From the NCBI GenBank assembly GCA_903813345.2, contig CAIIXF020000012.1, positions 16,920,020 through 16,984,019 of the forward strand: a stretch of DNA of 64,000 nt, read 5' to 3'. Below, one piece after another: positions 1 through 64,000 of the stretch; the first letter of the stretch is position 1; the number at the start of each line of letters is the position of its first letter. A program made the position numbers and the translations under genes. The notes beneath the pieces were generated by a model. It saw nothing but the letters and a program-made list of their open reading frames with translations, ran no database searches and was not told where the DNA came from. Origin of the DNA: Owenia fusiformis. Its lineage: Eukaryota > Annelida > Polychaeta > Sabellida > Oweniidae.

Positions 1-562
1 CTCCTTCCAGTTCTCATTGACGGGAAGCAATAAAGATTCATGTGCAGTATGGCAAGTCATTTTAGACAGTCATATCTTTCACCATGGGTACTTTCTGGCC
101 ATCAATACAGTTGTTTTTATTAAAACAATATGCTTTCTTTCAAGTGAAGTCACATGGACCTTTGTTTGTGGAATTTCACCCTGGCAAAAAGGACCTCAAT
201 GGTCTTAAGTTAAAATAATAAGGTGCACATCCAAGAGATGTTCAATCAATAGTTTTTGATGAGCAAGGAGGATTGGCTCCCAGAGTGCAACATCGATATT
301 CTGTCCCATATACAGAATTTGAATTCAAACAGCCGCCATTTTGTTCACTTCAACATTTGAATCGTGAATTTTGGTCTTATTCCTAAACGAAAAATTCCAA
401 AGCTCACAAGAAATGATCGAGATATTGGTTCGAATCTTTGGACTGTCTGTTTTGAATTCATAGTCGGTAATAATTTCAGAAAATTTTGGAAAATATCGAT
501 TGTCGATCCTGGAGCCAATCTTCCTTGTGATGAGTAACTTTCAAATATAATGAGGTATTTAC

Positions 563-700
563 CCTGTTGTTTAACTATGGTCCCAACACCATGGAAGAAC
601 CCTCTAAACTGGGGATTAGCTGATCTTTGGTCATTGATGAATTTCACTTTTACAGTCTCCATGGGAGTCACAGCAAATATGGCCTCACACACACCAGCAC
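563..700 (-). CDS. SLC25A1: SLC25A1 exon 4 (second carrier repeat)
   Basis: 138 bp, opened by a TTTCTAG acceptor and closed by a GTAAAT donor. It encodes (G)[20 protein letters not shown] and continues to the conserved RGFFHG and IVKQQG. It holds the carrier signature PMETVK of the second repeat. Confidence 0.93.
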
Positions 701-3700
701 CTAGAAACAGGGAGATATTATCATTATCACATTTTAAGTAGAAATACTGAGCTGTGATTGGTCAAATCACGTCAAATGGACATTAGATAATTTTCGATAT
801 CATACACCATAATATCTTTTTGTTTTCGATTATAAATATTCATTTGTAATGGTATTTTTTAAATTATTTATTATAAAATGAAAACACATTGAAATAATTT
901 ATTGTATTTCTATTTGTTTATTTGTGTTTTGTAAGTTCTATTTAGAACTGTATTTCATATACATGCAGTGTATGCCCTATAAAGGATCTGAGAGCCGCTG
1001 GTCAAAATGGCATAACCGGGGGCATAACGGACAAGTTGAAATGTTATTTTTCTATACCTAGGGAAAAAATCAACTGGTCTGTGTCAAAAGTAACCTGGTA
1101 ATTACCAGTGGATTGGCCCTTATGGCATTCACTGTTTACACTAATGGCATACACTGTTTACACTTATGGCATACACTGTTTACACTTATGGCATACACTG
1201 TTTACACTTATGGCATACACTGTTTACACTTATGGCATACACTGTTTACACTTATGGCATACACTGTTTACATGTCCATGTATTTTTAACCAATGTCAAT
1301 ATGGAAGATATAACTATCGCAACTTACCAAGGCCACATAAAAGTTTTTTTGATGTGGACAGATTTCCTGAAGCATCTACATTTCTTTTTTTAAATTCTTC
1401 AAATGAGCCAAACCTACAACATAAGAATGAATTACTTTATTGTGGGTATATAGAGATGTAAAAACTTGATAAAAATTGATAAAAATCTTGTTGTTACTGT
1501 ATGCATAATATTAGAATTTATAATTGTATGTGCAAGTTATAGCACCTGTACTTAATGCATACTCAATTCCTGCACTCAACGGTGATTTTAAAGACTATGT
1601 GAAACCTTGCACTCATTTGACAAACCTTGCACTCAGTTGACAAACCTAGCACTCAGTTGAGAAAGCTTGTACTCAGTTTGAGAAAGATTGCACTTCATAT
1701 TGCAAAACCATGTAAATGTACAGTAAAACATATGCCTTTGTCAGTAGAACATATCTATATATATACATACAACACTTTAAACTCCCATTTTTCATTAAAA
1801 TAATATATTCTGTTATAAATGAACCATATGTATCTGAAACACTTCCGCAATGGAATACTATTTTGAGGTTCCAAAGGTGCTCTACTTCCTCATGCAGATG
1901 TTCCCATTCTGGAGTATCCCCATAAATGTGAGCCTGATTTGCATTTTTGACATTTTTGAGCAAATCAACCCTCATATTAATGTTATGGAGGTGTTCCACT
2001 GAAGGGGTGTTTCACTTATACAGGTCTAACTGTATACTGTACCTGACTGCTGATTTTGGAATGCTGCCATATAACAAAACACTGAGACCTCTATACAATC
2101 CCAATACACCACGCTCCTTTACAGTGACGCGGACACAATCGAAGATCCCCTTGTAGCGCTTTTGTGCACCTTTCTCGTCCAATTGTAACTGAGTTTTGAC
2201 ATATTCTGTCGGGAATGTGATGCATATTTCAATACCTCCTGTGATACCACCTGAAATGAGTTATGAGAATTATGTGTAATGACTTGAGTATAAACTGGTT
2301 TGAGTAATGTACTGGTTTGAGTAATGTACTTGTTTGAGTACAAAATAGGCAACGAATTGAGTAGTTTATTGGACAAAGTTATTAATATGAGATATATTCA
2401 AGAACTAATACAGTGACTGAAATACTTTTTTCAGATTCAGAAATAACAAAAATACCATGACTTGAGTAAATTGGTTGATGGATTCATTAACTTGAGATTT
2501 ACTGAGTTGATTAGCATATTTTTAAAATAATTTGAGTACTTATTAAAATAATTTGAGTACTTATTTGAGTTTCTCAAAGACAATTTTGATACAATTTCTA
2601 ACTTGAGCATCTAAGTATGTATACTTAGACAAATTATGTATATGAATTTATGAAATTAATATGAAATATAAAGATAACATAATATTAATATAATATTAGC
2701 CTAACAATAACAGCAAAACAGCTTTAACTATGTTAAGCATATACGTATGTAACTTGCTACATTCAATGTAAAACAATCTGAAAATAAGTATCTGAAAATG
2801 AAAATGAATGGTTAGTTCAAGCATAGTCTAAAAAATATTAGTAAATCAATAGCAAACAAGTCAATGTTATATGTTAAGCAGTTTTATTAATTTTCAACAA
2901 ATATTTTCAAACAGTGCATGACTTATAGAACATTCGCACATAGAGCTAGGCATGATATATCAATATCCAGCCAATCAGAACACAGTATTTGATAAGAATA
3001 TCGAAATGTTGGTTGAATTTTGTTCTTTAAGTGATTCTGTACAATGTAAATGCAGAACTGTGTTTTGCAATATGTGAAAGGAATCAAGCACATGGCTCTA
3101 TGAATTGTGATCTAACACGGCACTCTTGTATCCAAGTCAAGTGTATCCTAGCCTTTGAATCTGGGCTACGTATCCCATTCAAAGTTCAATACAAGACATT
3201 TATGCTTCATATACAATTCATTGAGCCCTGAGCTAAATTCCACTAAACAATCCTTAATTAAAAAAAAGATTTCATCATCAAACTTGATCACTTCAAAGAC
3301 AAATACAGTACATTGGCTCAAGAGATGGCAGATCTCAGAAATCAAGAATTTTTGTATGTAATAATTTTACACTGCCCTATAATTGGCCAAAGATATTGCA
3401 GATTCATGGTAAAAATAGAGATTCTACATATATGTAATGTTAAGAAGTGATCAATTCTGATTGGAGTTGTCAGTGATACTAACTAAAAAAGTATCATCCA
3501 AAATGCCAAACAGTATATCAGATCCCTATTTCCTTACTCTCCTTTAATTCAAACCTTTACAAGGAGAACAAATTGCAGGGAGTAAATAACAGGGATTTGA
3601 TAGATGGCGCTTTAAACATATTTGCCAGACGCTAAAAGCAGATGCATCCAAGCAGGTATGGTTTACAACTTCACTGTCTTGAATCTTTATATAAAATCTG

Positions 3701-6700
3701 ACCCCTCCCTCTTGACAATCAATTTTCCCAATATTTCAAATACAAGCTTAAATGTGAAATGAGTGATTATGAGAAAAAAAGCAGGGATGGCGCCTAATAT
3801 TCAACAGATGTGGAAAATCAAAGATAATTTCATTGTGGCTTTACCTTCAACAAAATAATGACATATGAAAATGTTGATTGTTTATCAAATGAATTTTTAA
3901 AAAATCAACACTTCACTTATATGAAATCATAATTTACTCCCTTACAAAGTTTACTTCATAATTCCACAAGGGTTGATAAGAAGACATCATTTATTAGGGA
4001 TGGTGTCTTATTATCAACTGTTGTGGAATAAGGAGGCTAGCTTTGTTACCTGTATGGTACCTTCTAAACTAAACATAGGAGGCTAGCTTTGTTAGGGGAG
4101 GGGGCAATTCATGGTTTTCTTATTAGGGGAGGGGGCAATTCATGGTTTTCTTATTAGGGGAGGGTGCAATTCATGGTTTTCTTATTAGGGGAGGGGGCAA
4201 TTCATGGTTTTCTTATTAGGGGAGGGGGCAATTCATGGTTTTCTTATTAGGGGATTCATGGTTTTCATATTAGGGGAGGGGGCAAGTCATGGTTTTCTTA
4301 TTAGGGGAGGGGGCAATTCATGGTTTTCTTATTAGGGGATTCATGGTTTTCTTATTAGGGGAGGGGGCAATTCATGGTTTTCTTATTAGGGGAGGGGGCA
4401 ATTCATGGTTTCCTTATTAGGGGAGGGGGCAATTCATGGTTTTCTTATTAGGGGAGGGGGTAATTCATGGTTTTCTTATTAGGGGAGGGTGCAATTCATG
4501 GTTTTCTTATTAGGGGAGGGGGCAATTCATGGTTTTCTTATTAGGGGAGGGGGCAATTCATGGTTTTCTTATTAGGGGAGGGTGCAATTCATGGTTTTCT
4601 TATTAGGGGAGGGGGCAATTCATGGTTTTCTTATTAGGGGAGGGGGCAATTCATGGTTTTCTTATTAGAGGAGGGGGCAATTCACGGTTTTCTTATTAGG
4701 GGAGGGGGCAATTTATGGTTTCCTTATTGAAGAGTGTTGATTTTTTAAAATTCAAGTGAAAGACAAATCAACATTTTAAAGAAAAAGATGAAGGGAGGGG
4801 GTCTCTGTTTGACTGTTAATAACCGAAGACCATCCATTTTGAGATCCATGATCTTTACTATCCTTTGGAAAGCTCTAACAAACTTTAGATAAAAAGAGAC
4901 TTTGGACACCATCCCTTACAAGAATTTTTTAAAATTCAATATATCAATAATAAATATTTTCTGCAGGCTGACTAAGCTTGTATTTGTGAATGCAACTAAT
5001 GGCTAGTGGCTACCCGATTAACCTTCTATTTTATGACCAACTCATTTAAATATGAATGGAATAGTGGCAGACCAAAAAAGGAGGTTAATCCGGTAACTGA
5101 CAGGTGCTAGTTGCATTTACGAATACAAGGTTAGAGTCGCAGCTGATGTGAACATGGTTATTGTGATCTCAAACAGAAAAACATGCTTGTCATATCTATA
5201 CTTTACCCGCAATGATGCCTCTATAGCTCCTCCTAGCTGGCATAGTAGGTGCGGGTGGAGTAAACGCTGGCGGCGTATGCAGTGATGTCATTGCTTCAAC
5301 TATAGTAGATGGTATGTCAATTAGAGAGTAATGTTTAGGAAATACATTCATTTGAAGTACAGTGTACATGTACAATCCTAATGAGGAAGAGAAGTAAATG
5401 TCATGTCAAAGAATATGGGGCATAATTGAGCCTTAATTGTATAGTAATTTGAGAATTAATTGTCAGCTGATACAGCAAGGTCCTATAATAATCCTATTTA
5501 TACGATTACATGTTATAAAATTGCAGAAACTGTTTATGAACAGAAGTTTTCTAATACTGAATGACCATATACAGTCTAAAATCTAACAGTGAATCTTACT
5601 GAAAATACCATGGACAATCTAATCTTTCAAATGAACTGAGTGTCATCTCTTATTTTGTACAGACAGTCATCTTCATACAGAAACTCTCTCCCATCAAACT
5701 AATTATAGCAAACAGAACCTTTCTAATCTGCAATATAATTCTGCAGTGACTGATGCACCCACCCAACCCAAAGTTACCCATCCCTCATCAGAAACCTACC
5801 TTTCATCCTCACCCTGATTTCTATTTCTGACTAACTCTACTCTTGGCTACTGATGTCAAGATCTAACTGAATACTAAGCCATGTATATCTCTGCTTTTTA
5901 TTCCAGATACCCTAGATAGACTCATAGCATAGTCACTGGTTACATGAAAACACATCCCCAGCATGTCGAGGTATGTATTTACTATTCTGCAGAGAAAAAT
6001 ATCATCAGAATAACAGACAGGATCAGGTGATCCAATCTGACCAATCATATCTGAGAATTTCTAATTATGCTGCATTATGGGACTAATTTTCTGTTTTTAT
6101 TGTCATCATGACATGTTTAGGTGTATATCTGAAGAGGTTATTTCCCAGAATCCTTACTAAATTATGAGAATGACTTTATGAACCTTCAAAATGTCTAATT
6201 TCTAACTTCAGGATCTCAAGAATCATCATTGAGTGTATTTTATGTTATGACAAATAAAAAATGGATACATGTGAAAAGGAGTAAACGGGATTGTGAAACT
6301 TTATATCCAATTTATTTGAAATGGGTTGGCCTAAGTGGATTCATAAAAAATCCTTACAAAAGCCCTTCAAAATTGGTAAATAACAGGTGAATGACCCCTA
6401 AAACCAATGGTGTGATTAGTCCTTAAATGCATGGTGTGATTTGGTGTGATCTATACAAATGAGACCTTGGGATAATAATGAGTATATTTTTCTGATTCTT
6501 ATTAAAGTATCTGTACAGAGAGCAAATTAATTCTAGAGGGGAACAGATTAAAGGCTGTGATATCACATGATAGGGTAATATGCATGCTGGTCTAATACCT
6601 CCTGTGTGGTTTAAAGTGGTGTGATTCTACCCTTGTATACTTGCTGCTGTATCATACTATGAGAGAAAGCATCATCAGATCAGCTGATATATTCTTAGTC

Positions 6701-9700
6701 ACTCATGCAACACATGAACATAAGAATATGCTGAATAGGCTAGGCAAATGGAAGTTTAACATCCCAAAAATTGCAACAGTTTTTAAATTAGGCTTATATT
6801 GTATATTGATACCAGTTGAAAAACATATCAAAAATATAGAAAAATATATGCAGTGGACAAATATGAAATGTCACATTCTAGGTACCCCCCTCCAAATTTG
6901 AGTATGGGATTGTAAATATTTTTTTATTTCAAAATGGAATGCTCTTGTCAACTAAACGAGTAATATTATGATAGTTTACTGACATAAGAGCAACTAAAAA
7001 TTGTTAACCAACTATTTGAGGGCAAAAATTGGCATTTCTAGCCCCAATTATCTGAAAATAGGCCATCAAATAGCCCGAATTTAATTGAACAATGTATTTA
7101 TTTCTGTATCGATTTATCTGAATTGCATGAAAAAAATCTAGGAGGTTATTGTATACCTGACCATTGTATAATTTGATAAGTATCAGGGTCATTAAGTGAA
7201 TATTGAGGGTGAAAATAATATTTGAAATTTCAATATTTTACCACACCCACTTTTGGGGTGACCTTACTTTTGATTAATTACTTCAAAGATATGTCATATT
7301 TGAACTCAATAGCACAACTAAATTATTTGTAAAGGCTTATTTTGTCCTGAAATCAGTTTTTTGATGTTTTCAGGAAAGGATTGTGTAAAAAAAGTTAAAA
7401 AAAAACAGCAAATGCCAGGTGAAATATAGGAAGCCCTACTTTTAGTTGATAACTGCTAAATTATCAAATGTTTTTTCCTTTTAAATTCAATTTGATATAT
7501 AATATACCTTTTCTGGTAAAACAGAGAACGATTTGTTAGAAATTAAGTAGAATCAGTGGTCTAAAAATATCCTTGAAAGGGCAACAAAATGTTAAATATC
7601 CCTGTCCCTGACATCAGTTTATTAATACAGTATGAGCCAAAAAAGGTAACCCAACCAAATGTTTGTTAATAACCCAGTCATTCAGCATGGGTTTGACATC
7701 ATATTTGGCACAATTACCTTGTTCAATGTTCTTTCATTCTGCTAAGTGTCATTGATCTATGCTTAATAGTCACGATTTTATGGCCATTTACAAAATGTGC
7801 TCAAAATATCGAAATATGCCTAACTGACTGGACATCAATACCAAGTCCAGTTTTTTTTATCTGTGGACCTTTTTTCTATACTAGCAACACTTGAAACATT
7901 AAAACAAGAGATAAGAATGAAGATGAGAGCCTTAACACAAGATTTTTATGCTCTTGATTTGAACAACTACGCACGATACGTTCAAGTTGGCCTCCAGCCA
8001 TGACACCCATATTTCATGGCATGGTATAAAATGGCCATAAAATCGTGACCACTAGAGATAGACCACTGAGACTGGGTAGATTGATAATACATTGACCAAG
8101 ACTCAACTCATGCAGGATGACTGGACTGAGTTATTAAGATTTGGTTGAGTTACCTTTTTGGCTCGCCCTGTATTAAGGAAAAATTGTTACTTTTGACTAA
8201 GGTGTTCTTAACCCCGCAGTGATATTGAGAAATGAAATGAAGAAGTTCAACTGAAGAATTGGATTTCAAGATGAAATTCAATAATTAATGAGGAAAAGGT
8301 TTCCACGTTAATAAATCCTACCGAGTTAACTAGTGTAACACAAAGTAAATCCCTGGTCTTTATACAGGGCATGGTTCGATTACGTTATGTTCATTGTCAA
8401 AAAGCTGCCTTAATTTTGTAATCTTAACCGTCATATATGGCAACAATCAGTTACGAACTTGTCTATCACCAAACTTCATTAAGGGTGGATCTGGGAACCA
8501 ACAAGGGGGGGGGGCAAATTTCAGGTCTGACAAAAAAACATCTGGGCTTGCACGGAAAAAAAATTTTGGGCCCCTAAAACCCTAAATTTTGAAACATTGA
8601 GGCCCATTATCATCAAAATGTGGCCTGTAATTAAAAAATAAGGCCTTAAAAGGCCCACTTATGACCAAAAAGGCCTTTTTTCTGGGCCCACCCAAGAGTA
8701 CCCTGCGTGCAGAGTCTAGTTAAACTACAGACGAAGACGAAGCTCTCTTTTAAGAAGTGAAGTCAAACGAATGCAAAGGGTAACCCAAGGGGGGGGGGCG
8801 GCCCCCAGATCCGCCAGTGTTCATTATTTAGTCATCATTATTTTCATAATCAGTAATGGAGGTATTTGCACAAATACCTTTGCATACCTTACATGCCATA
8901 GAACAATTATTCCATTTCTCATAGAAGTACAATCTGCCTTACACACACAATGGATGATCTCTGAGAGAGGGGAGCTGCATTTAGGCAATTGGTACAAAAG
9001 CTTCGTTGCTTATTTCCCAGCCCAATTATAATGGAGGCAGTTTATTTCCTTCCCACTCCTGGATCTGATGGTACACTCTATAACTGTGGTATTCCGCAGC
9101 ATCAGAAGTTGGAGGAAGAACACAGGGATGCAATAATTCAGATCTTGCTGCTCTCTTTTAATAGAATTTTTGAAGCCTAAGTTCATTTAGGGTTTCACCA
9201 TTTTTCCACCATAAATTGACAAAAGAGCATGTTCCTCTGCAATGACAGAGTTGCTTGCATTTCACTGGTTTTCCACTTAATTACGTTGTAACAAAATGTC
9301 GGAACATCGAAGGTATGATTTTACTTTTTTCCTTATTTCAAACGTTGTAGGCATAATTTCCACAACATTGTTATCACAAACATGTATCATATGTTTAAAA
9401 AATGTACATATTTGCGAACAAATAGTTCAGAAGACAACAGAATCGTCGATTTAATTCCTCACTTTAGTTACATAAACGGTATTTCGATAAACAGTTAAGA
9501 TCTGAACTTTTGACCCAAATCGTTTATGTAACTTAAGTAAGGAATTAAATCAACAATTCTGTTGCCTTCTGAGCTATTTTTGCGCAAACTTGTACATTTT
9601 CTAAAACATATGATACTGATACACGATCACAATTATAACGCGTAAAAAAAGAAAAATCGTACCTTCGACGTTTAGACATTTTGTTACCGAAACGACCCAT

Positions 9701-12700
9701 TTGGTAATTTAAAAACAACCGCTTGTTTTCTCAAGAACTCTATCTTTTTTATCTGCCTCAATGATAGCTTCTTGTCTATGCCAGGTATAACCAGAATGCG
9801 GTGTCACACCCCAGAAAAGATAAACAAAAGACAATCTTATTTCATTTATATTCCAACATTTTGTTTCTTGGGTTACTGCTTTTGGTTCAGGTTTGAGGAA
9901 AATGTTGAAGTTTGTGTTTACAAGGAGATCTGAATGAGTACTGTATTTGAGGTTTGGACACTTTGGATTACAGTTTTCACAATCACAATATCTGCATCCG
10001 ATTCTGAATGTAGCACATGTACACTCAATGTTTTCCAACCTGACAGACAGAATTACCATCATTCCTACGCACTGAAATTATATTAATGAAAAACGCTCCA
10101 GATATCTGAGATTTAAATGTGCTCTATCAGTTTAAATTCCGTTTAATAACCATAAATTCGATTCTACAGCATTATACATCCAATTGATAGTTCCATAGTA
10201 ATGTACTCCTATGTGTACCCTTTGCATTCGTTTGACTTCACTTCTTAAAAGAGAGCTCCGTAGGTCAAAAGTGATTTACCTAACTGTCACCGGTACCCGT
10301 CGTGGGGGCGGGGCTACCAAACTGTAATGTGGTCTCTACTAGGCAGAGTGTAGTTTAACTAGACTCTGCACGCAGGGTATCCTATGTGACGATTTATTTA
10401 TCTGATGAATTTAAATATATGCAAATTTTGTAATTGCGGATTGTAATTAATAATTTTAATTTAAACAATATTAAATTGCACAGAAACTACAACTTACATT
10501 ATTTAGATAAGCCTAGTATAGAGCAGTTATCAAATACCCTAATATCAGAGTGGTGATTTGTAATTATTCATCAAATAAAAGTGAGGTCACCTTAACATTT
10601 CACCTGGTGCAACTAATAATTCCTATTTTTCATACTAATAAGGTATAAACCTTCACAAAACTTGTATTTTAGATGATGACAAGCCTATATAAATGATTTA
10701 GATGTCAACTCTAACACAAATGTGATGCATTGTGGGAGTTAGTCATCAAAACTATAGTCTCCCCTATAGTGGGTGGGGCAAAACTATGAAAATGAAATAT
10801 TTTTTTTCTTCCTAAGTATACACGTTAGAATTCTGACACTCTCCAAATATGAAGTTCATATGAATATGTAACACCATGATTTTTTTCATGTTTTTCTGAC
10901 AAACCGATCCTAAAATATCTAAATAGATATGTGATTACATGCTGTTTTGTGGCCTATTTTGTTATACTTTGGGGTCAAATGACCAATTACTGGTCTCAAA
11001 AATAATTAAAATAATATTTTAATTATTTGTGAATATGTTATCTATCATAATAAAGCTTGAATACTTGACTAAAGTATTCCATTTGGGAAGAAAAAATTGT
11101 TTCCTACCGATACTCAATTTTGGGGTAGGGTTGTAGGGGGTACCTAGGAAGTGAAATTTCATATTTGTCCACTGCATATATTTTTCTATATTTTTGATAT
11201 GTTTTTCAACTGATATCAATACATAATATAAGACTAATTTAAAAACTGTTGCAATTTTTGGGATGTTTGGGCCTTTTATGAGCCCATTTGCTTAGCCTAG
11301 AAGTGCTGTTGCACCTATCAAATTCTGAATCCAAATGACAGGGAGCTCAAAATGAGTGCTCATGCACTAAAATCAATGTTTTTTAATTCATTTTATATTT
11401 TATTAAAACTGACAAAAGAAGCAATTGGTTATTGGTTGTATTTTTCTGGAGTGTTTAACTGGGAGGGGTTTATTGCAATCATTTATCATGTCTTGGTATG
11501 TTCCTAATATAAATATTTAATTAATAAATAGTTTGTGTCATGCAATGTCTCTAAATAACTTGGCACAAAAACATTTACTAATGGGTGTGTTTCAATCCAA
11601 GGGTTCTGATTGGTTGACATGACCTGTTATGATTAACAGCTTATTTACTTCCTCTGTGATATTTTGATCATTACAATACAGTTTTATACATTTCTAAAAA
11701 AAAATTACTAACCCTATACTAATATATATCATCCAGGTATTATCTTTAAAAATGCCTATAGATCTCAGGCCCGTAGCCAGGGGTTCGGGCAACCCCCCCC
11801 CCCCGGCCAAAAATTCTTTCAAAATCATGCAGTTTTTCACCATTTTGAGCATTTCTCAAGTGATTTTAGCCATATTTGAACCAAAATTGTTCAATGTGAA
11901 TCCCCCCTAGAATTTTTTGAAAACTGAACACCTGGCAAATCCTGGCTACAACTGGATCTGATTTATTAGAAATTATTATGTGGCATGAAATATACCCTGA
12001 GTGTCACATTCAAATTCACAGCAATTATCACACTCCACATCAACATTTGTGGTAGTTCAATGAAGTTAAATTCATAACAGCTTTCAGGCCCGTAGCCAGG
12101 ATTTGCCAAGGGGGGTTCCATTTTCAAAAGTTTCCAGGGGGGGTTCACATTTGACAATTTTGGCCCAAATATGACTAAAATCACTTAAGAAGTGCTCAAA
12201 ATGGTGAAAAACTGCATGATTTTGAAAGAATTTTTGGTCAGGGGGGGGGGGTTTACCCCCTCCCTGGCTACGGGCCTGGCTTTCTTTACTATAATTTTTA
12301 ATTTATTTTCTTGGCTGTTATTGCTAGTCAGGGCCATAAGACATATCAAATAAGAAACGAGGCCTTAGACTGGGTCTAGAAAAATAAATCTAGGACTGTA
12401 TTTATGTATATTAAATACTGTAATAATGTTTTTCTATAAACTATATTAAATTTAATCACACTTACCAGTACCTTTGGTTGATTCAGATCCTATAAAAACT
12501 CTCCCCATTGGGTTAGCTATGTGACATGTTCTATTATTTTTCCAATTATATAGGAACTTCCTTATAAATTTCCTTGAATCAACTAAAAGTTTACTTATTT
12601 GGCAATTTAAGTAGATTTAAGTTTATCTGATGTTTCTTAAATTCCTGGTATGACCTTTATATTACTGAATGTGTTACAGAGTATTTTGATTTTGAGTTTA

Positions 12701-15700
12701 GCTGATTTAAATTTCCCATTAATAAAATGCTTTTTGTTTACATTTGTTTACATTTTCTTGAATTGTTCAATTCGAGAAATGAATTCATAGAAATGAAAAA
12801 AAGTTTCACAATTATTCAATATTAATGCCATTTTGTCTCAAAAATCATTTAAATGAAGCAAATTGTGTGATTTAACATGGTATAAAAATTTAAATATTGG
12901 AATTTCATGGAACTATTTTTAAGGGCTATTAAGCTGGACTGTTGGTGCTGTACACAGAAACCATTGAAGAGCTGTAAATAGTAGAAACTGTTCAAATACT
13001 GTTGACTGCTATATGTCATTAAAAATGACCTCCATCACTGTTATTCTTTCAATTCAATCATCATTAAATAATTAAATATTTATTTCTTTTTTTTCTAAAA
13101 CATAAATATTGATTTTTGCAATAAAAAACCCATAAAATAGTGTTACGCCTGACCTTGTAAGAGTTTGGATCTAATTTCAGTATTTTTTCATTCATTTTTT
13201 AATTTTCAGGTAGTTCAGTATTGTTCAGAATTTTAATGGGTCCCATGCGGGGTCCCATGTTATTTAAATTCAGTGACTTCAATACGTTAGCTATTTTATT
13301 TAACTCCATGAATACCAGGAACAAGGATTTGATAGTGTTCAACTTTTGGCTGTATACATTTTTGGATATCAACACTTTGGGAAGAATACCTGACCTTACA
13401 CCATTCACCATTCTGAGCATTTTTTGAGTGATTTTGGCCATTTTTGAGTCAAAGTTGCCAAATAACCACCCCCTAGGATTAAGAACCCCCTTGGCGAAAC
13501 CTGGCTAAGGGCCTGCCTTATTATGGTTTCCCCGCTTGTATTTCATCATCCATTCTTTTAATCTTAAGGCCTAAATTTCTGTTTAGTAGAAATTATATAT
13601 ATTTATTTTCTATGGTTGAGGTTGACATGAACTTAAAGCCAAGAGGTAATATTTTACTGTCAAGCTTATTTCATGGAATTGTCACGTTAAGTTGACTATT
13701 TCTTAAAACGTTTTAAAATTACCAAGAATCAAAGAATTCTGGGTTAAGAATACTCCTTTGATGCTGATTTCTAGACTTTAGTGACATCTATAAATAAATA
13801 TGTATATTATTAACACAAAGAATTAATGTGACAGTTATTCTTTTCTCACTAGGTATTTAGTCTTGCTTGAAGACCCTAGACCCCCCCCCCCATCTGCTTT
13901 ACAATATATATAGGTATTGTACACATTTTTTATGATTATTTAATCACAATATTTAAATGAGAGATAAGTAAATATTGAAAAGGTAAATTCAACATTAAGA
14001 TCACAACGCCACTCCTAATGAGGAGTGGCGTTCAAAATACATCATTCCAATACAACTTTTTACTGTAAAACAATGGAAAAGTAAATTTCCCAAATCATGT
14101 ATTCAATTTGTTATTAACAAAAAATTCATATTCATATTCAACATCTGATATTTTCATAGGTCAATATCACAATATTTATCAGAATAAAACCCATATCCTA
14201 TCCTCCTTACCAAATAACCTCTATATTTATTGTCTTGAAAAAACCTTCTACATAATGAAGTTCTTTGATCATTTTAATTGATGATACTATACATCATTAA
14301 GTATAATGTCTTCCATACCTGTAGTGTTCTCTAGTAGCTCAGGTATGACAGATTACATGTAACTAACGAGCTTACCCTCGCAAAATATTTCTCTCAGATA
14401 CTCCCATTTTAACAAAATGATTTAAATCACATTCAATAAACACATAACATTAGGCTTCCTCTGTATGAGACAATTAGGAAATACCACTATTAAATAGGAA
14501 GTGATTTTTTAATATTTATCAGATTTTCGTTTAACAATAAACAGAATTATACCATGGTTTCATGTTTTTCTGCTTCTTATACTTAATGCAACATATTAAG
14601 CCAAATGAAATTTTATTCCAAGGATGTTTCTTATGAAGGTGGTAATCCATAATCCGCATCTTGGAATCCAGTGATTTTTCCCAGGTAGAAAACTACAATG
14701 TTTTTCTGCTGTTTCAATTGAGTTGCATTATCAATACATATTTCATAAAAAAAACATATCTGATGATACATTAATATGAATTAATTGCTGGTGATTAACT
14801 GACATTTCAAAACAACTCATAATATACTTCATCGAAACACATGCTTAAATCAAATCATTAATAATCAATTTAATATCTTCTAATAACTAACAGCTGTTTG
14901 TCAACTACTTCATTGTTATTTTTCTATTCATGTGATATAACGCATCTCGCAAAATGATGTATGGTCTGGTCACCATACCTTATAGCATTATCTCATTACT
15001 TTAATAGCATTATCGCTATTCTTTGCAACATATGAACTATAAAATACTCTTTTGTATTCTCCACAGGATTTTTTCTCAAGTGAGTGCAAAATTATCATTT
15101 CCACAATTCAGACCAAAATTGGTCAAAATATGTCAATTTTTCATGATTTTTCTCATTTTCAAGTGGGTGCAAATGGATTTTCAGGTGGGTGCAAGCCTGT
15201 TTTAAAAATTTCATGTGGGTGCTGCATCAGAAATGAAGACATTTTCTGCTGATATATAGGTCACCCACATTCGTTTCACTTTGAAACTTTAACAAATCTA
15301 AGATTGAAATCGACTGTAATAGTCAGAGGGCAGGGAGGGGGAAGGGCTAGTCAAATAAAGATCAAATTCAGCAACATTAGTTAAGACATCAACTTTTAGT
15401 GCTATCTTCCCTCCTACCATTCAGAATTGAAAATCTTATTTGATTGTCAAATGAGTTTCAACAAGGAATGAGTGTGAAAAAATGTCACTACCTTGTAATT
15501 TATTGCAAATGGTTACAAAAGTATAACAAGATGTTACAGACAAAGACTGTTGACACGGACGCTAAAAGATGCCAGTAACAAAAATGACAGTTGTAACAAT
15601 TTGTCACAACTTCTTGGTGGTGACATAAAATATAAAAGAGGTGTTTTATTAGAAAGTAAGGAGCAATCTTTATCTCCTTTCCTGGTTTATTTAACATCTT

Positions 15701-18700
15701 ATCTCGGCTAGTTGAAATAAACGTTAAATCAATGAGACAGGCTCATGCGTGAAACGCCATTTCACACTGGATCAACGTGGGCTTAATTGGCCAAATTCAA
15801 TCTTATACTCCATCTTGGAGGAAAGAGAAATACGACAATTTGCAAATTATTCACAATGTAATCAAATGATATCCCTGGCAGTCGTCAATGAAACAATTTT
15901 TCACATAAGTGTCACCTTCGTAAAAACATCCAAAGTAATCAACGTCAATAATTGGTGGTCTTTGCAGTTATAAAACATTGTACACCATGCGTAAAAATAT
16001 TTATTGTTGTTTATAAAACATTGACAAAAATGAATTCTTTTTTTTTGAAAGGATCGATGGGTCTGTCGGGACAGCAATTGGAATAAACTCCGGAAATCAA
16101 TATCTTAGCGATTGATCATTTAGTTTCCTGGTATAGTTCAATGTGCTCATTTTGGTCACAAAAGGCTGTCTCCCATGTGATATTGCATATATCATGTGAC
16201 CTCAATAGACCAATCAATGGTTGTTGAAATAACTGTGCATTGATTCAATTTCTGGGAATGAATTTTTTATTATATGTCATTTATAAATTTTCGTCAGTAG
16301 TTCATTTGTTAACATTTAACTTGAAATGCTTATACAGTGTGTCCCAAAAAAAAGGAAACCAGCAACAGATTGCTTATTTCTCAAATATGAATAATGATAG
16401 GAAAATTTCACAGCTACCATCTGATAGATTATGATGTCCTCTTTCTTATGATACCAAAGTTGTCTATTTTCCTTCACGGATGACTGAGTTATAAGGGATT
16501 TAAGTGACCATGTCAGAAATGAGTTTGTACCACTTTCAGCCAAGTCAATTTCACCATCATAACAAAGGGATAAGTAACAACAAACATCAGGACATCACTC
16601 TTATACTCATTTATTCCAATTAAAATTACACATTTCAAATTTAACACCTTTTTAAATCCCAATGTCCATTCAAAGTTGTTTTAACCCCAGTGTCATCATC
16701 AGGGATGCAGTACGTGCGATGAGATCAAGGCCAGACATTTGCATTGAAGGAATGGGGGTCATGTTGAAGGACACTGGGGTTAAAACAACTTTGAATGGAC
16801 ATTCGGATTTAAAAGGGGTGTTAAATATGATATGTGTAATTTAATTGGAATAAATGAGTAAAAGAGTGATATCTTGATGTTTGTTGTTACTTATCACTTT
16901 GTTATGATGGTGAAATTGACTTGGCTGAAAGTGGTACAAACTCATGTCTGACATGGTCACTTAAATCCCTTAAAACTCAGTCATCCGTGGAGGAAAATAG
17001 ACAACTTTGGTATCATAAGAAAGAGGACATCATAACCTATCAGATGGTAACTGTGAAATTTTCCTATTATTATTCATATTTGAGAAATAAGCAATCTATT
17101 GCTGGTTTCCTTTTTTTTGGGACACACTGTACAGTAAATATTTTTGTGATAGTGATAAGTTACAATCCAAGTTAAACATATACCCTTTACATAAAACTAT
17201 GTGTACAAATGTTATTATAAAGTGACATAAAAAATTACGAACTTAATGTATAGTCAATTATTCACAGATATCAATTCAGGATCATTCAGAAAATTTTATC
17301 ATTTGCCTTGAGGATAAACAAAACCAAATTACATGTCACAAATAACTGAAAAATAATTTCCACAAAACTAAGCAAGAATCTGTGTTCCATCTTCCCAATT
17401 AGTGAAACCAACATTGACTTAAATCACTAAGACAGCGAGAGATAGCAGCTTTACCAGAAAGAAATGGATCAAAATTGACATAATCAAATTTGCTTCCAAG
17501 CAAATCCAATATAAACTTGTCTAATGAATAGCATAATATCTAAATCCCTATAATTCGTTGATCGAATTGTGTCGAACATTTACAATATTTAACGGAGCTG
17601 AAAATGAGGCTATTCATCCGTTTGAGTAGTGTCTCTTATTAGAATGATAAAATAAGTTATCATATTTTCTGTGTGAAACTACCCTTTAATATAGCCTGAC
17701 TTCATCCACTCTTAAAAATTAAAACATATTTACTCTGTTATACATGAAGTAAATGAGAAACTGACATTCATTTCACAATCAAACTTCCATAAAGGCCATG
17801 AAGGGGCTACATTTAAGGCAATTAAGATCCCATCAATATCAAAACTATAACACCATTTGTAGTGGTCAGAGGGCAATATGGCTCATGGGGAATCAGGGTA
17901 AAAATTGAAAATGAAGGAATATTCTAATGATGTTGTAGATAATTTCAAAAGTACAAAATCCATTGTAGTATGACATATATTAAGTACATGACACATGTTG
18001 AAGAATACAGACTGAGTACACATGTTCATGTACATGTAGTTATTTGTGATAAGATAGATTAAAAATCATATTTACACAAGAAATGATGTATATAACGATT
18101 TAACACAGGGTGGATGTAGGTCAAAAAGATGACTTGCAAACTTATTCAGTCACTGAAGAGGTTTAACAGTATATTGCATATTTCAAAGCTTGTCAGTTGT
18201 TTAAAGCCATTGTGACCTAGCCTTCCCCTTCCCCTACATACCTTGCCTTCCCCCTCCCCTACATACCTATCCTCCCCAAGGAGATATCCTGACTTTGTCA
18301 TATATGTTCAGAACTAAACTTTGCACTCAGGGCACTTTGGAGATGAAGTAGACATATGTGACGGCCATTTTCCAATTGACCCCCACATCAGAAGCTTCTC
18401 AAGAACTTCTTTTTGAAATTACACAAACTAAAGAATTAGAGGAGAGCTACTAAATCAAAATGTTATTCCCTAAAAGGTCTACCCTTTGCATTCGTTTGAC
18501 TTCACTTCTTAAAAGAGAGCTTCATAGTTTAACTAGACTCTGCACGCAGGGTATAAAAGGTCCCTACAGAGTTAACCTAATGTCATGGTTACTGAATATG
18601 ATTTACATCATATTTGGGTTTACATTCTATATTAAAAGAATAGAGCTGTTATATCTTGCAAATTGAGTTAATTCAAATACAAAACTTGTTAAATCAATAG

Positions 18701-21700
18701 TTAAGTTCTGCATCAAACTGTAGATATTTCATATAACTTCACTGCATTGTGTTTATCCAGCAAGTGTGAAAGCCATCTAGACACAGGGAGTTTAATTAAG
18801 GTTGTATGTAACTATCACAAGATGAAAACATCGCCTGGTATTGTTGATTAAATTGAAGAATTGTTTCTTTACATAGCTGCCTATAGGGATGTGAGATTGA
18901 TCTTTTTTGTATTGATTTTCAATCCTGGTTGTACTTCGGGTTTGAAATACTTTAGTTGGATTTTATTGAATTTATGTTTTCCTGGAGTATAAGGCATGTT
19001 GTGAAAATGTTGACTGCAGTTAATAATCCTATGGTTTGACCCTTCCCCCTCCCTTCGTAAACTCAGATGTTGTTTTGTGATATCAGTGCACTATTTGAGA
19101 AGAAGCACTGAGAACTGGTGAATTGAATCTAAATTCCAAGTTGTTTATTTTAGGAGACTTATTCTGATGTCCAAAAAGGCAATCACATGACATTAATTCC
19201 CACCTTTAACAAACCTGATGTTTAATTACCGGAAAAATGAGTAAAACTTGTCAAGTTTGTGAAAAAACAGTTATCACCTACACACAGAACCGTTATTAAC
19301 TTAAACATTTTATTCATTATGCAAGGTCACTCTTTTCAATAGTTGAAATTTCCTTATTTCAAAAATAGAGATATTTTTTTAAATTATCCCTCAACAAATC
19401 AGTATTGGCAATTGGTTGATCAAAATGAAGTCACCGAATCAGAGTTGCAGTTATAGAATTTCAATAACATGACATGGCATTTATTTCAAATTCGAACTCA
19501 CATGAAAGGTCATGACGGCTACTTTTGGGGTCATTGAGAAATTACTCATCCTAGTCAGTAAGTCAGAGTGTCATTATAATTTTTTGCCTCTGTATAACTC
19601 AGGGTAACTCAAGGTGAATTATACTTACTTCATGATGTGTTAAATAACTCTGAATTTCTTAACAAAATATTGTACACTGTACATTAAATATGCCACATCT
19701 CAATTAGAAAAAAACTATGATTGAACATGTACACAAATAACATATTTCTAAACTATACAATCAAATAGACCTTTCTCAAGGGCTGCATTGATTTAATTTT
19801 CATCAAACAGGCTTAACTGTGATGATATATTCTTTAACACAGCTTACAACATAGCTCAGCTCAATTGAAGAATCCATTTATCACTTCAAGACAACTGAAG
19901 AAATGGTTGGGATTTGTCTCAATACAATTTTTCAGTCCTATAATCTAACTATTTATTAATTGATTGATTAATTGATTGATTGATTTAAACAACCAAAATC
20001 GTATAAACTTTGGGATTTTTCTTCTCAATTAATTACATTTGTAGAATGTTTTAAATCATTTTTAAAATAACATGTTTAACTATTAATTAAATGGTTAACA
20101 TATGGAGTCACGTTAAATTGATGTTGCAACTTCACAAGTTATAAGTTCATTGCAACCTTTCCAACACTATAAAACCATAAAACCTGTCTATTGTAAGTAG
20201 AACACTGTTGGTACCTCTAAAATGTGTTCCACTTTGGAGGTGTTCTACTTATAGATGTTCATTTAACATTAAGTCAGTTGATAGTCTTTGGACACTGAAA
20301 AGTGTTCAAGTGCATAGGTGTTCCACTTATAGAGGGGTTTCACTTTACAGTATGACTGTACATGTATTTGATTCAGTTTTACTAGTTAAAAGTCATAAAA
20401 TGAAACAAAGTCACGTAAACTGTAGAGTATTCAAAAATGAAAGTCACCCTTGATGAACATTATAATCATGCTGTTTTATGTATAAATTCTTCAGTATCAT
20501 GAAAATAGAAATAAAAACTTTGCCAAAAACAGATATAATTTTCAAGGAAACTCTCACTTAAATACTCTGACAGTGTCTTTTATAAAAGGTCTCCTAGGCT
20601 ATAGAAAATCAATGCTATTATTTTACAGTTCACGGAGCTGTTTTGTCCCAATGGGCCCATACATCTCAGATAGACAGCGGCGTCATTGGAAGATTGGTGA
20701 AATTAAAGATATATCTCACACGTCTCTATTGAATTACTTTTCACAATTAAACCTTCAATTACACATTCTCTTATTCTGGGAAATAAGATGTTTTTCAAAA
20801 TTATCAGGATTATGAGTTTTCTTAATTTGAAGTTGGTGAAAACTGATTTTCAGATGGACCAGTCTTAATTCAGTTCGGTGCCTTATAGATCAGTGTTCAT
20901 ATTTGATGGGTTAATTTTTCAAATTTGACCACTCACTGTTCAAATTGGGAGATGTTCACATTTCAAAGTTTCTTTAACATGGGAGTTAATGGGGAAAAAA
21001 TGGGGCAGAAAAAAGTGACCAGAATTGGGAGGTCATTCGGATATACAGGTTTTACCATAGTTGCCTTTGGTGGTTAGGCCCCATCGTGGTAAGCCACGCC
21101 CTCTCCATCTCTATCATTCTGGAGAGACCGAGCATCTGCGATGCAACAGAGAGAGATGCTATGAGTATCAGAATGGTTAGGCCCCGTTAAGAAGTTTGTC
21201 TGTTTTTGATTGTAGCTCTTTCATTGAGTGCAAACTAGTTTTCTTGAATTAATCTCACTGTGTATAGAATTCACTTGAGACTATTTCATCAATTGTTCAC
21301 TGCAATAAATCATTACTCAAAGTATCTGAACATCTGAGTCCAATTTAAGTTGTTTTTTTGTCTTTCATGGTAATCTTTCGCCAAGTCAAGTTAATTAGAA
21401 CCTAGAAATTAGCAAAAAGTTAATTAAAAACATACTTGACAAGTAATAAATTTACCAATTATGATTGCCTTGGATTATGTATACCAAATCACTAAGCTTT
21501 ATTACTATCTTATGCCTGGGTCACATTTGCTCCGATTCATCGGCCAGCCATGGCCTATTGAGTATCCTGTTCACAATTGTATTCAGTTTTGTACAGAATA
21601 CTCAATCGGCCAGGCGCCGGCTGATGAATCTGAGCAAATGTGGCCCATGCAGTAGGAAGGGAGATTTACAATTTACTTGTTTTATTCAAAAACATCTAAG

Positions 21701-24700
21701 ATGAAACAATTTTCTAAAGTGGTATTCAATTAAGATTTACTGAAGGATAAAAATGATATCGCTCAAGTGTCTCATATCAGAGTATATAAATAGTAGTTAT
21801 AGATCAGGGTGATAGTGACATTTTATTTTAGAACCTAATATGGACTATAGATATAAGGCCAGAGCAAATACAGGGGGACACAAAAATGAAAATTCGGAAA
21901 TAATGTTCCTTTGAATACCTTTTGGAAAGTTTAACAAGAGGGGATATCAGGATGGAAAATGTCCCCATAAAATTAAACAATTACTGTGAGCCCTTCAGTT
22001 AATAAGGACCAAGTGGCATTTATAGAAAATAAAAAAAATGATTATTGATTTTTAATATTCTATCACATGTATTTAATATATCTTATATCGTGTTTATCAT
22101 ATCAAATAAAACCGTTAACACTTTTCAATAGTGTCAGGGCTTGCATTCACGGCGTCTCAAACATGTTAAGGACTCAAAAATAATTTGGAGGACGCAAAAA
22201 TTGAAAATATTTCCGTTTTTTGGACGCAAATTTTTTTTAGGTCAATACTACAATGTGTTTACAACGATACCTAACATAAACAAATAATTATGATCTCTCA
22301 CCTTTTGAATCGTAAATAAGGCTCAACATGTTGAATATTTACAAATAATCATGATTCTCTCGAATTTTTTCGACTTTGTTTATTTTTACATTTGAAACCA
22401 TGACGCGCCACAGTTTTTCCTATTCAGAAACATATAATAGGTTATTCATGAAATAAAATGTATTCATTGTCGAATGAACGAACATGCATTTATTCAGTCC
22501 GTACTTAACGTTTACTTCCGTTTTAATTTGCGGCAAGAAATCAAAAACTGAAAAATAGGGGACACACTTTTTTTTCAAAGGACACACTTTTTAAAAAAAA
22601 ATTGCATCCTTGGGACTCACAAATTTTCTAACCTAATGCAAGCGCTGAGTGTGATTTTGTTTTCCACACTTTAAATCTAGCAAATTTCAATAAGATTAGG
22701 TAGATCAAGATTAACCATTCCAGGCACAGAATAAATTTTATGTTTCCATTACAGCTGGCACTCACAGATTTTATCAGAACTGTATATTTATTTGTCTTTT
22801 TCAGAGGGTAGCTATTAAACTAGACATTGGACCAGACCTCAGGGTACCAAAATGTAAAAAAACAAGCTACATTTTTAACATTTCAACATTCCACACATAA
22901 ATTAATTACCCTGGCCTAAGAATCTATATTTACTGTATACAAGTGCAAGAACTGGTAATTGATTTCTTAAACAAATGTCACAATAATTGAACGGAAGTAT
23001 CGATGGCTTCAAAGACAATAGAAAGTAATACCATACTATAACTCTTGAGATGTGTGATAAGTGTCAAAATATATAGCATAGATTAGCAAGGTTTATTAAA
23101 TTGTCGGATTTTTAAGTTATTGACTAAATTAATTTACATTAAATATTGATGGACCTGGACTGAAATGGTAGATCAGGTTTTGAGGGGTGATAACTGAAGG
23201 AGGGAGGGGGTTCACTCCACAGCTAGAGCTTCTTAGTGATGAACTACATATTACTTAATGCAGAGAAATAATAACACCAGATGATAACTAAGTATTTATA
23301 TATATAGTATATCTTAATATTATTTATATATAAATGAACATGTACTACGGTTATAGTTAGTTATAGATTATTGGATTGAACTACGTTATAATCATACCCT
23401 GCGTGCAGAGTCTAGTTAAACTACACTCTGCCTAGTAAAGATCATATTACAGTTTAGTAGCTCTGACGAACACTGATTGGCGCGGTGAGTTCGCAAGTTT
23501 ATTTTAGTTTGAAAGAGTGAAGACGAAGCTCTCTTTTATGAAGTGAAGTAAAACGAATGCAAAGGGTATTATAATCATGGTAGTCCAATAAGTTTTAATA
23601 ATAACAAGGCCTCTAGAATCTTGGAATTGGATTTATAACAATTTTAATATTTATTTATGAGCAGTGATAATTAAATAGGGTGTGTTTAATTATATTACAT
23701 TTAATTGGCCAATTAAAGTCATGTGACATAAACATCAATATTCCTGTAGTCAGATGTTATAAACTGATACATATGCTCCCACATCATAGCATCATATTCA
23801 ATATCATATTTATTTTCCATATGTCTCGTTAGATAATGTATTGCAATAATATTTTCAATATACAACTGAGTATGTGTATTAATTAAATGGTTGTACAATC
23901 TGTGCATTTGTTACATCTGTACTGTACATCACAGTACATGTATATTGTGATTGCATAGACCCCTGTTGCTCATGATGTATGTTTCTTGATGTACAAAACA
24001 GCTAAAAATTTACATAACAGTGTATAATGGGGGGGGGAGTGGGGTTAAGTACCAGATCCCTTCTTCTCTCCAGTTGCCGCAATCTGATAATTATTACAAT
24101 TTCTATACAGTTTGTATATAGTATAGGTGAGATATATGCCTATAAAACCAAGGCCTAAAACTATAAAACTAAGCCCCCCCCCTCATCATATCCTCGCCTC
24201 TTATCTTTAACTCTAATGAATTGATATAAGCTTTGGCTGTAATTCTTCAGAACTATTCTAGTAACACCCCCCCCCCCTCCCCATTAGATCAACAATAATA
24301 GTATACATGTACATTGTGTCAAACACCTAATAACTGTCACATTAAATAGATACAGCACCCAAGGCACTAGTGTACATGTAGCTGATCGGTCCTGACCATA
24401 CATGTAGTTGCTTTGTTTTACTTGCAAAATAAGTCTCAACCTTTTCTAACCTGTATTTATAACATGTGAATTTGTTTTGTTTAGTTTTTCTCTATAATTC
24501 TAAATATCCGAATGCAATTATTGTTGCAACTATGCCAATAAATTCATCTAAAATTGTTTTTACAAAGACCCCCCACGAAGTGCGGTTCTTTGTACCTTAT
24601 TCCGGACATGAGCCAGTGGATCGGTCACGTGACCTAAAGACCGCCTTTATTACCTTATATGGCAAATTGTCAAGGGAACTACTAAGTCGCCATATGACGC

Positions 24701-27700
24701 GATTACGGATCGATTGTGTTTCCAAGTAATGTCGTCATGTGACGTAGAACGCATTGTCCGCCATTGCTCTCAATTTTGTCTGAACGGGTAAGCGTATTTT
24801 AACATTTCTGTCATTTAAAGCCTGGTTTTCAGTATTTATAATCGAATTTCACTTCAACTTGATTGTAGAAATGAATAGAGTTGTAACTTCTTATTTTACT
24901 GAATCATTATTCGAGCCAGAAGTGGCGCAAAATCAATCATTATGAACTTGAAGAAATTTAGTTACTCATGGTTCAACGAGTTTTTCAGATGGTTCAAATA
25001 CTGAATAGCCTAGCATGCTAGTCAACACTGATATATTTAATGTTCTGTAAATGGTTAGTATGATGCTATGCTGGTCGCAAGGAGAGGTATCAAAAGTTCA
25101 ATGTCTGATAGGAAGCTAAATTAATCTAGTTTTGAGTTTGACCCCCTCCCCCCAAAAACGTGATCATCGCGGACTTTTCACATGTGGACTTTCGTGGATT
25201 TTGGATTTTCATTGTGATATTAGTAGTACCATAACGTGTGTAGGCTACAATGTAGAATCCTAAAAACATGTGACAACAACAGTAAACAGCATTTGCAGAA
25301 AACATCAAGTAAACTCTTTATTTTAAAACCATTCAAACAAAGGAATTCTGATCCGAGTCAAAATTGCACAAAAATTGAAATGTTAAAATTTGTCTGATAG
25401 CAAACTGAAATGGCTTTGACCCCCCCCCCCCTTCTAGATTTATTTAGTTTTATAGGCTTATCTGTTGACATTGAACCTTAGATGCCTCCCGCCAGACGTA
25501 TGTCACGAGACATTACCATCTCCATAAGAAGTGAACGATAGTTTTTTAAACTGGAAGGTCAAGGTAGGAACTCAAATGAAAATAGACTGCCCCAAGTCAT
25601 TTCTTTTTCAGAACAAGAACGCCAACAACAACAAGATCCTATGCATACGACCACGCACACCAATAACAAGTGCAACAACAAATAACGCAAACAATTATAA
25701 AGGTTATGTCAACAAAGACATATATTACAAATCAGGTGTGAAATCGGCAAAACTTGGGCTCAGTAGACAATAAAACTGTAGAAGTGTGCATGCTAAGGTG
25801 TCAAGGTATGTATCAAATCAAGAGATCAAAAGACTAAAAGCTAATGTATATTTTGTAACAATAGAGAGGTAAAGCAAAACCATTTTTATTACATGAACCA
25901 CAAACGTAAATCTATACATTACCGTTTTCGTTCTTATGACAAAGTAATAAGAGTGTTTCGACCCTTCCAAGCCGCGGTTTGTGTTGCAAGAAGTACTAAT
26001 ACAATAATATTGTATTTAAAAAACTATTAGTATGAACTGTATGAATACATGAAATACTAGTATCTTCATTCAAAGGTATAAATGTTGTACAAAGACAGGC
26101 AGGAAATGTATTGACTAAGGCCACACATATAAGATATGCTTTTATCTCATATTTCCAGGGCACGGTAATAATAACAAAGGTCAAGAAGGATGATGTACAT
26201 TAGAACTTTCCACAGAGTCCAAATGATGTCACGACAAGATCCACAGATGTCATTCACTAGGAATTTAATTGGACTTTTTGAGATTTGTTGTATATTTTTG
26301 GGCTATAAGACGCCACAATATACTGAAATATGTGCTTAAGTTATATGATTGTTTTATGTCACCGTGTAGAGATGGTGACATAATGAAGTTTGTTAGAGTT
26401 TATTCGTATATTTAATTTTTAAACTTTTTCTTGGTAATGCAATACTGCATCAAAACACAAAAAAAGATATAGAAATTGTGTTCACAGTTTGAAAATCTGA
26501 TTTAAAACTCCTTGCAAAATGTAACATAACGTAAAAGAGCACGAAGCGCTATCTATATTGTTCTTGGTAAAAAAGTCATTTACAAAAATAACAATAGAGT
26601 TCCTTACTTGTAAGTCACCCTACCCCATCCAGAACAGTATACCAGTAATACTGTATAAGTGGTTATTTTGCCTAATCATTTAATTTGCCTATTTCCTAAT
26701 TTTTGCCAGGTTCGGAAAATTAAATGTCGGAAATATTGTCTTTATAATGTTATCCAATGGGAGGTTTCTTGTAATTAGGAAAATTAAAATTAGGAAAATG
26801 ATGAAATTTGACCATTCGGAAAATTAACCACTCGGATTAAATACCACTTATACAGTATAAGTGGCGCTACATACTTCTGGATATGTGACAATATAACCAT
26901 TTACTTAATAGATTCCACTAAAAGCAACATTTCACTATCACTCCATCTTTTCCGCCCCTTATACCTAACTTCGGGTCTTTGTGGTTTTTCAGTGATTTTT
27001 TCACTGGATTATCTTGTTTCAATTTCAGTTTGGCAAAGGTTATTGTGTATGTTTTTATTTTTTGCTATATGAACACACCCCTTTTGAAGGACATGAACAT
27101 TTAAATTGACAAATAATACTGTACATGTAGCTATTGATTTTACAGTCAAGAACAGAAAGATACAATTCCAGCATTAATTTCTGCTGAGACCTTGGATTTT
27201 CAAACATTTCCATGAGGAAAGTTCCATTCCAACCTTACAGTCTATATGCAGATTAAAATTTCAACACATGTTGTGAGCAGTCATTTAAAAGACAATATTT
27301 GCACTCCCAGGCAAGACTATGTTTGATTTTTATGCCACAATTATAAATCAAGGCACAATATTTGAGGCACATGTACCATGAAAGCTTCACAGATCATAAC
27401 TCCTACTTCAAACAACTGAGGGATTAGCTTCTTATAAGTGTTCTCAGTTAAAACTCATGGTTTGCCAAGGGCAACACCAGCTTAGTCTAAACCTTCTTCA
27501 ATCACTGTCACTTACAGAAATTACTAATCTAATTTGATCAACTTCATTAGAGTTTCATCTCATCTTATCCAGAAATAGTCAGATAGACAATAGAATTTAA
27601 ATAATCACTTCAGCCATGGGCTCTACCACCATCGTCACATTGAGCCCTGTGGAATTTAACATTTTTAAAGCATGGGAGTTCAATAGGCTAGAAAGAAAAT

Positions 27701-28284
27701 ATATTTAAAAAAATAAGTTTCGTTCTTGAACAATTCAATGGCATCTCAGGATAATTGAATCATAACGCCTGTTGCGTCCTCGCCCACTTGGTATGTTGGT
27801 ACCTGAAGTCATGGGCTTTCAATTTTAGTTGAAAGCCCATACTGTAGTAAATGAAGTGTTACAACTCTTAGATGAGACGAAGAATGGTAAAGCTTAATGA
27901 CACCATAACCCTAAAAAACAATGATATTGGATAAACTTTGGTCTGTATTTCTATTCAAACTGCAACTTTGGCACTTGTTGACAATTTCTGTTGACATTTG
28001 TACCTAAAAAGATAATAGAAACTCAAAGTCCAACATTGTAGAATAGAGTCGTGACAATAAGGTACACATGTTCACTGCTACAGTTGATTCCTACAAATGG
28101 AAATCATCAAATCGATGATGTGGTAAGCGGATTTAGATCTGTAAAATTATAACTCACCTGCGATGATCCCCTTCAAACTTTTTTGGCTTGGCAAGAAACT
28201 TGAATTTGATTTTTCCATTGCTAACATTTTCGATGCATTCTCCCTATAAAAGGGACTATCAAACGTCCTATTTGGCCTATCCAT
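563..28284 (-). CDS. SLC25A1: SLC25A1, mitochondrial citrate (tricarboxylate) carrier, 3' part outside window
   Basis: Exchanges citrate for malate or other tricarboxylates across the mitochondrial inner membrane, supplying cytosolic acetyl-CoA. Coding exons in transcript order: alternative first exons 28158-28284 or 5207-5291, then 2043-2250, 1328-1413 and 563-700. All boundaries are GT-AG and phases close (1, 2, 1, 1). Two carrier signatures of the form P-x-[DE]-x-x-[KR] are visible: PTEYVK in exon 2 and PMETVK in exon 4, each followed by the usual basic and Gly-rich stretch ([18 protein letters not shown]). The exons end inside the second of three carrier repeats, at IVKQQG, so about 170 residues of a ~310-residue family are present. 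The remaining exons were looked for in 1-562 and are not there. Identity comes from remembered similarity to human SLC25A1 ([32 protein letters not shown]). Confidence 0.93.
1121..1273. repeat. 22-bp minisatellite, seven copies, SLC25A1 intron 3
   Basis: Unit TATGGCATACACTGTTTACACT, perfect 22-bp spacing, only a few substitutions in the outer units. It lies 53 bases downstream of the exon 3 donor on the transcribed strand. Confidence 0.95.
1328..1413 (-). CDS. SLC25A1: SLC25A1 exon 3
   Basis: 86 bp between a TTGTAG acceptor and a GTAAGT donor. It encodes (R)[16 protein letters not shown] and then [12 protein letters not shown], matching the human segment FGMFEFLSNHM...STRGLLCGLG. The phase joins exon 2 (ends AG) and exon 4 (starts GT) without breaking the frame. 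A seven-copy 22-bp minisatellite begins about 53 nt into the following intron. Confidence 0.92.
1605..1700. repeat. Degenerate ~20-bp tandem repeat
   Basis: About five copies of a unit like CTTGCACTCAGTTGACAAAC with substitutions and a shifted last unit, in SLC25A1 intron 2. Confidence 0.75.
1827..2040. repeat. Copy of a dispersed GGTGTTCCACTTATA repeat
   Basis: Shares GTGTTCCACT...GGGTGTTTCACTTATACAGG with 20165-20350, 39255-39330 and 40565-40645. Copies are diverged and fragmentary; TTCCACTTATAGAGGGGTTTCACTT-like ends recur. The family looks like an old short element. This copy ends at the SLC25A1 exon 2 donor. Confidence 0.5.
2043..2250 (-). CDS. SLC25A1: SLC25A1 exon 2 (first carrier repeat)
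   Basis: 208 bp between a CATTTCAG acceptor and a GTACAG donor. It encodes [20 protein letters not shown], then [17 protein letters not shown] and [10 protein letters not shown]...[10 protein letters not shown]. This covers transmembrane helix 1, the first signature and helix 2 of the first carrier repeat. A degraded dispersed repeat directly abuts its donor side. Confidence 0.94.
4096..4728. repeat. 31-bp G-rich minisatellite, about 21 units
   Basis: Unit GGGGAGGGGGCAATTCATGG plus TTTTCTTATTA. Two units are shortened to GGGGATTCATGG-type forms; a few have GGGTG or single substitutions. The plus strand is G-rich, while the SLC25A1 transcript strand carries CCCCCTCCCCTAATAAG in each unit, a pyrimidine tract followed by AG. 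Confidence 0.95.
4975..5140. mobile_element. Small foldback element
   Basis: Inverted arms: CTTGTATTTGTGAATGCAAC...GATTAACCTTC pairs with GAGGTTAATCC...GTTGCATTTACGAATACAAG. It lies between SLC25A1 exon 1B and the G-rich minisatellite. Confidence 0.6.
5207..5291 (-). CDS. SLC25A1: SLC25A1 proximal alternative first coding exon (1B)
   Basis: Reads [20 protein letters not shown] and then RSYRGIIAG, and ends at a GTAAAG donor in phase 1, which joins exon 2 to give [13 protein letters not shown]. The Pro-rich, Arg-containing leader before R-[SK]-x-[KR]-G-I-I-A-G resembles the short presequence region of metazoan citrate carriers. The start is uncertain: two further in-frame ATGs lie upstream (first bases 5351 and 5369) before an in-frame stop. 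The last ATG is used here as the conservative choice. No acceptor is needed if this is a true first exon. Confidence 0.85.
5370..6735. other. SLC25A1 long intron (exon 1A to exon 2), no feature seen
   Basis: AT-rich sequence upstream of the proximal first exon, which may include its promoter. No exon, repeat array or foldback could be supported here. Confidence 0.5.
6736..7450 (+). repeat. Dispersed repeat, inverted partner at 10540-11300
   Basis: The segment 6736-7000 (AGGCAAATGG...CATCCCAAAAATTGCAACAG...ATATGCAGTGGACAAATATG) matches the reverse complement of 11033-11300. Similarity appears to continue more weakly to 7450 and 10540 (GGTGACCTTACTTTTGATTA against AAAAGTGAGGTCACCTTAAC). These are two diverged copies of one unclassified element in opposite orientation. 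Confidence 0.7.
7628..8170. mobile_element. Mariner-type MITE, 543 bp, TA target duplication
   Basis: Ends CAGTATGAGCCAAAAAAGGT and, inverted, CAGGGCGAGCCAAAAAGGTA, about 30-bp inverted repeats directly flanked by TA on both sides. Internal arms also pair (TTTATGGCCATTT / AAATGGCCATAAA-like). No coding frame. Ends and TA target are typical of Tc1/mariner derivatives. Confidence 0.8.
8482..8819. mobile_element. GC-rich foldback MITE (GGCGGATCTGGG ends) interrupted by a second MITE
   Basis: Starts GGATCTGGGAACCAAC and ends CCCCCAGATCCGCCAGTG. The interior is A- and G-tract rich with GGCCTTAAAAGGCCC motifs. A related copy lies in TEKT2 intron 3 (30599-30833). It carries the 84-bp TACCCT MITE at 8699-8782, whose 9-bp target duplication (ACCCAAGAG/ACCCAAGGG) is element-internal sequence, proving the order of insertion. 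Confidence 0.8.
8699..8782. mobile_element. TACCCT MITE copy 1 (84 bp), nested in another MITE
   Basis: Ends TACCCTGCGTGCAGAG and CGAATGCAAAGGGTA; flanked by ACCCAAGAG (8690-8698) and ACCCAAGGG (8783-8791), a 9-bp target duplication with one difference. Confidence 0.9.
9283..9694. mobile_element. Foldback element, ~412 bp
   Basis: GTAACAAAATGTCGGAACATCGAAGG at the left, shortened here to its pairing core, pairs with CCTTCGACGTTTAGACATTT at the right. Arms of ~195 bp continue inward through GAATTAAATC and meet near 9485. No coding frame. Confidence 0.75.
9709..10062 (-). CDS. Unrecognised Cys-rich open reading frame, 117 codons
   Basis: Starts [16 protein letters not shown] and includes [20 protein letters not shown], with nine cysteines in about 26 residues, then a more ordinary C-terminal half ([20 protein letters not shown]). 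It lies in the SLC25A1 intron, directly beside a foldback element (ending ~9694) and 150 bp from a MITE. It could be a remnant of a transposon protein or a chance frame. I do not recognise it, and no splice sites or promoter were identified. Confidence 0.2.
   Translation of the reverse strand: MMVILSVRLENIECTCATFRIGCRYCDCENCNPKCPNLKYSTHSDLLVNTNFNIFLKPEPKAVTQETKCWNINEIRLSFVYLFWGVTPHSGYTWHRQEAIIEADKKDRVLEKTSGCF
10216..10379. mobile_element. TACCCT MITE copy 2 (164 bp)
   Basis: Same ends as the 8699 copy in reverse orientation; perfect 9-bp target duplication TCCTATGTG at 10207-10215 and 10380-10388. Longer form with a GC-rich middle (GGGGGCGGGGCTACC). Confidence 0.95.
10540..11300 (-). repeat. 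Dispersed repeat, inverted partner of 6736-7450
   Basis: Reverse-oriented second copy. The best preserved part is 11140-11260 (CATATTTGTCCACTGCATAT, then GATATGTTTTTCAACTGATA). Several small differences place insertion well in the past. Confidence 0.7.
11766..11952. mobile_element. CAGGCCCGTAGCCAGG foldback MITE, copy 1
   Basis: Begins CAGGCCCGTAGCCAGG and runs through GGCCAAAAATTCTTTC and TTTTCACCATTTTGAGCA to CCTGGCTAC. Related to the copies at 12085, 42270 and a fragment at about 13400-13520. Confidence 0.8.
12085..12278. mobile_element. CAGGCCCGTAGCCAGG foldback MITE, copy 2, inverted relative to copy 1
   Basis: Perfect 16-bp terminal inverted repeat CAGGCCCGTAGCCAGG / CCTGGCTACGGGCCTG. 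The interior is the reverse of copy 1, 130 bp away. Poly-G tracts flank the interior. Confidence 0.9.
12283..15450. other. SLC25A1 long intron, AT-rich, few features
   Basis: No exon was supported. Contents: a decayed CCTGGCTA MITE fragment at about 13400-13520, a perfect 12-bp-stem hairpin at 14005-14032 and GTGGGTGCAA-type repeats near 15120-15220, related to the 41.5-kb array. Confidence 0.5.
14005..14032. other. Perfect hairpin, 12-bp stem and AATG loop
   Basis: AACGCCACTCCT and AGGAGTGGCGTT are exact complements separated by AATG, in otherwise AT-rich intron. It does not match the histone stem-loop consensus. Confidence 0.85.
15455..15632. repeat. Short dispersed repeat ending GGTGGTGACATAAAA, copy 1
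   Basis: Shares AACAAGG...AAAATGTCACTACC, a GTTACAGAC segment and a GTCAC...GGTGGTGACATAAAA end with 35870-36000 and 42504-42660; only the end recurs at 34005-34035 and 26355. Possibly SINE-like, but no Pol III boxes were confirmed. Confidence 0.6.
16335..17129. mobile_element. Large mariner-like foldback element, 795 bp
   Basis: Ends CAGTGTGTCCCAAAAAAAAG and its complement, flanked by TA at 16333-16334 and 17130-17131. The arms are about 360 bp each and differ at only scattered bases. The loop (about 16700-16765) reads [20 protein letters not shown], similar to the extreme C-terminus of mariner-type transposases (basic-Cys-x-x-x-x-Gly). It is nonautonomous. Confidence 0.8.
17132..20160. other. 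SLC25A1 long intron, no gene seen
   Basis: AT-rich with one TACCCT MITE (18480-18553) and a short duplicated CCTTCCCCCTCCCCTACATA stretch near 18220-18270. No exon could be supported. Confidence 0.5.
18480..18553. mobile_element. TACCCT MITE copy 3 (74 bp)
   Basis: Shortest copy, both ends intact; perfect 9-bp target duplication TAAAAGGTC at 18471-18479 and 18554-18562. Confidence 0.95.
21512..21650. mobile_element. Short foldback, ~139 bp
   Basis: TGCCTGGGTCACATTTGCTC at the left pairs with GAGCAAATGTGGCCCATGCA at the right, continuing through ATTCATCGGCC / GGCTGATGAAT and GAGTATCCTG / CAGAATACTC. The arms meet near 21580. Confidence 0.75.
22134..22648. mobile_element. Putative MITE with TCAGNGCTTGCATT ends, 515 bp
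   Basis: Left end TCAGGGCTTGCATT; right end, inverted, TCAGCGCTTGCATT. Both are followed inward by GGA-CTCA / GGGACTCA-type motifs. No coding frame; target duplication unclear (possibly GTG). Confidence 0.55.
23395..23568. mobile_element. TACCCT MITE copy 4 (174 bp)
   Basis: Longest copy; perfect 9-bp target duplication TTATAATCA at 23386-23394 and 23569-23577. Same orientation as copy 1. Confidence 0.95.
23578..26640. other. SLC25A1 long intron with a possible plus-strand transcript start
   Basis: Around 24590-24788 a GC-richer patch has TCACGTGACC, CATGTGACGTAG and CCGCCATTGC (YY1-like), ending CTGAACGG before GTAAGC, as a first exon would. A TTTTTCAG acceptor at about 25611 and AATAAA at 25769 could delimit a last exon. 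The open frame there (25531-25773) has no recognised similarity. This could be a noncoding RNA antisense to the SLC25A1 intron. Weak evidence. Confidence 0.25.
26649..26857. mobile_element. MITE with TACTGTATAAGTGG ends, 209 bp
   Basis: TACTGTATAAGTGGTTATTT at the left and its inverted counterpart ATACCACTTATACAGTA at the right. The interior has repeated TTAGGAAAATTAAA motifs; no coding frame. Confidence 0.7.
26858..28157. other. SLC25A1 long intron beside exon 1A
   Basis: No exon. A perfect 12-bp-stem hairpin (ATGGGCTTTCAA / TTGAAAGCCCAT, loop TTTTAG) lies at 27811-27840. Confidence 0.5.
28158..28284 (-). CDS. SLC25A1: SLC25A1 distal alternative first coding exon (1A)
   Basis: Encodes 42 codons plus one base: it starts [16 protein letters not shown] and ends [13 protein letters not shown] at a strong GTGAGT donor. 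Its last residues (KSLKGIIAG) parallel RSYRGIIAG of the proximal exon at 5.2 kb, and both are phase 1, so either can splice to exon 2. An in-frame TAG lies shortly upstream of the chosen ATG, fixing the 5' limit. The leader lacks the proline-rich stretch of exon 1B and is Ser/Asn-rich. It lies ~350 bp head-to-head from the TEKT2 leader exon. The two first exons are therefore probably driven by separate promoters about 23 kb apart. Confidence 0.82.
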
Positions 28285-28632
28285 ACTTGAATATGTATTT
28301 AACTAATTGGTGTAAACCGTTACTACCTAGGCATCGATGATTAATGTGTAAAATTGTCTTAAACCTAAGATTCCTCAACTTCTTCAACTTGTCGAGTTGT
28401 CGGCTGTAATGAACTTTGACCTCTCGATGCGCTCTCGTGATATATTTCCGTGTGAGAATTCACGTGATTCCAGTATTCAACCAATCAGATTGCTTTATTT
28501 ACCTAGCAACCACGTTGCTATGTAAATCAAAGAAAGAAGAAAATAGAAGCAGTTTAGAATTTCTCTCATAAAGTCAACATTTTAAGCGTTTAAACAGAGT
28601 GGAATCTTCTTAGATACTTATTCAATACAAAG
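28285..28632. promoter_or_regulatory. Bidirectional SLC25A1 (1A) / TEKT2 promoter and TEKT2 leader exon
   Basis: A 348-bp interval separates the distal SLC25A1 start codon (minus) from the TEKT2 leader donor (plus; exon end AAAG at 28632, then GTAAGA). Visible elements are an E-box CACGTG at 28461-28466, a CCAAT box at 28481-28485, and a 31-bp near-palindrome at 28497-28527. The AT-rich stretch after 28530 probably holds the TEKT2 start site and noncoding exon 1. Exact start sites cannot be read from sequence. Confidence 0.65.
28497..28527. promoter_or_regulatory. Everted pair of RFX X-box-like sites
   Basis: Thirteen of 15 base pairs are complementary around the centre at 28512. Each arm read outward is GTTGCTAKGTAAAT, one mismatch from the RFX consensus RYYNYY-N2-RRNRRY. 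Ciliary genes such as tektins are classical RFX targets. The everted back-to-back arrangement fits a promoter that serves both directions. Binding is inferred. Confidence 0.5.
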
Positions 28633-28994
28633 GTAAGACAATTTTGTATAAGTAGGACGCACAAAAGTCATCCATATATCTCGATATTAGAGCTAAAATC
28701 AACACGAAAAATTGCTTTTGAAAATCAAAATGAAATCCACCATAGAATTTTCCAGACATTGATTTTCAAAATGATTTTGTCTTGATATGAAATTCTTTAA
28801 ACTCTACTGATATAATATCAAGGACCTCCAATTTAGAAATCAAATCTGTACTGTAGCATTTATTCAAAATAGGTTTGGGTAGACTAGCCACTTTGTTGGC
28901 CAGTATAGAGTAACTTTTGAAGAAGACAACAATATAGCCTAGATCTATTTCAACCAGAGACATAAGTTATAATCTAGCTATAGTCTAGTCTAAA

Positions 28995-29590
28995 GGGTAG
29001 TGTTGTCGCGATGTGCCATAATCGTACATCGATGCATCGGCAATTTTCAGTAGTAAACATCGATGCACATCGCGATGTAGCCTACATAGAGAAAAAGTCC
29101 GAGAAAAGTGCACTGAAATACCGAACGCTAATGCACTAAAATACAGAACGCTGGTTCATCCGGGAACTTCGATCCGAAATGCTTGAAATTATTGAAATGA
29201 AAGAGAATGTGAAAACAGCTAAGGCGAATTGATTGAAATCCTTGAAACGGCGAAAGAAGCGAAACAGTAATTTTATTTTTGGAGCCATATTGATTGAAAT
29301 GATTGAAACGGTTGTAAAGCCCCGGCGAAATGCTTGAAACGAAAAACGTGCATGATAGTTTTTCTTTTCAATCGTTTCGCCCATTTCTTCATGAATTGGT
29401 CATATGATTGAACTGCTTGAAACAGCGTAACAGGCGCAAACAGTGAAACTCTAAATTAATTTCAAAGGCAAATTGATTGAAACGATTGAAATGCTCAAAA
29501 TGACGTAAGCATTGAAACATAGGAAATGATGCAAGCAATGAACCCATTGAATTATTGAAACAATTGAAACGATTGAAACGCTGTTTACAG
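28995..29590. repeat. TEKT2 leader intron: inverted ATCGATG motif and dense TTGAAAC repeats
   Basis: 28995-29075 has GTCGCGATGTGCC and its inverse CACATCGCGATGTA around CATCGATG motifs, hAT-MITE-like. From 29180 to 29580 the heptamer-like word [AC]TTGAAA[CT] occurs at least 14 times at irregular spacing (GATTGAAACGATTGAAAC), a degenerate simple repeat. Confidence 0.7.
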
Positions 29591-29752
29591 TGTATACAGG
29601 GCTTAAAACATATAGGCTAGATCTAGACTATTATGTCTCTGTTTCAACAGACATTTTCTTATCTTATATGTTTAGACTATTGGGCATTTGGATGATTGGA
29701 TGTAATTTATTTTGCTGTTTGATGATAACATATCGCTCTTTTCCAGATAAAA

Positions 29753-32604
29753 ATGGCAAAACTAGTACAAGCACCCCCACGATTCACCCACAATGAATGG
29801 AACATTTCAAATATGTCAAAGTACAGGAATGCAGAGGCAGAACGTATAGCTGCTGAACGTCTCTGTGATGAATCTGACCGCCTTTTGGATGAAACAGCAA
29901 AAAGAACAGATAAAACTCAGAAAGATGTCAATAAAAAGTTTGGTAAGTCGATTTAACCACTTGTAAACATGAATCTTCAATAATGTTTATCATAATATTT
30001 AACCAGTTTAAGATTGATTTAATCAAGCAGTTTGTGTCTTTAATATCTATCTTATTAGTGTTCTTATTAGTGCACCATGGGTCTTTTGAAAGCCCAAGAG
30101 TATACTGATAAATTATTCACAGCATTTTCCCATGCTCATGTACATATGCAATGTTTGTTTGGAGTTAATTATTCGACTTAATACTTAATATTGTCAAGTA
30201 TTATCATCATTGCATTTACAGCAAACAATAATTAGAAAAAATTTTCAAAATTTATTCTCATTTGCAGATCAAAGAATTGATGACGTAAATTTCTGGAAGA
30301 AAGAACTAGATGATAAGCTAGATGGAATTAAAAATGAAACTGAAAACTTAATGGCATACAAAACTCGAGTGGAGAAAGCAATAGCATCATGCCATGAACC
30401 TCTTCACATAGCAAAACAGTGTTTGATCAACAGAGAAAAGAGACGTGGGATTGACCTGGTACACGACGATGTGCAGAAAGAACTCATGAAGGAAGTTGAG
30501 ACGATTGAAGGTGTCTTGGCACTTCTGAAACGTGCACTGGAACAATCTAATGAGCAACTGAGGTTCGTTTTCAAACTATGTAGTGTGATAAGTATAAACA
30601 CTGGCGGATTAGGGGGGGGGCTGGGGGCCCGGGCCCCCCCCTTGGGTGGGCCCAGAAAAAAAAATTGGGCCCAAAAAAAAATTGGGGCCAAAAAAGGCCT
30701 TAAGGCCCCAAAAAGTGGGCCTTTTTGGTCATAACTGGGCCTTTTAAGGCCTTATTTTTTAATTTTAGGCCAAATTTTGAAGAAAATAGGCCTCAAAATT
30801 GTTGGTTCCCAGATCCGCCCCTGATAAAGCTATCATTATGATAAGGTTACATGTAGTATATACGTGCCCTCTTTAATATAGTATTTTTGGTACTTTGCAG
30901 GACCTTGTTGATATTAGAGTTGATGATTTTTGGGAAACAAATAAAAACAAAAAGCAAGAAACAAAAAAATTTTTATTGCTCAAGACGTATTTTATTTAAA
31001 TGTGGATCATTTCATTGCAGGTTAAACAGGAAAGGCAAATACAACTTGGAAAAAGACTTGAAGGACAAATTCTCCGCTCTTTCTATAGATGAAGACTGTA
31101 GAGAACTCAGGAACAACTCAGCCGGGCTTAAGTTCAAGGGAGATGCTGCTAAAATAGAAACAAAGTGAGTTTCCAATGTATATTCTAATAGTCTAAGCCT
31201 TTTGTCTTTCAAGCTGTGGTTTCCCCTGCTCTTGAAACCTCATATTTGATGATTATTCCCGTGGCATTTTTTGTTATCAAAATAGTACTGCTTAGAAGTC
31301 TGTATTCACTGCTAAGATATGTCAAAAAATTATATGCCTGGTTTTATATGAATTGAAAATGTAACTATGAATGAAAAATACATTACAGATAGAATTTGTC
31401 AATTAAAAAATACATTACAGTGAAACCTGTTCCAATCAGAGCATCATGGGGACCAGCCAAAAGCGTTCAGATTATCAGGTTCACATTTTAAGTTTTTTTC
31501 ACATTGTAATCTCTGGCTGCATTTTCTGTTCCAGCTCTCTAACACCAGAAGACTGGCAAGATTTCTCTAATGAGAACATCGTTAGAACAGAACAAGAGAG
31601 AATGGCCTCCGTGAACCTGCGATCAATGATAGATGGCATCCTACAACAGACATGCAATGATATGACCAAGCAGAATGAGAACACAAACATCTCATTCCAG
31701 AAACGAGTAGCTGAATCCAAAGACTCCAAATCTAAACTTGAAGATCATCTTTCAAAGGTAAATAATCATTTTAAAATGAGTCCAGATTAAAATTACTGAG
31801 GCCAAGCAATATTTTTGGAGTTGAGCAATCTTAGTTTTGTAATTTTGAACTTAAAATGGATAATTACTTGGCTATTGTAGATGGTATGCTTAATTGTGGT
31901 GAATATATAAACATTGTTCCATTGAAATATCACTCAAATAAGGACTCATGAGCATAGTTCAGCTGAAAGAAATACTAATGTCAAACAATTACCTCCATGG
32001 CCATAGACTGTATTGCCAAAGTTTTACAGAAAAAAGTTTTTGAAAACATTCTTCTGAAAAATGCCAGAAAAATATGTTTTAAAATAATTTATTTCATTTT
32101 GACTAAAATTATCAACATTTTACCCATTCAGCCATTGAATCATAATATCCAACGCTGGTTTTGCCTCATCTATTTATGTTTGCCTCACCTGTTTTGGATC
32201 CTGACCTCACTTCACTGTTATTAATGAGAACATCCTTCACATTGCAGGTGATCAAACAGATCAAGGATATGGAAGAGAACATCTCACGTCTCACCATGGG
32301 CCTAGCTGACAAAGAAGCCCCATTGAAACTCTCCCACACCCGTCTAGATGACAGAACAAACCGACCAAATGTCGAGCTCTGTCGAGATCCAGTTCAATAC
32401 CGCCTCATCGGAGAGGTCCAAGAAATCGAACAATCTGTTGCCCGTCTTAGGGAAAAACTTGGGGCATCTGAGGCTTCCCTTAAAGGCCTGGATAGGCAGA
32501 AGCTTGGACTTGAAGAGGATATTGACGTTAAAGCAAATACTTTGTTTATTGATGAGGTCCAGTGCATGGGAATGAGGGAAAGCATCAATATTCAGTCATT
32601 TTAA
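29753..32604 (+). CDS. TEKT2: Tektin-2 (tektin B1 type), axonemal microtubule inner protein
   Basis: Coding exons 29753-29942, 30268-30562, 31021-31164, 31535-31757 and 32248-32604 sum to 1209 bp, 402 aa. All junctions are GT-AG with closing phases (1, 2, 2, 0). The ATG lies six bases into exon 2, after a noncoding leader ending at 28632. The protein starts MAKLVQAPPRFTHNEW and is coiled-coil throughout. It carries the tektin nonapeptide RPNVELCRD at residues 323-331 and ends CMGMRESINIQSF. Tektins form filaments inside doublet microtubules of cilia and sperm flagella. The segments RREKRRGIDLVHDDV-like and LKLSHTRLDDRTNRP match the TEKT2 family rather than TEKT1/3/4/5. Human TEKT2 is 430 aa; the shorter C-terminus is like invertebrate tektin B1. 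Intron 3 carries a GC-rich MITE. Confidence 0.94.
30599..30833. mobile_element. GC-rich foldback MITE inside TEKT2 intron 3
   Basis: CACTGGCGGATT...GGGCCCGGGCC at the left and GGTTCCCAGATCCGCCCCTG at the right. The interior alternates A tracts with GGGCCC, and GGCCTTAAGGCC motifs fold back. Same family as 8482-8819. It lies 37 bases past the exon ending at 30562. Confidence 0.8.
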
Positions 32605-33192
32605 CCAGCTGACTATTATGGGATAGGCTAGATTAATATTAATATGTTCAACTGGGTCACACTGAAATATGCTCATAATTTTCCTGTCGATGTTGAGTCA
32701 AGAGAATCTTTTGTATAAAATGTGATATGAAATGATAACATAAACAGGGGAATTATAGCCACTTTCACAATGGATTTAAGGGCATTTCTGATGTATTATG
32801 GGATTGCAATTGTAATCATCTAAGTTTATAGACTGTGAGTGAAAAACTTCAATTTTGTAGAACTTTATGAATGGGAAATAATGGCATAATTTTGTTAAAT
32901 TCTCTAATACACAAACTTATTTTTAAATATTTTGATAATGGTAGTGGTCAATACCAAGATACCTGTGATAAAAAAATGAACATACACTTTCATCAATTGC
33001 AGGCTTTAAATAGACATTGTAGTTAGTTGCAACTATCACTGTGACTATATTGTGCTTAATTTGTAAAATATTTGTCCATAGATGTAACATGTTCTAGTAG
33101 TGCATGAGGAAAACCAGCAGTAAGTGCTCTCAGTATGAGCATTATGTGTATGTGCTGTACATATGTAAAAATATCAAACAAAACCGAGAGAA

Positions 33193-33198
33193 AATAAA
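33193..33198 (+). terminator. Candidate TEKT2 polyadenylation signal
   Basis: AATAAA about 590 bp after the TEKT2 stop, in AT-rich 3' sequence and just before a block of repeats begins. Earlier AATAAA hexamers were not seen between the stop and this point. Confidence 0.5.
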
Positions 33199-33299
33199 TG
33201 CAAAATATTTATAAATGAATGACATTGTATTATTTTAAGTTTAATTATTCAAGGAGTAAAAATTTGCATATTTTGAAAGAGTAACAGAAGCATTCACAG

Positions 33300-33850
33300 A
33301 CCACTTAAAAAAATCGTAAAATACACAAAACATGGCCACCATTTTCAAAATGGTTGCTCACTTAGCCAAATTGTCATCAGAAAGTGTAATGTTCTTCTAA
33401 AAAGGCACATTTGAAATTTCAACAAAATTGCACACAAGTATATGTAAATGGCGGCCTTTTTCAAAATGGCTGCCTACTTGCCAAAATGTCATAAGACAGT
33501 GCACCATGCTTATGAGTATTCACATATTAAACATGAACAAAATCGCTCCACTATTTTTCGAGTTATAGTAAAAGACACAAAATGACAGCCATTTTTTAAA
33601 ATGGCCACCTTCTACCAAACAAACGTAAAAATGGTGGCCATTTACTACCCAAAGTGGCATGAGACAGTGTGCCATGCTTATAGTATTCACATTCCAAATA
33701 TGAACAAAATCACTCAACTACTTTTCAAGTTACAGCAAAAAACCATATTGCACCTAAATTACTGTAATATTGGCACTAAAATGGCTGCAATTTTTAAATG
33801 AGTGGCCATTTTGAAAATCGTTTTTTGAGCAGAACTTCTACCCTCAAAGG
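33300..33850. repeat. Degenerate ~180-bp tandem repeat rich in AAAATGGC words
   Basis: Three to four diverged copies with the order AAAATGG(C/T)TGCC - CCAAA - GTCAT(A/C)AGACAGTG - ACATGAACAAAATC. Between the TEKT2 3' end and FBXO21; no coding frame. Confidence 0.65.
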
Positions 33851-34676
33851 GGGTATGTGTAAATAATAACAAAACAAAATTGGGCCGATGGTATTATTGG
33901 AGTTATTGCACGGATGGAAGTACAGATGGACAGGCATTCACTATATACCTCCAAACTTCATTCGATGGGAAAAAATGGTGATAATAACAGAACTATATCT
34001 AGTATATCACCACTTCTTGATGGTGACATAAAAATTGAGTTCCATTTTCATTCAGAACAAATTAGTTTTTACAGCGCAACTTTTCATTCAAAGTGTTTAT
34101 AGTTGATGCTAATGCTAACCAACCATAAAAATAATTGTTTTAACCTCTTGAACACCCAGAATGATAGATATTTCTGTCACAAATAAAGTTCCATGGGAAC
34201 CTAGAGTGATGGATATAAAACTGCTCTGACTTTGAACATTTTTATATAATCTACACAAATATTGTTGAAATACTCCTAATGAATCTCTATCTATTCATAT
34301 GAAATCAAACATCAAATATTGTGTATTTAGTAAGTAAATTTCCCAAAACTGGCAAAAAATGAAATATCATCTGGTTTCAAACCCTTTTAAAGGCTGGTAT
34401 CCAAAGGGTAACAAACATTATGCTAAGTCAATACATTTTAGATGCATTTTCTTGTATTTCAAATTCAAATTATCTTTATTTCAGCAAATTAGCCCAGGGC
34501 AGGGGTGTAGCCAGAATTTTATGGCAGAGCAGAGTGAAAATCAGAGAAGAAAATGAGTTGTTTATATTGATATTCATTTCATTTTATTTCCCAATCAGTT
34601 TACATCCATGAGGTATCGGAAGATAAATAAATATAAATTGCATGAACAAAATATGTACACATACATAAAGCTCTTT

Positions 34677-35285
34677 TAAAGGAATATTCCTTGCCAAACC
34701 ATCTCTCTCCTCATATGGTAGCTATAACCATATATATGCTTGCCATGTTTAGCAAAACACGCAAAAATGTTTTGATATGGTCAAATTTGATCACTTAGAA
34801 ATGTGATGCTCAATTCCAGTAAGCTGCCATCTTTTAAAATTTCACACAGGAAGTGATGTCATCGACTCTCAACTTTGCATATAGCATTAGGTGAGGAGCT
34901 ATTAAGAATTACAAAACCAGCTAAATATTCTTTTTCAACTTTGTATCTTATTTAATCCTTCTGAAAACCTCTTCTCTTATTCTAAGTTGACAAGCCCTGC
35001 AAATATTTTTGCACAGAAAGTAATGATCACTTGTCTAGAAGTGATTTTGTGCTACTTTCCTATACTGTTATGGGCAAGGTTATAGAAGTTGAGAGTTGAT
35101 GACATCACTTCCTGCAAGAAATCTTAAAAGATGGCAGCTCACTGGAAATAAGCACTAGATTTTTAAATGATCAATATTGACCATATTAAAACATTTTCCC
35201 ATGTTTTGCTAAATATAGAAACTATATATATGATTATAGCTACCATATCAAGAGAGAAAGGGTCTGGCAAGGAATATTCCTTTAA
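34677..35285. mobile_element. Foldback element, ~609 bp, TTAA ends
   Basis: TTAAAGGAATATTCCTTGCC at the left and GGCAAGGAATATTCCTTTAA at the right; arms of about 240 bp (including GATGACATCACTTCCTG and AAAGATGGCAGC) around a ~130-bp spacer. TTAA at both ends suggests piggyBac- or Kolobok-type mobilisation. Confidence 0.75.
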
Positions 35286-36967
35286 ATAATGTGTTAACAA
35301 TACACTAACATGAGCAAATATTGTAATATGAGGAGAGAGTAGTGTCAATTTCATGACCCTTCTAGCCAATGTGTATGGATCTTGCACTGAGACTGGACCT
35401 CCTTTCTGAAAGAATCTGTTGGACAGATGGGCTCACCATTCACCACTGTGTGGCTAATTTTATGCATTCATTATTTAATTACTTTTTGTACTTGGTTTGA
35501 TCGGGAATCTCTTGTTGCAAAATTATTTGTTTTGCCCACCACCTTGTATCCATGCCGTGCCCCGCCATCTGTCCCAAAGTATTCACATGGTGGCGAATGG
35601 TGAGCCCACACGACCTAAGTGTGACAGCTCCATTACATTGAGGTGATGTGAGGTATGGTAAAGGATGTCACAAGAACCTGAAGTGTACAATAATTCAAGC
35701 TTTCATCATGCCTATGTATGCCACTCCCCTCATTCTGATTCAAGAAATACATTGTATATAAAGGACCTCGATGTACCCAACACTGAGTTATGATCAATTG
35801 TTGTACACGAACCTCAAATTAATAGAGTAGATCTGAAGTAACAATCTGACAATACAAGCTCTCAATCATAACAAGGCATCAACATGCAAAATGTCACTAC
35901 CTGCAATTTGTTACAGACACCAACCACCGAATGCCAATTCATCCACAAAAAGTTGGAGACTTTAACAATAAGTCACCACTTATGGTGGTGACATAATTAC
36001 ATGACAAAATGCAGAAACAATGCTTGGTGGTGTCATATAAATAACAATGTACCTTGTAATACAATTGCTATGTACTATAAACTTTAAAATTACAATTTTA
36101 GATTGTAATTCACAATTCATATTTCTTCATAGTACTAACATTGTTGCTACTTGCACATTATTTACTGTAGAATCTGGAAACATTAAAACACACTCTAAAA
36201 TAAATATTTATCTTACATTGCATTTTATTGCAAATATTTAAGTATGTTGTATTTTTTAAGAATGTTGTATTTTTGAGAAGTGACAAGAATATGATGAGAC
36301 TTCTAATATTATATTGAAAGTTGACTTTAAGTGGTTATTTGTTCTTAATTTCAGCACTTGGTGCATTCATTTAGACAATCAAGAAGCAGATATGAAAAAT
36401 TCACCCAATTAAATCTTCGACAAAATCGAAAGGAATAAAATAAATTCACATTTCAAAGTAGAGTTGCTCCATGAGATATCATGCAGACATAAAAGTTATG
36501 TAACATTATGTGGATGTAAAAATAGGGGGGAGAACATATTTATTTGACACCCTGTACATACATATACTTGTTAACCCTAATATTGCATACTGGCCATTAT
36601 ATAGTTTATATACATGTATATATAATATGTACATTCTGTAGAGTAAACCATACTGTATACTGCAGGCATACAAAACAATGTTGTAAGTGTTAAACTATTG
36701 ACATAAACAAAAAAGTTAAAATCTTGTAAAAGTTGTTTTTGCAGTTTTGTTCGCATTCTTAAGCCAATCAAATTATAAGTTATATTCTAAAATCTGAGCT
36801 TATAAATCATATTAAGAGCAGATCAAGAAAATTAGAAAGTGCAAAATAAAGTTTTGGGAATTTAATTTTTGCAATTCCATTTTGCAGTATCCAGGTATCT
36901 AGTGTGTGAAATGCTAAATTCAGCCTGGATTACCCCCTCTCCCTCCCTCTTTAGGTATTGCACATTA
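35286..36967. other. Intergenic interval between convergent TEKT2 and FBXO21 3' ends
   Basis: Includes a copy of the GGTGGTGACATAA repeat at 35870-36000 and a small inverted pair near 35430-35620 (GGGCTCACCATTC / GAATGGTGAGCCC). TTTATT at about 36539 (AATAAA on the minus strand) may serve FBXO21. No gene. Confidence 0.5.
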
Positions 36968-39900
36968 TCAGCTCTCATATTTATCTCTGACAAGTTTTTC
37001 AGTGATATGCAAGTCTTCAGGATATTGTTGTAACTTATGAGTGTTTGGAAGATAATAATGTCCCTTGAATTCTTCAAAGTATCGCCCAACTTCCGGGTGG
37101 GTGATTTCTGATGGTTCTGAAGCCAGCTCCAGGTTCTCTGTAAGAAAATACAGGTAAGGTTTTTATCTTTCTATAATAGCTGATGCCAAACAGACATTTA
37201 AATGCCCAGATTCATTTTTAGTGACTAAATAAATTAATTACCATATACTAAAATTGGGTTGCATTGAATGACATCTATTTCTACGTGAGGTTCTTTGAGA
37301 TTTTTAGTTATAACATCGGTAGTGAAATGTTATCCTTGGTCTAATATTTTCCATTAATTGTGCAAGTGGATTGGTTTATTGAATTACTTGGCAGAAACCT
37401 CAATACAAATATGATTTTATACATGTATTAAGTTGATTATATCTATGTTATATATATATGAATCCTCAAACCTTGAGCAGCATATCTGTTAGATCCATCA
37501 TCTACAAGAACATTGTAAAATGGCTGATACTGTTGCTTCTCCAGGTTTGGTACACCCATCTGTACAATCCATTCATGACTAGCAGTACAATGAGAGTCCC
37601 ACCCATATATGACACACTTGTATCTGTATCTGAAATATATGACACACTTGTATCTGTATCTGAAATATATGACACACTTGTATCTATATCTGAAATTTTT
37701 GACACACTTGTATCTAAATCTGAAATATATGACATACTTGTATCATTTCTGTAAATATACGACACACTTCTATCTATATCTGAAATATATGACACACTTG
37801 TATCTGAAATATATGGCACACTTGTATCTTTATCTGAAATATATGACACATTTGTACCTATATCTGAAATTTATGACACACTTGTATCTAAATCTGAAAT
37901 ACAAGACACACTTGTATCTATATCTGAAATATATGACACATTTGTATCTATATCTGAAATTTATGACACACTTGTTTAATCTGAAATATATGACATACTT
38001 GTATCATATCTGTAAATATACGACACGCTTCTATCTATATCTGAAATATATGACACACATGTATCTATATCTGAAATTTATGACACACTTGTATCTATAT
38101 CTGAAATATATGACACATTTGTACCTATATCTGAAATTTATGACACACTTGTATCTATATCTGAAATATATGACACATTTGTACCTATATCTGAAATATA
38201 TGGCACACTTGTATCTATATCTGAAATATATGACACATTTGTACCTATATCTGAAATTTATGACACACTTGTATCTAAATCTGAAATACAAGACACTGTA
38301 TCTATATCTGAAATATATGACACATTTGTACCCATATCTAAAATTTATGACACACTTGTATCTAAATCTGAAATATAAGACACACTTGTATCTATATCTG
38401 AAATTTATGACACACTTGTATCTATATCTGAAATATATGACACATTTGTACCTATATCTGAAATTTATGACACACTTGTATCTAAATCTGAAATACAAGA
38501 CACTGTATCTATATCTGAAATATATGACACATTTGTACCCATATCTAAAATTTATGACACACTTGTATCTAAATCTGAAATATAAGACACACTTGTATCT
38601 ATATCTGAAATTTATGACACACTTGTATCTATATCTGAAATATATGACACATTTGTACCTATATCTGAAATTTATGACACACTTGTATCTAAATCTGAAA
38701 TACAAGACACTGTATCTATATCTGAAATATATGACACATTTGTACCCATATCTAAAATTTATGACACACTTGTATCTAAATCTGAAATATAAGACACACT
38801 TGTATCTATATCTGAAATTTATGACACACTTCTATCTATATCTGAAATACATGACACACTTGTATCTGTATCTGAAATATATGACACACTTGTATCTTAA
38901 TATCTGAAATATATGACACAATTGTATCTATATCTGAAATTTATGACACACTTGTTTCTATAAAGATTTGACACAATTTAAGTATTCAAGCAAGGTTTAC
39001 ATTTGATACGAAATATGAACAACTACTTTTATACACATTTATTCCCCTCATTTATTGAGGTACCCATCAATATTAATACTGTATATACCTTTTATGATGC
39101 ATTATCAACCCTGTAGAGAACTCCACCTCTGGGTTTCTTGATTTCAGCTTCACATCAATCTAAAGACATCAGAAAAGTAGTACATGAATTGTTGACATCG
39201 ATTTGAAAGAATCTGACAATTATTTTGGATACTGATGTCATCAATACAAATATAGTGAAATCTGTTTAAGTGAAACACATATGGTGTAAATAGTGTTCAA
39301 CCTTATAGAGGGGTTCAACTTACACAGACTCATCAAACATTCATTATTTCGTCCCTGTAAAATATGATGATGAGTGGCTCTATGAGACTTTATTTATTTG
39401 ACTAGTTCTTCAGTGATAGCACTAAAGGTAATGGGTAACAAGATTTGGAAAACTGATCCATTCATTTAGGTCTCCAATTTCACAGGTTTCCTATACATTG
39501 TTGACCTTAATCTGTAGGCAACAGACAAATATATTAATAAAAATAGGTGACATAAATCTAGCAAGTTTATGAATGGCTAACATGATGCAGTAACATACCC
39601 ATTTGTTGTTTGAATCAGAATCATCTTCGTGAAGTTGTTGTCTGGCAGTGTCAGTGAGGTAGGCGAGTAATCCAGCTGGGGGACCACCTCCTTCTGAGGA
39701 TGTCACCTTCTGTAGCAACTCTATCACCTAAAGAGTACAAGATACTATGAGTATGAGCCTGTAATACAGTTAAAAACTCATCTGCAATGAACTCAACTAT
39801 ACATAACCATTGAAACTTTATCAAGATAGAGATTAACCCCCCCAAAGTGTGCCAAGACCTAAAGATCTAAAGATGGATTTAATTTGTCTAAGACTGACAT

Positions 39901-42900
39901 ACTTCAGGCCCATAGTCAGCTTTTGCCAAGGAATGTGTTTACTTTTCATCATGAGCGTTTTTTTCAATTGGAACTTTCAATATAAAGTGTATAAATATAT
40001 GTAATCTAATATTCATGTTCAACTGTAAAATCTACAAAACATACTTTTTGTGAAATTCAATGAAACAGCCTTGTACCATATACCAACTGAATAAAAACTA
40101 TTATGAGTAGAAATTAATGGAAACCATAGTGACACTGCACCATCATTTTCTAGACATACCTCAGTGACATTAATATTCATATGGAGATACAATCTGGCTA
40201 ATAGTAGTTTGTTGTCATTATCTTCTGGACATATCACCATCATCAGTTCCACAGCATTACGTAAACACTGGAGGCTATCTCCCATGTTATCCTGTTGCCT
40301 ACCTATGTTGATTAGATTACGTACCATTCGTATGAAAACCTAGGATAATATAAAATACAGTGTCAGTGTTGCATTTTGGGTAATACATTATGTAAGTACT
40401 GAAGGAAGGTTATCTCCCATGGTGCCTTGTTGATCAAATTACCCAGCATTCACACAAATAATTCAAACTGAAACCGGAGTGATATACAAGTAAACAATTA
40501 TGTCTAAAAGGCAAGTACAAATCAAATTGAATGATAACAAAGTTTATGAAAATACCATTTTTCTTTGATAACACCTCTACAAGTGAAACATTTGCCAAGT
40601 GGAATACAATTTTAAAGTATCAAAGGCATTTCACGCACACAGGTTTAAATGTACTTCAAACTATTTTCAACTCTAATAATATACACTTACCATTCGTGGT
40701 TTGATGCTTCTAAAATGTTCTGAGTTGGCATTGGCAGGGATGAAAAGTCCACCTTGACCAAGCACACTCCTACATTCATTCTGGGTAAGGAACGTGCCTT
40801 TATTGAAGACATTGATATATGTGTCTTGTTGTTCAGAGGGTAACCTAGGAAACAAAGAGTTCTTTAAAATTGCTTGCATACAGTCTGATCAGCAGATTAT
40901 ATCAGCAGTACCAAAAATACTTTGTATTACATGTATTATCATTTATTTTATATGTGAAATTAATACAAAAGTATATTTGATATATTCTGACACGGTAAAA
41001 TATATTTACATCATTGTCAATCTAAAAACTAAACTTGGTCAATAAGCAGACTTTTTATCAGTACATAAACGCTTTCATAAAGGAGTCCCACTTCAAGAGA
41101 TACTGTATTTTTTACATAGTAGTACTCAATACTCACGTTGGGTGTTCCTTGAACTTGAGCAAAAAGTGTGAAGGATAGTTAACAGGATAGCAGACTACAC
41201 CCAGTCTTCTGGCTAGAGCAGCATAGACCACAGACAGGGAGATAGGGATGCCTGTCTTCAGTTCTAACACCTGGAAAATTAGATAATTTTTGTACTGTTT
41301 AGTGTAAAATTCAGTGAAATATTCTCACTTTCAGGATGTGGATAAGAATTGGTCAAAATTTGCCATTAACAATTTAACATGTTTTTTTTCTCATTTTCAA
41401 GTTTTTCTAATTTTCTAATTTTCACGAGTTCATCAAAATACTGCATTTTCAATTTTACGTGGTTTTTCTCAATTTCAAATGGGTGCAAATTGATTTTCCA
41501 GAAGGTGCAAGTATTTCAAATGGGTGCAAATTGATTTTCGAGAAGGTGCAAGTATTTCAAATGGGTGCAAATTGATTTTCCAGAAGGTGCAAGTATTTCG
41601 AATGGGTGCAAATTGATTTTCCAGAAGGTGCAAGTATATCAAAAGGGTGCAGCATCCACTTGCTACAGTGCTTGGGAGATCACTGAAATTGCTTAGTTCA
41701 AATATTCTAAAATAAAACACAACTGGTTTCTGGAATGACATCACATGACCTGACATACCTTGTTGATATATGAGTTGCTAGGGATGTAGTAATGCTCCAC
41801 GTTTCCATGGAAATGTAGAACATCATACAGTATGTGATTGAGAGAGTCTAACACTTGTCTTGATACGTCACCAGGCCACAAACTTTCCTCAAAATCTAAA
41901 ATATGCAAAATTTAAATGTGGATTCAAGACAGATACCTAAATCTAGATTCATCGTGGAAACCAGCTGATTTCCCACAAAGCCTCCAATCAGTAGCAAAAT
42001 TTACCTCATAACAGTTTCACGAAATAAACTGAAGAGATAGAGATGAGTGATGAAAAAATTAAAATCTTTGGTTTTTATCATTCCATGTAATGCTACAGGA
42101 TGCTCCTTGACATCCCCTTGTCAATAATAACAACTTTGGACATTTCTGCATCTTAAGTCTTCAATAACTTCTATTTTCGATCAGGAATCTCAATTGTTTC
42201 TCTTTTAGAAAATAAAATTAGGAGTATCAAGGACATTCCAGAAAAGATTGCTTTTGTTGTTTGCTATATCAGGCCCATAGCCAGAACTTTCAAAGGGGGG
42301 GGGGGGGGGTTCACGTTTCCCCAAAAATTCTAGGGGGGTTCACTTTGGCAAATTTGGCCAAAAATCACTCAAGAATTAATCAGAATTGTGAAAAATGTTA
42401 TGATTTTGAAGGAAATTTTGGCTGGGGGGGGGGGGTATATCACTTTTAATTCATTTGACATGTGCAATCCATAAGCAGAAAATCATGATGATATCAAAAA
42501 TTAAACAAGGCATTACCATGCAAAATGTTACAGTCTGCCATTTGTTACAGATCCTGGACTCCGAACACCAACCGCTGGATGCCAAACATATCCACAAAAA
42601 AGTTGGATACTTAGTGACGATATGTCACCACTACCACTTCAGGTGGTACATAAAAATCATATGCAACGCTTAACAAATATTTCACTTAATTTCCTGATCT
42701 TGACCCTGTCAAAAAAGTGTAGAAGTAAACCTAAAGTAAAACTTACCTTCAGGTATTGGTTGTTTCAGAGCAGGATGATTCTCGTTGATAGTGGAGAGGT
42801 GTTTCCTAACTTGCCCCACAATTGTGTCTAATTTGTCAGCTATACTGTTGTGTGTTATGTCTAACGTAGGCTGGCACCATTGGGCTATCAGTACAGCTCC

Positions 42901-45900
42901 TGAAACAGTATATTATATAAGTCATGTCCCTGATCTACTCAAGGATGACACTACTGTTAAGTCTGATACCACATAGGCGTAGCTGGGGGGAAGAAAAGAG
43001 CTTGAAAATGCTTTTTATTTGAAGCTTCTAGTTCAATTTTCAAGGAAGTTGCATCAATAAATTCAAACAAATCTTAAAAAAAGATTTTGCCTTGCTTATC
43101 CCACGATTGCACCCCTGACTGAAAACCCCCCAAAAATTGGCAATCGCACCCCCCTGATTGAAAGTGCCTCTGCCCCTCTACCATATGTCTGGACTAACAA
43201 TACTTTAATGTAAGGACACAAAATGTCGCTTGCCACCACAAAATGATCACAAAATATGCTCATTTCACTAATTAATTTTCAGGATAAGAATTTCAGACTC
43301 ACAAGAATTAACTGAAAAATTGTGCTGGTAAGATCCAGTCTAAAAGGCAAAAACATGCTCTGTACTCAGCACTCATTCAGCTGTTGTAGAAGTTACTTTA
43401 CTAACCTGTTTCGAGAAGTTGTTTTTTCGATGGTAGTGCCAAGAAGTCCTCAAACTCAATGCGTAAGCTTATTTGCTGTACATATCTCAGTGCCTTCAAT
43501 GCATAGTAGGCTAATGTAAGATTGGAAACTGATGTCCTGAATTAGAAGATGATATACATGTTATAGTTGCTAATTAAGATTACATTCTGATACTCAAACC
43601 ATCTCTGTCATGCAAAAAGACTGATAGGAGGCTGTGTTTAGATCTCACGATTGGAAGATTAGACCTAATACAATTACATAGAGATCCAGGGCTCTCACCA
43701 GGAAATATTTAGGGTGTGGTGCTAACACCTTCAGAATAACCATTCAATCATGATAAATCATATTTATGTTATGTTTTATCCTTTTTACATGCTTTTATTG
43801 TATATTCAGTCAGGTTTAGACTGTGGAAACAGTCATGATTTGCCAATAGGGTGTGGAGGGAGCTAAATAGAGTGTGGTGCTGTGCCACAGTCTAAAAGCC
43901 TGGCGGGTCTTTTCAACTTTTCCCTGTTAAATTTATGATTTCCATTAATTTTGCCTGTTGTTTTCATTTATTTAGCATGTTGTGAGAAATTGCAGTGAAA
44001 CCCCTGAAAGAAATCTACTGTAGCCTATAATGCTAACTTACCTGTGTTTGTTATGTACAATGCTCATTAGCTCATCAACAATGAACTTAGAGGCATGCTC
44101 ATGCTGGCCCAACATAAGGGCAAAATTTTCAAACCCAGATTTTGGCACATCCTCTTTGTCATAGTACAGAGCAGGCATATCAGCTATAGTTCTACGGACA
44201 GCTATTCCGCAACTGTGCCTGTGGCGGTATTCATCTTTCCAGCAGTAGCGACATTGTTTACTATAGCGGTTTAACAGACCAGGCCATCTGTAAAAGATAT
44301 CATGAAATTATTTCATTAAGATGAAATCTACAAACAATACTAATATACAAGGTGACCCAAAATAATGCAATTATGCAACCCATAAATATGCTCGTCATTT
44401 CTATAGCTAATATAATATGATATATGCATCATCTTTCAATCATACTATTAAAGCTGAACTTTACGCAAACAAGCAAATTAGTCTTGCCTGAACTGGGGAT
44501 CGAATTCAGGACCTATTGCGAAAGAGGTACACACGCTAGCACTGAGCTATGTGGGTGGACTGGTCTTTCAAAAATGTGTTCGATATGGCCAACTCAACGT
44601 TGCAGGCACTCCTGAATGTGGTGCATGAAGTTATCAATTATGCAGACACACTCCTCTCTTGGGATAACTCTGATCTTTGCATAGTCAAACAACATTTACC
44701 TAGCCTGGGGCAATTCTTATTTCATAATGATGAAATCTACAAACAATATACAGGGTGACCCAAAATAATGCAACCCATAAATGTGCTCGTCATTTCTATA
44801 GCTTATACGATATATGCTTCATCTTTCAATCATACTAAGCTGAACTTTACGCAAACAAGCAAATAAGTCATGCTTGAACTGGGGATCAAATTCGGGATCT
44901 ATTGTGTAAGAGGTACATGCGCTAGCACTGAGCTATGTGGGTGGACTGGTCTTTCAAAAATGTGTTCGATATGGCCAACTCAAAGTTGCAGGCTCTCCTG
45001 AATGTGGCGCGTGAAGTTATATCAATTATGCAGACACACTCCTCTCTTGGGAAAACTCTGATCTTTGCATAGTCAAACAACATTTACCTAGCCTGGGGCC
45101 TTCTTATCTGACATGTCTTACTGCCCCAGAAGAAAGCTGTTATTGAGTTTAAGGTTGTTGAACTAATCTTTGCAGTGATTTCTGATTTCAAGTGTTGTCT
45201 GGCGACGGTTTTCATAAACAATGGTCTTTCAACAACCCTCCCAGATACAAATCTGAGACGTATTAGTCTAGAATTGTTTTCATGGCCTGAGTTCGTCGTT
45301 AACATGCTAAATATAAGAGTTAGCTGACGTTTGGGAGTCTGACTTACCTTCTAAAGGTTAGAACCCGAATCTTAATGAAACCATATCACCTTTGTTGCGT
45401 CGATGATGATGCATAAACACAGCATTTGATAGAAATTAGTGTAAATGCTTTTCCGACTTTTTCATTTTTTCATCAATGTTGACTTCCGGGAAGGCGTTGT
45501 AGTTATCACGAAATAACGCATTGACCCTTGAACTTTACTTTGTTGACATGTCAACCAAGCATGTCTGGTGTGAAAATTAAAAGAATATTAAGCAATGTTC
45601 TACATCCGCCAAGCTAAGTGAAGTAATTTAAAATTACCAATTTCAAGTGAAGTACGCAACGAACGAAACTGCGTGATCTACACCCCCACTATTGGTCTGA
45701 ACGAAATGCTACGTAGAAATATGAGCCGTCTGCTGTATTAGTCGATTAATAGAGTAAGACCTGTTGGTGATGCTTTATAATTTAGACCAAAACATTGAAG
45801 AACAAACGAACCTGTAAATCGTGAAAACAACGAACAAATATTCGGTTTTCACATATGTTTGGTAATTTTTCGTATTGAAACTTCCGGAACTTACAAGGAA

Positions 45901-46483
45901 ATCATTCATTTTCACGGTCCATGATTTACCTCTTGGATGTTGTGGCAAATGCTCCATGGTTGACGGAACAAAGGTGATATGGTTTCATTAAGATTCGGGT
46001 TCTAACCTTTAGAAGGTAAGTCAGACTCCCAAACGTCAGTTAACTCTTATATTCAGCATGTTAGCGACGAACTCAGGCCATGAAAACAATTCTAGGATAT
46101 ATACATGTATCCTATTTAGTCTGAATAACATTCATTGCGTGACCCAAAATAACGCAACCCATAAATGTGCTCGTCATTTCTATAGCTACTACAATATATG
46201 CTTCAGAAGACTCTGGGGCATCACTCATGCAGGTGCTTTAGGGCAGATAAGATCTCGAAAAAAATATGAAAATGAAACAACTGAACTTCACTTGCCTGTT
46301 TTTCAGTTTTTGTTTCCAGATTTCATTGCTGTTAGATACATGACAAAACCTCTTGCAAACCAATGATAACCGAGAGAGATCTAGGTGGGTAAGTACATCG
46401 CAGGCAATAATATGCTCTAGTAGCTCATCTGGCAACGCTAAAGGCCCTAATGTGGGCAGATTGTGTTTGTTTTGATCTGACAT
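36968..46483 (-). CDS. FBXO21: F-box only protein 21 (F-box, SirB1-like and YccV-like domains)
   Basis: Substrate-receptor subunit of an SCF ubiquitin ligase. Twelve coding exons: 46296-46483, 44042-44287, 43406-43536, 42747-42899, 41759-41895, 41137-41270, 40691-40844, 40160-40339, 39599-39727, 39089-39159, 37472-37629, 36968-37137. They total 1851 bp, 616 aa (human about 620-628), and every phase closes. The F-box spans residues ~16-60 (LPDELLEHIIACDVLTHLDL, ending EIWKQKL). The SirB1/transglutaminase-like domain is ~245-325 (GIPISLSVVYAALARRLGVV, YPSHFLLKF). The YccV/HspQ-like domain is ~490-600 (FSTGLIMHHKR, KCVIYGWD, FYNVLVDDGSNRYAAQ, HPEVGRYFEEF). Intron 1 uses a GC-AG donor (AG|GCAAGT). 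Intron 10 is nearly all a minisatellite derived from its own acceptor. Intron 1 is a nest of repeats, including a 410-bp duplication. Confidence 0.95.
37472..37629 (-). CDS. FBXO21: FBXO21 exon 11, whose 3' splice site is the first unit of a tandem array
   Basis: Begins after TTTCAG and reads (AG)A-TAC-AGA-TAC-AAG, giving HHKR-YRYKCVIYGWD across the junction. This is the same length as the human KHKRYGYNCVIYGWD, so this AG is taken as the ancestral acceptor. A second CAG six bases further in would delete two residues in frame. The exon holds the core of the YccV-like domain and ends at a GTTTGAG donor. Confidence 0.9.
37611..38974 (-). repeat. 30-bp minisatellite made from the FBXO21 intron 10 / exon 11 junction
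   Basis: About 45 units, mostly 30 bp, with a few of 27, 24 and one of 32. On the FBXO21 strand a unit reads ATATATTTCAG followed by the first 19 bases of exon 11 sequence. The unit nearest the gene overlaps the real exon start. The array fills about nine tenths of intron 10 (37630-39088). Nearly every unit keeps an acceptor-like TTTCAG, TTTTAG or TTACAG. From 38292 on there is a 207-bp higher-order repeat of seven units, present twice in full and once in part, which indicates recent block duplication. In the coding frame units encode YFRYRYKCVI. In-frame stops occur in the fifth, sixth, fourteenth-fifteenth and forty-second units counted from the exon. Confidence 0.95.
41475..41650. repeat. 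41-bp minisatellite, about four units, FBXO21 intron 5
   Basis: Unit GGGTGCAAATTGATTTTCCA plus GAAGGTGCAAGTATTTCAAAT; starts at 41481, 41522, 41563 and 41604 give an exact 41-bp period. Related GGGTGCAA sequence lies near 15150. Confidence 0.93.
42270..42440. mobile_element. CAGGCCCGTAGCCAGG-family MITE, copy 3, FBXO21 intron 4
   Basis: CAGGCCCATAGCCAG...CAAATTTGGCCAAAAATCAC...TATGATTTTGAAGGAAATTT with poly-G tracts at each side; its right terminal sequence is lost or decayed. Confidence 0.75.
43688..43915. mobile_element. Small foldback in FBXO21 intron 2
   Basis: CAGGGCTCTCACCAGGAAAT and GGGTGTGGTGCTAACACC at the left recur inverted as GAGTGTGGTGCTGTGCCAC and AAGCCTGGCGGGTC at the right. 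Imperfect arms; decayed. Confidence 0.45.
44486..44556 (-). ncRNA. tRNA-derived SINE head, copy 1
   Basis: On the minus strand CCCACATAGCTCAGTGCTAG resembles a Pol III A box and GAATTCGATCCCCAG a B box, about 45 bases apart, as in a tRNA. Arms do not close into a good cloverleaf, so this is a SINE head or tRNA relic rather than a working tRNA gene. Confidence 0.6.
44876..44946 (-). ncRNA. tRNA-derived SINE head, copy 2
   Basis: Second copy within the 410-bp duplication. The B box is slightly altered (AATTTGATCCCCAG), suggesting it is no longer active. Confidence 0.55.
45271..46098. mobile_element. Inverted duplication with ~130-bp arms around a 563-bp spacer, FBXO21 intron 1
   Basis: 45271-45401 and 45965-46098 are reverse complements with about four differences in 130 bp. 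Each arm contains CCTTTAGAAG-GTAAGTCAGA, a good splice donor pointing away from the centre. The spacer is less AT-rich than its surroundings and carries on the minus strand an open start MEHLPQHPRGKSWTVKMNDF followed by GTAAGT. It could be a foldback transposon or an inverted duplication of a promoter/first-exon unit. Confidence 0.7.
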
Positions 46484-46817
46484 TTTCCAAATCCCAAATC
46501 TCGTTTGACCTACTTTCCTCTTCAGGGATTAGTGATTATGAAATACGATTAGGATTTTTCGGCTGATTTGAAAGTGTGTTTATGTGTTATGGTTTACAAG
46601 AAAGGAAATAAATTTTATTGGAATATGAGCTCCATAATGATATAACATCTTTAATGGTGATTAGATAGTTGTTGAAGTTCTTGTCACGTTAATAGGCTCA
46701 AATCTCGCGGGATTTATTTTCAGCATTCTGCATTTCCACGCTACTTCCTAGTTTTCACCAATACCGCTTCGCTAGCGGTTGTTTCTGCAAATATTCACGC
46801 ACAGATGTACATAACAG
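46484..46817. promoter_or_regulatory. FBXO21 promoter, possibly shared with a divergent plus-strand leader exon
   Basis: Lies immediately upstream of the FBXO21 ATG. It contains TCTCGCGGGA (46703-46712), close to the palindromic TCTCGCGAGA core-promoter motif, and on the plus strand ends with ACAG followed by GTAGGT at 46818, a plausible donor for a noncoding exon. Whether that leader belongs to PSMG3, 4 kb downstream, cannot be decided. Confidence 0.4.
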
Positions 46818-47390
46818 GTAGGTTTCATATCGAATTACATTTTCACCAAGCCATGAAATTGACTCTGTTTGTGGTCTTAGCCTTTAGCCTGTAGGAAATC
46901 GTCCCCACTTTTTCATAAAAAATTATCGAACTTTGTGAAGTGAATGAATGATTTGATTCACGGACCTCTGTCAGATTCATACTGTTGATCTAAAGGTTAA
47001 TAAATATTCCTCTTGATCCAAGATAAATAAACTCTAAATATATTCAAGGAGCGGAGAAGAAATCTTCGGAAATTTTTTATTTCCTTGATTCTGGAGTCGG
47101 TTTCCCAGGATCGGTTTATTGATGAATAAAACATGATGTACTGTTGACAGCTTTATCATCAATCACTTAAACCATACATTTATGTTAGTATCTGTTGATA
47201 AAAGCACTAAATAGCTGAACGGAAAGATAACGCCATGTTTCGCCAATTTCCGTTGTTCATGATGTCTATTCCAAAGATCATTATGTCTATTCTGAGAATT
47301 CGTCGCCACTCTGGATGACATCACACACGAGATTACCAAGAAACACAATGACATTTCTTTAAATCCTGTAGAAACAATAACCGTGGTTTG

Positions 47391-47813
47391 TTAAGGTCAG
47401 GGTGCATGATGGGAAATTTTTTGCATTCCTCAATTGAGTCACATGTTATTTTTCGAACAAGAATCACTCCTTCCCCATATTGTCTATATCTTCCAGTTTT
47501 GCACAAAGAGTGCTCTTATGTGCCTAGAAAAGACTTGTGAGAAGAATGTTTTGATAAAGTGTATAAAAAACAAGAAAATTCAGTGAATAAATTCAGAAAA
47601 TTTTCAGAAATTTTTTTCACTGAATTTTTGTCGTTTTTTATACATTTTACAAAACAAATCTTCTCACAAGGCTTTTCTAGGCACATAAGTGCACTCTTTG
47701 TGCAAACCTGGAAGATGTAGACAATGTGGGGAAGGAGTTATTCTTCTTTGAAAAATAACATGTGACTCAATTGAGGAATGCAGAAAATTTCCCAACATGC
47801 ACCCTGTCCTTAA
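47391..47813. mobile_element. Near-perfect foldback MITE, 423 bp, TTAA target
   Basis: TTAAGGTCAGGGTGCATGAT at the left; inverted right end TTAAGGACAGGGTGCATGTT. Arms of about 200 bp meet at an AAAATTTTCAGAAATTTTTT centre. The TTAA at each end is the expected piggyBac/Kolobok target duplication. No coding frame. Confidence 0.88.
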
Positions 47814-50599
47814 GGCTACATGATCATTGCTTTCATTGGCTGTTTGATGTGATTTGACATAAAATGACATATTAACAACATCATACTTGAAACTAGAAAA
47901 AATTAAAAAGTTCTATGAGAATAGCATGACGTTCTGACATTTCAAGGCAACTCGTTTGAAAAATGATGGCGGTGATTGGAATTACGATGTAAAGATAAAA
48001 CCGCAGCAAAATATAAATTGCAGATTTCTTTGCAAAACTAGGAAATATACATCTCATATCAAATTTTTCAAAACAGAAAAAATGTTTATAAAAAGTAAGG
48101 CCTGCAGGTCCAATTTCCCCTGGTAGAATTAATAATGGTCTTGTATATGGAAAAGAATTAATATTTGAAACACTATTCCTCGAATTTATGATCGGACATA
48201 AGTATGATGTGTACTTCAACAGTGATGTTGATAGAAATTTTAAAGTATGGGACACAGATCAAAAAAAATGTCCCACTCCAACTAAAAATGTGGGTCATTT
48301 CAATTTTTTTAGGGACATTTTTTCCGTCGCGATTTAATAAACATTTATAACTTTGTTTGCTCCTGCTTCTGAAACAAGCAATAAAGTAAAATTATATTTA
48401 ACAAAAAATTGGCCAGGGGTTCCCCTGTATTTTATCATTTTTCATTCAGGGGTTTCACTTGATCTCATGGGGTACGGCAGTAAAAAATAAAGTCTTAAAC
48501 CCCCTAAAATTAGCCAGAGGTTCTCTGTATTTTACACTTACTCGCCGGTGGTTCGGCATTTAAAAAATGAAGTTCCAAATCAAACAAATTTGGGTACAGT
48601 CAAAATAGAAATGTTTGTAACTACTTTGAATTTAAAAAATAAGCAATCAAATGACCATATTGAAACAAGGGCGTTACAATACCCGGGAATTTATCGGTTC
48701 GTGCAGTACTTGTTTGTGATAGCGCCCTCTGTAGGTCACTGTGCTTATAGCCTACAGTAATACGGGGTAGGAAATCGGGAATTCGGTCAGTTTCTATCCG
48801 TCGATTTCGCTATTAATTGAAGCAAGTGTGACCACTTTATCCACTTAAACAATTTGATAATTGATTAAATCTTTAAACAAAATCGATAAACACGTTATAC
48901 ACTTCCCATCTCCTTAGAAATTAGCATGTATTTATGGATTGTGTTTTCGAACAAGGCTCGACCCAGACCAATAGGGAAATCCTTATGCTAATTAGTATGA
49001 CGTCATATTTTCCTGGGGAATCCTAGCTTTCAAAGCCTCAGTCTGTTATTGTGTCAAATGTAAACGCTCTTTTGCAGACAGAAAATTGACAGATTAGCTT
49101 CTAACTTTCAGCTTTGATGTTTAAATATTCTGTATTTCTACCGGACTTCTTGCTGAATATCATATAATGTTATAACTTGATTTGGACCATTGCCTGATTG
49201 ATCATTCCGAAATTTTGATTGTGATTCATGATTGATTGGCAAGAAAAATAATTCCTATTGTTTTCCAGTGAAGTCAAAATGTTACAGCATGAGTTATAAT
49301 GTCGACTTTGCATCATGTTAAATTCTGCTAGTGATTAGAAGTCCATGCACAAGCATACACATAAGAGACAAACACACCCAGGCTCCAGGCCGTGGATGGA
49401 AATATAAAACTATTTAAGGCACAAACTGGTATTAATAGACCGATATGTAGTGTCTGCCATGTATTGAAGGTAAACCAATCTGCATTATTAATGTTTCTTC
49501 TATCAATACATGGATTGTGCAATGGAAAAGCAATGGCACAATCAAAAATGTGCATATCAATCGTGAATATCTCTCGGTTCAAAGCTTATTTCCAACAGAA
49601 TCGTGTCAAAATATGTGTCTGAGTAACAGTTATACATTATAAGATCGCAAACTCTTACCAATTATCAGCCGAATGGCTCATTTTCAACGAAATGTCCTTA
49701 AGACAACAGCCCTGGGTCGCGCCTGAGACCAAAAACTATTTCAAATAGCCCTCCCCTAATTATATTGGATAATCACATTTATGCGTGCGCGCGCAGCTCA
49801 TCCACTGAACGAAACGCCACTTCCCGCTGAAATCACCGGGTATTGATCTTTCCCTTGATTGAAACAGTTTATGTAAAAATAGAAACATTTATATTTATCC
49901 TAACTTTTGTATATTTCAGATAGTAATGTATAATGTGCAGCAAAGCTGTGGCCTTTTGTTATTCGTCTTTCTGGTGTGGAATATATATGCTTTCAATCAA
50001 TTGAACATATCTGCATTAAAGGCTATTGTACATTTAATACGTGGTAATATGCAATAAAATCGGGATAAAATTGAAATTCGAATATATTTTTTTGATTCAT
50101 CGATGGTTGTTTTGATCCATGAAAACTACGAACGATTTAGAGTGTTGATGTTCATATTTTTGTAGAGAATCTATTGTATTATCAATCACTGGTAATTTCT
50201 AAATAAATCATAATTAACAAATTTATTGCTATGAAATAAATATACAATATCCCTGTTACCAGGTTACAGTGTAAAGTTAGTTCTGAGGCATTTAGTGCAA
50301 ATAGTATAAACCGTTCGCATTTATTTACAAATGAGACAGCCGTTCGTACTTCTTATGCATAGCGGCCATGTCAATCATAAATACAAAGGCCAACCCTCCT
50401 TACCATATACGGACCTGGAAATCTTGGATGACATAACCTATGAGTGATTCGTCATAACAAATTGACCCGGGGATGTGCGCAACTGATTTGCGAAGCTAAA
50501 TTCGCGTGTTAACTACAAGCACGAGATAACAAACTGACGAAAGTAATTTGGTAAAAATATTGCTTAAATCTAAGTGTTGGGCCTCATAACTGGACCATA
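47814..50599. other. Interval upstream of PSMG3, no gene supported
   Basis: Mixed composition with a GC-rich patch near 49785-49830 (GCGTGCGCGCGCAGC). Open frames at 47893-48255 and 49328-49622 show no family features or splice support. Promoter elements for PSMG3 may lie near 50450-50600. Confidence 0.4.
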
Positions 50600-50698
50600 C
50601 TCAAATTGAACTGACAGGTATCAAGAATAGGATTCAATCTCGACTACAAGGCAACATGTTTTGACTGCGTCATGAATTTACAGATTGGACGCACTGAG
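50600..50698 (+). other. PSMG3: Probable PSMG3 5' exon (noncoding or N-terminal extension)
   Basis: Ends CACTGAG at 50698, followed by GTAAGG, and faces the acceptor at 50883. The left boundary is a guess. It contains ATG at 50672, which stays open for nine codons (MNLQIGRTE) and joins exon 2 in frame, through ECDKTFRAIETNHI, to the PSMG3 methionine. Confidence 0.45.
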
Positions 50699-50925
50699 GT
50701 AAGGAATCTGCGTCTTCCCTGTTAAAATTGCGCCAAAGACGCAAAGACGCGATCTATCAACATCACTGCTTCAAGGTGAAAAAGTAACATCATACTTATG
50801 ATTAACTAGAGAAAAAACATTGTGAAGGTTTGTACCATTATGCTTTGAATCTTTTTGTAATATTGTTATTCTTTTATTTGTAGGAATGTGATAAGACATT
50901 TAGAGCCATAGAAACTAATCACATA

Positions 50926-51279
50926 ATGGAAGGACCTCTCATCAAGTCAAAGAAATCGAAAGTTACATGTGGAGATATTGAAACCGAGATAGTAATTTCT
51001 GACTTTGGAGATAAGCTCTTCATCTTAGCAACCCAATTTCAGAAAATTGGCAATTTGACTCTCGTTAGCAAAGACGTTGTATTGCAAAATGGAATCGCCA
51101 CTTATACAACCAAAGTGTTCTTGGGAAAGGATGAACCTATGACGCATGTTTTTGCACGAAGTTTAGCAGCTAAAATTGACACACCTAAGGACTTGCTTGT
51201 ATCAACTGCATTTAGAAACTCTGACAAAGATATGATGAAAGAAGTTGAAAAAAGTATCGTTGAACTAGTGGACCTCTAA
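50926..51279 (+). CDS. PSMG3: Proteasome assembly chaperone 3 (PSMG3/PAC3)
   Basis: 117 aa (human 122 aa), starting MEGPLIKSKKSKVTCGD. PSMG3 pairs with PSMG4 and guides ordered assembly of the 20S proteasome alpha ring in the cytosol. Family landmarks recalled from human PSMG3 are VTQFGKMGTL, here ATQFQKIGNL; TTKVLLGQDEPLIHVFA, here TTKVFLGKDEPMTHVFA; and a C-terminal helix (MKEVEKSIVELVDL). The coding region is a single exon entered by a TTTGTAG acceptor at 50883. A strong GTAAGT donor five bases after the stop suggests a 3'UTR intron. An upstream exon ending at 50698 carries an in-frame ATG (50672) that would add 23 residues; the start at 50926 is preferred because it matches the human N-terminus. 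The gene abuts the 51.7-56.5 kb element. Confidence 0.9.
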   Translation: MEGPLIKSKKSKVTCGDIETEIVISDFGDKLFILATQFQKIGNLTLVSKDVVLQNGIATYTTKVFLGKDEPMTHVFARSLAAKIDTPKDLLVSTAFRNSDKDMMKEVEKSIVELVDL

Positions 51280-52871
51280 ATCTGGTAAGTCATAAGTTCC
51301 TAAATCATCATCTAACAGTGCCATACAGTGTTGTTTTAATAGACTAGATGCGAGTAGAAATAATCTTGATTTACGTCATTAAATATTCATAATTCAGTCA
51401 AAGTTATGTCATTTCTGCAATCTACATGTAAAAATGCATCTAGAAATATGGTTTCGAAAATTGTTTATCAACTTTGAAAATTTAATTTTTTTGAAAATAT
51501 AGTTCGGGTTGATTCCCCATCGACCCCATGTTACAAAATCACAAAAAGTGAAATATCTTTTCTTGTAAAGGACAGATAAGATTTTCTTTTACTGGAGATA
51601 TTTTAATTTGCATAACTATCAGGGTAATATGAAAATTGAACCACTAAAACAGATGTTATTTAAGTTAAAGGGAACTTGCTACTCGGTAATTTTCACATAA
51701 AATAGCACTTTTGAGAAAAATGATGTTACAGGTCTGTAAATTAATAAATAAGAGGTATATGTTGGTGTTGGAGTTATAATATGTTACATTGGGGTATACT
51801 CTACATAATCAAACACATTTAGAACTATGGGAACCCATATTAAATTGTATATGGCATTAATAAGAGTCAAATTCTCTCTTTTTTCCGCGTTACGAACGGA
51901 CATTTTAAAATAAGCTATTTAAGAATAAGTTTTGAGAAAAAACTGAATAAACTTATATATAAAAGTTGTATGTTTATTTTAGTCTTTTCAGTTTCCTTTA
52001 TTTTGCCGTTTATTTCAACAAATAACATCGAACAACAGAAAAGTTATAGCATTTTTAGATAAGCCTACCTCCGTTACGACTTTCTGAATTTTCAGCACTA
52101 ACATTTTTGATTCATCAACTAAGAGGTAAAATATATATTTTTATTTCTTTATTTTTGTGTTTTAATAAAGCCTTTTGATAGTTATAAGCAAATAAAATAT
52201 GAAAACATGTAAATCTTTCAAATAAACAGAAATATTATTATTTAAAGTCTAAATATATCTAAGAGACAAAAAAGTAATCTGTAGAAAAAACTAAATTACA
52301 TGTTAACTGAGAAATATTTTTAATTTTTATTGTTCTAGATTTAACAAATACCCCGCCCTCAAGAAAATAGCATATTTAAATATTCTGTGTTTTTTCCTTT
52401 TCAGAGTCCTGAGCTGATCTAGGTTGTGTAGCATCCGTAATAGACAATGTAGCATCCGTAATGTCCTTTATTCCCAGTTAAAGAGAAATAAACACAACCC
52501 TTCAGTATTATGAAACATGTCATATTGCAACATTGATTGATACAGACTAGAATTACTTGATATCCTTAGGAACAGAAGGGGTATTTAATTATGAGAGTTG
52601 ACAAAGAACCAAAACCATATTTTTCTTTTTTAAACTTCTCATATCAAACTATGGAAAGGATGAACATTTTTATTTCAGGAATCATTCATTCAATTAAAAT
52701 TAAACTGGCACAATAAAAAAATTGGACACTATTTCTTTAATAACATCAAACACACTATATTACGGATGCTACATATTTTGTTTATATTACATAATGTAAA
52801 AAAACAAAGTCTGACTTCAGAAGTGAACTTATGAAACCAATAGATCAAGACTAAGAGCAACATAGGACAAA

Positions 52872-53524
52872 ATGGGACTTTCAGCAGAGAAAAACAGAGA
52901 AAATGTGAGAAAATATCGAGAGAAATTAAAACAAGACAAATCTAAATATGAAAAGGTAAAAGAAGTTGATCGTAAAAGAAATCAAAAAGCAAGAAAAGAG
53001 CTGAAAAAAGATGTATGAAAAATCAGCCTTTACACGAAGCAATGAAGGAGAAACAAAGAGAACGAATGCGTGCTTATAGAAAAAAGAAGAAAAATGTGGA
53101 AAGAGATTCAGAAAAAGACAAAAGGATTTCTGCAGGTAAAAAGATAATGGCAGAGAAGAAAAGAAAAGAACAAAAAGCTAAAAACAGAAAGCAGAGACTG
53201 CAAGACAGACTGGAAAAAAAGGCGGAAGTATCTAGGGTACAACGTTGGAGGATGCGTATAAAATTAGAGCAAAAAAAACAAGAAAACCCATTTGGAACTG
53301 AAAGAAATGAGAGAAGGTTCAAGAAAAAAGCAAGAGAAAGTCTACCAAAAACTCCAATAAAAAGGTTCTATTTTATTGGTTATGCACCGCAACCCACCCC
53401 CCCTGGCTATGCCTATGCCTGTCGAGAGACAAAAAGAGAAGCGAAAAGACTGTTAAAACAAGTACTTCCAATAAATACTTTTACAGTTATATGTGTTTAT
53501 CAACGACCCTACTTGTCAAATTAA
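52872..53524 (+). CDS. Lys/Arg-rich protein of the 51.7-56.5 kb element, in two overlapping frames
   Basis: Frame one (52872-53018, 48 aa) starts MGLSAEKNRENVRKYREKLK; frame two (53015-53524, 169 aa) starts at an ATGA overlap and is strongly basic and helical (REKDKR-like and KKRKEQKAKNRK stretches). The charge pattern is continuous across the overlap, so a single frameshift in one longer gene is likely. The motif KARESLPKTP followed by a basic residue recalls small basic N-terminal regions of unclassified metazoan transposon proteins, but I do not recognise the family. Near 53388-53420 the frame runs through sequence like the dispersed CCTGGCTA repeat, so the C-terminal part is probably not original. 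Function is unknown. Confidence 0.4.
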
Positions 53525-55394
53525 TAGAAACGAAAACTAAATTCTTTCATTACGCGAAAACCGTTGAAATATCTACCTGATTCGCTGGAATAGTCATTAG
53601 TCACATTATTTCAGAGCAAACAATTAGCATCTACTATAATATTTATTTTTATATCCGATATACAACTGATATTGATATCTTTCCCCGGGCAATGTGTTAT
53701 CTCATGATCCGTTGACATCATCAACAATTTGATTTACCACAAGAGAGTAACCAACATTCCTTAATTAAAAAGTTGACATTTCTTGAATTTTACAGCAAAA
53801 ACACTATGCCACAATAACATCGAGGCAAAATCAAAACATGGTGTGGAAATAAAAGGCATACAAAATGGCCATTAAAATGAAATTCTTGTTCATAAAAGTA
53901 TCAACTTTATTACATTGGACGCAAATACAAAGTATAGAATAAATAAAAATAACGTCTTCCCAGAGATTACAATACGGATCAGTAAGTCAACAAATCTAAC
54001 TGTTAAATAAACAAACTTAGCCCATGTCTGCAATTGTTCGTCTGCTGGTCAGAACTCGGTATCCTCTTCGGATAATCAATTTCTGTGACTACTGATGTCT
54101 TAAATAATTCATAAAGACGACGTTGTCTTTAAATAAGGATCTTTAATCTACAAACTGTAAATAAATAGCGTGAACCGGGATCGTAGACAACAACATTAAT
54201 ACCTTGCTGTCCTCTGTTAAATCACGAAACCCGTTTCCCTTAAATTTTTTACTAAGAGACTTACACATGCATAAGTTATCTATCAAATTATTTTTCTTTA
54301 AATATTAAATGTCGTCTTAGTTTGTTTTAATGATTACTCTTCATCTAGATTCATTAATCATCACAATATTTATATATACATATTATGTAATAGACCTATC
54401 ATATCACGTCCGTAGTTACAAAGTCAACTACATATTAATGCAATAGAATAAGACTCAATAATTAAAAAAATAAACCTCAGTATTCGGGCCTAAAAAACAC
54501 AGATAAGTGTATCAATACCAACGGGTAAGCTCAAATAGCCTTCCAAATAAGTGTATCAATAATCAAGGATTGCGAGTACTAAGGACCGGGTAAGATGGTG
54601 GTAACATTGGTATTGCTAGTTATTAAACACGATTTTGTCTTGTGATAGCACAAGACAATATTGTTGATAAACTATAGAATTGCAACAGTTAAAGTTGTAG
54701 TTAAAGAGTAAGATGTTACTGTTCAACTGCAGCCACAAAAGACTGTAAAGTTAAATAAGATGATTGTTCAACTGCAACACTAAACATTGCAAACTTATGT
54801 TATAAGATGTTACTGTTTATCCTCAACAACAATGGACTGCATTAAGTATTATTAAAAGACATTTCATTTTTACGCATCACAATTTTTCATTTTTTACATA
54901 TAGCATTCCTTTACTGTAGAACAATGGAATGAAAACAAAATAGATGCTACATGTCATTATATTTTCAATTGGAACCATATTGTTTTGTTTTTATTTGTGG
55001 AAGCTAGGGTGAATAATGTGTATGCAATCAATACTTTACCAATACATGAACTGACATTTTACCATCAGACATCATAATATTAAGTACTAGTGGAATAAGA
55101 GGTAGGCATAAATACTTAATGTTTTTATAATTCTAAATTGTAGCATTTGAGTATCATATTTATAAGATATTATATTTACTATTATCTATTAGTATTAAAT
55201 ATTATAAAACATTTTACATATAACTATTTATATATTTCCAATTGATAATTTTATTTTTTTCTCACGAGCTGACTTTGTTAATTTCACCTCTAGAGAAGTA
55301 TAATTATATGAAATATAATTATACTTGTATTATATATTCACTGAAGTGTATCATATGTCTATATATTGCAGATATCCTAATATCTGATTATGAA

Positions 55395-55678
55395 GATACA
55401 TGACAAGAAGAACAAGTAGATGCAGTTACTAGTTTATGGAAACTTACAATTCCTAACCAATGTGAGTTCATATGTTTATATTCTTTACTATTTGTAGCAT
55501 CCGTAATTTTTTCTATTCTATTTTGAATGTATATAAGATACATGACAAGAAGAACAAGTAGATGCAGTTACTAGTTTATGGAAACTTACAATTCCTAACC
55601 AATGTGAGTTCATATGTTTATATTCTTTACTATTTGTAGCATCCGTAATTTTTTCTATTCTATTTTGAATGTATATAA
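55395..55678. repeat. 142-bp direct tandem duplication (two copies)
   Basis: GATACATGACAAGAAG begins at 55395 and again at 55537; the two 142-bp copies appear identical by eye and each contains one TGTAGCATCCGTAAT motif. The lack of visible divergence implies a recent event within the element. Confidence 0.9.
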
Positions 55679-56541
55679 GATTAAACACTTGCAATCTACA
55701 CAGTTGTTTTATATTTTCTATCACTAAACAATGTTCAAGTAACAGGATACTACTATATTCTCTTCTTTTAGACAGTCAATATATAAATGTTCCACAAAAG
55801 TATTCTTGTTTGAGCATCTTTTTTGAATTTTTTGTATAATTATGCATTTCATATTTGTACCTGACAAAAAAATATTTTAAGTCTCTTGTAACTTATTATT
55901 TAACAATTTCAGATTAAATATGCCAGCCATAAAACAGCATTGAGAGCTCCACACTTCAAAATGAAAAGGGTATCATTGTACATTTTTATGTAGCATCCGT
56001 AATATCACCTACCTGTGTAACAAACTGTAAGCATCATCATACTTGCTTGTTTAAGACAAGGAAATGTTACTTCATTGATTAAAGACTGTTTTCTGTACAA
56101 GAAATTAATATCTTTGTCACTCTAACTTAAGTAAGATGAACTAGAGAATAAATGAACCATCACTAAGTGGAATAAAAATTTATAAGATAATCAAAAAAAG
56201 TGATTTTTTGTGAAAAGATATTTAAATTCCAATATTTTCAGTTTTTATATTATTAATTCTACCATTTTCTTCCATTCCAGAAACTTACCAGTGACAATGT
56301 GCAATTCTTGTGGAAATGGGATACAATAAATTTGAGACATATAGCAGCTGTTATTCTGATGGTGTCAAACTTTGGATGACCGAATGAGACACTAAGAGAT
56401 GCGAATACTTCAGGATTTTTGTGTCAAATGATCAGAAATAGATTTTTCTTCAATAAAAAATACAAAAAACAATACTTATGACAGGTTTATTTTTTGATTG
56501 TCATGTCCTCCAAAAGTGCTATTTTATGTGAAAATTACCGA

Positions 56542-58869
56542 CTATACCCGCCATGCTATCTGATCCGAACGAGCCACCTGGTGGTGAAACTGGTAACTAC
56601 CTACTCGCATCTGCTTTATTAGGGAACTGAACAGGGCTGTTCGAGGACTGTATTTTGCAGCTCTGTTTGAACACCAGCGCTGTACAGCATTGCTTATGAA
56701 ACATAGAGTACAATTTGGGGGGGGGGAGATTTCCCAAAGTTCAGAGTTGGTCACATGGTATCAATGTGATAGTTCCATGAAAGGGTTATGTGACCATATA
56801 AGAATTCAACTTACTGTTGTCTTACATTTTGAATGTCATGTGATAGATCCATATAAGTCTTGTAGGACCATGTAGAAAGCTTTAGGATCTAGGAGAAGCC
56901 TCTGATACCAAGTAATACCAAAGAATTATGGGACCCACTCATAGTTAGTGCTCCAAACAATTATTGAAAATCAGTATTGACAATATCTTTAGTCAACATC
57001 ATATCGCTATCAAATATTGTTTTGATCATCCCTCAGGGGATCAATGTGCTGATTACGACTGAATTGTTTTTTCAGTTGATTTTTTCTCAGCTGTTGCTTT
57101 TTTACTACATTCCCTTTTATACCAGCATTGTTACCAAATCGTGCAGTCATAAGTGTCTGCATAGTGCTCTAGGCGAGACTGTCCACAGTGATTTACAAAT
57201 AAGTAATCAGTTGTTCGTTTATTCCATTATTGCTCAGCTGACTTGAGACTATTGCACATCAGCTCTGCCCACTGCGCAACAATAATAACAAATTATAGGA
57301 TGTACTGCACATGTGCAGTGGCTTGTTCTCTAAAGAAGGTCAAATCAATTTAAAAACTTCATTGTTTCCAACACTCATGCATGGACTAAAACATTTGAAA
57401 ATGTGTAGAGAAATAAGTTTTTCTATCCATTTTCTGTGTTTCCAAAGAACCTGGCGGTGATACAAACGATATTCAATATTGATTTTCAATCGACATTGAC
57501 CCAGATACTATTGTCATTATAATACTGACAATACTGCTTACTTAAAATACATAGTACTTTTCAGATTGGAGTGTTACTAACATCTCTTCTAATCACATAA
57601 CACAGACTGACTGAGTGATAATTTTGAACATTTTGATTTGAATAAAATTCTGTTCATTTATTGAAACCATAGTATAGCAATATCTAATCTATATCCACAG
57701 TATGTATTCAAATGTGAACATAGTTCAAATAGATTACCCTGACAGTCAGAATATTGGGACTTATAATCCAGAAGATGGCTGGAGGACCTTCATAAAGGAT
57801 AATCTCTATAAAATAGTGTGCATAACGTGCAGTTTGAATTGATGATTTGCGATCACCGAATGGATTCTGTCTTTTAGTGACGTCACAATTAGGTCACCCA
57901 GCTTTAGATGCTTGATTTTGAGAGATTATCTTCTATATTTCGTGCTTTATTGATTTATTTTTCACGAAAGCGTTCTATTTGACTAGATCAACATTCATGC
58001 TAAGCACATACCAAGTCTAAGGTCTTACTGACATGATTTAGATAGCGGTTTAGCGCCCCCTGATTTTGACAAAAACGGGGGGCGCTTATAGGCATCGATG
58101 TTTAGTATGAATTTCACCCAAACTTCGCATATATATAGACATACTCATGATCTAGTCAAATAGGCATACCTGGTAAATATCCGACCCATGGTTTTTATAT
58201 AAGAAACGACAATATTTTTAGCTCAAAACTGCCACGTGTCCGCCATTTCGTGATTCCATCATGTCTAATATCATTTCTATATGACGTCACACCAATAAGA
58301 CGAAATACGTGACAACAGTATCCATAAACAAAATTCCTGAATTCTGATCGCAAAAGGTCAATTGGGCAAGGCCAAATCAGATTTTATTATTCATCTCAAC
58401 TTATTTTATGTTTGCTGCAGAACAATTCAAGATTTACCATTGAATCATTGTATGGGCCTCATCAATACAATAACCTAAATCAATCACTACAACACAAGTG
58501 ACTCATTTAACACATTTATTTTCAATTTTTGCAAACTTTTATAAAAATATCTTCACTTTTCTTTGCAATCTTGAATACTAAGTATTTTTAAAAGAGAGTT
58601 TCTGATTGGTTTTCGTTAAGTAATAATTTTAGGCAAAAGCAATATGATTGGTCAAAAATGATGTCATTGATGATGCATATATGCCTGTCATTGGTGCATA
58701 ATGTGATCACATTTTATTTTTATTTTATTTTTTATTTATTTTTTAATAAAAAAAATAATGTGATCACATGGTTGATTGGTTATAGCAGGGGTAAGAAGGG
58801 AGTATGGAGTCTGGACACCTGCTTTGAAGGATGCAATATTCCTGTACATATTGTTTTACTGTATTTCCA
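56542..58869. other. Interval between the transposon and the zinc-finger genes
   Basis: No gene. 57880-58290 looks like a decayed foldback: CTATTTGACTAGATC / GATCTAGTCAAATAG, GACGTCAC near both ends, and a hairpin GCGCCCCCTG...ACGGGGGGCGC at 58050-58090. A TTTTATTTTTATTTTATTTT stretch lies at 58710-58750, flanked by AATGTGATCACAT words on both sides. Confidence 0.45.
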
Positions 58870-59092
58870 GTGCTACTGAGAATTCCAAGGATAAACCTTT
58901 TTGCAGTGATATCTTGAGCACTGGAATAAGTTGATGCTGCCCCAAATGACCTTTTGAAAAGAGGCGTACACTCTACTGAAAACCAATTAACGCTTACATT
59001 TGAAAATAACAAAAACAGGAAATGTTGGTATCGTTTGACCTTTTGGGTTGAAAAACAGGTTTCTTGGACAAGCATCAAAAAGAATTTTCAAA
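58870..59092 (+). promoter_or_regulatory. 5' leader region shared by both zinc-finger genes
   Basis: A TTTTTGCAG acceptor-like site followed by TGATATCTTGAGCACTGG, TGCTGCCCC, GACCTTTTGAAAA and GACCTTTTGGG recurs in the same order at 62217-62582 upstream of the second gene (TTTTGCAGTGATATC, ACTGCCCC, GACATTTTGAAAA, GACCTTTTGAG). It is probably a 5'UTR exon carried along by the gene duplication. The second copy contains an extra ~150 bp before its ATG. Confidence 0.55.
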
Positions 59093-60790
59093 ATGGATAG
59101 ATCGGATGATGTGAAGCAATTATTCAATGGACAAATTATCAAAAAGGAAATAATTGATTCTTTTGATGAAATTGGGAGTGTTACTCACAATGTGACAATG
59201 CATCATGGAATAAGTGATAATGATGTAAAAGCAGAATTAGACTGTATGGGTGTTAAACAAGAATCGGATACTAAACCTGATGATACATATGTAAGAGAAG
59301 AAATCACATATAAGAAAATTGAAGTGAAACTAGAATTAGACGGTACTGACAGTACTAATTTTCCTGTAGGACTATCTGTTCAGAATAGCTTCAATGAATG
59401 TGAGGTCAACACAGTAAAAGGATATTTTAAACCAGAATTAGGATTTGAAGTAGGAGATACTATCTATGCTGCCACCTATAATGATCATCCCAGGGAAAAA
59501 CCATTCAAATGCGATCATTGTTGTAGATGTTTCTCACAGCAATCACATTTGAAAAATCATATAAGGGCACATACTAGAGAGAAACCATTCAAATGTGATC
59601 ATTGCAGTAAATGTTTCTCATGGCAATCATGTTTGAAAAAACATATTAGGACACATACTGGAGAGAAACCATTCAAATGTGATCATTGCAGTAAATGTTT
59701 CTCATGGCAATCATGTTTGAAAAATCATATAAGGACACATACTGAGGAGAAGCCATTCAAATGTGGTCATTGTGGTAAATGTTTCTCACAGCAATCAGAC
59801 TTGAAAACTCATATAAGGACACATACTGGAGAGAATCCATTCAAATGTGAACATTGTAGTAAATGTTTCTCACAGCAATCACACCTGAAAAATCATATGA
59901 CTCATACTGGAGAGAACCCATTCAAATGTGATCATTGTAGTAAATATTTCTCAAGGCAATCACTTTTGACAATTCATATAAGGACACATACTGGAGAGAA
60001 GCCATTCAAATGTGAATACTGTAGTAAATGTTTCTCACAGCAATCAGACTTGAAAACTCATATAAGGACACATACTGGAGGGAAACCATTCAAATGTGAA
60101 CATTGTAGTAAATGTTTCTCACAGCAATCACATTTGAAAAATCATATAATGACTCATACTGGAGAGAAGCCATTCAAATGTGATCATTGTAGTAAATATT
60201 TCTCAAGGCAATCACTTTTGACAATTCATATAAGGACGCATACTGGAGAGAAGCCATTCAAATGTGAATACTGTAGTAAATGTGTCTCACAGCAATCAGA
60301 CTTGAAAACTCATATAAGGACACATACTGGAGAGAAACCATTCAAATGTGATCATTGTAGTAAATGTTTCTCACAGCAATCACATTTGAAAAATCATATA
60401 ATGACTCATACTGGAGAGAAGCCATTCAAATGTGATCATTGTAGTAAATATTTCTCAAGGCAATCACTTTTGACAATTCATATAAGGACACATACTGGAG
60501 AGAAGCCATTCAAATGTGAATACTGTGGTAAATGTTTCTCACAGCAATCACATTTGAAAACTCATATAAGGAGACATACTGGAGAGAAACTATTCAAATG
60601 TGAACATTGTGAGAAATCTTTCTCTTTAAGGCGAAGTTGGAAAAATCATTTAAGAACTCATGAAAGAGAGAAACTGAATGACTCCAAGACTCCAAGACTC
60701 ATTGCTCCCAAACCCAACATTTCAAAACTGAATATCTCATCTACCTCAATATTTTTCAAACCACACATGCATTGTTTCCATTTGATTTAA
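59093..60790 (+). CDS. C2H2 zinc-finger protein, 14 fingers, with three-finger higher-order repeat
   Basis: 565 aa starting MDRSDDVKQLFNGQIIKKE. This ATG is chosen because the paralogue at 62583 begins identically in context (TTTCAAAATGGAT) and the frame upstream has no ATG. Residues 1-~140 are acidic, with no KRAB, SCAN, ZAD or BTB domain recognised, and contain five consensus SUMO-type sites (IKKE, VKAE, VKQE, VKLE, FKPE). Fourteen C2H2 fingers with HTGEKPFKC-type linkers follow. Fingers 5-7, 8-10 and 11-13 are three near-identical copies of a 252-bp three-finger block. Finger 5 lacks one codon between its two histidines. Finger 14 is divergent (CEKSFSLRRSWKNH). The protein is probably a nuclear DNA-binding regulator; its target is unknown. 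AATAAA at 61174-61179 is a likely poly(A) signal. Confidence 0.92.
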   Translation: MDRSDDVKQLFNGQIIKKEIIDSFDEIGSVTHNVTMHHGISDNDVKAELDCMGVKQESDTKPDDTYVREEITYKKIEVKLELDGTDSTNFPVGLSVQNSFNECEVNTVKGYFKPELGFEVGDTIYAATYNDHPREKPFKCDHCCRCFSQQSHLKNHIRAHTREKPFKCDHCSKCFSWQSCLKKHIRTHTGEKPFKCDHCSKCFSWQSCLKNHIRTHTEEKPFKCGHCGKCFSQQSDLKTHIRTHTGENPFKCEHCSKCFSQQSHLKNHMTHTGENPFKCDHCSKYFSRQSLLTIHIRTHTGEKPFKCEYCSKCFSQQSDLKTHIRTHTGGKPFKCEHCSKCFSQQSHLKNHIMTHTGEKPFKCDHCSKYFSRQSLLTIHIRTHTGEKPFKCEYCSKCVSQQSDLKTHIRTHTGEKPFKCDHCSKCFSQQSHLKNHIMTHTGEKPFKCDHCSKYFSRQSLLTIHIRTHTGEKPFKCEYCGKCFSQQSHLKTHIRRHTGEKLFKCEHCEKSFSLRRSWKNHLRTHEREKLNDSKTPRLIAPKPNISKLNISSTSIFFKPHMHCFHLI

Positions 60791-62216
60791 CATAGATTTA
60801 GTCACACATTCAGCACACCAGAAGGAATTCGAACTTTGTCTTGATAGTCTTAATAGAAGTTTGTCTCAATAGCTGAATTAAGGCAAACTTTCAGAGACTG
60901 AGAAATTAGTGTATATTCATTGAACATTAATAAGTGATTGTTAATAGTTCGTTAACTGACCCATATAAAGTTTAAACCACTTTGGCTTATGTTGTAGTCT
61001 TACTCAATGTTATCAAAATGTGATATGTGTAACTTTTTTTTTCAAAAAGAAGTTTTTGAAACTTTTTGTTTGAAAAATTGGGAAATTATTAAAAACTAAA
61101 TGTTAAAGCTTGCACAATGCATATGGCAGTCATCCTCATGTATCTTTTGTCTAAAAAATTAAGAACATTGGTCAATAAATACTGATACTGTAGATACACT
61201 TAATTTGGCTCCTGTTTTAATTTGACAGTAAAAAATTAAACATCCATCAAATTTCAGTTTGGAATTTTTGTCCAATCCACTTAGATATTGAACTCCAGGG
61301 GCCCCTTTTCTCTCAACATGTCATCAATTCAACATAATTCCAAAAGATATCCATTTTTAATTGACTCATTAACTTTGAAAGTGCCCAGAAAGCACCAAAT
61401 AGCATCTCAGAAGTGTAAAACTTTCAAGGGGGAGTGGGTCACTCTTTACACCCCCTCATAAAACAATTGGAAAGTTCGGAAGTTGCATTTGTTAATTTTA
61501 AACACTTTCAAAGCACAACGTCAACTATAAAGTAGTTCAATTTGATGAAAACTAAAGATATTGAAATCGACCATCCACCATCTTAGATGCGAAGGTTACG
61601 GCCGTTACCTTCGCTTGATACTGACCAATGGGTGTCATGCATTTCTAGAACTTCTTATTTTTCAAGACCTGATGTGCAATATTTCATATCTTAAAGATAG
61701 TTTGATGAATATTCAATGCATCTAAACCTAGAATAGTATCGCAATTAAACCTCAGTTTTGAATCATTGCAAAATTTAATCATCCTCAAAGCTTCACTCAC
61801 AATCACAAAGATGCTTTATATGAAAGCATCAAATGTTATTTGGAGTATATAGTAAATGAGGAGCTATTTTTTAATATTGAGGTTCAGTTTAACCTAATAC
61901 TGTTCTCCATTTATCAGTAGATCCAATAAAATTTTGGACAACAGCTAGGCAAAAAAGAAAAAAGAAAAATATGAGAAACTTTGGATACTTAAGAAAACAC
62001 TGCACACAACATGACAAATAAAATGTATGATTGATTTCCTGAAGAGATTTTACCTGAGTATGAGCTTGATGTTATAAGGCCTCATATATTACTCAAGTAC
62101 TGCATAATATATACATGGTATTTTATTTTCACACATGGTATTCTATGAAGTTTATGAATTTTCAAACTTTGGCAATTGCGCTTAATGTTCCTGTACAATG
62201 TTTTTCTTATTTTCCA
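60791..62216. other. Spacer between the two zinc-finger genes
   Basis: Begins with the 3'UTR of the first gene (poly(A) signal at 61174). The remainder is AT-rich with no coding exon, long repeat or foldback that I could support. Confidence 0.6.
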
Positions 62217-62582
62217 GTGTATTACTGACATACAGACGATAAACGTTTTGCAGTGATATCTACAGCACTGGAGAAAGAGGATACTGCCCCCAATTGACAT
62301 TTTGAAAACATGCTTGTACTCACCTGAAAACCACATAACTTTACTCGAAAATTATAAAACAGCAAATATTTGCATATTTTGACCTTTTGAGCCGAATAAT
62401 AGAAAAAAGAATTTTGAACACACTTGAGACAAAATCTTGTGGACAACACTGATTTTGTTTTGTGTAATATAAGGAGCCAGACATCAGTATTTGAAATGGG
62501 AATCAAAGTATGTACTTTCCAAACATATTCCCTAAAAAGAAAACAAACAGACAATAGACAAGCATCATAAAGAATTTTCAAA

Positions 62583-64000
62583 ATGGATACACAGGATTAT
62601 GTGAAACAATTATTAAATGAACCAATTATCAAAAAAGAAAGGATTGATTCTTTTGAGGAAGTCAGAAGTGAATCTCACAATGTCGCAGTGAATCAGGGAA
62701 TTGATGATAATAACATAAAAGCAGAATTAGACTGTATGGGTGATAAAACACAAGAGACGAAAATGATTGTTGAGGTCAGAAGTGAATCTCACAATGTTAC
62801 AGTGCATCATGGAATCAGCGATAATGATGTAAAAGAGGAATTAGACTGTATAAGAGGTAAAACACAAGAGACCAATATCATTAATGATTCAAAAATTTTT
62901 GTTAAAGAAGAGTTGGATTTCAAAGCTGATGATATACATGTAAGAGAAGAAGTCACTTATGAGAAACTTGAAGTGAACGACAGTGAATTAGATGTTACTG
63001 AAGCAAAGTATGACAGTGCTCAAACTAATATATCTGTTCAGAATAGATTCAGTGAGCGTGATGTCAAGACTGTAAAAGGAAATGTCAAACCAGAATTAGG
63101 ATTTGAAGTTGGTGATACTATCTATGCTGCCACCTATAATGATCAACGTTGCATAAGGCCATGTAAATGTGATCAGTGTGATCAATGTTTCTCAAAACAA
63201 TCAGCTTTGAAAAGTCACAAAAGAACTCATACAGAAGTGAAACCATTTAAATGTGAATATTGTGAGAAATGTTTCTCATATCAATCATCTTTGAAAACCC
63301 ATATATTGACTCATATGGGAGTTAAGCCATTCAAATGTCATCATTGTGCAAAATGTTTCTCACATAAATCAAAATTGAAATATCATTTATTGGCTCATAC
63401 TGGAGAGACACCATTCAAATGTGAATATTGCGAAAAATGTTTCACGCATCAGTTCATTTTGAAGCGTCATATATTGACTCATACAGGAGAGAAGCCTTTC
63501 AAATGTGAACATTGTGAGAAATGTTTCTCACAACAATCAAATTTGAAAAGTCATATATTGACTCATACTGGAGAGAAAACATTCAAATGTGAACATTGTG
63601 GTAAAGTATTCTCACAGCAATCACGTTTGAATATTCATAAAATGACTCATACTGGACAGAAACCTTTTGCTTTTAGATGTGACGAGTCTGGTAAATTTTT
63701 CTCTGGACACACAACTTTAAAAACTCATATGGTGACAGGAGAGAAACCATTCAAGTGTGACCAATGTGAAAGGTGTTTCATGCATAAATTCTCTTTGAAA
63801 CGGCATAGCAGGACTCATACTGAAAAGAATCCATTCAAGTGTGAGCAATGTGAGAAGTATTTCATGCATGAATTAACTTTGAAACGGCATAGCAGGACTC
63901 ATACTGGAGAGAAACCATTCAAATGTGAACATTGTGAGAAATGTTTCTCATGTCTATCAGCTTTGAAAATTCATAAAGTGACTCATACTGGAGAGAAAGC
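62583..64000 (+). CDS. C2H2 zinc-finger protein paralogue, cut by window end
   Basis: Open from ATG (MDTQDYVKQLLNEPIIKKER) to the last base with no stop; ten fingers are visible. It is paralogous to the gene at 59.1 kb: the N-terminus, the segment KPELGFE(V)GDTIYAATYND and the 5' leader all match. The N-terminal region has a 114-bp internal duplication (62658-62771 and 62772-~62880; VRSESHNV...ELDC...KTQET twice), giving IKKE, IKAE, VKEE, VKEE and VKPE sites. Finger 7 (about 63667-63740) has lost its second cysteine (CDESG) and its last histidine, so it cannot bind zinc normally. Finger helices differ from those of the first gene, so DNA targets have probably diverged. Confidence 0.9.
   Translation, partial: MDTQDYVKQLLNEPIIKKERIDSFEEVRSESHNVAVNQGIDDNNIKAELDCMGDKTQETKMIVEVRSESHNVTVHHGISDNDVKEELDCIRGKTQETNIINDSKIFVKEELDFKADDIHVREEVTYEKLEVNDSELDVTEAKYDSAQTNISVQNRFSERDVKTVKGNVKPELGFEVGDTIYAATYNDQRCIRPCKCDQCDQCFSKQSALKSHKRTHTEVKPFKCEYCEKCFSYQSSLKTHILTHMGVKPFKCHHCAKCFSHKSKLKYHLLAHTGETPFKCEYCEKCFTHQFILKRHILTHTGEKPFKCEHCEKCFSQQSNLKSHILTHTGEKTFKCEHCGKVFSQQSRLNIHKMTHTGQKPFAFRCDESGKFFSGHTTLKTHMVTGEKPFKCDQCERCFMHKFSLKRHSRTHTEKNPFKCEQCEKYFMHELTLKRHSRTHTGEKPFKCEHCEKCFSCLSALKIHKVTHTGEK

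Follow-up and report, generated by a model that had tools for sequence, protein, structure and literature searches.

An array of 3' splice-site copies fills FBXO21 intron 10 of the annelid Owenia fusiformis, with similar arrays at other genes

The window, that is, the whole 64,000-nt stretch of Owenia fusiformis DNA analyzed here, comes from C12:16920020-16984019 and carries the FBXO21 gene on its minus strand. The tenth intron of this gene is occupied almost completely by a tandem array that reaches into the following exon. The features, in window positions, are listed below.

36971..46483, minus strand: FBXO21 gene, 12 coding exons, exact match to the deposited Owenia fusiformis protein P0001
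39089..39159, minus strand: FBXO21 exon 10, whose 3' end (...CATCATAAAAG) supplies two bases of a split Arg codon (P0001 mapping; junction validated)
38963..39088, minus strand: stretch of intron 10 upstream of the array, opening with the donor GTATAT
37605..38962, minus strand: tandem array, about 45 units of 30 bp (Tandem Repeats Finder and unit decomposition)
38221..38841, minus strand: three successive 207-bp higher-order copies, seven units each
37720..37833, minus strand: units 4-7 counted from exon 11 (unit decomposition)
37630..37719, minus strand: units 1-3 counted from exon 11 (unit decomposition)
37630..37631, minus strand: annotated exon-proximal acceptor AG of intron 10 (deposited protein P0001)
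37629-37605, minus strand: last partial copy of the array, equal to the first 25 nt of exon 11
37472..37629, minus strand: FBXO21 exon 11, 158 nt, starting with the conserved RYRYKCVIYGWD stretch of the YccV-like domain
36971..37137, minus strand: FBXO21 exon 12, the last coding exon

P0001 maps residue for residue onto the 12 minus-strand coding exons, which match the F-box-like, Transglut_core2, and YccV-like domains. Intron 10 (39088 to 37630) spans 1459 nt; its donor is AAAG/GTATAT (the slash marks the splice junction), and its first base is 39088. The array fills 38962 to 37630, nearly the whole intron, its similarity extends 25 nt into exon 11, and non-repeated sequences flank it on either side. 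Elsewhere in the gene, intron 1 has an apparent GC donor at 46295 (CAG/GCAAGT), and intron 5 contains a 41-bp × 4.4 minisatellite (41472-41651) that does not touch an exon. On the plus strand, at 55393-55681, there is a 142-bp tandem duplication with 100% identity, evidently very recent, with a possible donor AAT/GTGAGT. A plasmid search returned no match.

Tandem Repeats Finder describes the array (37605-38962) as 45.8 copies with a period of 30 or, alternatively, as 6.5 copies with a period of 207. A typical unit combines 25 exonic bases, the beginning of exon 11, with the 5 intronic bases TTCAG, and the units are arranged head-to-tail. The nearest unit is identical to the first 25 nt of the exon and then has TTCAG where the exon has GGGTG. 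A sequence-only reading of this DNA had recognized about 45 copies of the intron's own 3' splice site, which is correct; the 11 intronic and 19 exonic bases that it assigned to the unit are one rotation of it and understate the exonic share. The 45 acceptor-like sites delimit 44 units, of which 34 measure 30 nt, and 17 distinct versions occur. Their identity to the nearest unit stays flat with distance along the array (Spearman rho 0.03, P = 0.86), and the ATACAG start of the exon recurs only in units 1 and 42 of the 44. The units span an authentic intron–exon boundary and end at exon 11, and many of them carry splice signals (45 TTTCAG, TTACAG, or TTTTAG sites), as do the boundary arrays known as mirages in amphioxus. 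A dispersed intron element, or introner, was considered and rejected: when at most 3 mismatches are allowed, a 24-base unit pattern is found 50 times in the 498-Mb genome (525 contigs), 40 times here and 10 times in one other array, that of CENP-P, where it lies within a different 78-bp unit.

The copied 25 nt encode RYRYKCVIY, within a stretch conserved among FBXO21 homologues. The homologue set comprises 157 proteins (120 listed of 367 matches, plus 37 from a query containing the insert that decoy splicing would produce). One strict continuous motif fits 67 of the 157; among the remaining 90, 77 have a GWD context and are mostly similar in this stretch (many with RSGYNCVIYGWD), and 13 lack that context. 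Since the exonic part of the unit encodes a stretch conserved in homologues, the exon is identified as the source of the units, and this sequence comparison indicates that copying ran from the exon to the array. Eight fragments (P0128, P0140, P0141, P0144, P0147, P0150, P0151, and P0155) contain unrelated residues followed by RY-x-Y-x-C. Their resemblance to unspliced genomic DNA suggests an intron at the same place. The junction repeat is present in none of the 157 homologues. Considering the intron implied by the eight fragments together with the absence of the junction repeat from all 157 proteins, intron 10 seems older than its array.

Part of the array is young. Copies of the three 207-bp blocks differ from each other by 0-1 mismatches; therefore, the expansion is recent, and it took place in seven-unit blocks. 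In this one haploid assembly, the near-identical blocks further suggest that the array length may be unstable between haplotypes or somatic cells. On the plus strand, an antisense frame stays open for 437 codons across the array (37594-38904), probably for the mechanical reason that the 30-bp unit is combined with compensating 29- and 31-nt units.

Beyond its first 60 nt, intron 10 contains 121 AGs, of which 45, including the annotated one, are acceptor-like (located after TTTC, TTAC, or TTTT); the other 44 are termed decoys here. Decoys 37660, 37690, and 37720 would add 30, 60, and 90 nt (+10, +20, and +30 residues) and reach the normal stop. The frame computation thereby bears out what the sequence-only reading had proposed from the donor AAAG/GTATAT and the 30-nt steps. 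These three are the only decoys with frame-neutral, stop-free products (3/44). The use of decoy 37749 would shift the frame and lead to a stop 30 nt ahead of the last exon junction; under the usual 50-nt rule, this product would escape decay. For the other 40 decoys, stops lie at least 298 nt upstream of the last exon junction. The sequence-only reading had placed in-frame stops in units five and six; the first in-phase stops are in units 5 and 7, and the frame is broken already in unit 4, the first frame-shifting units being 4 and 5 (29 and 31 nt). The proposed gradient from open near units to stop-bearing far units is not borne out: the frame-breaking units (4, 5, 7, 13, 14, 41, and 43; 7/44) are scattered, 37 of the 44 are intact, and three intact nearest units are what chance would readily give (P = 0.59).

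Across the 17 distinct units, the last seven columns (ATTTCAG) have a mean variability of 0.008, compared with 0.069 elsewhere. Such low variability would fit splice-site retention, yet 3 of the 30 seven-column windows, ATTTCAG included, are equally invariant, and TCAG alone ranks 8 of 30. Third codon positions in the same 17 units are slightly more variable (0.076 versus 0.047 and 0.041). A small acceptor matrix, trained on the 10 remaining FBXO21 introns, gives the annotated acceptor a score of 7.4, which shares 10th place among the 45. This acceptor is outscored by nine decoys, including 37720 (11.7), and by all ten training sites (9.2 to 17.5). Therefore, local strength does not explain the choice of this acceptor.

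In P0001, exon 10 is joined to the most proximal acceptor; being one deposited protein, P0001 is compatible with minor use of decoys. It presumably stems from the annotation of the Owenia genome paper, which reports RNA-seq support for 31,678 of 31,903 transcripts (99.29%), a figure not specific to this junction (PMC9977687). When the +30-residue insert was searched for among candidates roughly 89-284 residues long, no database protein carrying it was retrieved, and it is found in none of the 157 homologues. With 266 residues of the array frame as the query, none of the 1785 candidate database proteins up to E = 10 carries this sequence.

The arrangement is not confined to FBXO21. Five further 3' splice-site arrays adjoin homology-supported exons, and three additional candidates are listed with them.

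L012:4253-5207 (G000:C5): CENP-P array, 78 bp × about 12, 13 acceptors
L033, L034, L035, and L039: mirages at the genes for a relaxin-receptor-like GPCR, an exostosin-like enzyme, a sushi-domain protein, and a Cys-loop channel, in that order
L025:8767-9408, minus strand: candidate mirage with five acceptor copies at intervals of 112-127 nt, ahead of an open exon (evenly spaced sample)
L012:8129-9236, minus strand: possible 5' splice-site mirage, 63-bp array after an open exon
L020:2901-4700, minus strand: array of 57 bp × 32, with TTATTATAG/GTCAATGAG in many units

The 78-nt unit of the CENP-P array comprises about 62 exonic and 16 intronic nt. Its joined exons match PF13096 (E = 2.2e-16) and the solved CENP-P (E = 4e-13), whereas the exon alone is weak (22.6 bits in Pfam, with a cutoff of 25; E = 0.38 in solved structures). 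In the relaxin-receptor-like GPCR, two joined exons match the solved RXFP1 (E = 7e-34) in an alignment that crosses the junction; Pfam 7tm_1 reaches only 16.9 bits, under the cutoff, and the short exon alone has no match. The exostosin-like exon matches PF09258 (E = 1.1e-38), the sushi-domain exon PF00084 (E = 4e-4, barely over the cutoff), and the Cys-loop channel exon PF02931 (E = 1.1e-14). Sites counted by pattern number 13 for CENP-P, 21 for the relaxin-receptor-like gene, 12 for the exostosin-like gene, 14 for the sushi gene, and 6 for the Cys-loop channel, with open in-frame decoys at 0/12, 0/20, 0/11, 0/13, and 1/5, respectively. Pooled, this gives 1/61, compared with 3/44 in FBXO21; the ten-codon unit is therefore not a general design. 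Units as multiples of three, with in-frame early copies, were considered from the 30-, 78-, and 63-nt arrays and rejected, the later loci having units of 46, 49, 43, 40-43, and 112-127 nt.

Four of these arrays come from a scan for three TTTCAG words spaced 30-60 nt apart, in which the matches listed run up to 3.32 Mb of contig C1. From the listed matches, 11 arrays were taken, three picked as coding-looking and then eight more; the matches set aside were seven isolated ones and those in five clusters with symmetrical, TE-like repeats. Homology-supported exons adjoin 4 of the 11. The other seven (L036, L037, L038, L040, L041, L042, and L043) were rejected by eye, a procedure that an array beside a non-conserved exon could escape; L029 was also rejected by eye. 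Four arrays in 3.32 Mb extrapolate to about 600 genome-wide (95% interval 164-1537), a rough estimate that refers to this acceptor word and spacing, to one contig end, and to the fetched arrays. The genome of Owenia fusiformis thus probably carries several hundred boundary arrays. Genome-wide, there are 7871 TTTCAG triples versus 2552 for the reversed pattern. However, the single word TTTCAG already outnumbers GACTTT 1.87-fold in a 200-kb sample (241 versus 129), and the excess of triples after this word correction is about 1.6-fold, partly made up of symmetrical TE-like repeats; the enrichment therefore serves to find loci and is not a proof.

The evenly spaced sample (200 kb, 20 stretches of contigs C1 and C2) yields one candidate, L025, whose open exon lies upstream of C2H2 zinc-finger exons and itself has no Pfam match. 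The donor-side array of L012 has 18 donor-like sites, mostly GAA/GTAAGT, with 12 of 17 spacings at 63 nt, and its exon has no match. The L020 array could be another boundary array. In L026:1-9853, there are 145-bp arrays whose unit resembles, by eye, a tRNA gene or a tRNA-derived element.

The FBXO21 array is best read, with a probability of about 0.8, as a mirage, i.e., tolerated minisatellite growth of an intron–exon boundary that is spliced to the exon-proximal acceptor. A short segment across the junction of intron 10 with exon 11 would have been duplicated in tandem by slippage or unequal exchange and then amplified, lately in blocks of seven units. The spliceosome would go on using the copy that adjoins the rest of exon 11, while the upstream copies would turn into intron, drift, and expand. 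The proximal choice may be made via exon definition, in which the acceptor would pair across the 158 nt of exon 11 with the donor of that exon; decoys give exon lengths of 188 to 1462 nt, and nearly all of them would make an overlong or frame-shifted exon. This exon-definition argument is weakened by the unusual donor of exon 11 (AAG/GTTTGA). The array is likely to be largely tolerated rather than selected, and its evolution would then be nearly neutral.

Alternatively, the array could act as a splice rheostat, in which about 45 similar acceptors compete and the array length tunes FBXO21 dosage or isoform via truncated or lengthened forms. Such a role is unlikely, although the 45 acceptor-like AGs with nine outscoring the annotated one, the three frame-neutral decoys, and the low variability of the ATTTCAG columns are all in its favor, and recent block expansion makes length variation likely. 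In addition, human boundary repeats are often accompanied by alternative transcripts, 66% of the intron modifications in that account having an alternative transcript too (PMC2812944). On the other side, there is no gradient, the frame constraint is not beyond chance, the deposited protein uses the proximal acceptor, the insert is absent from all 157 homologues, and 1 of 61 decoys is open and in frame at the five other Owenia arrays. Amphioxus mirages, many of whose units have AG/GT signals, are moreover suggested in the reports on them to leave regular splicing undisturbed (PMC3087553, PMC3902484). Of the switch proposed in the sequence-only reading, the 3' splice-site copies and the three frame-neutral decoys remain, while the absence of the gradient, the proximal junction in P0001, and the lack of the insert in every protein searched speak against it. 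Furthermore, recurrence at several, probably hundreds of, Owenia genes argues against a locus-specific switch, and a single boundary array should not be read as a dedicated one. The broader proposition that boundary minisatellites at several hundred Owenia genes are hypervariable competing acceptors, with array length as a heritable rheostat on the amount of correctly spliced mRNA if decoys are used even at low rates, is doubtful. If a rheostat did operate, FBXO21 would be a case with a frame-neutral near zone; if the decoys are unused, the worm spliceosome must pass over dozens of near-identical upstream acceptors.

It is very improbable that the array is an ordinary satellite lodged at the intron end, with its likeness to the exon due to chance or to an exon overwritten by satellite. 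Minisatellites are common here (80 arrays with a period of at least 12 in 273.5 kb, made up of the window, L012, and the 20 sampled stretches), and 7 of the 11 fetched TTTCAG arrays are not recognized as mirages. However, the exact 25-nt identity is with a conserved coding stretch, the unit pattern is restricted to the FBXO21 locus and one other array, and a like arrangement with different units stands at five other homology-supported exons. An assembly artefact, with the repeat collapsed or inflated, is even less credible: the near-identical 207-bp blocks make the exact copy number fragile, but the array is flanked by non-repeated sequence at either end, diverged units are seen in similar arrays elsewhere, and the PacBio read N50 of 25.75-30.75 kb reported for the published assembly, presumably the one analyzed here, far exceeds the 1.36-kb array (PMC9977687). 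One proposed origin of new introns is tandem duplication of a boundary segment bearing splice signals (PMC3087553, PMC4974935). Such a step of intron gain is equally remote for FBXO21, where the intron seems older than the array, the eight fragments suggest it without the repeat, and an old intron would be growing rather than a new one arising.

The tolerated boundary growth preferred here has its closest counterparts in the amphioxus mirages (Adh3, globins BflGb6 and BflGb9, troponin C, and PGBD5), which are likewise minisatellite-like duplications spanning a boundary, with AG or GT in many units. They lie at 3' or 5' boundaries, with inner units homogenized, and in Owenia the inner 207-bp blocks differ by 0-1 bases. 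They also vary between haplotypes and may seed new introns (PMC3087553, PMC3902484). In contrast to amphioxus, the FBXO21 array is found in an annelid and has 45 acceptor-like sites, a 30-bp unit, and a 207-bp higher-order repeat, compared with 6 and 3 units of 150-160 bp in BflGb6 and units of 10-72 bp in Adh3. Splicing and length variation were measured in amphioxus.

Human variable internal tandem repeats, located in segmental duplications, also have units of about 30 bp at exon–intron boundaries and alter gene structure, but they average about 4 units, with frequent alternative transcripts or new introns; in Owenia, an apparently old intron is enlarged, and no alternative form was found among database proteins (PMC2812944). 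The intron gain in potato RdRp similarly involves a tandemly duplicated segment that carries splice signals; there a new intron arose, while the Owenia intron seems ancestral (PMC4974935). The intron-1 minisatellites of earthworm metallothionein are comparable as large arrays in an annelid intron, although the account of them, in the parts available, does not describe them as exon-boundary copies (PMC12783039). The literature searched, which misses most subscription papers, contained no earlier annelid report of boundary minisatellites. The six homology-supported annelid genes, and probably hundreds, suggest a recurrent, little-noticed route of intron growth, and such arrays are natural experiments on how one acceptor wins among dozens of near-equal upstream copies. 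The FBXO21 array joins the known mirages, and their recurrence in an annelid, Owenia, is what is new.
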